DNA of 54,171 nucleotides from positions 1-54,171 of IMG/VR virus record IMGVR_UViG_3300008110_000118; one strand, given 5' to 3'. The stretch is from a virus. The position numbers and the translations under genes are program-made. How positions within the stretch are numbered: position 1 is the first letter of the stretch; every line of letters begins with the position of its first letter. This document shows, piece after piece, positions 1 to 54,171 of this stretch. The notes under the pieces were generated by a model. That model did not search any database, was not told where the DNA came from, and saw only the letters and a program-made list of their open reading frames with translations.

Positions 1-150
1 TTGAAGTCGTTTATCACCAGTAATCACCATATTCTCCCAATAAGAAATGGTGCAACCATCACACCCTGCATCAAGGTGAGTGTCTTCTACTGTATACCAA
101 AAACCTTCGTATTGTTGAATACGAACTTGATTGCTGATTTCAACAGTCAT
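1..150 (-). CDS. Hypothetical protein, N-terminal part (runs off window)
   Basis: An open frame starts at ATG 150 and stays open for 50 codons to the window edge. The product begins MTVEISNQVRIQQYEGFWYT and has a Cys-x-x-Cys pair in GCDGC. A purine-rich AAAGGA lies about 9 bases before the ATG, and the gene is the first one behind a TATAAT promoter module at 176-232. I recognise no family. The Cys pair could bind metal, but the rest of the protein is needed to judge. Confidence 0.75.
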   Translation of the reverse strand, partial: MTVEISNQVRIQQYEGFWYTVEDTHLDAGCDGCTISYWENMVITGDKRLQ

Positions 151-175
151 TTGGAGTTCCTTTGTGTATGAGGTT

Positions 176-232
176 ATTATACAACGAAACAGAGGGTGAT
201 GGAACCCTCTGTGTGCCAGTTCTTCAAGTGTC
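176..232 (-). promoter_or_regulatory. Promoter module copy 1 (GACA-N10-TGGCACA-N30-TATAAT) with hairpin
   Basis: Read on the minus strand: GACA (229-232), 10 bases, TGGCACA (212-218), 30 bases, TATAAT (176-181). The 30-base spacer holds a perfect 8-bp inverted repeat with a 6-base loop (190-211), which could end upstream transcription. The stop codon of the preceding gene (224-226) lies inside the upstream element. It would drive the gene starting at 150. No TTGACA-like -35 box is present, so an activator bound at TGGCACA is my inference. Confidence 0.7.
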
Positions 233-454
233 CTCAAAATCTCTGGGTTCTACATAAGAGTCTTCACAACCAGTATAAGCATACATTTTATTATTCATCT
301 TATACCAATCGTGATTGAGAGCATACCAGAAGGTCATACAATACCAATCATAAAATCCAAGTCCTTCATCATAAGAACCAAAGACATTAGTTTCTTCTGG
401 AACTCTCATCCAGATTTTCCAATAATCAAAGATTAGTTTAGTGAGTTTCATCAT
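224..454 (-). CDS. Hypothetical protein, aromatic-rich, 76 aa
   Basis: Start ATG at 454 overlaps the stop of the preceding gene (ATGA), which indicates translational coupling; the second codon is also ATG, so 75 residues is possible. The protein is rich in Trp and Tyr (FYDWYCMTFWYALNHDWYKM) with an acidic C-terminus. There is no clear membrane segment or family match. It is the last gene of the block that starts behind promoter module 2, and its stop codon lies inside module 1. Confidence 0.7.
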   Translation of the reverse strand: MMKLTKLIFDYWKIWMRVPEETNVFGSYDEGLGFYDWYCMTFWYALNHDWYKMNNKMYAYTGCEDSYVEPRDFEDT

Positions 455-1005
455 TCATCAATCCACACAAAACCCAAACAAGTTTTCATAAAGAACCTCA
501 CCAAACGATTAGGTTTATCAGGCATATAATACCTAAAATATCGTTGATTACCAATCGTATAATAACCTTTATGATTACTTCCCTGTTTGATTATAAAAGA
601 GGTTTCAGTATAAGGACTAGTATAAGCACTCAATCCAGTTGTTGTATAAGCAAGATTTAGTTTGAGTGGGAAGTTTCCATTTTTACGAGCATACTCAAAG
701 TTCTCAATAATCTTATCAAACTTATAGTCGTATCCGTTTTCAGTATATATTTTAGAATACTCAAATTGTCCCTTTGTTATTTTAATCAGTTTATCAATCT
801 TCTCATCCAGTTCTTGTTGGATTTCATCCAGAGTTTTAGGTTCTTCTTTACTCTCTTCTTCTTTTACCTGTTCGGCAGTAATCCATTCACTCCATTCTTT
901 CCAAAATTGGTCGGGAATACATCCAGGAGGAAGTTGATTTTTATACCGATACTGAAAATCTGGACGGCACATCAGTCCATTATCAACAACTCTCATTTCA
1001 ATCAT
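451..1005 (-). CDS. Hypothetical protein, 184 aa
   Basis: I place the start at ATG 1005, because GGAGAG sits 7 bases upstream and the ATG overlaps the stop of the 33-aa gene before it; a longer TTG start at 1020 is less likely. The N-terminal third has a Trp-rich segment (DQFWKEWSEWIT) followed by a Glu/Lys-rich, probably coiled-coil stretch. The C-terminal half is Tyr-rich and mixed. I do not recognise the family. Confidence 0.75.
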   Translation of the reverse strand: MIEMRVVDNGLMCRPDFQYRYKNQLPPGCIPDQFWKEWSEWITAEQVKEEESKEEPKTLDEIQQELDEKIDKLIKITKGQFEYSKIYTENGYDYKFDKIIENFEYARKNGNFPLKLNLAYTTTGLSAYTSPYTETSFIIKQGSNHKGYYTIGNQRYFRYYMPDKPNRLVRFFMKTCLGFVWIDE

Positions 1006-1103
1006 TGTGATACTCTCCAAAGAAAAATAGAGACAGGAACCATAAAAACTGCTAGTTGGGCAACATCAATCCAAGTTTTTGGGTCAGACACACATTCACT
1101 CAT
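1002..1103 (-). CDS. Small membrane protein, 33 aa
   Basis: This very short frame begins at ATG 1103, overlapping the stop of the preceding gene (ATGA), and its own TGA overlaps the next ATG at 1005. The two overlaps are the main evidence that it is translated. The product has one hydrophobic stretch (VAQLAVFMVPVSIFLW) that would cross a membrane once. Function unknown; it is one of several tiny membrane peptides in this half of the window. Confidence 0.65.
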   Translation of the reverse strand: MSECVSDPKTWIDVAQLAVFMVPVSIFLWRVSQ

Positions 1104-1321
1104 CAGTTTTCTCCACAATCACAATCAAAGTCAAGGTATTCTACCACAGGTTTCCTCAAATAGTTACAAAGGTGCCACTGTGCTTCTTCAAATGTAGAAT
1201 AATCACCATCCCTATATTCGTCTACAAATAGATTATACCAAAACAATCCAAATCTTTTGTGTTGTGGATAGTATCTGGTTGAGTGTCCGTCTGTTACTTT
1301 TTTGATGCGGTAGTTTTTCAT
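1103..1321 (-). CDS. Hypothetical protein, 72 aa (PQHKRF family, copy 1)
   Basis: The product opens MKNYRIKKVTDG and carries YYPQHKRFGLFWYN. The 67-aa protein at 12249-12452 has the same layout (MRYRIVEKTD, then FFPQHKRFFVWLN, then a similar spacing to a Lys-Pro near the C-terminus), so the two are paralogues. The C-terminus ends in acidic residues and two cysteines (DFDCDCGEN). It overlaps both neighbours by 4 bases or fewer. The role is unknown. Confidence 0.75.
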   Translation of the reverse strand: MKNYRIKKVTDGHSTRYYPQHKRFGLFWYNLFVDEYRDGDYSTFEEAQWHLCNYLRKPVVEYLDFDCDCGEN

Positions 1322-1503
1322 AAATCATACGGCATTTGAGGATCTTTAGTCCAAACTTTAGAATACACTAACCATTTCTCTTGTTTATTATCCATCTCTG
1401 CTGTCCAGTGATACCCATTCTCATCCACAGCATCAAGGTAATGAATACCTTTGCGGTCATCAATCACACGAGTGACAGACACAAACTTTACTTTCTCAAC
1501 CAT
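1318..1503 (-). CDS. Hypothetical protein, 61 aa
   Basis: Start chosen at ATG 1503 (MVEKVKFVSVTRV); an upstream TTG two codons earlier is possible. The last bases overlap the ATG of the next gene. The sequence alternates charged and hydrophobic residues and reads like a small beta-rich domain ending with MPYDL. No family recognised. Confidence 0.7.
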   Translation of the reverse strand: MVEKVKFVSVTRVIDDRKGIHYLDAVDENGYHWTAEMDNKQEKWLVYSKVWTKDPQMPYDL

Positions 1504-1505
1504 AA

Positions 1506-1628
1506 TCAATTACCGTTAATGATGTTCCAAAACTGTTTAGAATTAGCACCAGGAAGATGTGGTAGTTTTTTCTCCCAGTATCCTGTGATGTGATAATACC
1601 ATGATTTTAGCACATATGGGAGTTTCAT
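1506..1628 (-). CDS. Hypothetical protein, 40 aa
   Basis: This short frame begins at ATG 1628, which overlaps the TGA of the preceding gene (1625-1627), and ends just before ATG 1503. It encodes a Trp/Tyr-rich basic peptide beginning MKLPYVLKSWYYHITGYW. The ATGA overlap and tight packing support translation. Function unknown. Confidence 0.6.
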   Translation of the reverse strand: MKLPYVLKSWYYHITGYWEKKLPHLPGANSKQFWNIINGN

Positions 1629-1945
1629 ACTTCACTCTCCCAGAAGTCCTTCCATTCTACCTTATACTCATCAGTCATCTCTTCAACCTCAAAACCACTC
1701 ACAATCAAATCAGGAAAACCATCTTTAACAATATAATCTGTCACATCATTTGCCAAGTATTCACCAAACTCTTCTGAACTTTTCAATTCATCAAATTCGT
1801 GTTTAGCAGGATTAAACTTCACACAGAAGGTGATTTTATATCCTTCAACACAATCCTTTGACTTACGCAATGTTTCTTTGCGTTCTTCAATTTGTTTTTC
1901 AAGTTGGTGAAGTTCTTTGTAGGAGAGTTTAGAGAGATCAGTCAT
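1625..1945 (-). CDS. Hypothetical protein, 106 aa
   Basis: The product has an N-terminal amphipathic helix likely to form a coiled coil (LSKLSYKELHQLEKQIEERK) and an acidic C-terminal half with DGFPDLIVSGFEVEEM. It overlaps the genes on both sides by a few bases and belongs to the block behind promoter module 2. I do not recognise a family. Confidence 0.75.
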   Translation of the reverse strand: MTDLSKLSYKELHQLEKQIEERKETLRKSKDCVEGYKITFCVKFNPAKHEFDELKSSEEFGEYLANDVTDYIVKDGFPDLIVSGFEVEEMTDEYKVEWKDFWESEV

Positions 1946-2216
1946 ACTTTGCCTCCACTTCCTTCACACGCAGTAGAAACCCATCATCACCAATATCGCC
2001 CGAATACAGATAATCAATATGTCTCATAATCTCTGCCATCTTACGCATTTTTGGTATCTGTGCTTCTAAGTAATCAACCACATCAGGATCATAGTCGTGC
2101 TTATAACCATATTCATTCACTTTATTATTATTCTCAATCGCTAATTCCAACTCATCAGCAAACTGTGCTACCTTATAGTAATCGTAACCGCAGTCACCAA
2201 AATGTCCGCCGCTCAT
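1938..2216 (-). CDS. Conserved phage protein of the SGGHF type, 92 aa
   Basis: The N-terminus MSGGHFGDCGYDYYKVAQFA and the later segment IDYLYSGDIGDDGFLLRVKE match a small conserved phage protein family that I remember as starting SGGHFDY and ending near a SGDxGE-x-F motif. Its biochemical function is unknown to me. It overlaps its neighbours by 4 and 8 bases. Identity is by recall of the pattern, not by search. Confidence 0.75.
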   Translation of the reverse strand: MSGGHFGDCGYDYYKVAQFADELELAIENNNKVNEYGYKHDYDPDVVDYLEAQIPKMRKMAEIMRHIDYLYSGDIGDDGFLLRVKEVEAKYD

Positions 2217-2422
2217 TTGCCCTCCAGCTCATCAAGTTTCTCATTCATAATACCAGTCATATCAAGTGTGCGTGGATCAATACCAGCATCAGTACAATCC
2301 ATGATAAACTCCATAAATGCACCTAGAATGAGACAAGCACGGCGTTGGTCATGCTCTGTGATGGTAGTATGCGGCATAGCGACATACTTTACCACATGAT
2401 CGTAGAGTTCATCGTAAGTCAT
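2213..2422 (-). CDS. Hypothetical protein, 69 aa
   Basis: A helical-looking small acidic protein (MTYDELYDHVVKYVAMPHTT). ATG 2422 overlaps the TGA of the preceding 57-aa gene, and its stop overlaps the next start. Three cysteines are scattered without a zinc pattern. No family recognised. Confidence 0.7.
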   Translation of the reverse strand: MTYDELYDHVVKYVAMPHTTITEHDQRRACLILGAFMEFIMDCTDAGIDPRTLDMTGIMNEKLDELEGK

Positions 2423-2592
2423 TCTTCTTCCTCACAAGGGAACATTGCATCGTACTCTTCATCCGTGAGAGTCAGATACTGAACATCAGCATCACGGTGA
2501 TCCTCAGCATACATCAGATGATAATGTGCAAAGGCAGCAGGATCAGTGCTACCATACTCAACAACACCATCAACAATACAAAGGTAATTCAT
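2419..2592 (-). CDS. Hypothetical acidic protein, 57 aa
   Basis: The frame runs from ATG 2592 to TGA 2419-2421 and overlaps both neighbours in ATGA fashion. The product (MNYLCIVDGVVEYGSTDPAA...) ends in a Glu run, FPCEEEE, and is strongly acidic. No family recognised; the double overlap is the main support. Confidence 0.65.
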   Translation of the reverse strand: MNYLCIVDGVVEYGSTDPAAFAHYHLMYAEDHRDADVQYLTLTDEEYDAMFPCEEEE

Positions 2593-2750
2593 CGGATGTA
2601 AAGATACTTTTTGTTTTCAATCATATGATCCAGAACCTGTGCAAGTTTCTGTTCATATGTGAGATTGTTGTGCTTCAAACACTCTGCATAAGCATCGTGG
2701 AGACGAGCATAAAGGTCATCCCAGTGAGTTTTGTCAATTGGTTTAATCAT
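2589..2750 (-). CDS. Hypothetical protein, 53 aa
   Basis: The frame runs from ATG 2750 to TGA 2589-2591, with its stop overlapping the next ATG. The product begins MIKPIDKTHWDDLYARLHDA and is predicted mostly helical. It sits directly after the first gene of the block. No family recognised. Confidence 0.65.
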   Translation of the reverse strand: MIKPIDKTHWDDLYARLHDAYAECLKHNNLTYEQKLAQVLDHMIENKKYLYIR

Positions 2751-2752
2751 AA

Positions 2753-2920
2753 TCAAACAGGGAAAACTTCAACGGAGCGAATGAGATTGGTGCGATCTTG
2801 TGCTAAGTAATCATCTGCAATTTTACCACAAGAAGAGCGGGATTGAATGATCTTCTCTTCAAACAGGTTCTCATCCTCATCAGGAACCCAATACTCAATC
2901 AGCATTCGGTAGGTCTTCAT
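2753..2920 (-). CDS. Hypothetical protein, 55 aa, first gene behind promoter module 2
   Basis: The frame runs from ATG 2920 to TGA 2753-2755. The product opens MKTYRMLIEYWVPDEDENLF and looks like a small alpha/beta domain. The TATAAT of promoter module 2 lies 27 bases upstream, so the leader is short; I see only a weak ribosome-binding site. No family recognised. Confidence 0.65.
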   Translation of the reverse strand: MKTYRMLIEYWVPDEDENLFEEKIIQSRSSCGKIADDYLAQDRTNLIRSVEVFPV

Positions 2921-2946
2921 CAGTGATGTGCCTTGATTACCTCTGT

Positions 2947-3003
2947 ATTATACAGCAGAACACCACCCCTGTGAAGAGGTGGTGTGCCAGTTATTTAAGT
3001 GTC
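2947..3003 (-). promoter_or_regulatory. Promoter module copy 2 (GACA-N10-TGGCACA-N30-TATAAT) with hairpin
   Basis: On the minus strand: GACA (3000-3003), 10 bases, TGGCACA (2983-2989), 30 bases, TATAAT (2947-2952). The spacer contains a 7-bp inverted repeat (2961-2967 with 2978-2984). The upstream gene's TGA overlaps the GACA. It would drive the block of ten small genes from 2920 down to 224. Confidence 0.7.
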
Positions 3004-3382
3004 AGTCCCAACTCACATTCTGAACCAGGAAACCAGGCATAACATAAGTCCAAGCACCAAGACCATCTGTACCACCAGTTCCACCAATTTTATACTCCCA
3101 TTTATACTCAAACTTATTGTGACTGTCCCAAGTCATATATCCTTTCTCTTTATCAAAACGTCCTTTGATTGTGAGAGAATGTTTATTAGAATAGATGTTA
3201 CGAGTCCTCAGTGCCCCACCTTTTTCACGAGTTTCGATTACTACACAGACATCAGGATAGGTTTGAATACCTTGTTCCAACAAACAAGGAGTTTCATAAC
3301 GAAATGGTCGATATGTTTGCTGTTGTGCAAATGCAGGAGCACCAGAAAGAATCAGAGCAAGAGCAATAAGTTTTTTAATCAT
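3002..3382 (-). CDS. Secreted or periplasmic protein with signal peptide, 126 aa
   Basis: The N-terminus MIKKLIALALILSGAPAFAQ is a textbook Sec signal peptide: two lysines, a hydrophobic core and an Ala-Phe-Ala cleavage site near residue 19. The mature part is beta-rich with two cysteines (TPCLLEQ and DVCVV) that could form a disulphide in the periplasm, and a Gly-rich GGTGGTDGLG stretch. Export by a phage protein suggests action on the host envelope, but I do not recognise the family. It is the last gene before promoter module 2. Confidence 0.75.
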   Translation of the reverse strand: MIKKLIALALILSGAPAFAQQQTYRPFRYETPCLLEQGIQTYPDVCVVIETREKGGALRTRNIYSNKHSLTIKGRFDKEKGYMTWDSHNKFEYKWEYKIGGTGGTDGLGAWTYVMPGFLVQNVSWD

Positions 3383-3385
3383 TGA

Positions 3386-3667
3386 TCAATCTTTGTCAGA
3401 GGTTTCGTCAAGTTGATAATCTGTATCTTCTCTATAATCCCATTTCCAAGTCCGTTCAATAAATCCAATATCAAAACCGAATTTATATGCCCAGAACAGA
3501 ATACTCAAAGTAGAACCAGTACCTGATTTGATTTGAATATAAGGCCAAGAAGGCCAATCATTCCAACTTACAGATGTTTGAAGCAAACTCCATCCTTTTA
3601 CATTAAGAACTTGAACATACCATTCGTGCCCAAAGTCTTCACGGTACTTAAAGTTAATAATACTCAT
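3386..3667 (-). CDS. Hypothetical Trp-rich protein, 93 aa
   Basis: The product has seven tryptophans, including a WNDWPSWPYIQIKSG segment, and a C-terminal charged tail (YREDTDYQLDETSDKD). ATG 3667 overlaps the stop of the preceding 186-aa gene. It looks like a soluble beta-sheet protein of a type common in large phages; I cannot name it. Confidence 0.7.
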   Translation of the reverse strand: MSIINFKYREDFGHEWYVQVLNVKGWSLLQTSVSWNDWPSWPYIQIKSGTGSTLSILFWAYKFGFDIGFIERTWKWDYREDTDYQLDETSDKD

Positions 3668-4224
3668 TTTGCTTTACCATGAATAGGACAATCACCATTA
3701 ACCCACTTACGTTCTTCAGGCATTTCTTCGTTATCCATTACAGGACACTTGCAACCTTTTTCAACTGCTTCAGAAGAACCAGGAACAAGACCTTTCCATT
3801 CATTATATGAAGTCATTGCATCCATTTCCTGATCAGTATATTGAGGATTATCAGGTTGTTCGTATCGTGAAAGTTTTGCCTTGAGATCATAGATCTCATC
3901 TTCCAACTTACGAAATTCCTTAGAATAATCTTCTGCAAGTTTAAGATCAAACTCATCTGCAATCTTACGCATATCTTCTTCACTGTGCATTTCATTGAAT
4001 GCAGTATAACAAGCACCTTTCATAATACCAACTTCATTATGACCGATTGCTCGCATAAAATTGGAGAAGAACTTGAAGAGTTGCATTGTGCTAAGATCTT
4101 CTGCAGGGATCTCCATTGTGATATGTTCTTCAGGAAGCATACTATCTTCATAACCTGAATAGTATTTGCTAGTGCTTTCCCACGCACCATCATATTGAAG
4201 TTTGATTTTAGCAGTGTAAGACAT
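3664..4224 (-). CDS. Hypothetical protein with C-terminal Cys/His motif, 186 aa
   Basis: Residues 1-60 form a beta-rich domain, residues about 75-120 a probable coiled coil (FRKLEDEIYDLKAKLSRYEQ), and the C-terminus has Cys-Lys-Cys-Pro and Asp-Cys-Pro-Ile-His, a pattern compatible with one zinc site. It is the first gene behind promoter module 3. Similar Cys-Pro/Asn/Cys-Pro-x-His tails occur in other phage proteins of unknown role. Binding of zinc is inference. Confidence 0.7.
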   Translation of the reverse strand: MSYTAKIKLQYDGAWESTSKYYSGYEDSMLPEEHITMEIPAEDLSTMQLFKFFSNFMRAIGHNEVGIMKGACYTAFNEMHSEEDMRKIADEFDLKLAEDYSKEFRKLEDEIYDLKAKLSRYEQPDNPQYTDQEMDAMTSYNEWKGLVPGSSEAVEKGCKCPVMDNEEMPEERKWVNGDCPIHGKAK

Positions 4225-4244
4225 TTTTCTATCCGAACTTGTTT

Positions 4245-4300
4245 ATTATAAGACATCTATGAGAGAATTTGAACTTTCTTGTGCCACTTCGTCAACTGTC
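4245..4300 (-). promoter_or_regulatory. Promoter module copy 3 (GACA-N10-TGGCACA-N29-TATAAT)
   Basis: On the minus strand: GACA (4297-4300), 10 bases, TGGCACA (4280-4286), 29 bases, TATAAT (4245-4250). The inverted repeat in this copy is weak. The TGA of the upstream gene (4299-4301) overlaps the element. It precedes the three-gene block 4224-3002. Confidence 0.65.
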
Positions 4301-4634
4301 ACACATTAAAATTAAAACTTTGTGTCCAAGGATGTTCCAGTTCTTCAACTGACCCCTTTCGGAACAAAGACTTGGTTTTTTCATCATAATAAAAGTTATC
4401 TGCGAATTCCGTTTCCAGATACTTAGTATACGAAGGAACTGGTTGAATTTCATATAAGGGAAGATAATTTATACTATAAGTATGTTTGGTAAATTCTTCC
4501 ACGTTATTGTAATATCCACAAAATCTTTTATTAAAGTTATCGTAATCTTCTCCAAATAAAGACTTATATGTTTCTACAATGTCTTTACCAAAAGTATTGA
4601 TAAGATATGATTCTGTAATATATTGATTACTCAT
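4299..4634 (-). CDS. Hypothetical protein, 111 aa
   Basis: I start at ATG 4634 (MSNQYITESYLINTFGKDIV) rather than at an upstream TTG. The protein is Tyr/Phe/Asn-rich, has no membrane segment, and its start overlaps the end of the preceding gene. No family recognised. Confidence 0.65.
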   Translation of the reverse strand: MSNQYITESYLINTFGKDIVETYKSLFGEDYDNFNKRFCGYYNNVEEFTKHTYSINYLPLYEIQPVPSYTKYLETEFADNFYYDEKTKSLFRKGSVEELEHPWTQSFNFNV

Positions 4635-4881
4635 CTGGATCAAGGTATCTAAAGTTTAATTCTTCAACAGAAATTATAACGTGTGGATAAAATTCTTTGA
4701 GATATTCCATTTCTTTTTCCGCATCACTATAATCATGATAGATTACTATCCGATCCAAATCCAAAATCTTTTGTTCGTTAAATGGAATAACAAGATAAAT
4801 TAGTTCTGTGCTAAAAAATGCACTATTTAACTTTTTTAATGGAAGAAATAGTGTTCTAAAAATTTTTTTAAACAATTTCAT
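4627..4881 (-). CDS. Hypothetical protein, 84 aa
   Basis: A basic, hydrophobic N-terminus (MKLFKKIFRTLFLPLKKLNS) could associate with membrane; the rest is an alpha/beta segment with IYHDYSDAEKEMEYLKEFYP. ATG 4881 overlaps the stop of the deformylase gene. No family recognised. Confidence 0.65.
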   Translation of the reverse strand: MKLFKKIFRTLFLPLKKLNSAFFSTELIYLVIPFNEQKILDLDRIVIYHDYSDAEKEMEYLKEFYPHVIISVEELNFRYLDPDE

Positions 4882-5309
4882 TGATCGGTAACAAATAATT
4901 TTCCAAAGAGATGATCTACTTCGTGTTGTATAATTCTAGCAGTTAATCCATCATACTTCAAGTGTTGATATCTTCCTTTAGTGTCTCTATATTTAACACG
5001 AATCCAAGAAGGTCTTAAAATATTTTCAAAAACTCCTGGAACACTTAAGCAACCTTCATTCATTAAAACAGTTTCTTTACTGAATTCAGTTATTTCTGGG
5101 TTGATCATTATTATAGGTGTTCCATTATTATCAACTATTATTATTTGCTTTAAAATTCCAACTTGAGGAGCAGCCAATCCAATTCCATTGTTTTCATACA
5201 TACAATCTACCATTCCCGCAAGTAGATTGCGAAGAGTGTCGTCAATATGTGCTACTCTTTTTGCCTTTTGTTTGAGAACTTTGTCTCCAATGGTTCTGAT
5301 GGTTAGCAT
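4878..5309 (-). CDS. def: Peptide deformylase
   Basis: Peptide deformylase removes the formyl group from the N-terminal methionine of new proteins. All three signature motifs are present: GIGLAAPQVG (residues 42-51), EGCLSVPG (85-92, with metal ligand Cys87) and QHEVDHLFG (128-136, with ligands His129 and His133 and catalytic Glu130). At 143 residues it is shorter than typical bacterial enzymes because the C-terminal helix is missing, as is usual for phage versions. GGGGAG lies a few bases before the start. Deformylases are known in T4-like cyanophages, where support of host chloroplast-type photosystem protein turnover has been proposed. Confidence 0.96.
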   Translation of the reverse strand: MLTIRTIGDKVLKQKAKRVAHIDDTLRNLLAGMVDCMYENNGIGLAAPQVGILKQIIIVDNNGTPIIMINPEITEFSKETVLMNEGCLSVPGVFENILRPSWIRVKYRDTKGRYQHLKYDGLTARIIQHEVDHLFGKLFVTDQ

Positions 5310-5324
5310 TAACTCCCCCCATTG

Positions 5325-5498
5325 CTATTCTTTTTTGCGATTCATAAGTTTAATGCAATCCCAACAATACGTGGAAAATCCATATTTAAAGTGTTTTACG
5401 ACTTCAAAATTGGATTCATTTAATTGCTTAGATTGTTCGCAACCTTGACAAATATATGTATCAGATTTTATCGCGTTTTTACCAATAAAGTTCAACAT
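5325..5498 (-). CDS. Small zinc-finger-like protein, 57 aa
   Basis: The frame runs from ATG 5498 to TAG 5325-5327. Two Cys-x-x-Cys pairs (CQGC at residues 17-20 and CWDC at about 45-48) spaced 25 residues apart suggest a single zinc ribbon. It lies between the deformylase gene and a 48-aa gene that overlaps it by 7 bases. DNA, RNA or protein binding are all possible. Confidence 0.65.
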   Translation of the reverse strand: MLNFIGKNAIKSDTYICQGCEQSKQLNESNFEVVKHFKYGFSTYCWDCIKLMNRKKE

Positions 5499-5638
5499 AC
5501 TGTAATTTTTACGTCCTCAGCACCTTGATTTGTTACGTGTTTTTCCCAAAGAATAGCGCCTTCAAGATCCAAAAATACTGCTTTTTGTGTTGATTGGCCT
5601 TTCTTTTTGTTCTTGATGTATTCAACAGTGTATTTCAT
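5492..5638 (-). CDS. Hypothetical protein, 48 aa
   Basis: The frame runs from ATG 5638 to TGA 5492-5494, overlapping the next gene. The product (MKYTVEYIKNKKKGQSTQKA...) reads as a compact beta domain with a short basic loop and FLDLEGAILWEKHV. I recall similar small proteins in cyanophages without an assigned function. Confidence 0.65.
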   Translation of the reverse strand: MKYTVEYIKNKKKGQSTQKAVFLDLEGAILWEKHVTNQGAEDVKITVC

Positions 5639-5640
5639 AA

Positions 5641-5832
5641 TTACTTTTCGCTTTCTTTCAAAAGTTGAATTTTAGCATAATTGTTTCTATAAACAATAAT
5701 ACAAACATCTCTGTTCCTTTCTTCGGGAAATGACTTCACGCATAAGGTAACATATTCTTCACAAACAAATTTAATTATACCCTTGTGGGGACCGTAAGTT
5801 GCGTAAATACCCTCAGAAAAGACTTGTATCAT
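5641..5832 (-). CDS. Hypothetical protein, 63 aa
   Basis: The product contains a beta-barrel-like stretch, GPHKGIIKFVCEEYVTLCVK, and ends QLLKESEK. ATG 5832 overlaps the stop of the kinase gene. It resembles small conserved proteins of T4-like cyanophages with no known role. Confidence 0.7.
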   Translation of the reverse strand: MIQVFSEGIYATYGPHKGIIKFVCEEYVTLCVKSFPEERNRDVCIIVYRNNYAKIQLLKESEK

Positions 5833-6287
5833 CCTTGCTCTACTTCATCAAAACCTTCTTTTGTACTTGGAATTTCAAACTCTTTAATCATTCGTTCAAT
5901 TACATCAGGAGGAATAACTTTTCCTTCTCTTTTAGTATTTCTAATTAGTGCTTCTTTTAATGAAACTCCAAACCACACTGCTTTTTTAGTGTAGTTCTTA
6001 GGGACCATTCCAAGTTTTTCCATCCGCATTTTAGCAGTTGTATTTGTTTGGTCCCAAATAATGTTTTTACCCTCTTTAATTGCATTACGAAGAACAATTA
6101 ACATTGCTCTCTGTGCAAGTTTTATGTTCTTTTGAAATACTGCGCTGTAAGATTTTTCTTGCTTTTTTGCGATTTCATCGAGGATGTCATCGCTAGAGAT
6201 TCTTACGTAGTCCTTATACTTTTTATCTTTTGAAAATGTGGATTTACCAGAAGTTGGGACACCACACAACATTATTAGTTCAGGCAT
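5829..6287 (-). CDS. P-loop kinase, polynucleotide-kinase-like
   Basis: The Walker A loop is GVPTSGKST (residues 9-17), followed by SSDDILDEIA and a WDQTN motif, and by VIPPDVIERMIKEFE near the C-terminus. This order matches the 5' kinase domain of the T4 polynucleotide kinase (GCPGSGKST, a DTN motif, then a P-x-DVL-x-x-M segment). The phosphatase domain of the T4 enzyme is absent, so only phosphorylation of nucleic acid 5' ends, or of a nucleoside, would be expected. RNA repair is a possible role. The substrate cannot be decided from sequence. Confidence 0.8.
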   Translation of the reverse strand: MPELIMLCGVPTSGKSTFSKDKKYKDYVRISSDDILDEIAKKQEKSYSAVFQKNIKLAQRAMLIVLRNAIKEGKNIIWDQTNTTAKMRMEKLGMVPKNYTKKAVWFGVSLKEALIRNTKREGKVIPPDVIERMIKEFEIPSTKEGFDEVEQG

Positions 6288-6577
6288 CAGGATTTCTTTC
6301 TTTTTAATGCTTTTTTAGCACGTTTTTTAGCAGAATCTAATGCTGCTTTTGCTCCCAATTTAACAAGACCAACAATAAGAGAACCGTGGTGTTTGTTCTT
6401 AGTGCTTTTTCTTTGAGCACTCATTCTTTCTTGATAATCTGAACGAAGTTTTTCTTGCTTAGACTTAATTTCTTGTTGTTTTTCTATTGATCTTTGTTTG
6501 AAATCTTTTCCGGAACTTTCTTGTAGATTTAAAGTGAATATCTGTACGTTTTCAATAAAAAGTTTAAAAGATTTCAT
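6287..6577 (-). CDS. Basic, coiled-coil protein, 96 aa, possibly late
   Basis: The N-terminus MKSFKLFIENVQIF resembles the short leader found on several T4-like cyanophage proteins. A Gln/Glu/Lys-rich helix follows (residues 25-60) and the C-terminus is strongly basic (KKRAKKALKRKKS), so nucleic-acid or phosphate binding is plausible. A late-promoter octamer CATAAATA lies 19 bases upstream, unlike most genes nearby, so this may be a late gene embedded in the early region. Confidence 0.65.
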   Translation of the reverse strand: MKSFKLFIENVQIFTLNLQESSGKDFKQRSIEKQQEIKSKQEKLRSDYQERMSAQRKSTKNKHHGSLIVGLVKLGAKAALDSAKKRAKKALKRKKS

Positions 6578-6595
6578 GTTAATATCTTTTTTAGA

Positions 6596-6603
6596 TATTT
6601 ATG
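6596..6603 (-). promoter_or_regulatory. T4-type late promoter octamer CATAAATA
   Basis: The minus strand reads TTTCATAAATATC. It fits the T4-like late consensus (TATAAATA, NATAAATA in cyanophages) and lies 19 bases before ATG 6577. It overlaps the last codons of the preceding gene. Confidence 0.55.
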
Positions 6604-6784
6604 AAATTGATTTATAATATGAGACAAAAATCCATTCTTGATCGAATGGTTCTTTCCCATCTAAAACAAATTCGGAAAACAATGCATCAGCATCATTAAT
6701 CATATTTTGTTGAACCAGTTCAGTCATCCTATCACACCAATGGACTTCAACATTTGCAAGAATTTCTTCTCTTGTGATGTACAT
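6599..6784 (-). CDS. Hypothetical protein, 61 aa
   Basis: A small soluble protein, MYITREEILANVEVHWCDRM..., ending WIFVSYYKSIS. It looks mostly helical. An AAGGAGAACAG ribosome-binding site lies upstream of ATG 6784. No family recognised. Confidence 0.65.
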   Translation of the reverse strand: MYITREEILANVEVHWCDRMTELVQQNMINDADALFSEFVLDGKEPFDQEWIFVSYYKSIS

Positions 6785-6810
6785 TTTGCTGTTCTCCTTG
6801 GTTGAATTAA

Positions 6811-6963
6811 TTAGAGATCATCAAATTGATCTTGGAAATCTTTGAGAATTTTAATCTCCATTTGAAGACTAGCAATCATTCGTTCAAGTTCTTCAATTTT
6901 TTCTTGATGCTGTTGTTTGAGTTTAAACAACATATCATTGGAGTGTTTTACGTTTATTGTCAT
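6811..6963 (-). CDS. Small coiled-coil protein, 50 aa
   Basis: The frame runs from ATG 6963 to TAA 6811-6813. Residues 13-45 show heptad spacing of Leu, Ile and Met (LKQQHQEKIEELERMIASLQ), a clear coiled coil. It starts 2 bases before the end of the preceding gene. Likely an oligomerising accessory protein. Confidence 0.65.
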   Translation of the reverse strand: MTINVKHSNDMLFKLKQQHQEKIEELERMIASLQMEIKILKDFQDQFDDL

Positions 6964-6964
6964 A

Positions 6965-7207
6965 TCAGGTTGTGAAACTTTCTACTACTTGAGAACTTTC
7001 TTCTTCTGCGAGAGCGAATACCCTTGCATTCAAAATATTTTCTTTTAGATCGCTGTAAAACTTTTCATAAAAGTTACCATCGTCTTCTGCAGAAATAAGA
7101 TCAAAACATTCTTCATCATCTTCTGCAATTACGTTCCAGATTCCACCATACTCACTGGAGGGAAAGGGAACGTAGTGATCAACAATGTAAAAAAACTTTT
7201 GTGCCAT
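6965..7207 (-). CDS. Hypothetical protein, 80 aa
   Basis: The product begins MAQKFFYIVDHYVPFPSSEY and has a conserved-looking NVIAEDDEECFDLI segment that I recall from cyanophages. It is acidic and probably a small alpha/beta domain. Function unknown. Confidence 0.7.
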   Translation of the reverse strand: MAQKFFYIVDHYVPFPSSEYGGIWNVIAEDDEECFDLISAEDDGNFYEKFYSDLKENILNARVFALAEEESSQVVESFTT

Positions 7208-7220
7208 TTTTGTTTGTAAA

Positions 7221-7391
7221 TTACCCCTTTAGTTTAGATGAATGCTTAATGTTTGTCAATTGCCTTTCAAATTCAATTTTCAAAGGCATCAGGTGAGAAA
7301 CGAAGAACTGTTCATATGGAAGTCCTTCGATTAGTTTTGATAGGTTATCAACTTGCATCAGAGCAAAGATGATTTTTTGTTCGTCAGTCAT
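7221..7391 (-). CDS. Hypothetical protein, 56 aa
   Basis: The frame runs from ATG 7391 to TAA 7221-7223 and overlaps the stop region of the 25-aa gene before it. The product (MTDEQKIIFALMQVDNLSKL...) looks all-helical. No family recognised. Confidence 0.65.
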   Translation of the reverse strand: MTDEQKIIFALMQVDNLSKLIEGLPYEQFFVSHLMPLKIEFERQLTNIKHSSKLKG

Positions 7392-7461
7392 TTACGATTA
7401 AAAGGGAGATTCCGACTGTCAAAAGAATTCCTACAAGAATTCCAGCAGAAAATAGAATCAT
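7384..7461 (-). CDS. Tiny membrane peptide, 25 aa
   Basis: The frame runs from ATG 7461, which overlaps the TGA of the preceding gene, to TGA 7384-7386 inside the next gene. Almost the whole peptide is one hydrophobic helix (FSAGILVGILLTVGISLLIV). The overlaps on both sides support translation. Function unknown. Confidence 0.6.
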   Translation of the reverse strand: MILFSAGILVGILLTVGISLLIVND

Positions 7462-7610
7462 TTTGCGTACTTACAATTAGGATGTGGTTTAGGAAGTTCT
7501 GCACACGCTTTATCATATGCCTTGAACAATTCTGCATCACGTTTGATCATCATAACATTCCACATTAGAACGGCAATAAATGCAAAGAACCAATAATACG
7601 ATGTTTTCAT
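7458..7610 (-). CDS. Small membrane protein, 50 aa
   Basis: The frame runs from ATG 7610 to TGA 7458-7460. Residues 5-22 form a membrane helix (YYWFFAFIAVLMWNVMMI); the soluble tail has two cysteines (KACAELPKPHPNC). The start overlaps the stop of the preceding gene. No family recognised. Confidence 0.65.
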   Translation of the reverse strand: MKTSYYWFFAFIAVLMWNVMMIKRDAELFKAYDKACAELPKPHPNCKYAK

Positions 7611-7825
7611 TGCTGTTCGGTGGTTGGCATTACAAATTCGGCAACACGCTGCTCACCAGGAAGATCCTGCAGGCGATCGTACATCCGTTGAAACTGCACT
7701 CCCATCTGCATATAGTAAATAGAGAGTGCCCTGTTTTCTGCATCGTACAGAGCATCCTCCTTTTCTTGAAGAAGATCAATAAGGTCCAGCAGTTGTCCAG
7801 AGGTGAAAGTGATCGGTCCTTTCAT
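7607..7825 (-). CDS. Hypothetical protein, 72 aa, first gene behind promoter module 4
   Basis: I choose ATG 7825 (MKGPITFTSGQLLDLIDLLQ) because a GTG start at 7849 would fall at or just before the expected transcription start of module 4, and AAGGGA lies upstream of the ATG. The product is helical with an acidic middle (EKEDALYDAENRA). It heads the long block that runs down to 4299 and contains the deformylase and kinase genes. Confidence 0.7.
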   Translation of the reverse strand: MKGPITFTSGQLLDLIDLLQEKEDALYDAENRALSIYYMQMGVQFQRMYDRLQDLPGEQRVAEFVMPTTEQQ

Positions 7826-7851
7826 CGGGTGGTTCCCTTGAGTACTCACAT

Positions 7852-7907
7852 ATTATAGAGGCAGAACTGCCTCACTGCGGGTCCTCTGTGCCAGTTTGGA
7901 AGTTGGC
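7852..7907 (-). promoter_or_regulatory. Promoter module copy 4 with perfect palindromic operator-like element
   Basis: On the minus strand: GCCA (7904-7907), 10 bases, TGGCACA (7887-7893), 29 bases, TATAAT (7852-7857). In this copy the upstream element is a perfect inverted repeat, GTGCCA-N10-TGGCAC, as expected for a dimeric regulator. The spacer contains the hairpin GAGGCAGAACTGCCTC (7858-7873). The whole module lies within the 3' end of the methyltransferase frame. Confidence 0.7.
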
Positions 7908-8425
7908 ACATCCAGTTCCTCCATAATGATTTGTTTTGGTAGAAAGTTCCAGCAATAGTAACTACTGCTGAACGTGATCTTATCATTAGGACGACCATCA
8001 GGACTATGAAACTTCATCCGCTTATCAAACATCAGCAGTTGCAAATCCTTATCCTTAAACAACTGCTTGGGGGCACTATCATTCAACCAAGTGTTAGTCA
8101 TAATCAGAGCAAATGGTTTGTTGAAAGACAGTGCCCGCTCAAAGAACTTACGTTTGTTTGTGAATGGTGGATTAGAAATAATCACATCCCATTCAAAATC
8201 TGGAGTGTAAGTAAGGAAGTCTTGTCCAGTGGAAATATGAGTAGAAATAACAAGATTTTGTCTGCCAATTTGTTTAACAAACTCACTTTCTTTAGTATCA
8301 AATGGACACCAAACTTTTGCATCCTTAGGAATATACTTAAGAATTGGAGTTACACCGTAAAACGGAGTGTAACATTCGTCATTGTTACCCTCCGAGTACA
8401 TCAGTTTTCCACTATCAATCGTCAT
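7853..8425 (-). CDS. N6-adenine DNA methyltransferase-like protein
   Basis: The product carries DVIISNPPFTNK with the catalytic NPPF motif (residues 85-88) of N6-adenine methyltransferases, preceded by a motif-I-like VWCPFDTKESEFV (about 38-50). At 190 residues it is a minimal catalytic domain without a separate target-recognition domain. The start overlaps the end of a PD-(D/E)xK nuclease-like gene by 4 bases, so the two are probably co-translated. The last 15 or so codons are encoded by promoter module 4, with the stop formed by its TATAAT. DNA is the likely substrate; RNA cannot be excluded. Confidence 0.8.
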   Translation of the reverse strand: MTIDSGKLMYSEGNNDECYTPFYGVTPILKYIPKDAKVWCPFDTKESEFVKQIGRQNLVISTHISTGQDFLTYTPDFEWDVIISNPPFTNKRKFFERALSFNKPFALIMTNTWLNDSAPKQLFKDKDLQLLMFDKRMKFHSPDGRPNDKITFSSSYYCWNFLPKQIIMEELDVPTSKLAQRTRSEAVLPL

Positions 8426-8919
8426 ACAATGCGAGTCCCGAACTGTTGGATTTCTTTCTTGGTCAGACTACCAGAAAGGCGGGGATCTTTGTGCTTACCG
8501 TGAATCTTACGTTCCCAATCTTTCTTGAGTTTGGGAAGAAGAATCATAAGCACATCATCACCAGTGAGTTTCCATACTTCTGCTACTTTACCACCATCAT
8601 ATCGAGCAATGTAGTGGTTAGAGTATTTACCAAGTTTCTCTTCAATTAAATAACGTTCCTGCTCTTCCCAAGTATCCTGAACACTAATACCATTATACGT
8701 CCCATTGATAGAATTGGCAATCGTAGATTTATACTCACATTCACCATCTTCATCCACAGCATCAGCACCAGAATAAGTTTCTGCTACTTTATGACCAAGG
8801 ATACCAGCAAGATGAATCTCACGGGAACGAGCATAAGAGAATGGATCTCCCCAACCTTGCTCCTCACAAAGTTGATACATCTGCTCAAATAGTTCTTGAA
8901 ACTTTTGTTCAGGAGTCAT
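8422..8919 (-). CDS. Restriction-endonuclease-like protein (PD-(D/E)xK)
   Basis: Around residues 51-65 the protein reads GADAVDEDGECEYKS, which fits the PD-(D/E)xK nuclease core with an acidic residue at Asp53 or Asp56 and Glu62-x-Lys64. The flanking ISVQDTWEEQERYLIEEKL and HYIARYDGGKVAEVWKL, and the basic C-terminus, are like small type II restriction enzymes that I remember. It overlaps the adenine methyltransferase gene by 4 bases. The pair could form a restriction-modification system, or a host-DNA-degrading nuclease plus protection. Activity is inference. Confidence 0.7.
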   Translation of the reverse strand: MTPEQKFQELFEQMYQLCEEQGWGDPFSYARSREIHLAGILGHKVAETYSGADAVDEDGECEYKSTIANSINGTYNGISVQDTWEEQERYLIEEKLGKYSNHYIARYDGGKVAEVWKLTGDDVLMILLPKLKKDWERKIHGKHKDPRLSGSLTKKEIQQFGTRIV

Positions 8920-8925
8920 AAATTT

Positions 8926-9405
8926 TTACTTAGTTTGTGTTTGTGTAGGTACATTTGGATTATCAAATCCTTTCTTAATATCTACTCCCTTTACAAATCC
9001 AACTCCACCAAGAATAAGAGCAAGTGCTAAAGTAATTGCTGCTTTAGTATGTCCAGTATCAGAATCGTTATCAGCATATTCTTCCACTGTTTGCCCTGTT
9101 GCCAATTGTCCGATCCAAGTGCCAAATGCTCCACCAATTCCCATCAAAATCCAAGGAGTGAAAGACATAAATGCCCATCCAGCAGCAATCAATCCAATAA
9201 GAGCAACAGTTCCTCCACCATCAAAACTGCCTGAAGAAGCAGAAGAATTGTTATTACTTACTTGTCGAAGATTAACAATTTGTTGAACATTGCCATGTTT
9301 GGCATAAATTTGCTGTGTTGCTCCTTGAAAAGTTGATGCTTCAACTTCTGTAGTAATCCTACCGACTTGAGAATTAACAAATACGTCTGCTTTCCAGGTT
9401 GCCAT
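8926..9405 (-). CDS. Membrane protein, 159 aa
   Basis: Residues 1-50 form a small soluble domain (TWKADVFVNSQVGRITTEVE) followed by a Ser/Gly-rich linker. Three hydrophobic segments come next: GTVALIGLIAAGWAFMSF, PWILMGIGGAFGTWIGQL and AAITLALALILGGVGFV, so about three membrane passes. The tail is Thr/Gln-rich. It belongs to a run of four consecutive membrane proteins. Family unknown. Confidence 0.75.
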   Translation of the reverse strand: MATWKADVFVNSQVGRITTEVEASTFQGATQQIYAKHGNVQQIVNLRQVSNNNSSASSGSFDGGGTVALIGLIAAGWAFMSFTPWILMGIGGAFGTWIGQLATGQTVEEYADNDSDTGHTKAAITLALALILGGVGFVKGVDIKKGFDNPNVPTQTQTK

Positions 9406-9409
9406 AAAA

Positions 9410-9817
9410 TTACTTATTCATTTGGAGCGTAGGCACAGGCATACCACCTTCGGTAGGAACATAAATGGTCACATTACCATTCTTGCTACCATCTTCAAGA
9501 CCAGTGATATACAGGTATTGGAGATACTCACGGTTGTCTTTCAGACTGTCACCAATAATCTGGTTTGCCTTGGCAACACCAGTAGCACGGATGATCTCAG
9601 CATCAGCAAGTTGTTGAGCACTATCTTTCTTTGCTTGTGCCTCAAGAACTGCTACTTGACGAGTATATTCTGCTTTTTGAAGTTCTGCTTTACCAGCAAG
9701 AGACTGCTGCCACACATTGTATTGGGGACCACCAATAAAGATGAGACCACCAATCACAATGGCAGCACCAATCATTACGACAGCGGCAGGTTCAAGAAAT
9801 CCGTTTTGTTTAGTCAT
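9410..9817 (-). CDS. Membrane-anchored prohibitin/SPFH-like protein
   Basis: The start is ATG 9817, with GGAGG 7 bases upstream. A membrane anchor (AAVVMIGAAIVIGGLIFIG, residues 12-31) is followed by a long Ala/Glu/Lys-rich helix and the segment LADAEIIRATGVAKANQII, the pattern of the C-terminal part of prohibitin-like SPFH proteins. The end reads VTIYVPTEGGMPVPTLQ. At 135 residues it lacks most of the SPFH beta domain. Such proteins assemble into rings on membranes; a role in modifying the host membrane is inference. Confidence 0.7.
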   Translation of the reverse strand: MTKQNGFLEPAAVVMIGAAIVIGGLIFIGGPQYNVWQQSLAGKAELQKAEYTRQVAVLEAQAKKDSAQQLADAEIIRATGVAKANQIIGDSLKDNREYLQYLYITGLEDGSKNGNVTIYVPTEGGMPVPTLQMNK

Positions 9818-9963
9818 CAGCAATCCTCCATTTTAAGAAAATCTGGATCTTTTTCCAGAGTAGATTTAAGCAGTTCATTCATAGTACGACGGGCACGATA
9901 GTTTTGGATAATATCCATTACACAATACCCAAAGGCAAATCCTGCCATCATTTTGACAATCAT
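9817..9963 (-). CDS. Hypothetical protein, 48 aa
   Basis: The frame runs from ATG 9963 to TGA 9817-9819, whose last base is shared with the next ATG. The product starts with a moderately hydrophobic helix (MIVKMMAGFAFGYCVMDII) followed by a basic then acidic tail. Its 3' end supplies the GGAGG for the prohibitin-like gene, which suggests coupled translation. Confidence 0.65.
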   Translation of the reverse strand: MIVKMMAGFAFGYCVMDIIQNYRARRTMNELLKSTLEKDPDFLKMEDC

Positions 9964-10151
9964 TTAGAGGAACCTCCAGAGTTGTAAGTAATCATATTAG
10001 CAAGAAGGATAATCAAAAAGTTCTGCCAGAATGTCAGTGAGATACTAAACCAAGACAGAATGATTCCAAGAATCCATGCTTGGAAGAATAGTCCCGCCGT
10101 AGAAAGAACAATTACACCAAAAGCAACACCAAGAGCAGTAGAAGTTTTCAT
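9960..10151 (-). CDS. Membrane protein, 63 aa
   Basis: Two long hydrophobic segments (GVAFGVIVLSTAGLFFQAW and LTFWQNFLIILLANMI) make this a two-pass membrane protein, ending NSGGSSK. ATG 10151; the stop overlaps the next ATG. Family unknown. Confidence 0.7.
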   Translation of the reverse strand: MKTSTALGVAFGVIVLSTAGLFFQAWILGIILSWFSISLTFWQNFLIILLANMITYNSGGSSK

Positions 10152-10154
10152 AAG

Positions 10155-10397
10155 TCAGTTATCAAAACGTTGTTTCCAAAGATCATAAGATCGATTTTTC
10201 ATTTGATCAAGAAGATCATAACGCTTGCGAATTTCAGAATTTTCTGGAAAATCATAAACACAGGGAATTGCAAGATCCATCCCATCAATGGCATGATTCA
10301 GAATAGAATTAAAGAGATCGTGCTCTTCAAAAGTAAATTCCATTATGACCGATTGTTGATCACAATAGTTTTCTTCAGTCAATTCAGTGGTTTCCAT
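10155..10397 (-). CDS. Hypothetical protein, 80 aa
   Basis: ATG 10397 is preferred over an upstream TTG. The product is acidic in its first half (METTELTEENYCDQQ, then FTFEEHDLFNSILNHAIDGM) and looks helical. It lies between the GTRARIG-type gene and the membrane-protein cluster. No family recognised. Confidence 0.65.
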   Translation of the reverse strand: METTELTEENYCDQQSVIMEFTFEEHDLFNSILNHAIDGMDLAIPCVYDFPENSEIRKRYDLLDQMKNRSYDLWKQRFDN

Positions 10398-10402
10398 AGT
10401 AA

Positions 10403-10819
10403 TCAAACGGCAAGAGCAGCAGAAGGAATTTCGACCAGTTCGGGAAGTTTGCTGTCATCGAACTGATGCATATTGTAGCACACCCATTCACCGTTGCGAA
10501 AGATGTAAGCAAACTCTTCGCTGTTGTCTGGAAGCAGATACTCACACAGATCAGCATCAAGGCGAGGAGGACAGTCTTCACCACGCTGAGAATAGTATTC
10601 GGGACCATAAACGCCCTTCACAGCACTATCATCCCAGCGGGAATCAGTCCAGCAAGAGGACATATCACCACCATCAATCAGTTCAGCAGCTTTGGCACGA
10701 GTGTTGTAATGAGTGTTGAGAATACGACCCAACCACTCGGGATAACCATCCCAGTGGTGATACACAGAGAGCACAGAACCGTTCTTGAGTTCGATACCGA
10801 TGCGAGCGCGGGTTCCCAT
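10403..10819 (-). CDS. Conserved phage protein of the GTRARIG type, 138 aa
   Basis: The N-terminus MGTRARIGIELKNGSVLSVY followed by HHWDGYPEWLGRIL is a pattern I know from a conserved family found in many large phages, of unknown function. Further on are LIDGGDMSSCWTD and SEEFAYIFRNGEWVCYN. I use ATG 10819, not the GTG at 10843, which would lie almost at the transcription start of promoter module 5. It is the first gene of the block with the membrane proteins, nuclease and methyltransferase. Confidence 0.8.
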   Translation of the reverse strand: MGTRARIGIELKNGSVLSVYHHWDGYPEWLGRILNTHYNTRAKAAELIDGGDMSSCWTDSRWDDSAVKGVYGPEYYSQRGEDCPPRLDADLCEYLLPDNSEEFAYIFRNGEWVCYNMHQFDDSKLPELVEIPSAALAV

Positions 10820-10845
10820 TGGGGGCGTTGGTTGATTACCCACAT

Positions 10846-10902
10846 ATTATAAGGGGCATCCCAGCGAACCAGGATGCCCCTTGTGACACTACTTAAATTG
10901 TC
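10846..10902 (-). promoter_or_regulatory. Promoter module copy 5 (GACA-N10-TGTCACA-N30-TATAAT) with 10-bp hairpin
   Basis: On the minus strand: GACA (10899-10902), 10 bases, TGTCACA (10882-10888), 30 bases, TATAAT (10846-10851). The whole spacer is one hairpin: AGGGGCATCC pairs with GGATGCCCCT around a 10-base loop (10852-10881). This is the best stem among the copies and would work as a terminator for the upstream block. Confidence 0.72.
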
Positions 10903-10905
10903 CCA

Positions 10906-11112
10906 TCACTCACTCAGAGAACTTCCTCTCCAGTTCTTAGGTGGTGGCGGATCGCATTTTCCTTCCAATGACCTAACCATCAATTCTGCAAATTTTTCCA
11001 TTTTTTCTGCAGAGACTGTCTGAGGAGCATAGCTAATCGCTTCTTTCAGAGCAACCAATTCATTCCATTCTTCTGTGCTGAGATCCGTTGTAGATGTTTT
11101 GGGAAGAGTCAT
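10906..11112 (-). CDS. Hypothetical protein, 68 aa
   Basis: ATG 11112 (MTLPKTSTTDLSTEEWNELV) is chosen over ATG 11145, because ATGA there overlaps the end of an upstream open frame, the usual coupling pattern here. The core ALKEAISYAPQTVSAEKMEK is helical and the end is Pro-rich (DPPPPKNWRG). I recall close relatives in cyanophages, without function. Confidence 0.7.
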   Translation of the reverse strand: MTLPKTSTTDLSTEEWNELVALKEAISYAPQTVSAEKMEKFAELMVRSLEGKCDPPPPKNWRGSSLSE

Positions 11113-11201
11113 AATTTTTTTGCGATGGTGTTCAAATAATACCATTCATATACACTACTATCTAGAAACTTAATGTTTTCTTTGGGATCACGTAACAATA
11201 C

Positions 11202-11369
11202 TTAATGATCATTGATCTCCGCACTTATGTTTTGAATATCTTTTGCTTTTTTTAAAAGATAATTTAAGTTGAAAATTAGTTCATCAAAATTGTCCTCAGT
11301 TTTACCAAGTAAAGATTCTTGAATTCTTTGAAATGCCGCTATCGTTTGAATGGTTAAATTTTCAGACAT
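11202..11369 (-). CDS. Hypothetical helical protein, 55 aa, perhaps truncated
   Basis: The frame runs from ATG 11369 to TAA 11202-11204 and encodes a helical product (MSENLTIQTIAAFQRIQESL...). In the same frame, directly after the TAA, 30 more sense codons (including RDPKENIKFLDSSVYEWYYL) run to TGA 11109-11111, which overlaps the next ATG. This suggests an original protein of about 86 residues cut by a premature stop, or stop readthrough. Confidence 0.6.
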   Translation of the reverse strand: MSENLTIQTIAAFQRIQESLLGKTEDNFDELIFNLNYLLKKAKDIQNISAEINDH

Positions 11370-11390
11370 TGGATTATTTGAATTTGTCTC

Positions 11391-11396
11391 ATTATA
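11391..11396 (-). promoter_or_regulatory. Possible -10 box TATAAT
   Basis: A perfect TATAAT 22 bases before ATG 11369, in one of the few non-coding gaps (11370-11432). There is no TGGCACA at the module spacing and no TTGACA at 16-18 bases, so it would be a weak or activator-dependent promoter. Confidence 0.4.
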
Positions 11397-11432
11397 GTTA
11401 GCAATTCAAAGTATGTAGCATTTCAAGATTAC

Positions 11433-11757
11433 TTACATAAATCCATCCAATCCGAAAATTGAAGGTCCAAAAGAACCATCATCATTTTTATTTTTAAACA
11501 TATTTTCAATTTTATCAGACATTGCATCAAGTGCAATAATACTTTCGATATTCAATATTATTTTATGTCTATTTTCAATTTTTTCAAGGGTGGAAATCCC
11601 TACTTTCTCTACTTAATTCTTCAAGACTATTCATAATTTCGTAGAGACAATTTGAAGTCTCTATGTTTTCTTCCTCCAACTTTTTGATTCTTTCTTTTAA
11701 GGATTCAATTTCATCAAGAAGTGATGGAATATTTTGTAGTTCTTCTGAAAATGACAT
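11433..11757 (-). pseudogene. Coiled-coil protein gene split by a one-base frameshift
   Basis: Frame one starts at ATG 11757 and gives 57 residues (MSFSEELQNIPSLLDEIESL...) ending at TGA 11584-11586. The next frame over continues with coding-like sequence (VGISTLEKIENRHKIILNIE...) to TAA 11433-11435 but has no good start codon of its own before MSDKIENMF. Removing one base near 11607 joins them as one 107-residue helical protein, with LSR followed by KVGIS at the joint. It may be a real mutation, a programmed frameshift or a sequencing error. Confidence 0.6.
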
Positions 11758-11760
11758 TAT

Positions 11761-12075
11761 TTATCCGACGACCCTCCAACATACAACAGCGTTGCCCTTG
11801 CGCGTAGAAGCAATATGAGAGAAAGCGCCATAAGAAAGATCAATGTCAGCATGAGAAAATGGACCACGATCATTTATTCTTACAATTACTTGTTTGAGAT
11901 TATTTTGATTAGTCACCCGTATGCGTGTACCCATAGGTAGATAAGGATGAGCTGCAGTCCAACGATAAGCATCAAACCGCTCACCGTTCGCAGTAATTTT
12001 CCCATGAAATCCGTCTCCAATCCCATAGTATGTAGCAATGCCACAAGTCAATCCAGCAATCAAAGTTTCAATCAT
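11761..12075 (-). CDS. RlpA-like double-psi beta-barrel protein
   Basis: The segments GIATYYGIGDGFHGKITANG, AAHPYLPMGTRIRVTN and VIVRINDRGPFSHADIDLS match the RlpA/DPBB family in order. RlpA proteins bind denuded peptidoglycan and some are lytic transglycosylases. The N-terminus has a weak hydrophobic stretch but no convincing signal peptide. At 104 residues it is the bare domain without the SPOR domain of bacterial RlpA. A role in lysis or wall remodelling is likely; enzyme activity is not proven. Confidence 0.85.
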   Translation of the reverse strand: MIETLIAGLTCGIATYYGIGDGFHGKITANGERFDAYRWTAAHPYLPMGTRIRVTNQNNLKQVIVRINDRGPFSHADIDLSYGAFSHIASTRKGNAVVCWRVVG

Positions 12076-12105
12076 TAAGTTTCAAATCCACAGTAATTGA
12101 TTCAT

Positions 12106-12249
12106 TCATTCAAATACAGCGTTCACAGAAATAACTTTTGCATTAGGATTTCTTGCAATAGCAACTTCTTTTGCTTCTTTGTAATCTCTTGCATAGACCT
12201 CTTCATAGAAGGTTTTGCCAGCGACGTAGAGTTGAACTTTACATTTCAT
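12106..12249 (-). CDS. Hypothetical protein, 47 aa
   Basis: The frame runs from ATG 12249 to TGA 12106-12108. The product reads as one beta-alpha-beta unit: MKCKVQLYVAGKTFYEEVYA, then RDYKEAKEVAIARNPNAKVI. I recall very similar small proteins in cyanophages. The start overlaps the preceding stop by one base. Confidence 0.7.
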   Translation of the reverse strand: MKCKVQLYVAGKTFYEEVYARDYKEAKEVAIARNPNAKVISVNAVFE

Positions 12250-12452
12250 TATTTTATGAAGTGAATTTTTTCTTTGGGTTTGTTGAGTTGATTTTTAATG
12301 AACTTGGTTGCGGATTCTAATGAATAAAATTTTATGACTTTTGGAAATACTTCCATTTCCATAAAATTTAACCATACAAAAAACCTTTTGTGTTGAGGGA
12401 AAAAACATACTTCTCCCGTCATATCAGTTTTTTCTACAATTCGGTATCTCAT
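12249..12452 (-). CDS. Hypothetical protein, 67 aa (PQHKRF family, copy 2)
   Basis: A paralogue of the 72-aa protein at 1103-1321: both start with M-x-Y-R-I, carry FPQHKRF or YPQHKRF near residue 20 followed by an aromatic W-x-N segment, and end with a Lys-Pro about 10 residues from the C-terminus. Presence of two distant copies suggests an old duplication kept by selection. Function unknown. Confidence 0.75.
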   Translation of the reverse strand: MRYRIVEKTDMTGEVCFFPQHKRFFVWLNFMEMEVFPKVIKFYSLESATKFIKNQLNKPKEKIHFIK

Positions 12453-12682
12453 TGTATTTTGTCTGATGGAGGATAATAGAGTCTGTGTATGGGTCTATCA
12501 TACTCTTCATCATTCCAATGTCGGATGACTCCAGCAACAATGAAACAATTTGTAATGAGATATGTAAGAAAAATAAAAGTTCTGATTAGAGCAACGGTGT
12601 CGGATTCTTTATCGCATTTAGATGCTTTTTCTCCAAGTGACTTTGCCCACCACCTCCACATAGTTTTATTTTTCTTTGTCAT
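12449..12682 (-). CDS. Membrane protein, 77 aa
   Basis: A basic cytoplasmic start (MTKKNKTMWRWWAKSLGEKA) is followed by one membrane helix (ALIRTFIFLTYLITNCFIVAGVI) and a short polar tail. ATG 12682 and the stop both overlap neighbours. Family unknown. Confidence 0.7.
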   Translation of the reverse strand: MTKKNKTMWRWWAKSLGEKASKCDKESDTVALIRTFIFLTYLITNCFIVAGVIRHWNDEEYDRPIHRLYYPPSDKIQ

Positions 12683-12807
12683 TTGAGGTTTTTTAGAACA
12701 CCGTGGAAATTTGCGTGACCATGATAGAATATCCCACCAATAACCAAAATGTCAAGCAATATAAGAACAACTAATAGTATAATATGTGGTTTATAACTAT
12801 TACTCAT
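12679..12807 (-). CDS. Small membrane protein, 42 aa
   Basis: The frame runs from ATG 12807 to TGA 12679-12681, overlapping the next ATG. One hydrophobic helix (IILLVVLILLDILVIGGIF) is followed by a His-rich tail (YHGHANFHG). It belongs to the set of tiny membrane proteins in this half of the window. Confidence 0.65.
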   Translation of the reverse strand: MSNSYKPHIILLVVLILLDILVIGGIFYHGHANFHGVLKNLK

Positions 12808-13051
12808 CTTCAACTTTTCTTGGTTTGGTTTTTGTTACAGAATAAGACCCTTTCTTTATTTTATATCTATCTAAGTATTTTTTTAGATGTTCTTCGCAAA
12901 CAAAGTAACAAACTTTTGGTTCTTTTCCTTCTTTATAAGAAAGTGTAATTGGAAAAAATTCGTGGAAAGGAGGAGTTTCTAAAGATACTGGTTCCTCCTT
13001 TTGTTTTCTTCGACTTTGAGGTTTAACTTTGACTGGTTTTTTCTTTTTCAC
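12800..13051 (-). CDS. Basic hypothetical protein, about 83 aa
   Basis: The frame has no ATG; I use GTG 13051, with TTG 13066 an alternative. The N-terminus is very basic (KKKKPVKVKPQSRRKQKEEP), and the middle YFVCEEHLKKYLDRYKIKKG looks like a small helical domain. It overlaps the end of the 39-aa gene by about 29 bases, which is more than usual and makes the start uncertain. Confidence 0.6.
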   Translation of the reverse strand: MKKKKPVKVKPQSRRKQKEEPVSLETPPFHEFFPITLSYKEGKEPKVCYFVCEEHLKKYLDRYKIKKGSYSVTKTKPRKVEDE

Positions 13052-13142
13052 TATGAATTTCAGCAAGAAGTTTCAAAAGTTCTGGCGTTTCTTCCCATTC
13101 CCAAATTGTACCGTCTTTTTGAGTATAAGTGCGAGTTGTCAT
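13023..13142 (-). CDS. Small hypothetical protein, 39 aa
   Basis: The frame runs from ATG 13142 (overlapping the preceding stop) to TAA 13023-13025. The product MTTRTYTQKDGTIWEWEETP followed by a short helix is of a kind I recall from cyanophages. Function unknown. Confidence 0.65.
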   Translation of the reverse strand: MTTRTYTQKDGTIWEWEETPELLKLLAEIHSEKEKTSQS

Positions 13143-13351
13143 AATTTTCCTCCAACAGTTCCTTCGTATGATTTAGATTCGGACCATCCTTCTTGAATGC
13201 CCTTAAGATAAAACCTTGTTGCTTTTACACATTCCTCTTCGTTCAATGAAGTAACGAGTTTCTTCCCATCTTTATCTTCAGAATGAAAAGTTTCCCATTT
13301 TGCTTTAATTACTTGAAAGCAATCATCATACCATTTAATTTCTTGACTCAT
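13139..13351 (-). CDS. Hypothetical protein, 70 aa
   Basis: A small acidic protein (MSQEIKWYDDCFQVIKAKWE, then SLNEEECVKATRFYLKGIQE) that I recall as conserved in T4-like cyanophages. It is mostly helical with a Gly-rich end. Starts and stops overlap neighbours by 4 bases. Confidence 0.7.
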   Translation of the reverse strand: MSQEIKWYDDCFQVIKAKWETFHSEDKDGKKLVTSLNEEECVKATRFYLKGIQEGWSESKSYEGTVGGKL

Positions 13352-13614
13352 CTGTTTCTAAAACTTTCAAGGTATTCATTCATTTGTTCCACATACTGAC
13401 TATGGTAAATCTTCAATACTGGAGTGTATCTCAGATGATGATTGCCAGTATATAACCAATGCCTCATCAGTTCAATGTCTCCACCGAACATCACGTATAG
13501 GTTATCATAGAATCTCAGAAATTGCAAATTATTTTCAATTCCTTGGTAACCGACAGAAAGATCTTGAGATGCTTTTTTTACCGCGTCAAGAACTAATTGT
13601 TCATTTAATTTCAT
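13348..13614 (-). CDS. Hypothetical protein, 88 aa
   Basis: A helical protein; the central segment MFGGDIELMRHWLYTGNHHL followed by RYTPVL has the rhythm of the C-terminal domain of Xre/MbcA-type antitoxins (FG-x-x-x-x-A-x-x-WL...N-x-x-L...P). This is only a weak similarity and there is no adjacent toxin gene that I can identify. Confidence 0.65.
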   Translation of the reverse strand: MKLNEQLVLDAVKKASQDLSVGYQGIENNLQFLRFYDNLYVMFGGDIELMRHWLYTGNHHLRYTPVLKIYHSQYVEQMNEYLESFRNR

Positions 13615-13849
13615 TTTTCCTGCGAAATTCTTCTTCTAATTCTTTTGCAATTTTATCGTATTTTCTATTCATCATAAAATTACTAATAGGGTTCTTCGGA
13701 TGCAGTCTAATCATCCAAAAAACCCTTTCTGTGTTTAGTTTTATTATTTTTGTAAGAAGTACAATATAATCTGCTACGTTAGCATCAAGAACTATCATTA
13801 CACCAATGATAGAAAATATCAAAAATAAAAGGTAATGATAGTTATTCAT
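13601..13849 (-). CDS. Membrane protein, 82 aa
   Basis: An N-terminal membrane helix (YHYLLFLIFSIIGVMIVLDA), a possible second amphipathic helix and a charged C-terminus (KIAKELEEEFRRKNEIK). It overlaps the next gene by 14 bases. Family unknown. Confidence 0.65.
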   Translation of the reverse strand: MNNYHYLLFLIFSIIGVMIVLDANVADYIVLLTKIIKLNTERVFWMIRLHPKNPISNFMMNRKYDKIAKELEEEFRRKNEIK

Positions 13850-13872
13850 TTTATTTTACTATGATTTTAAAT

Positions 13873-14049
13873 TTAATTATAGCGAAGTTTTAGATCATTT
13901 AAGTATTCAATAAGACATTCTTTAATTTCATCTAACTCCGCTTCACACATAGACTCTTTTGCTTGTTCTCTAATATCTCTGTGTTTAATGTGAAGGTCTT
14001 CAAGCATTAGATCTATTGCTTGAATAACTTTTTTATTTTTTTCTGTCAT
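13873..14049 (-). CDS. Small helical protein, 58 aa
   Basis: The frame runs from ATG 14049 to TAA 13873-13875. The product is an all-helical, charged protein (MTEKNKKVIQAIDLMLEDLH...). It overlaps the end of the preceding gene by 17 bases. No family recognised. Confidence 0.65.
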   Translation of the reverse strand: MTEKNKKVIQAIDLMLEDLHIKHRDIREQAKESMCEAELDEIKECLIEYLNDLKLRYN

Positions 14050-14215
14050 TTTTGTCTGGCAGTATTTTTACTGGACAGGATGGAACCGCTTTTTGTAACT
14101 CATACACTATTTCATTCTGTTGCTGCGGCGACAGAAGTGCAATTCTCCTAAGTTTTGTTACAATTCCAATTACTTGGTTGCAAGTTAATATAGTAACCAA
14201 AAATACTGGCTCCAT
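14033..14215 (-). CDS. Hypothetical protein, 60 aa
   Basis: ATG 14215 is chosen over an upstream GTG. The first half is hydrophobic (MEPVFLVTILTCNQVIGIVT), a possible membrane or buried helix; the second half is polar with PSCPVKILPDKNDRKK. No family recognised. Confidence 0.55.
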   Translation of the reverse strand: MEPVFLVTILTCNQVIGIVTKLRRIALLSPQQQNEIVYELQKAVPSCPVKILPDKNDRKK

Positions 14216-14236
14216 TGTGGTTTCCAGAACCTGCAC

Positions 14237-14452
14237 TTATTTAGACTGATTTTTGAATCCGCTGGAAGATTTGTTTTGTTTGGGGTCTTCTACTGTAATA
14301 TAATTTAAATAATTTGTTTTTCTTACATTAGAAAACCAGAAATCTCTAGCATCCTCATAACAGTCAAATTGCTTAGACTTACCATTACAAAGATAAACTT
14401 TGTAAATATGTCTATCGTAGGGATCGTATGAGGTTTGCTTAAAAATTTCCAT
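14237..14452 (-). CDS. Hypothetical protein, 71 aa
   Basis: A small beta-rich protein with HIYKVYLCNGKSKQFDCYED and RDFWFSNV, ending in a Ser/Lys-rich tail. ATG 14452 shares a base with the stop of the dehydratase gene before it. Function unknown. Confidence 0.65.
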   Translation of the reverse strand: MEIFKQTSYDPYDRHIYKVYLCNGKSKQFDCYEDARDFWFSNVRKTNYLNYITVEDPKQNKSSSGFKNQSK

Positions 14453-15474
14453 TACAGTTTAATCCAACGATTGTTTTCTAAAGTCCAATTGGTAACATCT
14501 GCAATTCGTTCTTTGACAGACTTGGCAGGTTCCCAACCAAGTTCTTTCATTTTACTGCCATCAAGAGCATAACGAAGATCATGACCAGGACGAGAAGAGT
14601 GAAAATCGATCAATTGATACTTGAGATCCTTTCCTTGTGCTGCTGCAATGATCTGAGCGAGTTCAAGATTATTCAGTTCTTCTGAACCTACAATATTAAA
14701 CTTAGGACACTTTGCATCTCCCCAGGTAGGTTCAAATGTATCCTCATAATTCAAAAGGAACAGAATTGCGCTAGAAACATCTTCAGCGTGAATATAATGC
14801 CGAGATCCAGGAATTGTACAAGTTTTATCGCTATGAATTGTAATCGTTTCACCGTCACGGATCTTGCGAATGCACATAGGAATGTATTTCTCTGGATGCT
14901 GACGCTCACCAAACACATTCATTGTATGAGTAATATAAACGGGAAGACCGTAAGTATTCTCATATGCTACTGCTAGTTCTTCACCACCCGCTTTACTTGC
15001 GCTGTAGGGATTAGTTGAGTTGTAACGATCATTCTCTTTATATTTGATTCCATCTGGAGCAGGACCAAACACTTCATCTGTGCTGAAATAAACGAATCGC
15101 TCAAGATTAGTTTGAGTCCGAGCAAATTCAAGAATATTGCACGTTCCTACTACGTTGTCAAGAACAAACTCCATAGGATACTCGATACTACGATCAACGT
15201 GAGACCCAGCAGCGAGATGGAGAATGTAATCAACTTGACCAATTTCAGAACGTACCAGAGGATTGAGTTCTGCCTTAAGATCATGATGAACGACTTTTAC
15301 ACGTTTCCGAACTTCAGGATCAAATGAAACTATAAGATCGTGAAGACGATTAAGATTTCCGCTATAATCCAAACGATCCAGAGTTGTTATTTGCCAATCT
15401 GTATGATTGAGAAGATACCCAATCATATGATGAGCAATAAAACCTGCGCCGCCTGTAATAAGAACTTTTTTCAT
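14452..15474 (-). CDS. rfbB: dTDP-glucose 4,6-dehydratase-like SDR enzyme
   Basis: An extended short-chain dehydrogenase with the NAD-binding TGGAGFI (residues 7-13), the STDEVFG motif (131-137) that holds the Thr-Asp-Glu catalytic set of 4,6-dehydratases, and YSASK (157-161). At 340 residues it is full length. The enzyme would convert dTDP-glucose to the 4-keto-6-deoxy sugar, the first step towards rhamnose and other deoxysugars. It stands alone here, so it probably feeds or alters host surface-sugar synthesis or phage glycosylation. Specificity for dTDP over other nucleotides is inferred. Confidence 0.9.
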   Translation of the reverse strand: MKKVLITGGAGFIAHHMIGYLLNHTDWQITTLDRLDYSGNLNRLHDLIVSFDPEVRKRVKVVHHDLKAELNPLVRSEIGQVDYILHLAAGSHVDRSIEYPMEFVLDNVVGTCNILEFARTQTNLERFVYFSTDEVFGPAPDGIKYKENDRYNSTNPYSASKAGGEELAVAYENTYGLPVYITHTMNVFGERQHPEKYIPMCIRKIRDGETITIHSDKTCTIPGSRHYIHAEDVSSAILFLLNYEDTFEPTWGDAKCPKFNIVGSEELNNLELAQIIAAAQGKDLKYQLIDFHSSRPGHDLRYALDGSKMKELGWEPAKSVKERIADVTNWTLENNRWIKL

Positions 15475-15478
15475 AAGA

Positions 15479-15649
15479 TTAAATTTGATCTAAACTTTCG
15501 ATTTGTGAAACTGGTACTTCATAAGAATCAATTCTATACCAATGCTCTTCATTTCGCAATCCCAAGTATTCAATATCTTCGCACTTATTTTCACGAAGAA
15601 ATGCTTGAAGTTGCAAATGCATAAGTTCAGATGAACTCACAGAATTCAT
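15479..15649 (-). CDS. Hypothetical protein, 56 aa
   Basis: I start at ATG 15649 (MNSVSSSELMHLQLQAFLRE), which overlaps the preceding stop, rather than at a TTG further up. The C-terminal YEVPVSQIESLDQI is typical of a small mixed fold. No family recognised. Confidence 0.65.
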   Translation of the reverse strand: MNSVSSSELMHLQLQAFLRENKCEDIEYLGLRNEEHWYRIDSYEVPVSQIESLDQI

Positions 15650-15840
15650 TTTTCGATCTTCCAATGTTCGTTTCCTTGCTTTTGAATCCAAAAACAGTAT
15701 TGGCGATTGAGAGAAACAAGAAACAGTTTATCATCAGTTTCCTGTTCAACTTCACAAGAATGAAAATTATCCATAATGTTAATGAATCGATTCTTTGCTT
15801 TTGAACTCAGAGGAGTTACGCTAACAAATTTCTTTTTCAT
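15646..15840 (-). CDS. Hypothetical protein, 64 aa
   Basis: ATG 15840 (MKKKFVSVTPLSSKAKNRFI) or ATG 15858 could be used; the former leaves room for a leader behind the weak promoter at 15863-15904. The protein has a Cys in HSCEVEQETDD and ends QKQGNEHWKIEK. I recall relatives in cyanophages. Function unknown. Confidence 0.65.
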   Translation of the reverse strand: MKKKFVSVTPLSSKAKNRFINIMDNFHSCEVEQETDDKLFLVSLNRQYCFWIQKQGNEHWKIEK

Positions 15841-15862
15841 TTTTGTTTGAATTAACATAGGT

Positions 15863-15904
15863 AGTCTAATGGGTTTGGGAGATTACTTGACAAAGACTGT
15901 GCCA
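15863..15904 (-). promoter_or_regulatory. Weak possible eighth promoter module (TGGCACA-N29-TAGACT)
   Basis: TGGCACA (15898-15904) stands exactly 29 bases before TAGACT (15863-15868), the geometry of the seven better copies. The upstream half-site is poor and the -10 matches only 4 of 6 bases. TGGCACA here is also inside the 3' end of a coding frame, so chance is possible. Confidence 0.35.
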
Positions 15905-16059
15905 GTTCCACAGGTGGATTCCCTGTGCTTTTTAATAAATGCAGTTGCCTGACGAACTGTGCTTACATCAGTCAATTGCTCACCATTGTAGATGATAACA
16001 AGTCGCTTTCCCCAAGGAACAACAGCATAATTATCATTCGTAATAAATCCTTCTTTCAT
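15883..16059 (-). CDS. Hypothetical protein, 58 aa
   Basis: The frame runs from ATG 16059 to TAA 15883-15885, 4 bases after the helicase stop. An AGGTGA ribosome-binding site precedes it. The product (MKEGFITNDNYAVVPWGKRL...) looks like a small alpha/beta domain ending CGTGTVFVK. No family recognised. Confidence 0.7.
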   Translation of the reverse strand: MKEGFITNDNYAVVPWGKRLVIIYNGEQLTDVSTVRQATAFIKKHRESTCGTGTVFVK

Positions 16060-16063
16060 AATT

Positions 16064-17299
16064 TCACCTTTTAATTACTGAAACTGCGACATCACCTTTC
16101 TCAAAGATAACATCAACGACATTCTGCACTGCACGAGCAGTAGAACCAGAGTTCTTGTCAAACACAGGGCAGATCACGAGACCGAACGATTTAGTATAGG
16201 ATAGCAGGTTGCCAGGAGCAATAGCACCAGAGCGAATTCCTGCAGCATCGTTAGGGTGAAGACGAAGAGTACGTCCAACAGTCTGACCGATTCCGATCAC
16301 ATCCATAGAGCGCATAAAGATCACTGCCTCCAGAGCAGAAATATTGATACCCTCAGCAAGAATACTGTGGTGAAGAACCACAAACTTCTTGGAAGGATCT
16401 TTGCCCCAAGCATTCAGGACATCAAAGAATACCTCACGATTGACTTTGTTGCCATCAATAAATGCACCGTGCTTAGAAGTAATGTGCATCAGAGAGTAAC
16501 CTTGATCAGCAAGTTTCTGAGCAAACTGAGTCTCAGAAATCAGACCAATAATATGCTTAGTTGCCTTAGCGCAGATCAGAATCTTATTGACAGGATTCTC
16601 ATCAATACAATTCAGAAGATATTCGCAGTCACGGTCAGCAATGCTTTCGCCCTTGACAGATAGACGTTGCTGAGTTGCAACAACCCTAGGAGGAATAATG
16701 TAACCACCACGAACAAGTTCAGGAGCAGGAACTTTGGCAATGATAGGACCATAAACCTCAGTATCATTCATACCAGGTTTATGAATCACTGCAGAATACT
16801 TAGGAGTTGCAGTGAAGAAATAGCAACGCTTTGCTTCAAAAGCAAAGTGCTCAGTAGCAGGATAAAAGTTTTTCTTTACACTATTGTGTGCTTCATCGAA
16901 ATAGATTGTATCTACATCGATCTCTGCCTTAGCAAGTTTATCAAGAGAATTGTAGGTAGTGAAGATCAGTTTGTGACCTTCCATTGCCTCGTGCCAAGCA
17001 CGAATCTTAAGAGGATTGGTAGTAGAGAAATGATGAGTCTCACCACTATGAACGTGCATTACATCAGCATTGGTGATAAACTCCAGATACTCACTGGACA
17101 GTTGCTCAGCGAGAAGGATCCTAGGAGCAACCACAACGACCGTCTGAGGCGTCTCAGAGCGAAATACACGCATAGCATCACAAATACCCACAAGGGTCTT
17201 TCCGCCGCCTGTAGGGAACACACAGATGCCTTTCAGATACTTCAGGAGAGCATCCAGAGCAATTTGTTGGTGGGGGCGAAGTGAAATCATGTGTTTCAT
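16064..17299 (-). CDS. SF2 DEAH-box helicase / type III restriction-like ATPase
   Basis: The protein has Walker A PTGGGKT (residues 29-35), DEAH (135-138), TATP (163-166) and the motif VI segment GQTVGRTLRLHP, in the order of superfamily 2 helicases of the UvsW/RecG/restriction-subunit type. No extra DNA-binding or nuclease domain is visible in 411 residues. It probably unwinds or translocates on DNA during phage replication or recombination, as T4 UvsW does. It starts 14 bases after the TATAAT of promoter module 6, so ATG 17299 gives a very short leader; ATG 17290 is an alternative. Confidence 0.88.
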   Translation of the reverse strand: MKHMISLRPHQQIALDALLKYLKGICVFPTGGGKTLVGICDAMRVFRSETPQTVVVVAPRILLAEQLSSEYLEFITNADVMHVHSGETHHFSTTNPLKIRAWHEAMEGHKLIFTTYNSLDKLAKAEIDVDTIYFDEAHNSVKKNFYPATEHFAFEAKRCYFFTATPKYSAVIHKPGMNDTEVYGPIIAKVPAPELVRGGYIIPPRVVATQQRLSVKGESIADRDCEYLLNCIDENPVNKILICAKATKHIIGLISETQFAQKLADQGYSLMHITSKHGAFIDGNKVNREVFFDVLNAWGKDPSKKFVVLHHSILAEGINISALEAVIFMRSMDVIGIGQTVGRTLRLHPNDAAGIRSGAIAPGNLLSYTKSFGLVICPVFDKNSGSTARAVQNVVDVIFEKGDVAVSVIKR

Positions 17300-17312
17300 T
17301 GATTACAGAGTA

Positions 17313-17369
17313 ATTATAGCAACAACAGAGACACCCTAGGAGTGGGCTTGTGCCAGTTCCTAAAGTGTC
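17313..17369 (-). promoter_or_regulatory. Promoter module copy 6 (GACA-N10-TGGCACA-N30-TATAAT)
   Basis: On the minus strand: GACA (17366-17369), 10 bases, TGGCACA (17349-17355), 30 bases, TATAAT (17313-17318). The spacer repeat is weak. In this copy the element lies about 60 bases past the upstream stop, behind a second, sigma70-like promoter. It would drive the helicase and the long block down to 10906. Confidence 0.68.
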
Positions 17370-17413
17370 TTTAAGAGTTCTTGATATTAAATGTCTTGAA
17401 CCCGAGCAAAGCG

Positions 17414-17443
17414 ATTATACCCAGATTCTTATACTCTTGTCAA
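17414..17443 (-). promoter_or_regulatory. Consensus sigma70 promoter TTGACA-N18-TATAAT
   Basis: The minus strand has TTGACA (17438-17443), 18 bases and TATAAT (17414-17419), a full match to both boxes. It overlaps the last codons of the SprT-like gene. The transcript would have a leader of about 100 bases before the helicase, passing through module 6. This suggests an immediate-early promoter in tandem with module 6. Confidence 0.7.
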
Positions 17444-17845
17444 ATACATCTCACAAAGAATTGATTCAACAAGATGTGCTTCTATTTCCCACGGTTCATT
17501 TTCATAGTCCAAGTGAGAACAATCAACACCTCTCCAGTATCTTTTTGGACCTTTATCTCTAAGGTCTCCACGAACGTGTTGGAATACATGTTGCAATTCG
17601 TGGAGTAATGTCTTAATATATTCTTCTCTACTCATCCGATTATGAATTTCAATTAAAAAACAACGAGGTCTATGGTCACAATCAGTGACTGAGCACCATC
17701 CATAAACACCCTCTCTTAAAAGTCCTCTATGTTGGACAACAATCTCAATCTTATGTCTTGGGATGAATTTTTTTACAAACCAAGTTACAACATCCTCGCA
17801 AAGAGTCTTGCTGTACTTGTATCCAGATGTCTCAAGAAAAAGCAT
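17429..17845 (-). CDS. SprT-like zinc metallopeptidase
   Basis: The segment KTLLHELQHVFQHVRG carries the zinc-binding HExxH motif (HELQH, residues 82-86), with Glu/His candidates for the third ligand in PWEIEAH downstream. The size (138 residues) and layout match SprT/SPRTN-like domain proteins found in large phages. ATG 17845 is chosen over an upstream GTG. SPRTN relatives cut proteins crosslinked to DNA; the phage target is unknown. Confidence 0.78.
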   Translation of the reverse strand: MLFLETSGYKYSKTLCEDVVTWFVKKFIPRHKIEIVVQHRGLLREGVYGWCSVTDCDHRPRCFLIEIHNRMSREEYIKTLLHELQHVFQHVRGDLRDKGPKRYWRGVDCSHLDYENEPWEIEAHLVESILCEMYLTRV

Positions 17846-17939
17846 AATTAAGAACAGCGTTGGTGAGACGAACACCCCAATTCATTAGAAGCATAAAACT
17901 TCCGATGAAAAGAAGTCTATCAATGTTGGAGTAACTCAC
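17832..17939 (-). CDS. Small membrane protein with GTG start, 35 aa
   Basis: GTG 17939 has GAGGA 6 bases upstream and lies 23 bases after the TATACT of module 7. The product contains one hydrophobic helix (RLLFIGSFMLLMNWGV) and ends at TGA 17832-17834, 14 bases into the next gene. Function unknown. Confidence 0.6.
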   Translation of the reverse strand: MSYSNIDRLLFIGSFMLLMNWGVRLTNAVLNYAFS

Positions 17940-17961
17940 GATTTTTCCTCAGGACTCCCTT

Positions 17962-18017
17962 AGTATAGGGCGGTAGGTCCCGATTGGAATCGTTTATGTG
18001 CCAGTTTGAGGATCGTC
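17962..18017 (-). promoter_or_regulatory. Promoter module copy 7 (GACG-N10-TGGCACA-N29-TATACT)
   Basis: On the minus strand: GACG (18014-18017), 10 bases, TGGCACA (17997-18003), 29 bases, TATACT (17962-17967). A short inverted repeat CGATT-GG-AATCG lies in the spacer. The TGGCACA encodes the last residues of the upstream oxygenase. It marks the border between the late fibre module and the early/middle region. Confidence 0.62.
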
Positions 18018-18593
18018 CTTTATTCTTCTTCTCATACCCAAATATTCTCGTTCATCATATAAATTATCTTTAAATTTTCCATTTGCATCTACATAATGTA
18101 AAAATGACTGCAAATACCAGTCCTGAGTAAATTTAGGTCTCCAGTGATATAATTCACATCCCTTGTATAAACATAAATCTCCCAAATTTAATTCTACTTT
18201 TATTGCATCACTTTTATCTTCGTTTCGACTAAAATAAATTGGATTTATTTCCTGATCTTTTGGGAATCCTAAAGCAAGAGTTGCTGATATTTCGCAAGAT
18301 GGTCTATCTCGATGAATTATTAGTTCATCGTGCTTTCCATAACATCTAGTATAGGTATAGGTGGGAAGTAAATGTATTCCAGATATTTTACTTAGAGTTT
18401 TTGTAGAACCATCTAGTATAGTATCCATTAAAGGATCACCATAAAATGCAAAACTAAACGGTGCTTGGGCATCCTTTTTTTCTTGACCTTCACCAGAACA
18501 TATTCTAGTATAGAAATAATGTTGTATAAATTTTACAAAATCTAGTTCTAAAAAATTTCTAACAATATAAAAACCCGATTCTTGAAATTCCAT
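17994..18593 (-). CDS. 2-oxoglutarate/Fe(II)-dependent oxygenase (third copy)
   Basis: The iron-binding HxD is His94-Arg-Asp96 (LIIHRDRPSC), and the distal His is His150 in LYKGCELYHWRPKF, followed by WYLQSFLHYVD. This is the double-stranded beta-helix pattern of 2-oxoglutarate oxygenases, a class of hydroxylases. At 199 residues it is a single domain. It lies at the end of the gene block that begins with the collagen-like fibre, so protein hydroxylation is a possible role. The 2-oxoglutarate-binding basic residue is not obvious. Confidence 0.8.
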   Translation of the reverse strand: MEFQESGFYIVRNFLELDFVKFIQHYFYTRICSGEGQEKKDAQAPFSFAFYGDPLMDTILDGSTKTLSKISGIHLLPTYTYTRCYGKHDELIIHRDRPSCEISATLALGFPKDQEINPIYFSRNEDKSDAIKVELNLGDLCLYKGCELYHWRPKFTQDWYLQSFLHYVDANGKFKDNLYDEREYLGMRRRIKDDPQTGT

Positions 18594-18598
18594 AGTAA

Positions 18599-19267
18599 TT
18601 ATCTAAATGCGTTTCCATGAATCCATCCAACTAAAGTAAATCTTTCTCCTTTTGTTACTGGAGTTACTTCGTGTAAAGTGTAAGATGGAAAAAATATAGT
18701 ATGCCCTTTTTCTTTTTCTATGATATTATTTTCGTGTGAATTATGAAGAATTAATTCTCCTCCTTCATATTCAGAAGGATCTGATAATTGAACAACAATA
18801 CTAAGTTTTCTATTATGTGGAATTTTCCACTGGAGAGGATCTATATGTGCTTTATAGCACCCATTTTCCGTAGAATTATAATGAGTGAATTGAAGTCTTT
18901 CTATTTTGTTTAGATCAAATTCAAACCATCTTTCGTTGACCATTTTGATATGATCAGTCAATCTTTCATATATCCATGATGTATGTTGATTGATAGGAAT
19001 CCAAGAAACCATAGATCTTCTATGGTCTAAACAATCTTCACCATTTCCGCCAGTGGTTGCTCTTTCCATACACAAAGCTTGCCCTATCATTCTAATATGA
19101 TTTATTTCTAAATCATTAAAGATGTCATTTTTCCAAATCCATCCTGGATAATCTTTAGAATTCAAATACCAATAATCTGAATCTGATTTTTTTAAATCTT
19201 CAATTTCAAGTTTGCTATTTTTTAAGGAATCAAATGATTTATCTGACTCATAATATTTTGAGATCAT
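18599..19267 (-). CDS. 2-oxoglutarate/Fe(II) oxygenase, PKHD/prolyl-4-hydroxylase type
   Basis: Residues 137-143 CYKAHIDPL give HxD (His141, Asp143); His199 (SYTLHEV) is the second histidine and Arg209 (GERFTLVGW) the likely 2-oxoglutarate anchor. The stretch RKLSIVVQLSDPSEYEGGEL is typical of the prolyl-4-hydroxylase alpha-like PKHD group. A good candidate for a protein hydroxylase. It is 222 residues, with an N-terminal extension of about 50. Substrate unknown; the collagen-like protein encoded two genes upstream is an attractive one. Confidence 0.88.
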   Translation of the reverse strand: MISKYYESDKSFDSLKNSKLEIEDLKKSDSDYWYLNSKDYPGWIWKNDIFNDLEINHIRMIGQALCMERATTGGNGEDCLDHRRSMVSWIPINQHTSWIYERLTDHIKMVNERWFEFDLNKIERLQFTHYNSTENGCYKAHIDPLQWKIPHNRKLSIVVQLSDPSEYEGGELILHNSHENNIIEKEKGHTIFFPSYTLHEVTPVTKGERFTLVGWIHGNAFR

Positions 19268-19270
19268 ATT

Positions 19271-19858
19271 TCAAGAGTTTAACTGAGTTGATGGCCAATT
19301 TAAATTTAAATTAACATTAATAAGTTCTTCAAGAGTATTTGCAAGATTAATTCTCGTGCATAATTCTACTTCAATATCAAAACATTTCTGAATATACCAT
19401 TCCAAATAATCTGCAATTTTAATTAATTCTTCACCAGTAATAGTTCTATAAGTATCAACAAATTTCCAAGCAAAATTTTTATTTGGAAATTGTTTTGCAA
19501 GTTCTCTTTTCAAAAATAGTGCTAATCTAGTTCTTTCATCAGTTTGAATTCTATCATTATCTATAGTAATAAGAGTTACTTCTTTTTCCCATCTCTGAGT
19601 TGCAATTATCTTTTTAATTTTGCTCTTACTAAATTCTAACCATTGAGAATCATAATTATATTCTAGAATTTCTGGATTATTCAGACAAATCCAACCAAGA
19701 GTTTCATGTCCAGCCCAAGAAAGATCGGATAGTTCCTCATCATTATGGGCTGGTAATCCATGAATATTTCTCCAGTTTTCTGGAAGTGACTGGGCGTGAT
19801 CTATTATAGTTTTTGATTGTTTATCAACTAAAACATATAGATCATTCATTATTGCCAT
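19271..19858 (-). CDS. Probable tail-fibre assembly protein (DUF4376-like)
   Basis: The C-terminal half reads like DUF4376: NDRIQTDERTRLALFLKREL, then ITGEELIKIADYLEWYIQKC and FDIEVELCTRINLANTLEEL. Proteins with this domain often sit next to phage fibre genes and are thought to help fibre assembly. The N-terminus (YVLVDKQSKTIIDHAQSLPE) is another common fibre-chaperone feature. It is 195 residues and follows the collagen-like gene and the 157-residue protein. The match is from memory. Confidence 0.65.
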   Translation of the reverse strand: MAIMNDLYVLVDKQSKTIIDHAQSLPENWRNIHGLPAHNDEELSDLSWAGHETLGWICLNNPEILEYNYDSQWLEFSKSKIKKIIATQRWEKEVTLITIDNDRIQTDERTRLALFLKRELAKQFPNKNFAWKFVDTYRTITGEELIKIADYLEWYIQKCFDIEVELCTRINLANTLEELINVNLNLNWPSTQLNS

Positions 19859-20315
19859 TTGATTGTTCCTCTGAATTATCGTTAGAAGGATAAGATGCTT
19901 CTTCTGGTTTTGATTCTTTTAACTGTTTTTTCTTATTGGAGCTACTAAGTCTTCTTCTTTTTGGTGCTTCTGCAATTTGCCAGGGAGCAGATCCTTTCCA
20001 AGAAACTGCATGTGGATCTTCAACATCAACATTCCAACCTCTCCAAGAAGCAAAATCAACTCTAGGTCTCATCGCAATTTGAAGACCAGCACCAGCAGCA
20101 AGTTGTTCAATTAATTCAACAACTTCAACAGGTTGCATTTGCGCCCAAACTGTTGCACCATCAGATCTCAAAATTAATTCACACACACCACCAAAAGCAG
20201 TTCCAACAGTTACAGATCTTGCACGATATTTGTTTTGAGCAATAGAAGCATATTCATGCTCCTCATACATTTCTTCAATTTTTTGTCTCAACTCAGACTT
20301 TGGTTTTGAAGGCAT
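19842..20315 (-). CDS. Hypothetical protein, 157 aa, possibly fibre-associated
   Basis: ATG 20315 has AAGGAG upstream and is preferred over a GTG at 20324. The first two thirds form a folded domain (RARSVTVGTAFGGVCELILR, then QPVEVVELIEQLAAGAGLQI); the end is a Lys/Ser/Asn/Glu-rich disordered tail. A late promoter lies just before it. Its place between the collagen-like fibre and the assembly protein suggests a virion or assembly role. No family recognised. Confidence 0.65.
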   Translation of the reverse strand: MPSKPKSELRQKIEEMYEEHEYASIAQNKYRARSVTVGTAFGGVCELILRSDGATVWAQMQPVEVVELIEQLAAGAGLQIAMRPRVDFASWRGWNVDVEDPHAVSWKGSAPWQIAEAPKRRRLSSSNKKKQLKESKPEEASYPSNDNSEEQSNGNNE

Positions 20316-20346
20316 AAAAATCACTCCTTACAAAAAGTATTTTTAG

Positions 20347-20354
20347 TATTTATT
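20347..20354 (-). promoter_or_regulatory. T4-type late promoter octamer AATAAATA
   Basis: The minus strand reads GTAATAAATACT 32 bases before ATG 20315, with an AAGGAG ribosome-binding site between. It would start the unit of the 157-aa protein, the assembly protein and two oxygenases. Confidence 0.6.
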
Positions 20355-20359
20355 ACAGT

Positions 20360-22624
20360 TTATTGACGCCAAGAAATTGTAATAAATCCCCCAGGTGGAA
20401 CTTGTATTGGATAATTTGTAAATGGTGTTACAACAACGTTCGTTGCAGTCGATTGATTTGCTTGAAATCCAGGATTTCCTGGATTAGAGGTTCCAGGATT
20501 GCCAGGTGCCCCAAAGTTACCTAATCCACCAAGATTTCCCGGATTTCCTGGAACACCTGGATTTCCAGCAGGACCTGGATTTCCTGGATTTCCTGGGATA
20601 CCTGCTCCTGCTGCAGTAGTTGGATTTCCTGGATTACCTGGAGACCCAGCATTACCATCTGCTCCCACTTGACCCGCACCTCCAGGGTTTCCTGGGTTTC
20701 CTGCGGGACCTACATTTCCCGGATTTCCTGCATTTCCTGGATTTCCTGGATTTGCACCAGATCCGGGATTTCCTGCAGTTCCTGAATTTCCTGGATTTGC
20801 ACCAAATCCATCAGATCCTGGATTTCCACTTCCGCCAGAATTACCAGATCCTCCAGAAGTACCAGCGCCACCACCGCCGCCACCACCACCGAATCTAGGA
20901 GTTCCTCCGGGAGTTGGAACTTGTGCTCCTGACCCACCGGCACCACCACTTCCTCCACCTTGACCGGATCCACCGTTACCTGCAGTTATCCCTGAACCTG
21001 GATTTCCTCCTGGATTTCCTCCTGAACCTGCATTTCCTGGTCCAACTCCTGGGACACCAGCGTTTCCGCCACCACCACCATTTCCACCGCCACCAGCATT
21101 TCCACCAGATCCATTAAAACCGCTATTTCCTGGATTTCCTGAATTTCCCGAACTTCCTCCAGATCCTGCTTGACCTGGATTTCCTGCATTTCCTGCGTTT
21201 CCTCTTACTCCATTATTTCCTGGATTTCCTGTTGTTCCAGCATTACCCCCACCTCCATTCTGTCCAATAGTTCCTCCCGCACCTCCAGCCCCACCAGTTC
21301 CGTTAGTTCCGGCATTTCCTGCATTTCCAGCTCCACCAGCATTTCCTCCAGTGCCAGCATTTCCTGGATTACCCGCATTTCCACCATTTCCACCGATACC
21401 TTGATTTCCTGGATTTCCTGCATTACCACCCAATCCATTTGTTCCTGGATTGCCTGGATTTGCAGTTCCCCCATTACCAAAAGCACCTCCAGGAAAAACC
21501 ACACCGAAAGCAATAGCAGCATCACCAACATTTCCCGAATTACCAAAAATTCCAGTATTTCCCGGATTTGCTCCAGTGCCAATATTTCCAGCAACTCCAG
21601 GATTTCCCAATCCTCCGAGATTTCCTGGATTACCTGGATTTCCCGGATTTCCATTAGGACCTGCGTTTCCTGGATTTCCTGCTATTCCTAGATTTCCTGG
21701 GTTTGCTCCTGTACCCGGATTTCCTGGAGTTCCTTGAGTTCCTGCTGCAGCTCCAGTTCCAGGATTTCCTGGATTCCCCACTTGTCCAGATCCTGCACCA
21801 AATCCATCGGATCCTGCAGACCCCAAAGTTCCTGTTCCCCCATCAGAACCTGGGTTTCCCGATCCACCAGAATTTCCTGCACCACCAGTACCAGCACCAC
21901 TTCCTGAACTTCCAGCACTTCCAGTGCCTCCAGCATTTCCGGCGTTTCCCGATCCAAAAGATCCACCAGTACCACCACTACCACCAGTTCCACCAGTTCC
22001 ATTATTTCCACCAGAACCAGGGCTTCCTGCTCTATCTGGACCTTGCTGAACGGGACGACGAGCACCTCCGCCGCCGCCGCCGCCGCCTCCACCTCCAGAA
22101 GATCCTGGATTTCCTGGATTTCCTGCAGATCCACCGGCACCGCCGGATCCATTAAATCCATCATTTCCAGGATTTCCAGCAGATCCACCGACACCATTAT
22201 TTCCCGGATTTCCTGCGTTTCCTGCATTTCCTCCTGCACCAGCGTTACCTGGATTTCCTATATTTCCACCAACTCCAGGATTTCCCGTAGCACCTTTATT
22301 TCCTGGATTTCCAGCATTACCTCCAGTTCCTACAATTCCAGCATTTCCTGGATTTCCCGCACCTCCTGCGCCGCCCGCATTTCCAGTATTTCCTTGATTT
22401 CCAGCATTTCCACCAGTTCCACCTTGACCTTGATTTCCCCTATTTCCCGCATTTCCTCCAGTTCCCTCAATTCCAGAGTTTCCTGGATTTCCTGGACCAC
22501 CATATCCAACAACTGTTACTTCAGTCGCTCTAACTGGAGCAGTCCAGGTTCCAGGAGTACTAAAAGTTGCCGTAAGAAGTTGTTTGGATGATGAGATTAA
22601 TGACTTTCTGGAAATTATTGACAT
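20360..22624 (-). CDS. Collagen-like Gly-X-Y tail protein, 754 aa
   Basis: After about 40 residues (with [20 protein letters not shown], like the start of the glycine-rich domain of the 1072-aa protein) the chain is Gly-X-Y for some 670 residues. Asn dominates X, while Pro and Ala dominate Y ([10 protein letters not shown]). Three interruptions break the repeat: an oligo-Gly run with ARRPVQQ near residue 195, [10 protein letters not shown] near 375 and another oligo-Gly run near 590. The C-terminus is a short beta segment ending FITISWRQ. It should form a triple-helical or polyglycine-II fibre, probably a tail fibre or adhesin. The two halves resemble each other, so it arose by internal duplication. 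Confidence 0.88.
20480..22500 (-). repeat. Imperfect 9-bp tandem repeat in the collagen-like gene
   Basis: The minus strand repeats GGN-AAT-CCN and GGN-AAT-GCN codons for about 2 kb, so the DNA has a strong 9-bp period with many short identical blocks (GGAAATCCAGGAAATCC and variants). Such DNA is prone to slippage and unequal recombination, so fibre length probably varies between relatives. Edges are approximate. Confidence 0.8.
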
Positions 22625-22649
22625 CGGTGTATCTAGTGATTTTGATTAA

Positions 22650-23249
22650 TCAATCATAAAAAAACCAACCAGTAGCAATATATTTCGCTTTATCTCCATA
22701 AACAACATTACCTCTATGTGTATGAGTAAATCCAGCTGGCCAGATAATCATACAATTTTCTTTTGGTGGAATACGAAGTCTTTGATATATAAATTCAGTT
22801 TCGCCTGCACATCCTTCGTCAAGAGTATTTAGATACAATGAGAATGCCAAAGCTCTATTTTGCATTCCATCTCCACTTTGTTGCTCACAATGCCAAATAT
22901 GATATCCACCTCCAGGAGAAGTTTTTTGTAATTTTATAGTAGAAGATCTTAAATTTAAATCTCTTAAAATATCATATTCTCTCACATAATCATCAAAACA
23001 TTTTTGCAATCCATCCCAAAACATTCTTACCGTATTTTTCCCCCTATAATCTTGCAAAGAATGATTTGCTAAATTAATAAAATAAAATTCATCTTGTTTT
23101 TCTAATTTTTTTCTCCCTTCTGAATCCTGTCTATTACCAACGTGCCCACCTTCATGGAATAATTCAAATTGTTCTATAAGATGATTACAATATCCTATTG
23201 GATATACATCTTCATACATTCCAATAAAATTTGTGTATTTTGAGTCCAT
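22650..23249 (-). CDS. 2-oxoglutarate/Fe(II) oxygenase upstream of the collagen-like gene
   Basis: The metal triad is His120-x-Glu122 (GGGYHIWHCEQQS) and His178 (FTHTHRGNVV), with Lys189 in DKAKYIATGW as the likely 2-oxoglutarate anchor. The HxE variant is acceptable for the family. The core RALAFSLYLNTLDEG, the GETEF loop and PPKENCMIIWPAGF match other small phage oxygenases of the prolyl-hydroxylase type. It is 199 residues and ends 26 bases before the collagen-like gene, transcribed in the same direction. Protein hydroxylation is likely; the substrate is inferred from the neighbour. Confidence 0.88.
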   Translation of the reverse strand: MDSKYTNFIGMYEDVYPIGYCNHLIEQFELFHEGGHVGNRQDSEGRKKLEKQDEFYFINLANHSLQDYRGKNTVRMFWDGLQKCFDDYVREYDILRDLNLRSSTIKLQKTSPGGGYHIWHCEQQSGDGMQNRALAFSLYLNTLDEGCAGETEFIYQRLRIPPKENCMIIWPAGFTHTHRGNVVYGDKAKYIATGWFFYD

Positions 23250-23272
23250 AGTAAAATATAATTAATTTTTAA

Positions 23273-24184
23273 TTAACTGAAATTGAACATTGCAATATTT
23301 CCATACCATGTTGTTCCATTATTGGGAGTTAAGAAAATCCAAACATCGCTTATATTTGCACCAGTAGATCTAGATGGTGGAATGTTATCTGGCCATTTTA
23401 CTGAAGCAGGCCAAGTTACAGAATAACCACCAACAGAATCATTTGTTAAAATTAAAGTAAATGATGCAGAACCAGTTGATACACCCGTCTGAATATTAAA
23501 CGTTGTATTTCCAACTAATGTTGCTGTTATCACATTTCCTTGAGATAATGAAATTGTAGTGATTCCACTTACATTACCTAGGGCATTTAAAGTTTCTGTA
23601 TAATTTCTAATTGTTACATCACTAATTGTTCTACCTGCACTGACTAATGATGTATTTCCTAAACTAATAGATCCAGTTACTAAATTAGCAGAAGTCAAAT
23701 TTCCAGTGATAGAAACTGTTCCACCAATAGATGTATTTCCACTTATGGATGAACTTCCACCTATAGATACATTTCCACCAATAGTAGAAAATCCAGAAAC
23801 ATAAGAGTTTCCAGATACCCAAAGTGCCTGATTTGCTACTGTTGTTCCAACACCAATATTTCTTGTCGTTACAATTCCAGTTGCTACAGATTCCCATTTA
23901 CTGAGTTTTAATTCTGGAATTACTCCAGTAAGACCAGCACCAGATCCATAATAAGTTATAATTCCAGATGTTGCACTTATACTATTAATACCAATTCTGA
24001 CATTACCGATTGTAGTAATGCCAGATATAATTGCAGATCCTTTTACTTGGACTTTTACCTGAGGAGATAATGTACCGATTCCGACGAATTGGGAGTCGGA
24101 TCCAGTTGCAAGCGTAATGTTTTGATTGACATCATCAACTTCTACAAAGTTACTAAATTGGGAAAATTCTCTGTTTATTGCCAT
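23273..24184 (-). CDS. Fibre-like structural protein, 303 aa
   Basis: Low-complexity Gly/Ser/Thr/Ile sequence with short beta repeats (SIGGSSSISGNTSIGGTVSI) and the module VGIGTLSPQVKVQVKGSAII shared with the 1334-aa fibre. The C-terminal 90 residues look globular (FTLILTNDSVGGYSVTWPAS, SDVWIFLTPNNGTTWYGNIA), as in fibre tips. A late promoter lies 17 bases upstream. Probably a short tail fibre or decoration protein. Confidence 0.75.
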   Translation of the reverse strand: MAINREFSQFSNFVEVDDVNQNITLATGSDSQFVGIGTLSPQVKVQVKGSAIISGITTIGNVRIGINSISATSGIITYYGSGAGLTGVIPELKLSKWESVATGIVTTRNIGVGTTVANQALWVSGNSYVSGFSTIGGNVSIGGSSSISGNTSIGGTVSITGNLTSANLVTGSISLGNTSLVSAGRTISDVTIRNYTETLNALGNVSGITTISLSQGNVITATLVGNTTFNIQTGVSTGSASFTLILTNDSVGGYSVTWPASVKWPDNIPPSRSTGANISDVWIFLTPNNGTTWYGNIAMFNFS

Positions 24185-24199
24185 CGTTACACTTTCTAA

Positions 24200-24430
24200 T
24201 TATTTATTATAAACACCACGAGGGAATACTTGACCTTGTGAAGGTCTTCTTCCTGTCAGCCATCCTGGTCTCGTTTCTGTCACTTGAGAACCAAGATTTA
24301 TATTACCAACACTTACAGTTCCATTAGAAGGTTCAATTGTATAAGAACTTGTAGATTGAACTTGGAATGCTGCAGTTGATGCAAATCCAACAACTGCTGT
24401 TGTTAAATTGGGAATGCTATAATCTGCCAT
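24200..24430 (-). CDS. Small structural-module protein, 76 aa
   Basis: The product (MADYSIPNLTTAVVGFASTA...) has alternating Ser/Thr/Val residues suited to beta strands and a basic C-terminus (RPGWLTGRRPSQGQVFPRGV). Its ATG shares one base with the stop of the 469-aa gene. It lies among fibre genes and is probably a virion or assembly component. No family recognised. Confidence 0.65.
   Translation of the reverse strand: MADYSIPNLTTAVVGFASTAAFQVQSTSSYTIEPSNGTVSVGNINLGSQVTETRPGWLTGRRPSQGQVFPRGVYNK
24201..24208 (-). promoter_or_regulatory. T4-type late promoter octamer AATAAATA
   Basis: The minus strand reads ATAATAAATAATTAG across the stop codon of the 76-aa gene, 17 bases before ATG 24184. 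It fits the late consensus and precedes the 303-aa fibre, an oxygenase and the collagen-like gene. Confidence 0.55.
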
Positions 24431-25839
24431 TAGACTGTCCTCGCACAGAAGAGAATACCACGAGTTCTTGTAGTTTGATTGTAAGAACCAGTAATTACAG
24501 TATAAACTTCGGAACCACTGATGGTGATTGTGTCACCTTGTTGGATGTTTGCAGATGGAACTCCATAATCAAAATCAATTAATACAAAATCATCTGGAAG
24601 ATAATAAGGACAAGGTGCTATCTGAGCACTCAAAGGAATTCCTTTTATCACCGCATTATAAAAAGTATTAGAATTCAGTGTCTCGAAATTATTATACCCA
24701 CCAACAGATATTGCTGCATTTCTTGTATAGAATGTCATATCAGTTGAACTTTCTTGATTAAATTGAGAAGATTCATAAGTTGTATATTTTATTGCATTAG
24801 AACCACCATTACTATATCCCCATTCTGCTGATCTTCTTGTTTGACTGTCATTTGCCAAATAAGTATGGAATACAATTTTTGGTTGTGATGTGGCACTTGC
24901 TTGTGGAACAATTCTAGTAAATCCACCTAAGAATAGATAATCTAAATCCCAAATAGGTGTAGTGAAATTGTGAAAGAAAAATACTTCAAAACTATTATCA
25001 TCAATGTTAAGAGATGATAATGTTGGTTGTTTATATGCAAAAACGGCAAAGTTTGGATCTATTCCAGATCGATAGACATTTAAATCTAATTGGTATGAAT
25101 TAGATGATGCAATAGTAAGTCCCCCGTTAGCAAAATTTGGTCCAGAGGTTGTGGTATAATCAGTTGCAGCTCCAGATGGATCATACACAAACTCAAAACC
25201 ATAATTACCAGCAAATCTATTTGCATAAAGATTTCCTCGATCATTAGTATTTGTAGTATTCCACGGATGAAATGATGATCCTTGAGCTATAGAAATTGCT
25301 GTTGTTGATGCTTGAATTCCCCTATAAGTATCCCCAAACCTCTTATTTGATTGGATAGTGTGCCTCAAGACTCCCCAAGGAGCAGATATGCCTGCAGTTA
25401 CATCTTTATCGTAAAATGAACTTGTGGATCCATATTGAACTGGAGATGCTCCACCTGCAACTTGAACTGTAAGTCCAATTGCTACCGCACCATTACTAGA
25501 TCCACCAATATCAGCAGCAGATAAAGTTACATATTCTCCATTTGTGTATCCAACTCCAGGACGATTTACCCAAATATTTTGAATAATTCCAGCACCTCTA
25601 TAGATGTAAAAACTGGCTCCAGTTCCAATGCCAGTTGTAGTAGCAACAGGAACATCATAATAATATGTGTTCCCAACTCCAATAGTTCCACCACCACTAT
25701 ATGCACTGATACCAGTTACAATACCACTTACAGTATTTCCGTGCCATCCTAACCAAGTAAATGCTTCTTCAAGTTGAAGAATAACATCAGTTGCAGCATA
25801 TCCCGCTGCCTTAGAAATGGTCGTAGTTGTGATTGCCAT
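24430..25839 (-). CDS. Structural protein, 469 aa
   Basis: Residues 1-30 look helical (AAGYAATDVILQLEEAFTWL); then comes a Gly/Thr/Tyr-rich beta region with the segment GVGYTNGEYVTLSAADIGGS, similar to the GSGYT-type modules of the gp5-like hub protein. The rest looks globular. Its position between two fibres points to a virion protein, but I cannot assign a T4 counterpart. Confidence 0.7.
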   Translation of the reverse strand: MAITTTTISKAAGYAATDVILQLEEAFTWLGWHGNTVSGIVTGISAYSGGGTIGVGNTYYYDVPVATTTGIGTGASFYIYRGAGIIQNIWVNRPGVGYTNGEYVTLSAADIGGSSNGAVAIGLTVQVAGGASPVQYGSTSSFYDKDVTAGISAPWGVLRHTIQSNKRFGDTYRGIQASTTAISIAQGSSFHPWNTTNTNDRGNLYANRFAGNYGFEFVYDPSGAATDYTTTSGPNFANGGLTIASSNSYQLDLNVYRSGIDPNFAVFAYKQPTLSSLNIDDNSFEVFFFHNFTTPIWDLDYLFLGGFTRIVPQASATSQPKIVFHTYLANDSQTRRSAEWGYSNGGSNAIKYTTYESSQFNQESSTDMTFYTRNAAISVGGYNNFETLNSNTFYNAVIKGIPLSAQIAPCPYYLPDDFVLIDFDYGVPSANIQQGDTITISGSEVYTVITGSYNQTTRTRGILFCARTV

Positions 25840-25846
25840 TTGTTAC

Positions 25847-28800
25847 TTATGCCTCCAGTTGAAGAATGGTTAGAGTTGCTGTGATTGCTTGTGTAGAACC
25901 AGAAAGATTTGTAATCGACGCATAAATTGTGGTATCAGCAGGATTATCAAGATTACCACCCATTACAAAAGGAGAAATAATTTGAGTTGTTGAGATTCCA
26001 GTAGTAATTACCTCAGCAATTACTCCACTTCCAGGTGCTGGATCAACTCCTTGCGATCTGGAAACATCAGCAGCACGAGATGCACTATCTGTATATAGTC
26101 TTAACCAACCTGCAGTGGAAAGACCAACTTTCATCAGAGCATAAGACTTAAATCCAGTAATATTGGTATTACCAATTCCATTATTTGCAATTGAGGTTGT
26201 CACACCAGTTACAACTGTTCTTGATTGCAGAGAACCACCAGATGCGGTGATTGTTGCAATACCAGCATTAAATGTAACATCAAGACCCGTTCCAAAATTA
26301 ACTGTTACTGCAGATCCAACGTTTGCATTATCATCTTTAACGACAATACCAGTTCCCGATGCGGTGACATTTAAAAGTTGAGAACCATCAATCGCAGGAA
26401 GTGATCCAGTTAATTGACCAGCAGGAATATTTGTCAGACCCGATGCAGAACCAGAGAACGATGATGCAGTGATAATTCCAGCAGAATTTGTATTTCCAGA
26501 AATACTTAATTGATTTGTAAAGGTAGTTCCAGTGACTGTTACACCAGTTCCAATGGTTTCAAATTTCTTGGAGTTATTATAGTAGAGTGCTACTGAACCA
26601 TTTTGATTTGCTTCAATTAATTGTTCATCATTTGCAGAATTATTAATTAATAATCTACTAGTTAAAATTCGTAGATCACCAGTGCTCTTTATAGTTTGTC
26701 CAGTAGCACCATTATAATATAATTCCAATTCGTCGGAATTTCCAATCTTGATAATTCCATTAGTTGCAACTTTTAAATTGCCAGTATTTAAATTAATGTT
26801 ATTAGTGAATGTAGAAACACCAGAAACATTTAATTGATTAAAAGTCGAAGTTCCAGAAGTATTAATACCAGGAATAGAAGCAGAAACAGTAGCAATTCCA
26901 GAAGCGAAGGAAACACTTATATTTGAACCGAAGTTAATTGTTCCTGCAGTTCCAACTGGAGTCGCATCATCTTGAATTACAACTCCACTACCACTACCAA
27001 CGACATTGATTAGTGCAGAACCATCAATTGCAGGTAATGTTCCAGTTAGTTGTGAAGCATTTAGAGTTCCATAGAAACTTGTAGCAGATACAACACCAGC
27101 AACTGTGAGTGCTTCTGTAACTACTGTAGTCTTAATGCCAACATTACCACTGGAGTTGATATATTGTCTGATATTTCCTTGACCATCAGCAATGACTACA
27201 TTGTTTGATGAAGTTCTGATGTCGAGGTTTCCAGAGTTTCCATCATAAGCACCAAGGATTACATTATAAGATCCTGTAGAAACTTTTTGTCCTGCTCTCT
27301 CACCAATACCAATGTTATATTGACCAGTGGTTGTATCATAGTAAGAAAGTTCTCCGATACCAATGTTTCTTCCTTGACCACCACTTAATGAGAAGAGAAC
27401 CTGATCGCCAATTGCAATATTTCTACCGCTTCCAGATCCAGCAGGTAAATTACCAAATCTTAGGTTTGATGAAGCATCTGCCTGAATTCTACCAGCAGAA
27501 ATAGTAGCAATACCACTTACATTTAGTGAAGAAGCATTTGCAGTTCCACCAGTAAGGTTAGTAGCATCAGTGATAGAACCAGTAATGTTTCCAACTACAT
27601 CACCATAAAATGCTGTAGCACTTACAATACCAGTGCTTCCATATATGGTAACACCAGTCCCAATTGTAGCAATACCAGAAACATTTAACTGATTTGTAAA
27701 GGTAGTTCCAGTGACTGTTACACCAGTTCCAATGGTTTCAAATTTTTGGTCTAATATTCCACTAGAACTTGCTGGATGATAAAGTTTTACTGATCCATTA
27801 TTAAATAATGCATAGTAGTCTCCACCAGTTTGAGTAAATGAGTGAGTTGGAGCCCTATGGTCATTGGTTCCCGTAGGGTGTGCATTATTAAAAATAACTT
27901 GACCACCATTAGAACGTGTTAAAGTAAAATATCTTGCTCCTCCACTATTACCAATCCAGAGTTTGATTGGTTCGTCTGATCCACTATACGATCCAGTATC
28001 AAAAAGAATTCCACCAGTGCCAGCATTTATTCTTCCGTTAAAAGTAGAAACACCAGAAACATTTAAAGTCTCAAGAGAAGTGTTTCCTGTAACTGTAAGA
28101 GCACTTGTTGGATTTGTGGTTCCTATACCGACATTAGAAAGAGTATGGATTCCTACTCCGGCAGTTCTCCAATAAGAATCTCCAACACCAGAACCTGAAA
28201 TATTTGTGAGTCCGCTACCATCTCCAACAAAAAATGCAGCGGTTACGATTCCAGAGAAACGAGAGTTTCCAACTACATGGAAATCAGTAACTGGATTAAA
28301 TGTATTGAAACCAACTCTACCAGAAGAATTTATATATTGTCTGATATTCCCTTGTCCATCAGCGAGGACAATATTATTTGATGAATTTCTAATATCTAAA
28401 TTATTTGAGTTTCCATCAAATCTACCTATAATAACATTATTATTTCCAGTTAAAAATCTTCCCGCTCTTTCTCCAATAGCAATATTGTTTGATCCACTTG
28501 TTAAGGACTCTAATGCATATTGACCAACACCAATATTTGTACTTCCACTAGTAAGTCCTGCTAATGGACCATCTCCAATAGCAATATTTGAATTTCCAGT
28601 TGTATTTGGTGCAGCGTTAAAACCAATCCTTATGTTCTCAAGACCAGTTCCAAATTGAAGTCTTCCAGAATTAATTGTTGTGATTCCAGTAATTGTTAAA
28701 CCACCACTGACTCCACTGAAAACTCTCAAAGTTCTTGTGGATGTCAGTCCAGAAACATTAACACTTCCAGCTTTTAATTCTCCACTTGATGGTTGATAGA

Positions 28801-29851
28801 GTAATTTGGATTTATCAACTAAAATTTGACCATCATCAGAAGAAAATGTTGGATAATAAGTAGTAGTTGTTGATATGGAATTCGTTACTGTTACACTACT
28901 TGCTGCACCAGTAAGACTTCCAGTAAATGATACTGCTGTAATTACTCCAACAGTAATTCCACTTTCGCTGATTACTGTTCCGGTCCCAATACCAATCGTA
29001 TTGTTTTGACCATTAAATGTTATTGATGATTCGCCAACAGTTAAAATTCCAGTTACTCGTGCATCACCTTGAACTCGAAGAATTTCGGATCCACTTAATG
29101 ATTGTGTTCCAATCGCTACGTTTCTAGAAGTGTGAATGCCAGTGGTTGAAATTGGATCCCAATAAGAAATCCCTCCAGAAGAAGGGTCAATATAAACAGT
29201 AACACCAACACCAAGTCCAACTGCTGTTACCGCAGCACCTACGAAGTTAATTGAAGTAATATTTTGTGCTGCTCCTACTGCAACACCTTCTTCTAAAACA
29301 GTAATACCTTGAATTGCATCAGTAGATCCAAGACCAATCGTAGCTTGACCTACAATATCGACGTTTTCTCCACCAAAACAAGGATTTAATAGTGAAACCG
29401 TAGCACCATCAACCGCAACATATTCAGAATCAGTTAATCTAATACCATTGATATATACATCTACAAGTCCAACAACATAAGTTGCTGAAAATGTAATCTG
29501 ACCAGGATTGGCAGTGAAATTGGAAGCAAACTTCTGTGAAATTGGAAGATCCGCCCAACCAAGACCATTTCCAGTAGATCTAATATATTGATTTATTTTT
29601 CCTAAAGTTCCACCGATAGAAATTGCAGCATTATCAAGAATTAATTCATTGGTAATTTCTGCATTATAGAAAGTGGAATTTTGTGCTACAGTTAAACTTG
29701 TAGCACCGATTCCACCAGCAACTTGGAATATGTTTGCTCCTTCAAATTGAGTGGTATTAATACCGACTTTACCTGAACCTGCCTGAGCCCAGATTAAAGT
29801 ACCACCAACTTCAAGACCATTTCTAACAATAAAATTCTTATCTACTGCCAT
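25847..29851 (-). CDS. Long repetitive tail-fibre protein, 1334 aa
   Basis: The protein is built from Gly/Thr/Ser/Asn-rich beta modules. Two related units near residues 410-510 and 805-905 contain YadA-head-like repeats (TNIGVGQYALESLTSGSNNI, ERAGRFLTGNNNVIIG) followed by DGQGNIRQYINSSG. A motif GVTVTGTTFTNQLNVSG is repeated, in part from a perfect 56-bp DNA duplication. The last 100 residues form a distinct domain (SYALMKVGLSTAGWLRLYTD). It has its own late promoter at 29882. A trimeric fibre is likely; whether it is the distal receptor-binding part is not known. Confidence 0.82.
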   Translation of the reverse strand: MAVDKNFIVRNGLEVGGTLIWAQAGSGKVGINTTQFEGANIFQVAGGIGATSLTVAQNSTFYNAEITNELILDNAAISIGGTLGKINQYIRSTGNGLGWADLPISQKFASNFTANPGQITFSATYVVGLVDVYINGIRLTDSEYVAVDGATVSLLNPCFGGENVDIVGQATIGLGSTDAIQGITVLEEGVAVGAAQNITSINFVGAAVTAVGLGVGVTVYIDPSSGGISYWDPISTTGIHTSRNVAIGTQSLSGSEILRVQGDARVTGILTVGESSITFNGQNNTIGIGTGTVISESGITVGVITAVSFTGSLTGAASSVTVTNSISTTTTYYPTFSSDDGQILVDKSKLLYQPSSGELKAGSVNVSGLTSTRTLRVFSGVSGGLTITGITTINSGRLQFGTGLENIRIGFNAAPNTTGNSNIAIGDGPLAGLTSGSTNIGVGQYALESLTSGSNNIAIGERAGRFLTGNNNVIIGRFDGNSNNLDIRNSSNNIVLADGQGNIRQYINSSGRVGFNTFNPVTDFHVVGNSRFSGIVTAAFFVGDGSGLTNISGSGVGDSYWRTAGVGIHTLSNVGIGTTNPTSALTVTGNTSLETLNVSGVSTFNGRINAGTGGILFDTGSYSGSDEPIKLWIGNSGGARYFTLTRSNGGQVIFNNAHPTGTNDHRAPTHSFTQTGGDYYALFNNGSVKLYHPASSSGILDQKFETIGTGVTVTGTTFTNQLNVSGIATIGTGVTIYGSTGIVSATAFYGDVVGNITGSITDATNLTGGTANASSLNVSGIATISAGRIQADASSNLRFGNLPAGSGSGRNIAIGDQVLFSLSGGQGRNIGIGELSYYDTTTGQYNIGIGERAGQKVSTGSYNVILGAYDGNSGNLDIRTSSNNVVIADGQGNIRQYINSSGNVGIKTTVVTEALTVAGVVSATSFYGTLNASQLTGTLPAIDGSALINVVGSGSGVVIQDDATPVGTAGTINFGSNISVSFASGIATVSASIPGINTSGTSTFNQLNVSGVSTFTNNINLNTGNLKVATNGIIKIGNSDELELYYNGATGQTIKSTGDLRILTSRLLINNSANDEQLIEANQNGSVALYYNNSKKFETIGTGVTVTGTTFTNQLSISGNTNSAGIITASSFSGSASGLTNIPAGQLTGSLPAIDGSQLLNVTASGTGIVVKDDNANVGSAVTVNFGTGLDVTFNAGIATITASGGSLQSRTVVTGVTTSIANNGIGNTNITGFKSYALMKVGLSTAGWLRLYTDSASRAADVSRSQGVDPAPGSGVIAEVITTGISTTQIISPFVMGGNLDNPADTTIYASITNLSGSTQAITATLTILQLEA
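26511..26566 (-). repeat. Perfect 56-bp direct repeat, copy A
   Basis: Fifty-six identical bases recur at 27690-27745, 1179 bp away, in the same frame of the 1334-aa fibre gene. The encoded part covers KFETIGTGVTVTGTTFTNQ. Identity at the third codon positions shows a recent copying event. Confidence 0.9.
27690..27745 (-). repeat. Perfect 56-bp direct repeat, copy B
   Basis: The second copy of the 56-bp block at 26511-26566. Recombination between the copies would delete or duplicate 393 codons in frame. Confidence 0.9.
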
Positions 29852-29881
29852 TTGGGTTCACTCTCCCCCAGCGTTTTTTAT

Positions 29882-29889
29882 TATTTATG
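29882..29889 (-). promoter_or_regulatory. T4-type late promoter octamer CATAAATA
   Basis: The minus strand reads TTTCATAAATAATA, 30 bases before ATG 29851, with GGGGGAGAG as ribosome-binding site between. It would start the 1334-aa fibre transcript. Confidence 0.65.
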
Positions 29890-29896
29890 AAACAAA

Positions 29897-32800
29897 TCAG
29901 TTAATTGTGTTTCCGCAGGTATCTTTGATAGATCCCTTATTTGTAGTAAGACTATTGCTAATATTATTAATCAATTGTTGAAGAGTTAAAGTAGTAGAGT
30001 TCTTATATTCATTCAACCAATATCTTAATTCAGTTATAGTAGGTGGTCTTCCAGATCTTGATACAAATGTTGATTTTATATTTGCCGAAACGTTATTCCA
30101 ACTATCTCCACCAATAATATTTGATGCAGAATATCCAATTCTTACTGCTCCATTACCACCGTTACCTCCTCTATTTCTTCTGGATCCTCCACCTCCTCCA
30201 CCACCATAATTACCACCATTTCCACCAGTTCGTTTTCCATCAACTCTAGCAACTCCAAATGCACCTATAGTTCCAGTTAATGATGCCCCGTTACCTCCAG
30301 AACCTCCACATACAGTACAAGTATCTAATTCTGCTGCATGACCAGCATTAGATCCATTCAATAATCCAGCTCCTCCACCATAACCACCTCTAGCGTGTGT
30401 ATCACTTTGCATTCTTTGACCATTTTCTCCATAATCTAATCCTCCAGATCCACCCGGACTGAAACTTCCACCAGTTCCTCCAGATGCTCTTATAGTTCCA
30501 CAAGCACTAGTTCCTCCTGTTTTTCCTAGATTATCCGAACTTGTAGTTCCTTGTGCTCCCAATCCTCCCTCACCAACAATAACTGTAACAGTTTCTCCTG
30601 GATTTACACCTAAAGTTCCAGATTTAATGCCACCACCGCCACCACCACCGCCACCTGAAGTTCCAGTGTTATCTAATGAAGTTCCACCACCTCCACCGCC
30701 TCCAATACATAAAACATTTAAACTCGTTACACCAGAAGGTACTATCCAACTAAAAGTTCCGGGAGTTGTAAAATCTACCACATTTGAAGATGATGTGGTG
30801 TTAGATTTCATTGAATTATTAATATTTGATCCACTCAAACTATTGAAATAATACTGCCCATCTTCTCCTAATGTACATATTGCATCTACACCAGTATCGA
30901 TAGGTAAATTTTGAACAGAATTCTGACATGCTTGAGTTGAAATTGTCACTGATGCTTCTGGTGAATCTCCACTTGGACCAACTCCTACAACAGTATATGT
31001 TGTTCTTTGAGTAACTCCTTCTATAACAACTTGACCAGATGGTTCCACTGCCCCAAAGTTTGATCGAACAAAATTTGCATTTTGAGTAGACCAAGATATA
31101 GCAACATTTCCTCCATAAGGAACAGTTGTTGGGCTTGCTGCAATTTGTGCTGTAGTAATAGTTTGAATAGGTATAGTAACTGAGGATGGTACAGAACCTC
31201 CATCTGGACCATATGCAGTTATGGTATAGATTTTACTTTGAGTTACTCCAGATAAAAGAATACTTCCAGTAGTTTGAGCAGAACCAACTCCAAAGTTTGA
31301 TGATACTGAAGTTGCATATTCGCTATCCCAAGATAATACTAAATCTCCCCCATATGGGACTTGAGCAACAGATGCTGAAAGTCTTATTACTGGAGTTTTA
31401 TCTGGTATTGTAGTAAGTGTCCATTGTGCAGCAGTCGAATTGCCATTAGCAGTTAAAATTGAAACTACAGTATTTCTTACTTCAGAATACTCACCAGATG
31501 TCATATAGACTTCTACTGTCGTTCCTATTCCAACTGGAATATTAGTTCCAGTTATACCATTTACAAAAAGATATGAGTTTGGATTTGATGTACTAACTCT
31601 CAAGTTGCAATCCGATTCAGCAGGACCAGAAACAACAAAACTTGTTTTTTGTAATGTGTTTCTTGGTAAATTATCTAAATTAGTAAAACTAAATGGATCA
31701 ACAATACAGAATCTAACGGCACTAGAAAGGAACCAATTATCGCTTATGGTTTCACTAAAAATTGAATTCAAGTTTCTATTATCGCTTCCTGTTACAGAAA
31801 AGGTAGTTTGAACTTCTCCATTAGATGCTGGAGAAGATCTTACCTGAAGTGTTATACGATCTCCATTTCTTACATTATAACTATCTGAAGAATAATCTCT
31901 TACAGCTTCTAAAACTGAACTTGAATTTAATCTTTGTACTCTAAATTTACCAGGACTAGTTATAGATGCAACTGCTTCATCTCCTGGAGTCATTCCAGTC
32001 AATTCTATAGTATTACTGAAATAATCTTTATCTCTATCAACGCTATTTAAGTCGTTAAATTTAAATCTATCTGGAATAGTATCTACAATAGGAATTCTTG
32101 TTGTTACCGAATAACTTGCAGAAACAGTAGAAGTCTTTCCTATAATTCTTAATGTACCAGTATTTGTAGCACTATATTCGCTAGTGCTCAAAACACTTAA
32201 TGTAATAATATCTCCATTAAAAACTGGAAAAGTAGTTGAAGAAATATCAGAGTAATTTTTTACTGTGGTTAACCCTATGCCTGATAATACTCTTTGTACT
32301 TTGAAAAATACTCCCCTTCCTTCTATAAGAGCGGTCATTTCAACATTATTATCTGCTCCACTCAAAGTTATAGAATTACTTTCATATGAAACATTTGGAG
32401 TAGCATTAATTACATTTGTAAAAGAAAATGGATTTACAGTAGTGTCTGCTTCTCTTGTTGTTATACTATAAGTAGTAGAATAAGTTCCAACTAAAACTTG
32501 AGTTGTTGATGTTCTACCATAAAGAGATGATGATACACCAACCATCTGGATAGTATCACCAGTTAATACTAATCCAGAATATACAGGAGAACCGCCATTA
32601 ATTCTAATTGATGATATTCCTGAATTAACGATTATTTGAGTTGGTACTGAAGGTTCTAACCCTCCCAACGTTACTATATTACTAGATGCTGCAGATCTTA
32701 TCTCTAAATTAGAAGAATTATTAAAAGTAAAAGGATCTGGAGTTGAATCTTTGGATCTAGTTACAATTCTCCATTCAGAAAATCTCTTACCAACTCTTAC

Positions 32801-33115
32801 ATTTGTAGAATACGTTTTAAAGAAATCTGCATCGGTTCCAGATGAAGTTTGAACCTGTACAGAAATATAATCATTATTTTTTATAAATTGAGGTAAAGTA
32901 GAAAAGGGACTTCCATTTACAGATAAAGAAAAACCCGTTCCTACAGTAACTTTTGCTCTATTATTAAGTCCAGTAATAGTTGTTATACCAGTTGTATATG
33001 CCAGTCCTGGTGTGGCGTTGCTAATATTAGTAAAAGAAAAATCATTAGGCCAATCATCCAAAGTTCCTCTCCAAGAGTACTCTGATGCACCCCCAACCGC
33101 GCCTAGAAGTGGCAT
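29897..33115 (-). CDS. Structural protein with Ig-like repeats and glycine-rich domain, 1072 aa
   Basis: Five repeats of about 100-120 residues each begin F-x-F-x-(D/N) (FSFTNISNATPGLAY, FTFNNSSNLE, FSFTNVINATPNVSY, FKFNDLNSVD, FSFTNLDNLP). Two Ig-like repeats follow, each with SxxxVPYGG (about 600-760), then a glycine-rich domain introduced by FTTPGTFSWIVPSGVTSLNV with poly-Gly runs (about 815-1000), and a C-terminal helical region (SGRPPTITELRYWLNEYKNS). The glycine-rich part resembles polyglycine adhesin tips. Probably a tail or surface adhesin. Confidence 0.8.
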   Translation of the reverse strand: MPLLGAVGGASEYSWRGTLDDWPNDFSFTNISNATPGLAYTTGITTITGLNNRAKVTVGTGFSLSVNGSPFSTLPQFIKNNDYISVQVQTSSGTDADFFKTYSTNVRVGKRFSEWRIVTRSKDSTPDPFTFNNSSNLEIRSAASSNIVTLGGLEPSVPTQIIVNSGISSIRINGGSPVYSGLVLTGDTIQMVGVSSSLYGRTSTTQVLVGTYSTTYSITTREADTTVNPFSFTNVINATPNVSYESNSITLSGADNNVEMTALIEGRGVFFKVQRVLSGIGLTTVKNYSDISSTTFPVFNGDIITLSVLSTSEYSATNTGTLRIIGKTSTVSASYSVTTRIPIVDTIPDRFKFNDLNSVDRDKDYFSNTIELTGMTPGDEAVASITSPGKFRVQRLNSSSVLEAVRDYSSDSYNVRNGDRITLQVRSSPASNGEVQTTFSVTGSDNRNLNSIFSETISDNWFLSSAVRFCIVDPFSFTNLDNLPRNTLQKTSFVVSGPAESDCNLRVSTSNPNSYLFVNGITGTNIPVGIGTTVEVYMTSGEYSEVRNTVVSILTANGNSTAAQWTLTTIPDKTPVIRLSASVAQVPYGGDLVLSWDSEYATSVSSNFGVGSAQTTGSILLSGVTQSKIYTITAYGPDGGSVPSSVTIPIQTITTAQIAASPTTVPYGGNVAISWSTQNANFVRSNFGAVEPSGQVVIEGVTQRTTYTVVGVGPSGDSPEASVTISTQACQNSVQNLPIDTGVDAICTLGEDGQYYFNSLSGSNINNSMKSNTTSSSNVVDFTTPGTFSWIVPSGVTSLNVLCIGGGGGGGTSLDNTGTSGGGGGGGGGIKSGTLGVNPGETVTVIVGEGGLGAQGTTSSDNLGKTGGTSACGTIRASGGTGGSFSPGGSGGLDYGENGQRMQSDTHARGGYGGGAGLLNGSNAGHAAELDTCTVCGGSGGNGASLTGTIGAFGVARVDGKRTGGNGGNYGGGGGGGSRRNRGGNGGNGAVRIGYSASNIIGGDSWNNVSANIKSTFVSRSGRPPTITELRYWLNEYKNSTTLTLQQLINNISNSLTTNKGSIKDTCGNTIN

Positions 33116-33129
33116 ATATTATATCCTCC

Positions 33130-36100
33130 TTATGCGTACTGAGACTGAGAATAGAGAACTGTAAATGTATTATTTGCAGTCTTTATGATAACGTAAGTAT
33201 ATACATCAATGCTATTTGCATTTCCTGACGTTATTTGTGATCCACCATAATATCTAGGGGTTACTGTTAAACCGTCAATTTGAACTGTGGAATTATAATA
33301 TGGAATAGGACCTTGTGAAGTCATAATAGCAACCGTCATAGAATCGCCAACTTCTAAGAAGCTATTGAGAGTCTGAGAAGGACCACCTCTAAAGTTTATA
33401 GTCCAGTTTCCTTGAGCATTAGATGTAAAGTAATAAACATTATTATCTCCAAGATCAATATTAGTAACGCCAGTAGTCAGAATTCCTGCACTAACTGTTG
33501 CTTTTTCAATAATCTCAAACAATCTAAGGGTTCCATTGACAGCCATAGAACCTTCAACATATAATCCATAACCCGCTTTTGCACTGGTAGTTCCAACGCC
33601 AATAGGAGTATTGGTATGAATACCAATAGCATCAGGTTGCCATCTGCTATCAACGTTAAATAAGAATCTTCCATCTCCACTAAAAGAACCGATGAAGTTT
33701 CCTGTAGCACTATTGACAACAATATCGGTAGTATTTGTTTGAGTGCTGATTAAACCAAACTTTTTCCATTGATTATCTGAAGTATAAGTCCAACCAAGGG
33801 TCCCACCAGATTCTGGAGTTGCATTATAAACAACATCACCAATATTTCCAGAAACAGAAGGAGTTGAAATTCCTACAGTATATTTTCTAGAAATTGTTGC
33901 ATCACCCTGAATAAACAGAGAATTTGCTTCAATACCTTTATCTGAAGTAGATGTAAGTTTATTGTTGAAGATTACCGGACCACCGAATGATGAAACGAGA
34001 TTTCCATCAGATCCACCTTCAACTTTGATTGATCTATCGACAGTAATTTCTGAAGATGATTGATAACTAAATCCAATTTGCTCAGCATTATTGGAAATTT
34101 CCTCACCAGTTACTGTTGGAATTGGAGAATCAAATACTTCAACTGTTCCATTTGAAGCGTTGGTTTTTGTATTTCCAACATAAAAGTCACCTTCACTGTT
34201 CATCCCAGTAAAGATTATGATACCACCATCAAACTTAAATGTTTGAGAGAGAAGTTCTTCCTGTGGAGAAAGAATTCTATCTTGTCTGTCTGGAAGTGCG
34301 GTAGAATAATTACCAGGACCAAATCCAAGGTATTCAAAAGTATGCCCAGATGCACGAATGATAGAGTTTCTACGAAGTTCAATAGGACGTGGTTTGATTC
34401 TTCTAACTATAGATCCCGTTAAATGAGTTTCTCTCGCAGTTCCAAATAATCCTCTGAATACTGAAACATTATTGCTAGTTACTGTAGATCTTACTCTAAA
34501 GATCTCACTATCAATTAAAAGATAATCTCCGATCTTAAGATCCAATAATGAAGTATCTAAAGTAATTGTAGTTGTTGTTACATTATTGATTGGTCCAAGT
34601 AAGTTGGAAGTTAAATTAGCATATTCTGCAACCAATCTTCCAGCAATATTTTCATTCTCATTAGTAGTTTTTCCACCATTAGGGGAGAATCCTGTTGGAT
34701 GAACATAAATTGTTCCAGTTGTTGCTGGAGAAGATGCCCCTACGCCAACATTAACAGAGAATGAAGTTAAACTATTAACTTTTTTAACTACAAATTCTCG
34801 ATTATATAAAGAACTATTTGCTCCACTAATTAAAGTCTTATTATCAACTTTTAATCCATGGTTTGATGATGTAACAAATGTTGCAATTCCACTTGTATTA
34901 TCATAAGTTAAAGAACTTACAGATAAAGTAGGACCAACAAGAGTTAGATTACCAGTTTTGGCATAGGTTAAACCAATACCAATGGTTTCCCTTGGACTAA
35001 TAGCAGTGATTGATTGAAGTTCAATCTGCTTATCTCTACCATTAGAAATTCCAGTGATTCTATAGTAGTTGTTATAACCATCGTAATCATCAAAATTAAT
35101 ATCGGTTATTCTAACAGTGTCTCCAACATTGCTGTAAATTCTGCTTACAGAAACTATGGCAGGAACGTGTCCAGTTGTTGTTGCGGTTCCAGTTAATGCA
35201 AAAGTATTTCCTACACCAGCAGCACTTCCTCCATCAATAATTTCTACACCAGTTACTGAACCATTAACTGCAGTAACTCTTGCTGTTGCATTTTTTCCAA
35301 AAGCGGGATTTGAAGAATCTAATTTTACGTTGAAAAATACTTCGGTTCCGATACCAGTTCCATAGTTTGAACCAGGATTGATAATAGAAACTTCAATGAT
35401 TCTATTGAGTCCATGATCGATAGATGTATAGACTGTATGAGCAGTTCCTGCACTATTGGAAAGAATATTTGTTATTCCAATTCCAATTTTAAAATCTTCA
35501 GTCCATCTTGAAATAGTTTCTCTGGTTAAACTCTTTTGTGGATCATTAATAACAACTTGTCCAACTGGTTCTGCTATTGCAAAAGATGAAGTTGGTTTTG
35601 GATCAGATACAATATTGTCTCTATTTAATTGTGGGTAGAGATATTGAACTGGTTGACTAAGTTGATAGTCTGAAAAAGGTGAAATTGTTGGACTAGATGA
35701 TGAATTGACAACGGTTAAATGATAAACTCCATCTTTTTGTCCTGGAACATACTTTTGAATTTCTTTTGACTTATAAACTTGATAATTAGCAAATAAGGTT
35801 TTCTTTTTGAATCTAGGAAGATTCTTGTTTCTTGTAAATGTGGAACTTGAGAATGTTCCTGGATTATTATCTAAATCATAACTAAAATGTTTAGAGCTGC
35901 TAATTCCAGTTACTGTAAATGTCCCATTAAATGAACTATTTGCAATTCCTGTGGGATTATTGCTACTTGCAATATTAATAATTTCAACTTGAGATCCAAT
36001 TTTTAATTCGTGTGGAACTTCTGTAATAACATTAGCAACATTATTTGCCCAACGAGCATCTGCAATAATTCTAAAGTTTCTTAATTCCGTTGAATTTGAA

Positions 36101-38595
36101 AGAGTAGATGTTGTATTGCTGTATTGATATGCAACTTCAGCATCAGTGAGACCAATTGTATTATTAGATTCTTGAATAATAAATCCTTCAATGGGGGGTC
36201 TAGCAGTTACAGGAGAATCTGATGGAATTACATATCTAAACTTATACAGAGAATCTTCAAGATTTCTATTATCTACTTTTCTTGTAATAAATGTTCTAGC
36301 AGTAGCATTTCCAAGTCCAGATGTTCCAAGGTTTTGAATTACTGGATAAATGCTATTGTTTGCTGTAGATGCGACACTTACATACCACTGATTTTGTGTA
36401 GAATCCCATTGAATAGGATGTGCAATATCTCCACTCTTTTTATCTGATACTCTACTTACAATTTTTAATACCCCACCTTTATTATTGATGGTTATTGGTT
36501 TATCATTTACTGCATCATTATATGTTTGCGCTAACTTAATCTGATTTCCGCTAGCAATACTAATTCCACTAGTGATTACATAATAAACCTGATTTGCAAT
36601 CAGTCCATCGGGAAGATGTCCATTTGATGAAATTACTCTAATAGATTCTCCATTGATAAAAGCGTGATTGCTTTTTAATGTGATAACATTATTACTAATA
36701 AAATTAATTCCAACAGATGTTCTACCAACTTCATATGATTTTTCTGCAGTTAATTCTTTAATAGATCCTGCAGTATTTGGCATCACAATTCTTGCCGAAT
36801 ACTGAGTTGTAACGCCACTATTGGTAACTAAAAGATTAAGATCATCATTTGATTTTGCACCAATTCTATATCCTTCAATTACGTGATTGGGTGGAATACT
36901 TTCATTAGTTTCATTATAAAGATAGAGTCTATATGTATTACCTACGCTTACAATTTTAGGTACATCTAAAGATAAGAATTCAAAATTAGAATCTTTTGGT
37001 TCGTATTGCTTTGGTGGAATAATGTGAGTGATATATCCAACATCATCTCTAGAAAATGCACTAGATCTATATCCAGAAGAAACTAAAGATCTTGCTCCAA
37101 AGTTTGAGTTGGAGTTAGTAATAGATAAATCGCCACCAGATTCTGCCAAGAAGTGTTGAGCATAACCAATAGCAAAGACGGAAACTACCTGAATAAAGGA
37201 ATCATTAGACGCTTTAATATGGTAGTTTTCATAGTTAGGTTTAAATCTTGCTCTAGAATCGGATTGAATATTTTCATTTCCAGATGCTGTTTTATCTCTA
37301 TATGTTCCACTAACGGGATCATATTTAACAAAAGCATTGGGATCTTTCTGAAGTCCAATACCAGTGTATTGTGCAACAACCATAGACTTAAATCCAGTTG
37401 CCTTAGATCCATCTGCGTGAAGACCACACATTCCATATACGGAACGGAGAGAACAGTTAAAGACGTATGGAGAAGCAGAAGTAACTGTATCAACAATAAT
37501 GCTAAAGGTTGCTCCAGTTACTGGTGGTAATGGATTTACTGGTGAGTTTTGTAAATTATATTGAATAACATTATCACCTAATTTTTCTGAGATTACATAT
37601 TGACCATCATATCCTTTTGCACCAACGCCTTGAATCTTGATTGGAGTATCTACATCTGCACCATCAAGAGGTTGCGCTAAAGTTACTGTAACCGTAGTAG
37701 ATGAAGTTGATCCATCTCCAGCACGAATGCTTGTAATTCCTACAACATCTCCTGCAGAACCAACTATTCTATATTCGTCTACTTTTGGTTCAATATCAAG
37801 AGCAGTAGAAAGAAATTCTGGAGTAATAGCACGACCACTAGATTGTCCATAAACTCTACCAACCTTCTCATAGTAAAAATCTAAATCAGTTTTAGTTGAA
37901 CTAAAGGTTTGGAAATCATCATTGATAGATATTGGATTTACGCCATCCGCATATTCAAAAACTGTTAATTTGCTATGTGAGAAATTGGGAACAAATGTGT
38001 TAATTGTATAGTCTTTAAAGCAGAGTGTATTTGGATCCGCATCAAAAATACTAAACTGCCAAAGATAACAAGAACCAGTTAAACGGAAAATTGCAGATCT
38101 TTCAATGTTGGGATTTTCTGGATCTGGAACATACTTTGGTCTAATCTTAGTCTTACGGAGATCAAGACCAACAATAGATGTTCCTCTTGGAACTATAACT
38201 CCACCGTGAATACTATTAATTTTATAGAGAATATTATCGTCTGAATCTAAATTAAAGTTTGCTGTTAGATCAAATGGTGGCATATTATTAGATTGCTCGC
38301 CGCTTCTCAATCTAAAATTATTTTGACCATCTGGAATCCAACCTGGACGATTATCTACAATATGCTCACCAGGATAGAGCAAAATTGTAGTTCTTCCAAA
38401 TCTATCGTTATTTTTTCCTTTCTGATATGAAAATCTTGCTGCTTCAATAAGTGCTCTTTGAATAGTTTTGAAAGGTCTTGTCAGGGAGTTGCCCTGATTT
38501 TCAACACTATCCGTAGAATCAATGCTTGAAGGATCGACGTAAAGTATTTCTCCTTTTACGTTCTTCAAAAAGTTTTCGAGTCTGCTAAGCCCCAT
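33130..38595 (-). CDS. Very large conserved cyanophage structural protein, 1821 aa
   Basis: The N-terminus (MGLSRLENFLKNVKGEILYV, then DSVENQGNSLTRPFKTIQRA) is one I recognise from a large virion protein common to T4-like cyanophages. Residues 50-250 look like a beta-helix domain (TSIVGLDLRKTKIRPKYVPD), as in pectate-lyase-like fibres. Later regions are beta-rich modules and the C-terminus is a globular 150-residue part (ending TFTVLYSQSQYA). It is probably part of the baseplate or proximal fibre. It starts just after a terminator and a late promoter. Confidence 0.82.
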   Translation of the reverse strand: MGLSRLENFLKNVKGEILYVDPSSIDSTDSVENQGNSLTRPFKTIQRALIEAARFSYQKGKNNDRFGRTTILLYPGEHIVDNRPGWIPDGQNNFRLRSGEQSNNMPPFDLTANFNLDSDDNILYKINSIHGGVIVPRGTSIVGLDLRKTKIRPKYVPDPENPNIERSAIFRLTGSCYLWQFSIFDADPNTLCFKDYTINTFVPNFSHSKLTVFEYADGVNPISINDDFQTFSSTKTDLDFYYEKVGRVYGQSSGRAITPEFLSTALDIEPKVDEYRIVGSAGDVVGITSIRAGDGSTSSTTVTVTLAQPLDGADVDTPIKIQGVGAKGYDGQYVISEKLGDNVIQYNLQNSPVNPLPPVTGATFSIIVDTVTSASPYVFNCSLRSVYGMCGLHADGSKATGFKSMVVAQYTGIGLQKDPNAFVKYDPVSGTYRDKTASGNENIQSDSRARFKPNYENYHIKASNDSFIQVVSVFAIGYAQHFLAESGGDLSITNSNSNFGARSLVSSGYRSSAFSRDDVGYITHIIPPKQYEPKDSNFEFLSLDVPKIVSVGNTYRLYLYNETNESIPPNHVIEGYRIGAKSNDDLNLLVTNSGVTTQYSARIVMPNTAGSIKELTAEKSYEVGRTSVGINFISNNVITLKSNHAFINGESIRVISSNGHLPDGLIANQVYYVITSGISIASGNQIKLAQTYNDAVNDKPITINNKGGVLKIVSRVSDKKSGDIAHPIQWDSTQNQWYVSVASTANNSIYPVIQNLGTSGLGNATARTFITRKVDNRNLEDSLYKFRYVIPSDSPVTARPPIEGFIIQESNNTIGLTDAEVAYQYSNTTSTLSNSTELRNFRIIADARWANNVANVITEVPHELKIGSQVEIINIASSNNPTGIANSSFNGTFTVTGISSSKHFSYDLDNNPGTFSSSTFTRNKNLPRFKKKTLFANYQVYKSKEIQKYVPGQKDGVYHLTVVNSSSSPTISPFSDYQLSQPVQYLYPQLNRDNIVSDPKPTSSFAIAEPVGQVVINDPQKSLTRETISRWTEDFKIGIGITNILSNSAGTAHTVYTSIDHGLNRIIEVSIINPGSNYGTGIGTEVFFNVKLDSSNPAFGKNATARVTAVNGSVTGVEIIDGGSAAGVGNTFALTGTATTTGHVPAIVSVSRIYSNVGDTVRITDINFDDYDGYNNYYRITGISNGRDKQIELQSITAISPRETIGIGLTYAKTGNLTLVGPTLSVSSLTYDNTSGIATFVTSSNHGLKVDNKTLISGANSSLYNREFVVKKVNSLTSFSVNVGVGASSPATTGTIYVHPTGFSPNGGKTTNENENIAGRLVAEYANLTSNLLGPINNVTTTTITLDTSLLDLKIGDYLLIDSEIFRVRSTVTSNNVSVFRGLFGTARETHLTGSIVRRIKPRPIELRRNSIIRASGHTFEYLGFGPGNYSTALPDRQDRILSPQEELLSQTFKFDGGIIIFTGMNSEGDFYVGNTKTNASNGTVEVFDSPIPTVTGEEISNNAEQIGFSYQSSSEITVDRSIKVEGGSDGNLVSSFGGPVIFNNKLTSTSDKGIEANSLFIQGDATISRKYTVGISTPSVSGNIGDVVYNATPESGGTLGWTYTSDNQWKKFGLISTQTNTTDIVVNSATGNFIGSFSGDGRFLFNVDSRWQPDAIGIHTNTPIGVGTTSAKAGYGLYVEGSMAVNGTLRLFEIIEKATVSAGILTTGVTNIDLGDNNVYYFTSNAQGNWTINFRGGPSQTLNSFLEVGDSMTVAIMTSQGPIPYYNSTVQIDGLTVTPRYYGGSQITSGNANSIDVYTYVIIKTANNTFTVLYSQSQYA

Positions 38596-38626
38596 TTTCT
38601 AGTCTATATGAAGTTCCGTTATAGAT

Positions 38627-38634
38627 TATTTATT
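38627..38634 (-). promoter_or_regulatory. T4-type late promoter octamer AATAAATA
   Basis: The minus strand reads GTGAATAAATAATC, 32 bases before ATG 38595 and immediately after the rho-independent terminator. It would start the second late module (1821-aa and 1072-aa proteins). Confidence 0.68.
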
Positions 38635-38637
38635 CAC

Positions 38638-38664
38638 AAGAAAACCCCCAATTTCTTGGGGGTT
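38638..38664 (-). terminator. Rho-independent terminator after the Mom-like gene
   Basis: On the minus strand, AACCCCCAA pairs with TTGGGGGTT around a 4-base loop (9-bp stem, 38643-38664) and is followed by TTCTT. It lies 20 bases after the stop of the Mom-like gene and separates the tRNA unit from the late fibre module. Confidence 0.85.
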
Positions 38665-38684
38665 CTCAAGTCACACTTTTTGGG

Positions 38685-39326
38685 TCACTGTAACGATTCA
38701 GTATCGTCTTTATTATTATACCACTTTTGTTCTTCCCAAGTCAAGCGTTTTTGTAATTCTTTATCAAATATCATTAGATATCTGTGTTTTCTACTACGAT
38801 CTTTCCATTCACCTTCTTCGCCTTTCATTTTTCCACGAGAGTGTTTAGTTCCGTCTGAATAATAGAAATCTTTTTTTCGATCCGTGAGACCGTAGTACTT
38901 AAAGTTGCAAGCGCGATAAATTGTACCAGAATGGTGATCTGAATCAGCATAAGAAAGGATTGCTTTAACTTCAGTATCTTTCCGAAATTGTCTAATCGCC
39001 TTTGACACAAACCAAGAAGTGATGTTATATTCTCGTGACTGCGTACTAGGTTCGATGCAAAGTCTTGAAAGTTCAAAGAGTCCTTGTTGTTCGTTTCGTT
39101 CAAGTCCAAATGCTCCTTTTGCAATTTCAGGTACAGGTAGTCCAGTAAAAATACAAACTCCTTGAAGACCACCAATATTCAAAGGAGAGAACTCATTTTT
39201 CTTGAAGAGTCCGTAGTTATAACCCGACTTAAAACTCTTTGAAATATCTTTGAGATAATGATAATGCAGTAAAAGTTCTTCTGCTTGCTTTTTGGAAACC
39301 TTATCTAGATAGAAGTCAGACTTCAT
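38685..39326 (-). CDS. Mom-like GNAT acyltransferase
   Basis: The core matches my memory of phage Mu Mom and relatives: GLFELSRLCIEPSTQSREYN, then WFVSKAIRQFR, then KAILSYADSDHHSGTIYRAC and NFKYYGLT. Mom converts adenine in phage DNA to a carbamoylmethyl derivative that blocks restriction enzymes. The protein is 213 residues, close to the usual length. It is the last gene before the terminator of the tRNA unit, so early expression is likely. The homology call is from motifs only; the modified base in this phage is unknown, and related members might act on other targets. Confidence 0.75.
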   Translation of the reverse strand: MKSDFYLDKVSKKQAEELLLHYHYLKDISKSFKSGYNYGLFKKNEFSPLNIGGLQGVCIFTGLPVPEIAKGAFGLERNEQQGLFELSRLCIEPSTQSREYNITSWFVSKAIRQFRKDTEVKAILSYADSDHHSGTIYRACNFKYYGLTDRKKDFYYSDGTKHSRGKMKGEEGEWKDRSRKHRYLMIFDKELQKRLTWEEQKWYNNKDDTESLQ

Positions 39327-39496
39327 TCAGGTTGCTTACATTCTAGCATATATTCTACAGTATTTGCCACGTCATTCATAGCATCACGAAGAAATGGTCT
39401 TTGACCAGATTCTTGTTTAACAATAGGTCTGCTATCATCAGTAAGAACCCAACGCCACTGCTTCATATCTTTACAATACCAGAGATTAATTTTCAT
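39323..39496 (-). CDS. Hypothetical protein, 57 aa
   Basis: I start at ATG 39496 (MKINLWYCKDMKQWRWVLTD), because the longer frame upstream runs antiparallel to sense in the 52-aa gene. The rest is a helical tail ending MLECKQPE. Its stop overlaps the Mom-like start. No family recognised. Confidence 0.65.
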   Translation of the reverse strand: MKINLWYCKDMKQWRWVLTDDSRPIVKQESGQRPFLRDAMNDVANTVEYMLECKQPE

Positions 39497-39644
39497 GTTT
39501 GAAATACTCCAATCTAATCCAGTTGATGAGGGCATTGATTTCCATCCGCTCTTGCTCAGAACATTCGAGAGCATCTTTAACTCTAGCATAACAGGTAAGT
39601 GCATCAATGGTGAGTTGTCTATCTTTTTGAGAAATAAGTGACAT
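39486..39644 (-). CDS. Small helical protein, 52 aa
   Basis: ATG 39644 (MSLISQKDRQLTIDALTCYA) is the first start that does not enter the tRNA-Ala gene. The product is all-helical and acidic. It lies 17 bases after tRNA-Ala. No family recognised. Confidence 0.6.
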   Translation of the reverse strand: MSLISQKDRQLTIDALTCYARVKDALECSEQERMEINALINWIRLEYFKHEN

Positions 39645-39661
39645 TAGAGTTATACGACTCA

Positions 39662-39734
39662 TGGAGAATAGGAGACTCGAACTCCTGACATCCTGCTTGC
39701 AAAGCAGGCGCACTACCAACTGTGCTAATTCCCC
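39662..39734 (-). tRNA. trnA(UGC): tRNA-Ala (UGC)
   Basis: 73 nt folding as a standard cloverleaf: acceptor GGGGAAT pairs with ATTCTCC (one G-T pair), anticodon stem CCTGC/GCAGG around TTTGCAA with anticodon TGC, T-arm GGAGTTCGAGTCTCC. Discriminator A; CCA is not encoded. Confidence 0.93.
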
Positions 39735-39739
39735 AAGGT

Positions 39740-39785
39740 GAGTCGGATATGATGATCCCGACTCTTATGATAGACATTGCCTATC
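39740..39785 (-). other. Two hairpins between tRNA-Thr and tRNA-Ala
   Basis: The 54-base spacer between the tRNAs holds GATAG-N7-CTATC (39769-39785) and GAGTCGG-N11-CCGACTC (39740-39764), perfect stems of 5 and 7 bp. They could guide RNase processing of the joint transcript. No function can be proved from sequence. Confidence 0.45.
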
Positions 39786-39788
39786 AAG

Positions 39789-39861
39789 AGCCCCCGACAA
39801 GACTTGAACTTGCGACAACCGCTTTACAAAAGCGGTGCTCTACCATCTGAGCTACAAGGGC
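39789..39861 (-). tRNA. trnT(UGU): tRNA-Thr (UGU)
   Basis: 73 nt; acceptor GCCCTTG pairs with CGGGGGC, D-arm GCTCAGATGGTAGAGC, anticodon stem CCGCT/AGCGG around TTTGTAA with anticodon TGT, T-loop TTCAAGT. Discriminator T; CCA is not encoded. Two G-T pairs in the acceptor. Confidence 0.92.
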
Positions 39862-39862
39862 A

Positions 39863-40132
39863 TTAATCTACAGGTAACATTTCCGGATTTTCCAGTTCAA
39901 CTTCGAATAACATTGGATGACATAACTCATCAATTAAGTAAAATGAAGACTTATATAAGTCCTCAGGTTCAAAGCGTCTTTCGTTATCTGCTAATTCAAT
40001 TAATTCCAGATCATACATTAAACTATCTGGAACATCATCAAAAGTAAAGGGAACTTGATTTATGAAATACATCAGAACAATTTGAGTTCCGCGATTATAC
40101 CAAACGTATCTGGTATCTATTCTGTATTTCAT
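39863..40132 (-). CDS. Hypothetical protein between tRNA genes, 89 aa
   Basis: The product (MKYRIDTRYVWYNRGTQIVL..., then FTFDDVPDSLMYDLELIELA) is acidic at its C-terminus and probably alpha/beta. Its stop lies one base before the 5' end of tRNA-Thr, so the mRNA and tRNAs share a transcript that must be processed. No family recognised. Confidence 0.7.
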   Translation of the reverse strand: MKYRIDTRYVWYNRGTQIVLMYFINQVPFTFDDVPDSLMYDLELIELADNERRFEPEDLYKSSFYLIDELCHPMLFEVELENPEMLPVD

Positions 40133-40180
40133 AGAATAGTCCTTTACTTTTGTTTATTTAGAGAGTATTCGGTTCTCTAG

Positions 40181-40264
40181 TAGGGCGAGGGGGACTTGAA
40201 CCCCCACGGGATTACTCCCAACAGATTTTAAGTCTGGTGTGTCTACCACTTCCACCACCGCCCC
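40181..40264 (-). tRNA. trnL(UAA): tRNA-Leu (UAA)
   Basis: 84 nt with a long variable arm; acceptor GGGGCGG pairs with TCGCCCT through two G-T pairs, D-arm GTGGAAGTGGTAGACAC, anticodon loop CTTAAAA with anticodon TAA, T-arm GGGGGTTCAAGTCCCCC. The top pair of the anticodon stem is a C-T mismatch. Discriminator A; CCA not encoded. Confidence 0.92.
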
Positions 40265-40271
40265 AAAAAAC

Positions 40272-40478
40272 TTACGCTTTGTAAGTAATAGGATTATACT
40301 TCAGATACTCAAAGAATGTCAACTTCATTTCTTTGTGTGACATTCCACAATGTTTTGCTGCTTTGGGGAGATTCCATTTTGCTGTAAAGAGTGCTTCATT
40401 TGCTTCTTTTACATTTTCTGGAGTCGTTTTAACTGGAACTTCTTTAAGATCTTTAAGACTTAGTTTTAAAAAATTCAT
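40272..40478 (-). CDS. Small helical protein, 68 aa
   Basis: The segment WNLPKAAKHCGMSHKEMKLT reads like a helix-turn-helix (a Fis-like or small DNA-binding fold), followed by FFEYLKYNPITYKA. I recall close relatives in T4-like cyanophages. The 3' third of the gene also contains a full consensus promoter for the tRNA genes. DNA binding is inference. Confidence 0.7.
   Translation of the reverse strand: MNFLKLSLKDLKEVPVKTTPENVKEANEALFTAKWNLPKAAKHCGMSHKEMKLTFFEYLKYNPITYKA
40293..40322 (-). promoter_or_regulatory. Consensus sigma70 promoter TTGACA-N18-TATAAT for the tRNA unit
   Basis: TTGACA (40317-40322), 18 bases and TATAAT (40293-40298) on the minus strand, inside the coding end of the 68-aa gene. 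The predicted start is about 20 bases before the 5' end of tRNA-Leu. All 12 consensus bases match. Confidence 0.72.
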
Positions 40479-40505
40479 TTTTTATTTGGCGACCTTTTTG
40501 GAGGA

Positions 40506-40536
40506 TTTTTTGGCGGAAAATTTTTCCCGCCAAAAA
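40506..40536 (-). other. Strong hairpin in the leader of the 68-aa gene
   Basis: TTTTTGGCGG pairs with CCGCCAAAAA around an A/T loop, a 10-bp stem in the 80-base gap between the 60-aa and 68-aa genes. It has no T-tract after the stem on the transcribed strand, so it is not a standard terminator; it may stabilise the mRNA or pause transcription. Confidence 0.5.
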
Positions 40537-40558
40537 TGGAATTAAAAGTTGATTTTTG

Positions 40559-40741
40559 TCAGAGAGGAGTTACATAATGAAGAGTCTCTTCATCAAGTTG
40601 ATCCCGAACAACATCAAGAACATTCATAAACTGTTGGATAGTTTCACATTCTACTACTTTTTCAGAACCTTCGCTTGAATAAAGATTGAAAGTTTTAGTA
40701 ATAGGATTGACAACGCACCGTGTCAAATACTCATCATTCAT
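40559..40741 (-). CDS. Hypothetical protein, 60 aa
   Basis: A small protein beginning MNDEYLTRCVVNPITKTFNL, with TIQQFMNVLDVVRDQLDEET forming a helix. It is the first gene behind the sigma70-like promoter at 40773-40801. I recall similar cyanophage proteins without function. Confidence 0.7.
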   Translation of the reverse strand: MNDEYLTRCVVNPITKTFNLYSSEGSEKVVECETIQQFMNVLDVVRDQLDEETLHYVTPL

Positions 40742-40772
40742 TTGTTTGGGGTTCTCCCTCGATTACTTAAGT

Positions 40773-40801
40773 AATATACCAGGCGTCGGGTCACTTGTCA
40801 A
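40773..40801 (-). promoter_or_regulatory. Sigma70-like promoter TTGACA-N17-TATATT
   Basis: TTGACA (40796-40801), 17 bases and TATATT (40773-40778) on the minus strand. The -35 box overlaps the last codons of the 108-aa structural gene. It gives an early-type start in front of the 60-aa gene, 32 bases before its ATG. Confidence 0.72.
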
Positions 40802-41117
40802 GGGGGGAGACGATGGGAATTTTTGGAAGATCGATCCTTTCCCCAAAGACGAGATAATAACAGTCTATAGGCATACCATTACCCTGTAAATGAATAAGAT
40901 TTCTCTCTGTTCTTTTTACAATCAGATTTTGATTTGCACCAATCGGAGTCAAATGTACAGAAATAGTGTTTAAATCTACGAGTTCTAACCATTCTTCTGG
41001 TAACTTAATTATTTTTGTGTTATGTGCTCTTCCTTGAACAAACAAAAGATTTTGTTGAGCATAAGGAGGTTCGTAATTAAGAACGTAGTTATCTTCAGTG
41101 GGATGTTTAATTTTCAT
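40791..41117 (-). CDS. Free-standing copy of a tail-protein C-terminal domain, 108 aa
   Basis: The protein is a paralogue of the last 110 residues of the 345-aa structural protein at 42547: HPTEDNYVLNYE versus HPTKENHRLRYI, IIKLPEEWLELVDLNTISVHLTPIG versus IIELPEYWTNLVDIETVGVTLTPIG, and IDCYYLVFGER versus INCHYVVYGER. This LPE-x-W-x-x-LVD / LTPIG domain is common at the C-termini of cyanophage tail proteins. Here it is a whole gene, coupled by ATGA to the 466-aa gene. Confidence 0.78.
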   Translation of the reverse strand: MKIKHPTEDNYVLNYEPPYAQQNLLFVQGRAHNTKIIKLPEEWLELVDLNTISVHLTPIGANQNLIVKRTERNLIHLQGNGMPIDCYYLVFGERIDLPKIPIVSPLDK

Positions 41118-42514
41118 TCTAGTATATTAGTAATGGTGGAAATTCCAAGATAAGATAAAGTTTCATCAATATTAATTAGATCAATATTATTATTGGCAAG
41201 TTCTTGCCTAGAATTCCATATTGAAAGTTGAATTGATTCTCTTTCCCTTCTTAATGCGTTTGCTGCTGAGATCTTCAGATTTAAATTATTAATATCGTTA
41301 TTGAAACTAGTTTGAACTCCAGATAAAGCAGATAATGCAGATGTTATTTGGGCATCTTGCGCTGTACATGTTGATCCCAAAGTAGTAGTTATACCACTTA
41401 GTTGAGCGACAGTAACAGTTGTCGTAAATCCTAAAGGTGCTCTAACAGTTGTTGCAGTTCCACTATAAGCAACTGGATAATATGCAAATCCAACTTTGTA
41501 ATATGCAACTCCAGGTCCAACATCAGGTTCTAATGTTATAGGAATTTCTGGTTCATCAGGATCCCCCAGATCTTCAAGATCCGGATACCAAGTTTGTGCA
41601 TATGGATATCCACCATTATTTGAATATGCTATTGATACACCAACTCCAATAGTTTGCGTATCCAATACCCCAATTGTTTGTGGTGATGATGGATTTTTCG
41701 TGCTTAAATCTTCATATGTCGCTAAGTCATATTGAAATTGATCAGTCGATTTAAGAACAGTGAATGTTACAAAAGATCCATCAGATTCTGGTGCTGTTGC
41801 GCTTCCAGTTGCAACAGTATCTAAAGTAATCGCAGTAACTAAAGTAGTTGTTCCAATACCGATACTAGAAACGGGAGTTGTAGTTGTTTGATATATGTCA
41901 ACTATATTTGACGAGGATGGTAAAACTCCAGATTTTGAAGATTGAACAAATTGACCAGATTTAATTGAAACAGTAGAAGATGATCCAACTGGAGAAAGAA
42001 CAGTTAAAATTGATGATCCAACACCAATAGTTCCAATGAAACTTGTTACAAAAGTATCTTCAATATCCTTAGTTACAGGAATATCATAATACTTTACTCC
42101 GTAATAATTTTGAGTGGTAAAACCAAATGTATCATCAGAAAAATAAGTAGTAAATCCAGTACCATTGAATACTGTAATAGTTCCCGAATTTGTAATATTT
42201 GAATACCCAAACTCAGATAATTGAGTTACTCTAATTGTATAAGATCCCGTTGTTCCTATTCCAACAACTCTCCAAAACATGTCAGTCCTACAACCAACAT
42301 TAACTCGGTTTTGGTAAGAATCTTTTGCAGTATTAATACTAGAGTTTATAGATTCAAAAGAATTAAAAATATCTAAATCTATTTTTCGTATAGATTCATC
42401 ATATGGAATTTTAGATCCATCTAATTCAATAATTTTTTCTAGTATTTCATTTATATCTTCTTTTTGACTTTCTTTCTTTTCAGTTAAAGAATTTATTATA
42501 TCAGTATAAGACAT
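41114..42514 (-). CDS. Structural protein with terminal coiled coils, 466 aa
   Basis: Both ends are helical: LTEKKESQKEDINEILEKII at the start and LNLKISAANALRRERESIQL near the end. The middle is Gly/Thr/Val-rich beta sequence with a short basic patch. It has a late promoter 19 bases upstream. Position in the tail cluster and the coiled-coil caps suggest a trimeric virion protein. No T4 counterpart recognised. Confidence 0.75.
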   Translation of the reverse strand: MSYTDIINSLTEKKESQKEDINEILEKIIELDGSKIPYDESIRKIDLDIFNSFESINSSINTAKDSYQNRVNVGCRTDMFWRVVGIGTTGSYTIRVTQLSEFGYSNITNSGTITVFNGTGFTTYFSDDTFGFTTQNYYGVKYYDIPVTKDIEDTFVTSFIGTIGVGSSILTVLSPVGSSSTVSIKSGQFVQSSKSGVLPSSSNIVDIYQTTTTPVSSIGIGTTTLVTAITLDTVATGSATAPESDGSFVTFTVLKSTDQFQYDLATYEDLSTKNPSSPQTIGVLDTQTIGVGVSIAYSNNGGYPYAQTWYPDLEDLGDPDEPEIPITLEPDVGPGVAYYKVGFAYYPVAYSGTATTVRAPLGFTTTVTVAQLSGITTTLGSTCTAQDAQITSALSALSGVQTSFNNDINNLNLKISAANALRRERESIQLSIWNSRQELANNNIDLINIDETLSYLGISTITNILE

Positions 42515-42532
42515 GATTTATATTTTTTGAAG

Positions 42533-42540
42533 TATTTATT
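42533..42540 (-). promoter_or_regulatory. T4-type late promoter octamer AATAAATA
   Basis: The minus strand reads AAAATAAATACTTC, 19 bases before ATG 42514. It is the only late octamer between the hub genes and the tRNA unit, so it probably gives extra transcripts of the 466-aa and 108-aa genes. Confidence 0.6.
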
Positions 42541-42546
42541 TTAAAA

Positions 42547-43584
42547 TCAGACAACATTTATTGCATATTCACTATTATCACCTGGATAATCTTTTGGAGA
42601 TGATCCAAAGTATTCTGTAATATTTTTCTCTACGTCTTTTCTTTCTCCATAGACAACATAATGACAATTAATTACAGATGCGGAATTATTCTTTACAATT
42701 ATCTTTCTTCCCCATTGAATATCTTCCACATATAATTCTTGATATTGCCCAATAGGAGTTAAAGTTACTCCAACAGTTTCTATATCAACTAAGTTTGTCC
42801 AATATTCAGGTAATTCTATAATATTACCACCCTTTAATTTTCCTCTGAAATAAACTTCTGCAGATGGTCCTTCTAAACAAATATATCTAAGTCTATGATT
42901 TTCTTTTGTTGGATGAGGAATATCAAATGATTTTTTAGAAGCAATTTTTGCTTTTAACAATACAATAGTTGGACTGCTAATTGGACCTGCAACACTTAAC
43001 TTTCCGCCTATAGATACTTTTCCAGCAACTGCAAGTTTTCCATTAATATTCTCGCTTCCGTTTCTTGTACCTTTACCGTTGAAAACTGATTTTCCAGTCT
43101 GCGTTAATGCACCAACAATTTTTACTGGTCCAATAAAAGTTATTTTTCCTGTCCAAGTTAAGTTTCCAAGTCCAGTTGTATTTGGAGATATAATACTTAT
43201 TTGAGTTGAATTAATAATCTTAATAAGTAGGGAATTGATTGTAATTCCAACCATCCCTGCTCCAGGATCCCCTAACAAAATATCCAATGGAGTTGGGGGT
43301 CCAGCACCAAGTGTAGTGACTTTTAAAATGGATGGAACAGTAGGAAAAGGAGCAGTTTTGTTTGTAGATCTGCCGAGCATCATTGTTGCCATCGGTGCTC
43401 GTGGTGTTGGATAACTCAAAGGAGTTCCAACTAAAGCAGGACCTTCAATCCAGGCAGTTCCATTGATAGGCGGAAGAATACCTCCTCCTAAACAGATCGG
43501 AGATATTGGATCTGGAATTCCTCCAGGTATGTTTTGAGCGACATGAAGTTGTCCGCCTACGTGCAGTTCCGTTACTCTTCCCAT
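42547..43584 (-). CDS. Tail-tip structural protein, 345 aa
   Basis: A Pro/Gly-rich N-terminal part (HVGGQLHVAQNIPGGIPDPI) is followed by a beta-helix-like stretch with repeating Gly-Lys (NGKLAVAGKVSIGGKLSVAG, about 185-205), then a C-terminal domain of about 110 residues shared with the 108-aa protein at 40791. Position right after the hub and spike genes suggests a baseplate tip or fibre-network component. Confidence 0.75.
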   Translation of the reverse strand: MGRVTELHVGGQLHVAQNIPGGIPDPISPICLGGGILPPINGTAWIEGPALVGTPLSYPTPRAPMATMMLGRSTNKTAPFPTVPSILKVTTLGAGPPTPLDILLGDPGAGMVGITINSLLIKIINSTQISIISPNTTGLGNLTWTGKITFIGPVKIVGALTQTGKSVFNGKGTRNGSENINGKLAVAGKVSIGGKLSVAGPISSPTIVLLKAKIASKKSFDIPHPTKENHRLRYICLEGPSAEVYFRGKLKGGNIIELPEYWTNLVDIETVGVTLTPIGQYQELYVEDIQWGRKIIVKNNSASVINCHYVVYGERKDVEKNITEYFGSSPKDYPGDNSEYAINVV

Positions 43585-43585
43585 T

Positions 43586-44188
43586 TTATCCGACTATATC
43601 TTTTACTAATTTAATAATTCCTTCTAAAGTTTCTTTCAATGTTTGAGATCCTGGTGGTGGAATATCGATAACTGCTGGACTTTGCTCATTGAAATTTCCA
43701 GTAACTTTAACTTCATCTCTACTTGCAATATTTACTTTCTTTTCTCCAGTTATGTTTGCTTCAACGGAAGCAGTTGCTGTAATTGTGGGAGTCTTAATTT
43801 CTACAGAAGTATTAGATAGGATATTAATATATCCAGTTTTATTATCTGGACCACTTGCAATCATATCTATACTTTGAGCAAACATCCTAATTCTTCCGTT
43901 AGGTGCTCCAATAATAATATCGCCATTATCTGCATGTAATACAAATGCAGTATCATTAACTGGTTTATCACCACATCTAATTTGATATACACCTGGACAA
44001 CGATTCACGGTTCCACCTTTAAGTTTTCCACTATTCAAAAACGCCATGTATTGAGATTTAGATAATGTTGGATCAACATTTCTAATAATTGCAGCACATT
44101 TAATTCCATTTAGGAATACTTCCCCAAATGCAAGTTCAGCGTCACATGTTGTTTTTCTCCAATAATTTGGGGTATTACTCTTAGCCAT
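43586..44188 (-). CDS. Spike protein, beta-helix-like, 200 aa
   Basis: Residues about 85-170 repeat short strands ending in polar turns (NGDIIIGAPNGRIRMFAQSI, then ILSNTSVEIKTPTITATASV), the rhythm of the gp5 C-terminal beta-helix in T4 and of gpV/VgrG spikes. The end is Pro-rich (SPAVIDIPPPGSQ). Its ATG overlaps the gp5-like gene. I infer that it forms the membrane-piercing needle of the baseplate, encoded separately from the hub. Confidence 0.7.
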   Translation of the reverse strand: MAKSNTPNYWRKTTCDAELAFGEVFLNGIKCAAIIRNVDPTLSKSQYMAFLNSGKLKGGTVNRCPGVYQIRCGDKPVNDTAFVLHADNGDIIIGAPNGRIRMFAQSIDMIASGPDNKTGYINILSNTSVEIKTPTITATASVEANITGEKKVNIASRDEVKVTGNFNEQSPAVIDIPPPGSQTLKETLEGIIKLVKDIVG

Positions 44189-46451
44189 TTGGTGCTACTC
44201 CTACACAATCTCTTACTGAAATAACTTTTAAATTGCGGCGAACTCTTCTGATTTCATCCAAAGCGGTTCCCTTAATTACTTTAAATACTGGAATTAATTC
44301 TGCGTTAAATCCACTATCACTAATTATAACAAGTCTTGGTCTTTCCGTAAATCCAAATCCACCATCAATTACATCAACATAATCTAGTCTTCCATTATTG
44401 TTAAATACTGGTTTTAGTATTGCACCTTCACCGTTTCCACCACCTTCAATTGTAATTTTATCATTTGGATTATAATTAAATCCAGGATCTGCAACTTCCA
44501 CTCTATCTATAGTTAATGTTACTGGATATGTATCACTGCCAGAAACTTGATCTGGAATTTTTGGTTCTGGAGGACATCCACCTGCGGTTATTTTTTCATT
44601 AACTATAGATGTATATGGTAATCTACCTGGTATTTCTACACGATCTCCAATTCTAACATCAATTATTGAACCTGGATCATATGGTGAATCCCAAGTTCCA
44701 TCTTCTCTTTGGACAATTGTTTGGCATCTATCGGCCCATACTCTTCCACTTCCACCTTTATCTCCATTAAAAATAGGAAGATAACCAAATCCAGGATCAG
44801 TAATTACAACTTCTGTTACTCCAGTCGTTGTTTCATCTGTTCCAGTACCGGTTCCAATGTCAGTTGTGCCAATTCCAGTTTTTACGGGACCAATAACTAC
44901 TGTTCCCACTGCACGATTTCCCTTTCCACAGGAATCTTCAAATGAAACAAAAGGTGCTTTGGTATAACCAGATCCTGGAGTAATTATATCTACACCTAAA
45001 ATATCTCCAGTCGCACTAATGATTGGATTTCCAGAAGCACCAGAACCGCCACCGCCCCAGAAAGAAACATTTGGTGGTCCGCAAAGAATAGGTCCAACAT
45101 TACATCCTGATTTAGCACTAGCAAGTGCCCCACTGAAATCTAAATTGAAGTTAAAACTACCTGGATTGACAGCACCTTTAAAGGTATTTGCTAATCCAAG
45201 TGCAGACTGTATGATTGAATTTACATCTAAATTTAATTGTGGTCCACTAGGAGCACCATCAAGAAGATTCCATTCTTCTGTTGTGGGGCACTTTTGATCT
45301 ACCTTACAAGTCAAGAAATCTAGGAGATTTGTAATAGTATCTAAAATTAAATTAATAAAATTGATTGCTCCACCAATTATACTAGAAAGAGATGATAATA
45401 TAGAATTAATTGCTCCTGTCAATTGACCCAGAAGTTGCCCTAAAATATTGGTTAAAAATGATTCTAATGCACAAAGAGGAGCATTAATGTAACGATCTAT
45501 AATCTTTCTCAGAAAATCTGCAATCATATTAACAAGATTATCAATAATTCTATTAAACAAACATGCAATCAAATCTAATGCAGTTTGTTTCGCTTCATTA
45601 AATTGAAATCTTTGATGTAGTTGCAACTTTCTCCCAGCAAGATTCAATACAACATTAACTTTTTTCATTATTTGTTCACGCAAATAATTGATCAACCACT
45701 TAACTCCAGATGCTATGGATTGTGCAGCAGCATTTACTCTTGATTGAACTTCATTAACAAAATTTTGACTGGTAGATAAAAAAGAATCTTTCCCCGTTAG
45801 ATCGCTTTTTAACTTCTGAATATCTTTAATTAACTTTGTAATTGGTTCATTCATTGCCGAAGTATCAATCGGCTTACATGGTGTAGGAAATTTGATTTTA
45901 TCTTCTTGGAGGACACGTTCATCTTCCTTTGTGGAGGGATATTTATCTCCGCTACACATTATCCCACCACCTTTCAGTTCCATTACTGTATATGGAACTT
46001 TAACCTCAGGAACTCCTTTATAATGAACTAATTGCGATTCAACTTTTTGTGGAATGATTGGAGTGTCATCTGTGGGTTTTGTTCCATCTGGACACTGCTT
46101 ATTCGGAAGGACAGAAATAATTTGATATAGATCATTCATTTCTCCAGGCAAATCCCATACTCTTACCCAAACAAAAGTATAAGGTAAGAGAACTCCTCTC
46201 TCTACTTGAACTTGTCCTCCAGAAGATCCATTACTAATAAGATCTTCTGCCCAAGGAAGATCTTTATCTGGAACTTTTGATGGAGGATGAAGTTCTGGGA
46301 TTCTTATTTTATATAAGAATCCAGGAGCATTTCTTTCATCATCTTTAGCGATTGAACAAGATGGTTTTCCAGTTCCTTCTTCCAGATAAGCCGTAAGAGG
46401 GGCAATCTGTGCAATGTAATACTTTAATTCACCCGCTAAGAGAGTACTCAT
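44181..46451 (-). CDS. gp5: Baseplate hub protein, gp5-like, 756 aa
   Basis: The N-terminus carries an OB-like domain: GFLYKIRIPELHPPSKVPDK, then LLPYTFVWVRVWDLPGEMND, which I recognise from cyanophage gp5 homologues. A long helical region (200-400) and Gly-rich beta modules (GSGYTKAPFVSFED, DPGFGYLPIF, DPGFNYNP, DGGFGFTERP) follow. There is no lysozyme motif of T4 gp5 and no terminal beta-helix, so those functions have moved to other genes here. It lies downstream of the gp27-like gene, as expected for hub partners. Confidence 0.78.
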   Translation of the reverse strand: MSTLLAGELKYYIAQIAPLTAYLEEGTGKPSCSIAKDDERNAPGFLYKIRIPELHPPSKVPDKDLPWAEDLISNGSSGGQVQVERGVLLPYTFVWVRVWDLPGEMNDLYQIISVLPNKQCPDGTKPTDDTPIIPQKVESQLVHYKGVPEVKVPYTVMELKGGGIMCSGDKYPSTKEDERVLQEDKIKFPTPCKPIDTSAMNEPITKLIKDIQKLKSDLTGKDSFLSTSQNFVNEVQSRVNAAAQSIASGVKWLINYLREQIMKKVNVVLNLAGRKLQLHQRFQFNEAKQTALDLIACLFNRIIDNLVNMIADFLRKIIDRYINAPLCALESFLTNILGQLLGQLTGAINSILSSLSSIIGGAINFINLILDTITNLLDFLTCKVDQKCPTTEEWNLLDGAPSGPQLNLDVNSIIQSALGLANTFKGAVNPGSFNFNLDFSGALASAKSGCNVGPILCGPPNVSFWGGGGSGASGNPIISATGDILGVDIITPGSGYTKAPFVSFEDSCGKGNRAVGTVVIGPVKTGIGTTDIGTGTGTDETTTGVTEVVITDPGFGYLPIFNGDKGGSGRVWADRCQTIVQREDGTWDSPYDPGSIIDVRIGDRVEIPGRLPYTSIVNEKITAGGCPPEPKIPDQVSGSDTYPVTLTIDRVEVADPGFNYNPNDKITIEGGGNGEGAILKPVFNNNGRLDYVDVIDGGFGFTERPRLVIISDSGFNAELIPVFKVIKGTALDEIRRVRRNLKVISVRDCVGVAPNG

Positions 46452-46666
46452 CAGTCTTCGTAAATCCTACATTCAAGTGCGTCTGGATGTGCGTCACAAT
46501 AGAGTTCTAACCCTGTTGGATCGTGATCATCTTCTGGATGATTTTTTTGATACTTTTCTAGATCGTCGAGTTCCCCTTCTAAATGTCTTCTTCTTTGGGA
46601 ACTTACGTTTGGATCGTCAAGTTCATTTTTATCATCATTAATGTGCTGTGATAGTGTCCTATCCAT
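46451..46666 (-). CDS. Small acidic protein between the hub genes, 71 aa
   Basis: ATG 46666 with GGGG upstream is preferred over a GTG at 46675. The protein is highly charged (MDRTLSQHINDDKNELDDPN, then RRRHLEGELDDLEKYQKNHP) and has two Cys residues in LYCDAHPDALEC. I recall the same small protein next to gp5 in cyanophages. A chaperone or assembly role is possible. Confidence 0.7.
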   Translation of the reverse strand: MDRTLSQHINDDKNELDDPNVSSQRRRHLEGELDDLEKYQKNHPEDDHDPTGLELYCDAHPDALECRIYED

Positions 46667-46697
46667 TTGGAACACCCCTAATATAATAGTTGTTAAT

Positions 46698-46705
46698 TAT
46701 TTATT
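46698..46705 (-). promoter_or_regulatory. T4-type late promoter octamer AATAAATA
   Basis: The minus strand reads ACAATAAATAATTAAC, 32 bases before ATG 46666, in the short gap after the gp27-like gene. It would start a late transcript covering the small protein, gp5-like hub, spike and tail-tip genes. Confidence 0.63.
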
Positions 46706-46712
46706 GTTGTTT

Positions 46713-47984
46713 TCAAACAACTCTACCGTCAGAATCTCTCACAAGACTCATCTTTGTATATGTATTACTTGGAATAAAAAGATGACATAATCCAGAAACC
46801 ATATACTTACCTCCAGTTTTTTTGCTAACTTCCGTATTCTTTTTAACTGAATTTTCCCTAAAGTCACAAAACACAATATCACCCGCACTAACTCCTAGAT
46901 CACCGTCCGTAGTAACAACAATTTCTTTTAAAATCATCTGATTTAATCTAGCAGATTGGTTGATAACATCATCAACTATAATATTTTCTTTTTGGATAGA
47001 TTTAAATTGCGATTTTACACTATCTCCTGGAGAAAATCTCTGTGCAATATCTACATTAGTTGTGTTTATTCTTGTAATTTTTCCACTATAATCTGGAAAC
47101 TTTGGTAAACTTGTTCCAGCGATTGTTATTCCAGATGGTTTCCCCTCATATGTTTTGGTTGTTTTTGTATCATACTTCATTGTTAATGGATTCCATTTCT
47201 TCATTCTAGATCCATATGCTCCACTTCTTAATTGTTTCTCTAAATCGACAGACTTAGATAAATTATCTTCATGTATTTTTCCATCATAACCTGGTGGTAA
47301 ATACGGAGTATTATTTTTAATAAATTTACTAACAGGATCTGCAGCAAATAAACAATCTACCGATTTAAATTTATATCCTTTTGATGTATGGAAAAATAAG
47401 TACCCTGATGTTTCTCCTTTTTTTCCATTTTCAGTTGGAACAGAATATCTGCATAAATTTGTACATATTTCAAAAGGTTCTTTAAATTTCCCATGAAAAG
47501 ATTTAGTGTTTATAGTTTCATCTACATCAATTTCAAATGACGTTTTCAAAGATTCTTTAAGTATCTTACTTACGCTATCTGATATTTTTCCACTGTAAAA
47601 TGGAATGACACTAACATCTTCTGTAATATTATCGAGAAAATCTTTTGATACAATAAAAAGTTCTATGGCTACTTGCAATTCATTTTCTTGAGAACTCCAA
47701 CTTTGAATTCTTAAATTTTTATCAAATGATAAAGTTTTTTCATCATGGGTTACCGAAAAACTTACTTTTTCGTCTCCTTGCAATTTAAGATATTCTACAG
47801 ATCCGACATCTCCTCCAGATTGTCCTCCATCCATATACAAAGCGTGAATTCTAACAGTATTGTCTAATATACACTCACGGTACTCTACTTGAACTAACGA
47901 TCCTTTACCCAACAAACTTACTGTTGAACCATCGTTTGAAATAATATCAAATTTTGTTATTTTTGCTGCTTGGTTGCTTGCCAT
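46713..47984 (-). CDS. gp27: Baseplate hub protein, gp27-like, 423 aa
   Basis: The chain begins ITKFDIISNDGSTVSLLGKG followed by VEYRECILDNTVRIHALYMD, the type of N-terminal domain seen in gp27/hub proteins. FEICTNLCRYSVPTENGKKG, with FHTSKGYKFKS after it, fits the conserved gp27 region that packs against gp5. The length is close to T4 gp27 (391 residues). It sits directly before the gp5-like gene. The assignment is from pattern and position. Confidence 0.72.
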   Translation of the reverse strand: MASNQAAKITKFDIISNDGSTVSLLGKGSLVQVEYRECILDNTVRIHALYMDGGQSGGDVGSVEYLKLQGDEKVSFSVTHDEKTLSFDKNLRIQSWSSQENELQVAIELFIVSKDFLDNITEDVSVIPFYSGKISDSVSKILKESLKTSFEIDVDETINTKSFHGKFKEPFEICTNLCRYSVPTENGKKGETSGYLFFHTSKGYKFKSVDCLFAADPVSKFIKNNTPYLPPGYDGKIHEDNLSKSVDLEKQLRSGAYGSRMKKWNPLTMKYDTKTTKTYEGKPSGITIAGTSLPKFPDYSGKITRINTTNVDIAQRFSPGDSVKSQFKSIQKENIIVDDVINQSARLNQMILKEIVVTTDGDLGVSAGDIVFCDFRENSVKKNTEVSKKTGGKYMVSGLCHLFIPSNTYTKMSLVRDSDGRVV

Positions 47985-47995
47985 TATTTTACTAG

Positions 47996-50900
47996 TTAAG
48001 CAATACCGTATGGAACCGGAACTTGTCTATTTATTATAACTCTTTGTATGACTAAATTATCTGTATATTTTCCACTAACTTGTGCGATAGATTGACTTAA
48101 TGAAGAGGTTGGTAATGAAGCATTTGCTCCAGGACCAGCTGGATTCCATAATACCCACTTTCCTTTTTTCCATTCGTAATAATTTCCATCTGCTGCTTTC
48201 TTTTTTTCTCCTTCTTGAGATCCTCTACCAAGTCCAAATCCTTGGAGTTCTCTAAAACTGGTGTTTTGTGTATCAGTTACTTTTAGTTCTTGATTCATTC
48301 CAAAAAGACCACCAGCAAGTTTTACAAACTTTCCATCTTTATAGACTACACCCTGATTTTTAGTTACTGGTGATACCGCAGTTTCATAATTTTCTTTAGC
48401 CTTTTCTCTTGCTAAAGGAGAGGATATTTTGTTTTTAGCACCAGTTACATATGAAGTTGGATTTTGTAATTTATTATTTTTATATACCTCAAAATGTAAA
48501 TGAGTTTGTTCTGTCCCACCTCTATAATACCTGTACAACCTTCCTATCTGTTCTCCACCATATACAGTATCTCCCACACGAATCGCTCCGGGAGTTACAT
48601 GTAAATATCGAGTTACTATACCTCCACCGTGATCTATTTCAATTGATCCTCCAGGATAAAGATTTCCATTTTCAACTTTAATTACTTTTCCAGTAGCCCA
48701 AGCAACGATAGGAGCCCTACTATCTTTTAATCTATGTTCAGTAAGATCTACACCTTGATGAGATCTCCCTCCTCTATTTGCTCCATAATTTTGATTTTGA
48801 GATGGGTCTCCGATACTTGTAGCTCCAGGTAATGGTAGAAATGTTTGCCCACTAACTTTACCTGTAAATGGTTCAGAATCTTGTTGAGTTACAGTACCTC
48901 TAACAATACTCTGATTAATCATTGCTGCTGTTAATTGTCCTTTTTTGAATTTACCTATGTTTGCTCCACCTGGTTCAAATCCAAATACGTGTTCATAACG
49001 ATTTACTTCAGTTGTGTCATCTAAATGATCTACACTTTTTTCGTAATCTACATTTCTAAAATTATCTCTAGGGCCTACAAAATCTCTTGCTTTTTGTTGA
49101 ATTCCAGTATTCAATAGTGCCGCAGCAACTCTGTCTACAATATTTCCACTGTAATTTTTATGCTTTTTTGCGAACTCAATAGCAGATTCTCTAGAATTTA
49201 TTTTATTCCATTCTGCTGCATTTCCATATGTTCTAACAGGTTGAAATTGACCTGGCTCAAGAATAACTTTTCTGATGCTTTTTGGCCATCCTGGTAATGC
49301 AACTCTATTATAAATTGCCTGGGCAACATCAGCAGCTCCCTGATAACCACCGTCAGGTTTTCCATTCTCAAAAAGTGCAGCAGTAGTCAATAACCAAAAA
49401 TCTGGACTATCGGATGAAACTTGTATATTTGATGGTCCAACATCTGGAGTTATACCTCCATCATCTTGATCTTTAACTCTAAATTCTCTATTTAAATTTT
49501 GAAGTACATCACTAAAAGATGAATTTATAGAAGAGATTAGTTTTTGTGAGATTTCATTGCCAACTTTCTTTCCAATATCTAAATTATCCAGTTTTAAATT
49601 TCTAGATGCAGGTATAGTCCCACCTTCCGCTCTTGTTAATATACTTGAAACATCTGTAAATAATTTTGAAATTTCACTATTAACAGAAGTTTGAATAACT
49701 GATCCAAACATATTTCCAATATCTACAGATAAATTTTTATCTGGTTTTTGTCCAAGAGTCATGTCAATACCAGCACCAAACATCGCTGCAGGAAGTCCAT
49801 TAAGAACATTATCATTCTTTTTTACTGCTCTAGATGCCCTCTTCAATAATCTTACAGGATTTCTCTTTTTCCTTCTAGATCCTTTTCCATAAATATCTTC
49901 AATTTTTTGCTTTCCTCCAACATCCTTTCCAACAATAGTCCTTTGTGGAGATATTTTATTTGGTTTTTTGACTCTCGTTACTTTTATACTCCTCCTAGGG
50001 GAAGTTCCAATTCTTTTTCCTCCTCTGGTAATACTTCCACCTTTTGCTTTTGCTTGAGTTTTTTTATTATTTCCTGCTACTAAAGTATCATATAATGCAC
50101 CGCCAACAATATCTCCAAGGATACCACCTAAAATAGTTCCAGCGAGTGGAATAGGAATAAAAGTTCCCAATGCAGAACCGATTGTAGCGCCAACTGCTTT
50201 TGCTGCTGCTCTTCCTGGTTTTTCGCCAGACCATAAAGCAAATAAGAAATCTACTAATCCACCAATAATTGGAATTCTACCTAAAGCTTTTCCAGCAATT
50301 TTAACTCCTGCTTTTCCAAGAGTTTTTGTTGCAAATCTTTGAGGAAGTTTTCCAAGACCTCTCTTAAATAAAGACCCCTTTTTTGCAGTTCTTGCTGCTA
50401 ACGACTCTGCTCCAGGTCTAATAGTAATTCCTTTTTTGAATCCTTTCTTTACTGCTGCCTCAGCTTGCTGAGGAGTTTTACCATTATTCAGGGCGTTTTC
50501 ATATATTTTTCTTGCATTAGGACCATATTGTTTTTGTATATTTCTGATTCTTGCGTTTCTAGTTCTATCTGCTGCTGTTGGTTTTCCTCCTCCACCATAC
50601 TGCCCTGGTGTTCCAGGTTTTCCGGGTTTTCCAGGTTTATCACTTCCACCCCCACCAATACTAGAACCCGCCATTGCGGCAATCAAAGCAAGATTTATAA
50701 ATGTATTAAAGTGTTTTGAAAAATCGTCAAATACTTTTTGAGCGTTTTCTCCACCTATTTGTTTTGTTAAATCTCTAACTTTGTCATATGCATTATATCC
50801 CCAATCAATAAAATCGACTACACCTTTTAAAATATTTCCAGCAAAATTCTCAACGAAATCTATAACTGGAAGTATTCTTTTAGAAAATTCTATTAATTTT

Positions 50901-51334
50901 GGAAATAAATCCGAAAATAATCTTCCTAAAATTGTCCAGAATAAAAACTTTTTAATTCTATCAATAAAACTTAAGTTAGGTAATGATGCTATTCCAGACG
51001 CTACATTTTTATTTGTTGATTTCTTTTCTAATTTTGATTCTCTTCTTTTTCTGGATTCTTTTTCTTGACCCTTTCTTTTATTATCTTGCTCTTTCTTTTG
51101 GAATAATGAACTTTTTGATAATACCCCTTGTATTTTTGAAATTATATTCTTTATTCCTAAAAGAGAATCCGAAGATATTCCACCAGAACCATCTCTCTTT
51201 AAATCATCAGATGTAGATTTTACATTCTTCTTTACACGGATATTACTCGAAGGTATCAAAACCTTCTTATTCTTCATTCTCGAAGAGAATGCTTTAGATG
51301 GAGGTAATAACTTTTTGGAATTTATTGTTGCCAT
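47996..51334 (-). CDS. Tail protein with SleB-like hydrolase and M23 peptidase domains, 1112 aa
   Basis: Basic N-terminal region; hydrophobic segment FLFWTILGRLFSDLFPKLIE (about 130-150); a short collagen-like stretch GKPGKPGTPG (about 235-243); hydrophobic loops near 355-415. Residues about 640-790 match cell-wall hydrolases of the SleB family (FWLLTTAALFENGK with Glu656; DVAQAIYNRV; ILEPGQFQPV). Residues about 840-965 are an M23 zinc endopeptidase (HQGVDL with His859 and Asp863; HLHFEVY with His947). It would cut peptidoglycan sugar-side and peptide-side bonds during DNA injection. The C-terminus PVPYGIA resembles SLGIA of the 915-aa protein. Confidence 0.85.
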   Translation of the reverse strand: MATINSKKLLPPSKAFSSRMKNKKVLIPSSNIRVKKNVKSTSDDLKRDGSGGISSDSLLGIKNIISKIQGVLSKSSLFQKKEQDNKRKGQEKESRKRRESKLEKKSTNKNVASGIASLPNLSFIDRIKKFLFWTILGRLFSDLFPKLIEFSKRILPVIDFVENFAGNILKGVVDFIDWGYNAYDKVRDLTKQIGGENAQKVFDDFSKHFNTFINLALIAAMAGSSIGGGGSDKPGKPGKPGTPGQYGGGGKPTAADRTRNARIRNIQKQYGPNARKIYENALNNGKTPQQAEAAVKKGFKKGITIRPGAESLAARTAKKGSLFKRGLGKLPQRFATKTLGKAGVKIAGKALGRIPIIGGLVDFLFALWSGEKPGRAAAKAVGATIGSALGTFIPIPLAGTILGGILGDIVGGALYDTLVAGNNKKTQAKAKGGSITRGGKRIGTSPRRSIKVTRVKKPNKISPQRTIVGKDVGGKQKIEDIYGKGSRRKKRNPVRLLKRASRAVKKNDNVLNGLPAAMFGAGIDMTLGQKPDKNLSVDIGNMFGSVIQTSVNSEISKLFTDVSSILTRAEGGTIPASRNLKLDNLDIGKKVGNEISQKLISSINSSFSDVLQNLNREFRVKDQDDGGITPDVGPSNIQVSSDSPDFWLLTTAALFENGKPDGGYQGAADVAQAIYNRVALPGWPKSIRKVILEPGQFQPVRTYGNAAEWNKINSRESAIEFAKKHKNYSGNIVDRVAAALLNTGIQQKARDFVGPRDNFRNVDYEKSVDHLDDTTEVNRYEHVFGFEPGGANIGKFKKGQLTAAMINQSIVRGTVTQQDSEPFTGKVSGQTFLPLPGATSIGDPSQNQNYGANRGGRSHQGVDLTEHRLKDSRAPIVAWATGKVIKVENGNLYPGGSIEIDHGGGIVTRYLHVTPGAIRVGDTVYGGEQIGRLYRYYRGGTEQTHLHFEVYKNNKLQNPTSYVTGAKNKISSPLAREKAKENYETAVSPVTKNQGVVYKDGKFVKLAGGLFGMNQELKVTDTQNTSFRELQGFGLGRGSQEGEKKKAADGNYYEWKKGKWVLWNPAGPGANASLPTSSLSQSIAQVSGKYTDNLVIQRVIINRQVPVPYGIA
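48028..48035 (-). promoter_or_regulatory. Possible late promoter octamer AATAAATA inside the 1112-aa gene
   Basis: The octamer lies in the last codons of the 1112-aa gene, 43 bases before the gp27-like ATG. It could be a late promoter for the hub genes, or simply the codons for Ile-Asn-Arg. Confidence 0.4.
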
Positions 51335-51335
51335 A

Positions 51336-54083
51336 TTATGCTATCCCTAAAGAAATTCTTGCTTTTTTTCTGGTTTCAATAGCACTTCTAGACATATCTA
51401 AAACTTCAAATGATGGAACGCTACTAGATTCTCTTACTGATGGTTTGGTTTTATTAGATTTATTCAATGGAATATCATGAACAATATCTGGCAACATTGT
51501 AACTCTTTGTCCAGGTGGTAAAGCTCGACTTTGAGGGCCAAGTCTAATTTGATTTAAAGTATCACTATATGTTCTCTGTAAAGATTCCGGAGATTTTACT
51601 GGTTGATTGTAATAACTTTTACCCTCTAAAGTTGGAAATGATGCCCATTCTGGAGCAATCATATTCATTGCAGATCGTGACAATCCACCTTTTCTGAGAG
51701 ATTGTAATGTTACACCTCTCATTTTCATTAATGCCCAAGCACCTTTATCTTGATTATCTGGGGTCATCAAGTCTGTTGGTTTCAACACTCTCATATTCAT
51801 AAGTTGTTGAAGAGTCCAAGGCATAAATTGATATGCTCCAGAAGCAGCAGATCTAACTTTTCCGCTACTATCCTTACCAAATCCTACTGCTCCTCCACCA
51901 AATCTTTTTGGAAGTCTGTCAGTATTCTGCATACTGATGACTTCTTTAACTGTCATTTGACGAATTGGTGCAGACCCAAATCCAAATAATGTATCGTATG
52001 AATTTTTAGTTTTTGCTGTTCCCTCGGCAACTCTGATAGTTCTTAACGCCGCTTGAACTTCAGGGAGTTTAAATTCAGGTAAAGGAAGAGATGGTTTTGG
52101 TGATGATGTAGAAGATGCTGGTCTAGCACCTGGAGTAATACCTCTTAATAAATTACCAACATTAGATAATGCATTTTGAACTCCACCAATAATTCCGCCA
52201 TTCTTAAATCCTTCAATATTTCCAGATACATTTATATTCTGTGGATTTACAAATTTAGTTCCATTTGGAACATAAGATGCTGGATGAACTCCAGTGTCTG
52301 CAGCAATTTGTGATTGTTGTTCTGGAGTTAATACAAGTTCTCCTGGAGATACAGCAACTCCACCTCCAGCAACGTTAGGAAGATATTGAGTATCTTGACC
52401 AGCACCAGATATTTTTGTTCCTGTTTTTCTATCTACAAGTCCGCTGAATATTTTTGCTCCACTGCTTGCTCCTTGAGTAAGTCCATAAGGAGTTGTTGGA
52501 CCCATATCTCCAACTCCACCAACTCCTTGAAGTCCTATTCCTCTTCCAGTTTGTGCTCTTGCTTTATTTTCTGCTTGAACTCCCGCCGCTTTTCTCTGAC
52601 CCGTTACTTCGTTTCCAAGGGCACCAGCTCCAGCCATTGCAGCAGGGAACCAAACAAATGGATTTGCAACAAAAGAAAGTAAAGGATTTTTTCCTTTAGG
52701 TCCTCCTGGCATTTTATTCATTTTAATAATGTTCCTAAGTTTAGGAATCAATCCAAGAAGTTTTGGAATAAATCTAGCAACAACTCCAATGAATGATCTT
52801 ACGAACAATCCAAATGGAGTTGCAAAAAGAACAAATGCTGCAAGTAAAGTAGGCCACCAATCTCTTAAAAATCTTTTTATTGAATCTACTTTCTTCTTAT
52901 TTTTTGGATCACTAAACCAATCTAACAATCTACCAACTGCTCTACCAAGCAAAGTAAAAGTTATAAATTTAATGATTCTATCAAGAATACCCTGAACTGG
53001 AGTAAATATCTTTTTTACCGTGCTTGAAAGTTTTTGTATAGAAGTTTCTAATGTACTTTCTTTTTCTTCCCTTCCTTTTCTTTCTTTCGATTTTCTTTCC
53101 ACTTCAGAGTTTTTTACTGATTGCTTATATTGATTTGAAAGTACAGAAAGAATTTTCTTTAATGAATCAATAATATTAAGTGAAGTTTTATTTGCTGTAT
53201 TATCAGTCTCTATTTTTGTATCTTCTTTTGGTTGCTTCTGTGGAATTACTGCAGTTCCAACTAGAAAAAACTTTTCTTTTGATACTTTTACAGGACCAGT
53301 TGCTCCAATATTTTCAGAAGTTATTTTTCTCTTTTTTACTTTAAATCTTCCTACTTTTCCCTTTACTCTTTTATATTCTCCAACCAATATTTCATCTTCT
53401 TCACTAGCAAGTTTTTTGCCCATCATTCTAGATTCAATCATTCTCGCTTTTAAGAGAGACTGATACGTTCCATAGTCTAAGTCAAAAATATCATCGATTC
53501 CAAGAAGTCTTAAAATTCTTTCATCAATATTTTCATTTACAGAATCTTCCTCTCTAGTTCCTTCATATATGGATAAAGCATTAGAAGATTTTTTAGGTGG
53601 CGGAGGAGGAGTTTTTGCTCCGGCACCAACAGAAACTTTTTGCTGCTTTGGTTTCTTTACCGATTCTTGATTTTGTTTTTCTTTTTGTCTTTCTTTTTGT
53701 AATAAAGTTAATCTTATTTCTATCTCTTCTTCTACATCTGCAATTACTTTCTTTACTCGATTATAGAATTTTATAACCGCTTCACAACCTTCTTCTAATT
53801 GCTTATAGAGTTCTGGATCGTGTTTAAAAGAAGGAAATTTCTTTGCCTGAGTATAATTTTTTACAGATAATCCAATAAATCTTAAATGACCGAATGCAGT
53901 ATCATACTTTGATGAAACTAAAAGTCCATATTCACTAAGAAATTCTTTGTCCTCACCATAAAACTTAACAAGACTGTCACTTACATTTTTAGATTTTTGA
54001 TACGAAAATCCAGGAGGAACTATTTTCCATATTTCCTCCTGGATCTTTTCTTTTTTGTAAGCAATCAGATCTTTTGAATCCAT
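51336..54083 (-). CDS. Tail protein with GH104-like lytic transglycosylase domain, 915 aa
   Basis: Helical N-terminus with coiled coils (about 95-150, 325-355), hydrophobic segments (LLAAFVLFATPFGLFVRSFI, 413-432; NPFVWFPAAMAGAGAL, 474-489) and a C-terminal domain (about 675-845) of the lambda-endolysin/GH104 type: LRTIRVAEGT with catalytic Glu687, AASGAYQFMPWTLQQL, TPDNQDKGAWALMKMRG, MNMIAPEWASFPTLEG. These are conserved in order. It would cleave glycan strands. Its hydrophobic middle and place beside the hub genes also fit a tape-measure role. Like the next gene it has an F-x-x-TLLGR segment, so the two may share an ancestor. Confidence 0.83.
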   Translation of the reverse strand: MDSKDLIAYKKEKIQEEIWKIVPPGFSYQKSKNVSDSLVKFYGEDKEFLSEYGLLVSSKYDTAFGHLRFIGLSVKNYTQAKKFPSFKHDPELYKQLEEGCEAVIKFYNRVKKVIADVEEEIEIRLTLLQKERQKEKQNQESVKKPKQQKVSVGAGAKTPPPPPKKSSNALSIYEGTREEDSVNENIDERILRLLGIDDIFDLDYGTYQSLLKARMIESRMMGKKLASEEDEILVGEYKRVKGKVGRFKVKKRKITSENIGATGPVKVSKEKFFLVGTAVIPQKQPKEDTKIETDNTANKTSLNIIDSLKKILSVLSNQYKQSVKNSEVERKSKERKGREEKESTLETSIQKLSSTVKKIFTPVQGILDRIIKFITFTLLGRAVGRLLDWFSDPKNKKKVDSIKRFLRDWWPTLLAAFVLFATPFGLFVRSFIGVVARFIPKLLGLIPKLRNIIKMNKMPGGPKGKNPLLSFVANPFVWFPAAMAGAGALGNEVTGQRKAAGVQAENKARAQTGRGIGLQGVGGVGDMGPTTPYGLTQGASSGAKIFSGLVDRKTGTKISGAGQDTQYLPNVAGGGVAVSPGELVLTPEQQSQIAADTGVHPASYVPNGTKFVNPQNINVSGNIEGFKNGGIIGGVQNALSNVGNLLRGITPGARPASSTSSPKPSLPLPEFKLPEVQAALRTIRVAEGTAKTKNSYDTLFGFGSAPIRQMTVKEVISMQNTDRLPKRFGGGAVGFGKDSSGKVRSAASGAYQFMPWTLQQLMNMRVLKPTDLMTPDNQDKGAWALMKMRGVTLQSLRKGGLSRSAMNMIAPEWASFPTLEGKSYYNQPVKSPESLQRTYSDTLNQIRLGPQSRALPPGQRVTMLPDIVHDIPLNKSNKTKPSVRESSSVPSFEVLDMSRSAIETRKKARISLGIA

Positions 54084-54171
54084 TTATCCGCCATTTTGTT
54101 GCTGCTTCATTTTCTCTTCTTCAAGGTGATTCTTGAGTAAAGTTACATAAATGTCTCTTTCCCAAGGCATC
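54084..54171 (-). CDS. C-terminal end of a tail-assembly gene (partial)
   Basis: An open frame enters from the window edge and ends at TAA 54084-54086, immediately before the 915-aa ATG. The last 28 residues, MPWERDIYVTLLKNHLEEEK followed by a Gln-rich end, resemble the C-termini of tail-assembly chaperones and of the T4 gp26/gp51 baseplate family (a PW-x-x-x-D/E-x-Y segment then a charged helix). The start and most of the gene lie outside the window. Confidence 0.6.
   Translation of the reverse strand, partial: MPWERDIYVTLLKNHLEEEKMKQQQNGG

Follow-up and report, generated by a model that had tools for sequence, protein, structure and literature searches.

A PvuII-like nuclease and an adenine methyltransferase as a probable restriction-modification pair of T4-like cyanophages

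Two overlapping genes of a T4-like cyanophage probably encode a Type II restriction-modification (R-M) pair, which would consist of a nuclease with the predicted fold of the restriction enzyme PvuII and a small adenine methyltransferase. A preliminary description, made from the letters of the DNA, had proposed an R-M unit of a PD-(D/E)xK nuclease and an adenine methyltransferase, and this proposal is now strongly supported by the fold, the catalytic residues, the conserved coupling of the genes, purifying selection and the swapping of partners. The window, i.e. the whole stretch of DNA that was analysed, is the 54-kb virus record IMGVR_UViG_3300008110_000118 (54,171 nucleotides). It carries T4-like baseplate-hub/tail-lysozyme, tail, helicase and peptide deformylase genes (the last at 4878-5309, minus strand), and is regarded as a fragment of a T4-like cyanomyovirus because the relatives of the baseplate protein are nearly all cyanophage proteins. 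Both reading frames of the earlier proposal were recovered at their positions on the minus strand, including the overlap of 4 bases, and the following features can be distinguished:

7853..8425, minus strand: predicted minimal DNA methyltransferase of the N6-adenine type, 190 aa, PHROG 799 family, with no long target-recognition domain (phrog_799 match, AlphaFold2 model, Foldseek).
8162..8173, minus strand: NPPF catalytic motif (motif IV), methyltransferase residues 85-88 (invariant in a 32-sequence alignment).
8297..8311, minus strand: WCPFD, methyltransferase residues 39-43, at the position of AdoMet motif I (invariant in the 32-sequence alignment; a role suggested by position).
8422..8425, minus strand: ATGA, the 4-base overlap of the methyltransferase start codon and the nuclease stop codon (sequence).
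8422..8919, minus strand: predicted PvuII-like PD-(D/E)xK restriction endonuclease, 165 aa (phrog_35715 match, AlphaFold2 model, Foldseek).
8728..8730, minus strand: Lys64 codon, aligned with K70 of PvuII (invariance among homologues, hhalign).
8734..8736, minus strand: Glu62 codon, aligned with E68 of PvuII (invariance among homologues, hhalign).
8761..8763, minus strand: Asp53 codon, aligned with D58 of PvuII (invariance among homologues, hhalign to R.PvuII).

Translation of the nuclease and the methyltransferase is likely to be coupled through the ATGA overlap. A strong promoter-like match, TTGCCA-17-TATAAT (11/12), is present inside the nuclease gene (window 8692-8720, minus strand), some 270 bases before the start of the methyltransferase gene; 76 of 90 homologues retain its TATAAT, which is in large part accounted for by a Tyr-Asn coding constraint. 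A gene of the PHROG 11227 'protease' family is located near the pair (window 9410-9823, minus strand).

The 165-aa protein matches a phage protein family that is labelled in the database as of unknown function (phrog_35715, E 2.1e-84 in a PHROG profile search). Its match with the Pfam PvuII model (PF09225) is weak, with an E value of 0.0021 and a score of 18.5 bits that remains below the curated cut-off of 25; the homologue from phage P-TIM68 matches the same model with an E value of 0.0015. Searches of the PDB with sequences only, either single proteins or profiles, gave chance matches only, and neither the nuclease nor the methyltransferase had a match in NCBIfam. Since the sequence-only PDB searches were uninformative, a comparison of folds was required. 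An AlphaFold2 model of the nuclease, for which 36 sequences from the window and viral contigs were used as input, had a pLDDT of 93.1 and a pTM of 0.86, and its top 12 Foldseek matches in the PDB were all R.PvuII (E 1.7e-7 to 8.4e-6), followed by the N-terminal domain of Eco15I. Alignment of the nuclease profile by hhalign with an R.PvuII sequence that was checked against the PDB placed D53, E62 and K64 on D58, E68 and K70, an alignment that is weak when taken alone (E 0.0015, probability 17%). With the Pfam score below the cut-off and the hhalign result being weak, assignment to the PvuII family thus depends chiefly on the fold prediction.

The numbering of Asp53, Asp56 and Glu62-x-Lys64 in the preliminary description of GADAVDEDGECEYKS is correct, but only three of these four residues are invariant. 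D53, E62 and K64 are the same in 63 distinct nuclease homologues of 56-98% identity, so the Glu-x-Lys core, of which the absence from homologues had been named as a refutation of the proposal, is kept throughout. D56 is replaced by Asn in the nuclease of contigs L085 and L105, which is a 52-54% relative, and because of this variation D53 is considered the equivalent of D58 in PvuII. The 165-aa protein is predicted to have a restriction-enzyme fold with an intact active site, and a likely function, suggested by the model, can now be assigned to the uncharacterised phage protein family PHROG 35715. A single scan of IMG/VR gave 352 relatives of this nuclease, and the cultured phages that carry it are P-SSM2, P-SSM5 and P-TIM68. 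No plasmid homologue was found, and in a search of 84,980 genomes the nuclease was present in only one short MAG contig, where it is identical to that of the phage contig L105.

With R.PvuII, a Type IIP enzyme of PF09225 that cleaves CAG|CTG, the window nuclease shares the fold, the length (157 vs 165 aa), the catalytic residues and a match of the C-terminal segments HGTKI and FGTRI, although the sequence identity is only about 20-24%. The residues that we take to be in contact with the target in PvuII (D34, H84/H85 and N140/N141) are not conserved, since in the hhalign alignment D34 is opposite Tyr29, N140/N141 are opposite Lys144/Asp145, and the HHH segment is unmatched. This makes it likely that the target is different from that of PvuII. 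The PvuII system further includes an N4-cytosine methylase and a C-protein gene, whereas the partner in the window is an adenine-type enzyme with NPPF, and none of the genes adjoining the pair was recognised as a regulator.

The 190-aa methyltransferase matches phrog_799 with an E value of 9.2e-36 over positions 204-386 of the 458 in the profile; its Pfam matches (Eco57I, EcoRI-methylase) are weak, and PADLOC gave weak methyltransferase matches only. The segments YTP, WCPFD and NPPF are invariant in the alignment of 32 sequences. The AlphaFold2 model is of moderate quality (pLDDT 71), with M.TaqI as the second-best PDB match (Foldseek E 9.5e-5), and from the motif and the modelled fold we infer an N6-adenine type of enzyme. 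The Class I fold and the NPPF/NPPY motif are shared with the N6-adenine methyltransferases of the M.TaqI and M.EcoRI type, which differ from the window enzyme in that the latter has a length of 190 aa, WCPFD at the motif I position and no C-terminal target-recognition domain; no obvious domain of this kind was detected elsewhere in the protein either. The PHROG 799 profile has some 200 N-terminal positions more than the window methyltransferase. In five loci (L055, L059, L172, L111 and L157), a ParB/DUF6551-like protein of about 300-340 aa is encoded between the nuclease and the methyltransferase, or directly before a methyltransferase without nuclease, and in view of the extra N-terminal positions of PHROG 799 it may be a usual partner of the methyltransferase.

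The two genes are closely linked. The methyltransferase directly adjoins the nuclease in 91 of 100 nuclease-bearing IMG/VR contigs, which is far beyond chance, and the exact 4-base overlap is present in 58. It is located within 1.15 kb in seven further contigs, with an HNH gene (e.g. in L051) or the ParB/DUF6551-like gene in between in those that were examined, and is absent from two, which are fragments of 18 and 39 kb. The pair is retained in L105, a different phage with the 52-54% nuclease relative. In P-SSM2 and P-SSM5 the two genes are separated by about 6.6 kb, with the methyltransferase on the upstream side, and three other contigs have it 10-14 kb from a 55%-identical nuclease. About 27 types of upstream and 31 types of downstream neighbours were counted (some loci being the same contig counted twice), which suggests that the two genes form a portable cassette. 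Purifying selection acts on both, with median dN/dS values relative to the window of 0.081 for the nuclease and 0.060 for the methyltransferase. When new loci were collected via the methyltransferase, a PvuII-like nuclease was found in 48 of 73; the other 25 had no nuclease in the same locus, and four of these contigs have a PvuII-like one elsewhere or an IceA-type one.

Additional methyltransferase-like genes occur beside the pair in some phages. In P-TIM68 (L083, 6519-8549), the N6/N4 methyltransferase gp049 is encoded directly upstream of the pair; it was rejected as the true partner of the nuclease, as just one further locus has a relative in the adjoining upstream position. In L105 (1213-4964), two reading frames directly precede the pair, one for a helicase-methyltransferase-like protein of 1113 aa and one, of 157 aa, that is methyltransferase-like.

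The nuclease partner can also be exchanged. In contig L170 the same slot beside the methyltransferase is occupied by a PvuII-like nuclease of only 28% identity (hhalign E 3.9e-16; PHROG 35715 E 1.5e-15), and in L148 and L185 a nuclease of the IceA/NlaIII family (PF05315, E 1.6e-26) is encoded a few bases upstream of a methyltransferase that is 85-90% identical to that of the window. Another PHROG 799 methyltransferase, of 165 aa, overlaps in L340 (933-2056, minus strand) with a 209-aa PHROG 6892 gene in a nuclease-like slot; this 209-aa family, with 28 phage records that include P-RSM4, S-SSM5 and S-SM1, may be another family of restriction enzymes.

Linkage and exchange bear on two explanations other than an R-M pair. 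The methyltransferase could be an independent anti-restriction or regulatory enzyme directed against host restriction, with the nuclease as an unrelated enzyme for host DNA degradation or recombination that merely adjoins it. This would agree with the close methyltransferase homologues that occur without the nuclease, with the large distance between the genes in P-SSM2 and P-SSM5, and with the PHROG 799-type relatives in phages of Thermus, Fusobacterium, Flavobacterium and others, which have no annotated restriction gene next to them. Nevertheless, independence is improbable given a nuclease that nearly always has the methyltransferase as its neighbour, even though the surroundings are shuffled, that has the fold of a site-specific Type II enzyme, and that is one of three different nucleases, among them the IceA/NlaIII-type one, found as partners of this methyltransferase. 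Alternatively, the nuclease, either together with the methyltransferase or by itself, could be kept mainly as a selfish, homing-like element that spreads during co-infection by cutting phage genomes in which it is absent. The many genomic contexts, the presence or absence of single genes, the exchange of nucleases beside the methyltransferase and the HNH gene inserted between the pair in L051 are as expected for such an element, and this explanation overlaps with the form of the R-M explanation in which rivals are excluded. However, the nuclease has the PvuII fold and no known homing-endonuclease fold, it is a free-standing reading frame in every locus instead of being located in an intron or intein, and the methyltransferase is retained, although homing requires no such partner. 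A mainly selfish role is unlikely as well, if slightly less so than independence.

IceA1 is referred to as a CATG-recognising enzyme (PMC13340068, through its reference 17), and the IceA/NlaIII-type partner in L148 and L185 therefore predicted CATG as the target before the k-mer test. The likeness to the CATG systems NlaIII and IceA1-HpyIM is that an IceA-family nuclease directly precedes the same methyltransferase in these two contigs; the window nuclease differs in being PvuII-like instead of IceA-type, and CATG would be its target by inference. The observed/expected ratio of CATG was 0.09-0.55 (median 0.24) in 23 phages carrying the methyltransferase and 0.49-0.81 (median 0.76) in 19 isolate cyanomyoviruses without a methyltransferase match, a comparison that is confounded, since some contigs without the gene are depleted too, and limited in that the phages are non-independent and the carriers are mostly environmental contigs whereas the controls are isolates. 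The query used to select these controls does detect the copies in P-SSM2 and P-TIM68. CATG was the most discriminating of 136 tetramers between carriers and the 19 isolates (AUC 0.002), and P-SSM2 (0.40) and P-TIM68 (0.42) have the lowest two ratios among 21 marine isolates. The depletion is found in every flanking context, which points to a 4-base site; a comparison of palindromic 6-mers, in which counts were small, gave no clear candidate site. The methyltransferase is probably specific for CATG, and the chances that CATG is the site common to both enzymes are about even.

It is conceivable that the loss of CATG is imposed by CATG-cutting systems of hosts or the environment, with the methyltransferase serving for protection and the phage nuclease, whether part of an R-M pair or not, recognising another site. 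CATG is also depleted (0.12-0.37) in four environmental contigs that have no close methyltransferase (G030, G032, G034 and G035), and the most depleted group is that of the methyltransferase-only phages, so that rivals or hosts may be the source of the pressure. On the other hand, four close relatives of the window phage (L321, L325, L326 and L336) are not depleted (0.70-0.79), the two lowest ratios among the marine isolates belong to P-SSM2 and P-TIM68, and the IceA/NlaIII partner points to CATG independently. Such external pressure is rather doubtful, yet it is a stronger competitor than independence or selfishness. In a phylogeny-controlled comparison with close relatives, the contigs are mostly short and the depletion extends beyond the carriers, so the CATG evidence should be regarded as supportive only.

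If the two proteins indeed act as an R-M pair, the PvuII-fold nuclease would, by homology with PvuII, function as a dimer using Asp53, Glu62, Lys64 and a divalent metal, and the methyltransferase would mark the phage DNA at the site of the nuclease, probably CATG. Phage progeny whose DNA was synthesised while the methyltransferase was present would inject DNA that is marked already, and cutting by the nuclease in the following infection would be restricted to unmarked DNA, of which the main source may be either the host chromosome or a competitor phage without the methyltransferase. The preliminary description saw a difficulty in a methyltransferase that is expressed after the nuclease. This holds as far as gene order is concerned, but the upstream position of the methyltransferase in P-SSM2 and P-SSM5 implies that the order is not universal, and if virion DNA is pre-methylated, as we infer, the problem of a nuclease acting first would disappear.

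The view that R-M is unusual in a lytic phage is half right, since there are precedents. In P-SSM4, a lytic Prochlorococcus myovirus, an annotated 'restriction endonuclease II' gene overlaps a DNA methyltransferase gene (PSSM4_046/047), as here, although other protein families are involved (PHROG 18366 and 18657); the R-M idea thus has a precedent in cyanophages. A second methyltransferase gene follows this overlapping pair (L226, 40590-43188). Adjacent R-M genes are also encoded by chloroviruses and marseilleviruses, for which degradation of host DNA (PMC7019647) and exclusion of rival viruses (PMC7253447) have been proposed as roles; the likeness concerns the arrangement of virus-encoded genes and their role, whereas these are eukaryotic viruses. 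A functional parallel in T4-like phages is provided by denA and denB of T4, which cut unmodified host DNA and spare the hydroxymethyl-cytosine phage DNA (PMC2993671), with the difference that T4 relies on base substitution and the pair described here would rely on sequence-specific methylation. No description of a phage R-M pair of a PvuII-like nuclease and a PHROG 799 type methyltransferase was found in the open literature.

A tentative extension, which we consider possible but somewhat less than an even bet, is that a methyltransferase which is portable and has CATG as its fixed target pairs with unrelated CATG nucleases, either PvuII-like or NlaIII-like, that carriers of the pair destroy the DNA of the host or of rival phages, and that methyltransferase-only phages are immune to these carriers. 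If true, lytic phages would be engaged in an arms race by means of R-M that has left CATG under-represented across their genomes, and a PvuII-fold enzyme would have evolved towards a CATG target. The results suggest that lytic cyanophages wield R-M as a weapon, and do not merely evade it.
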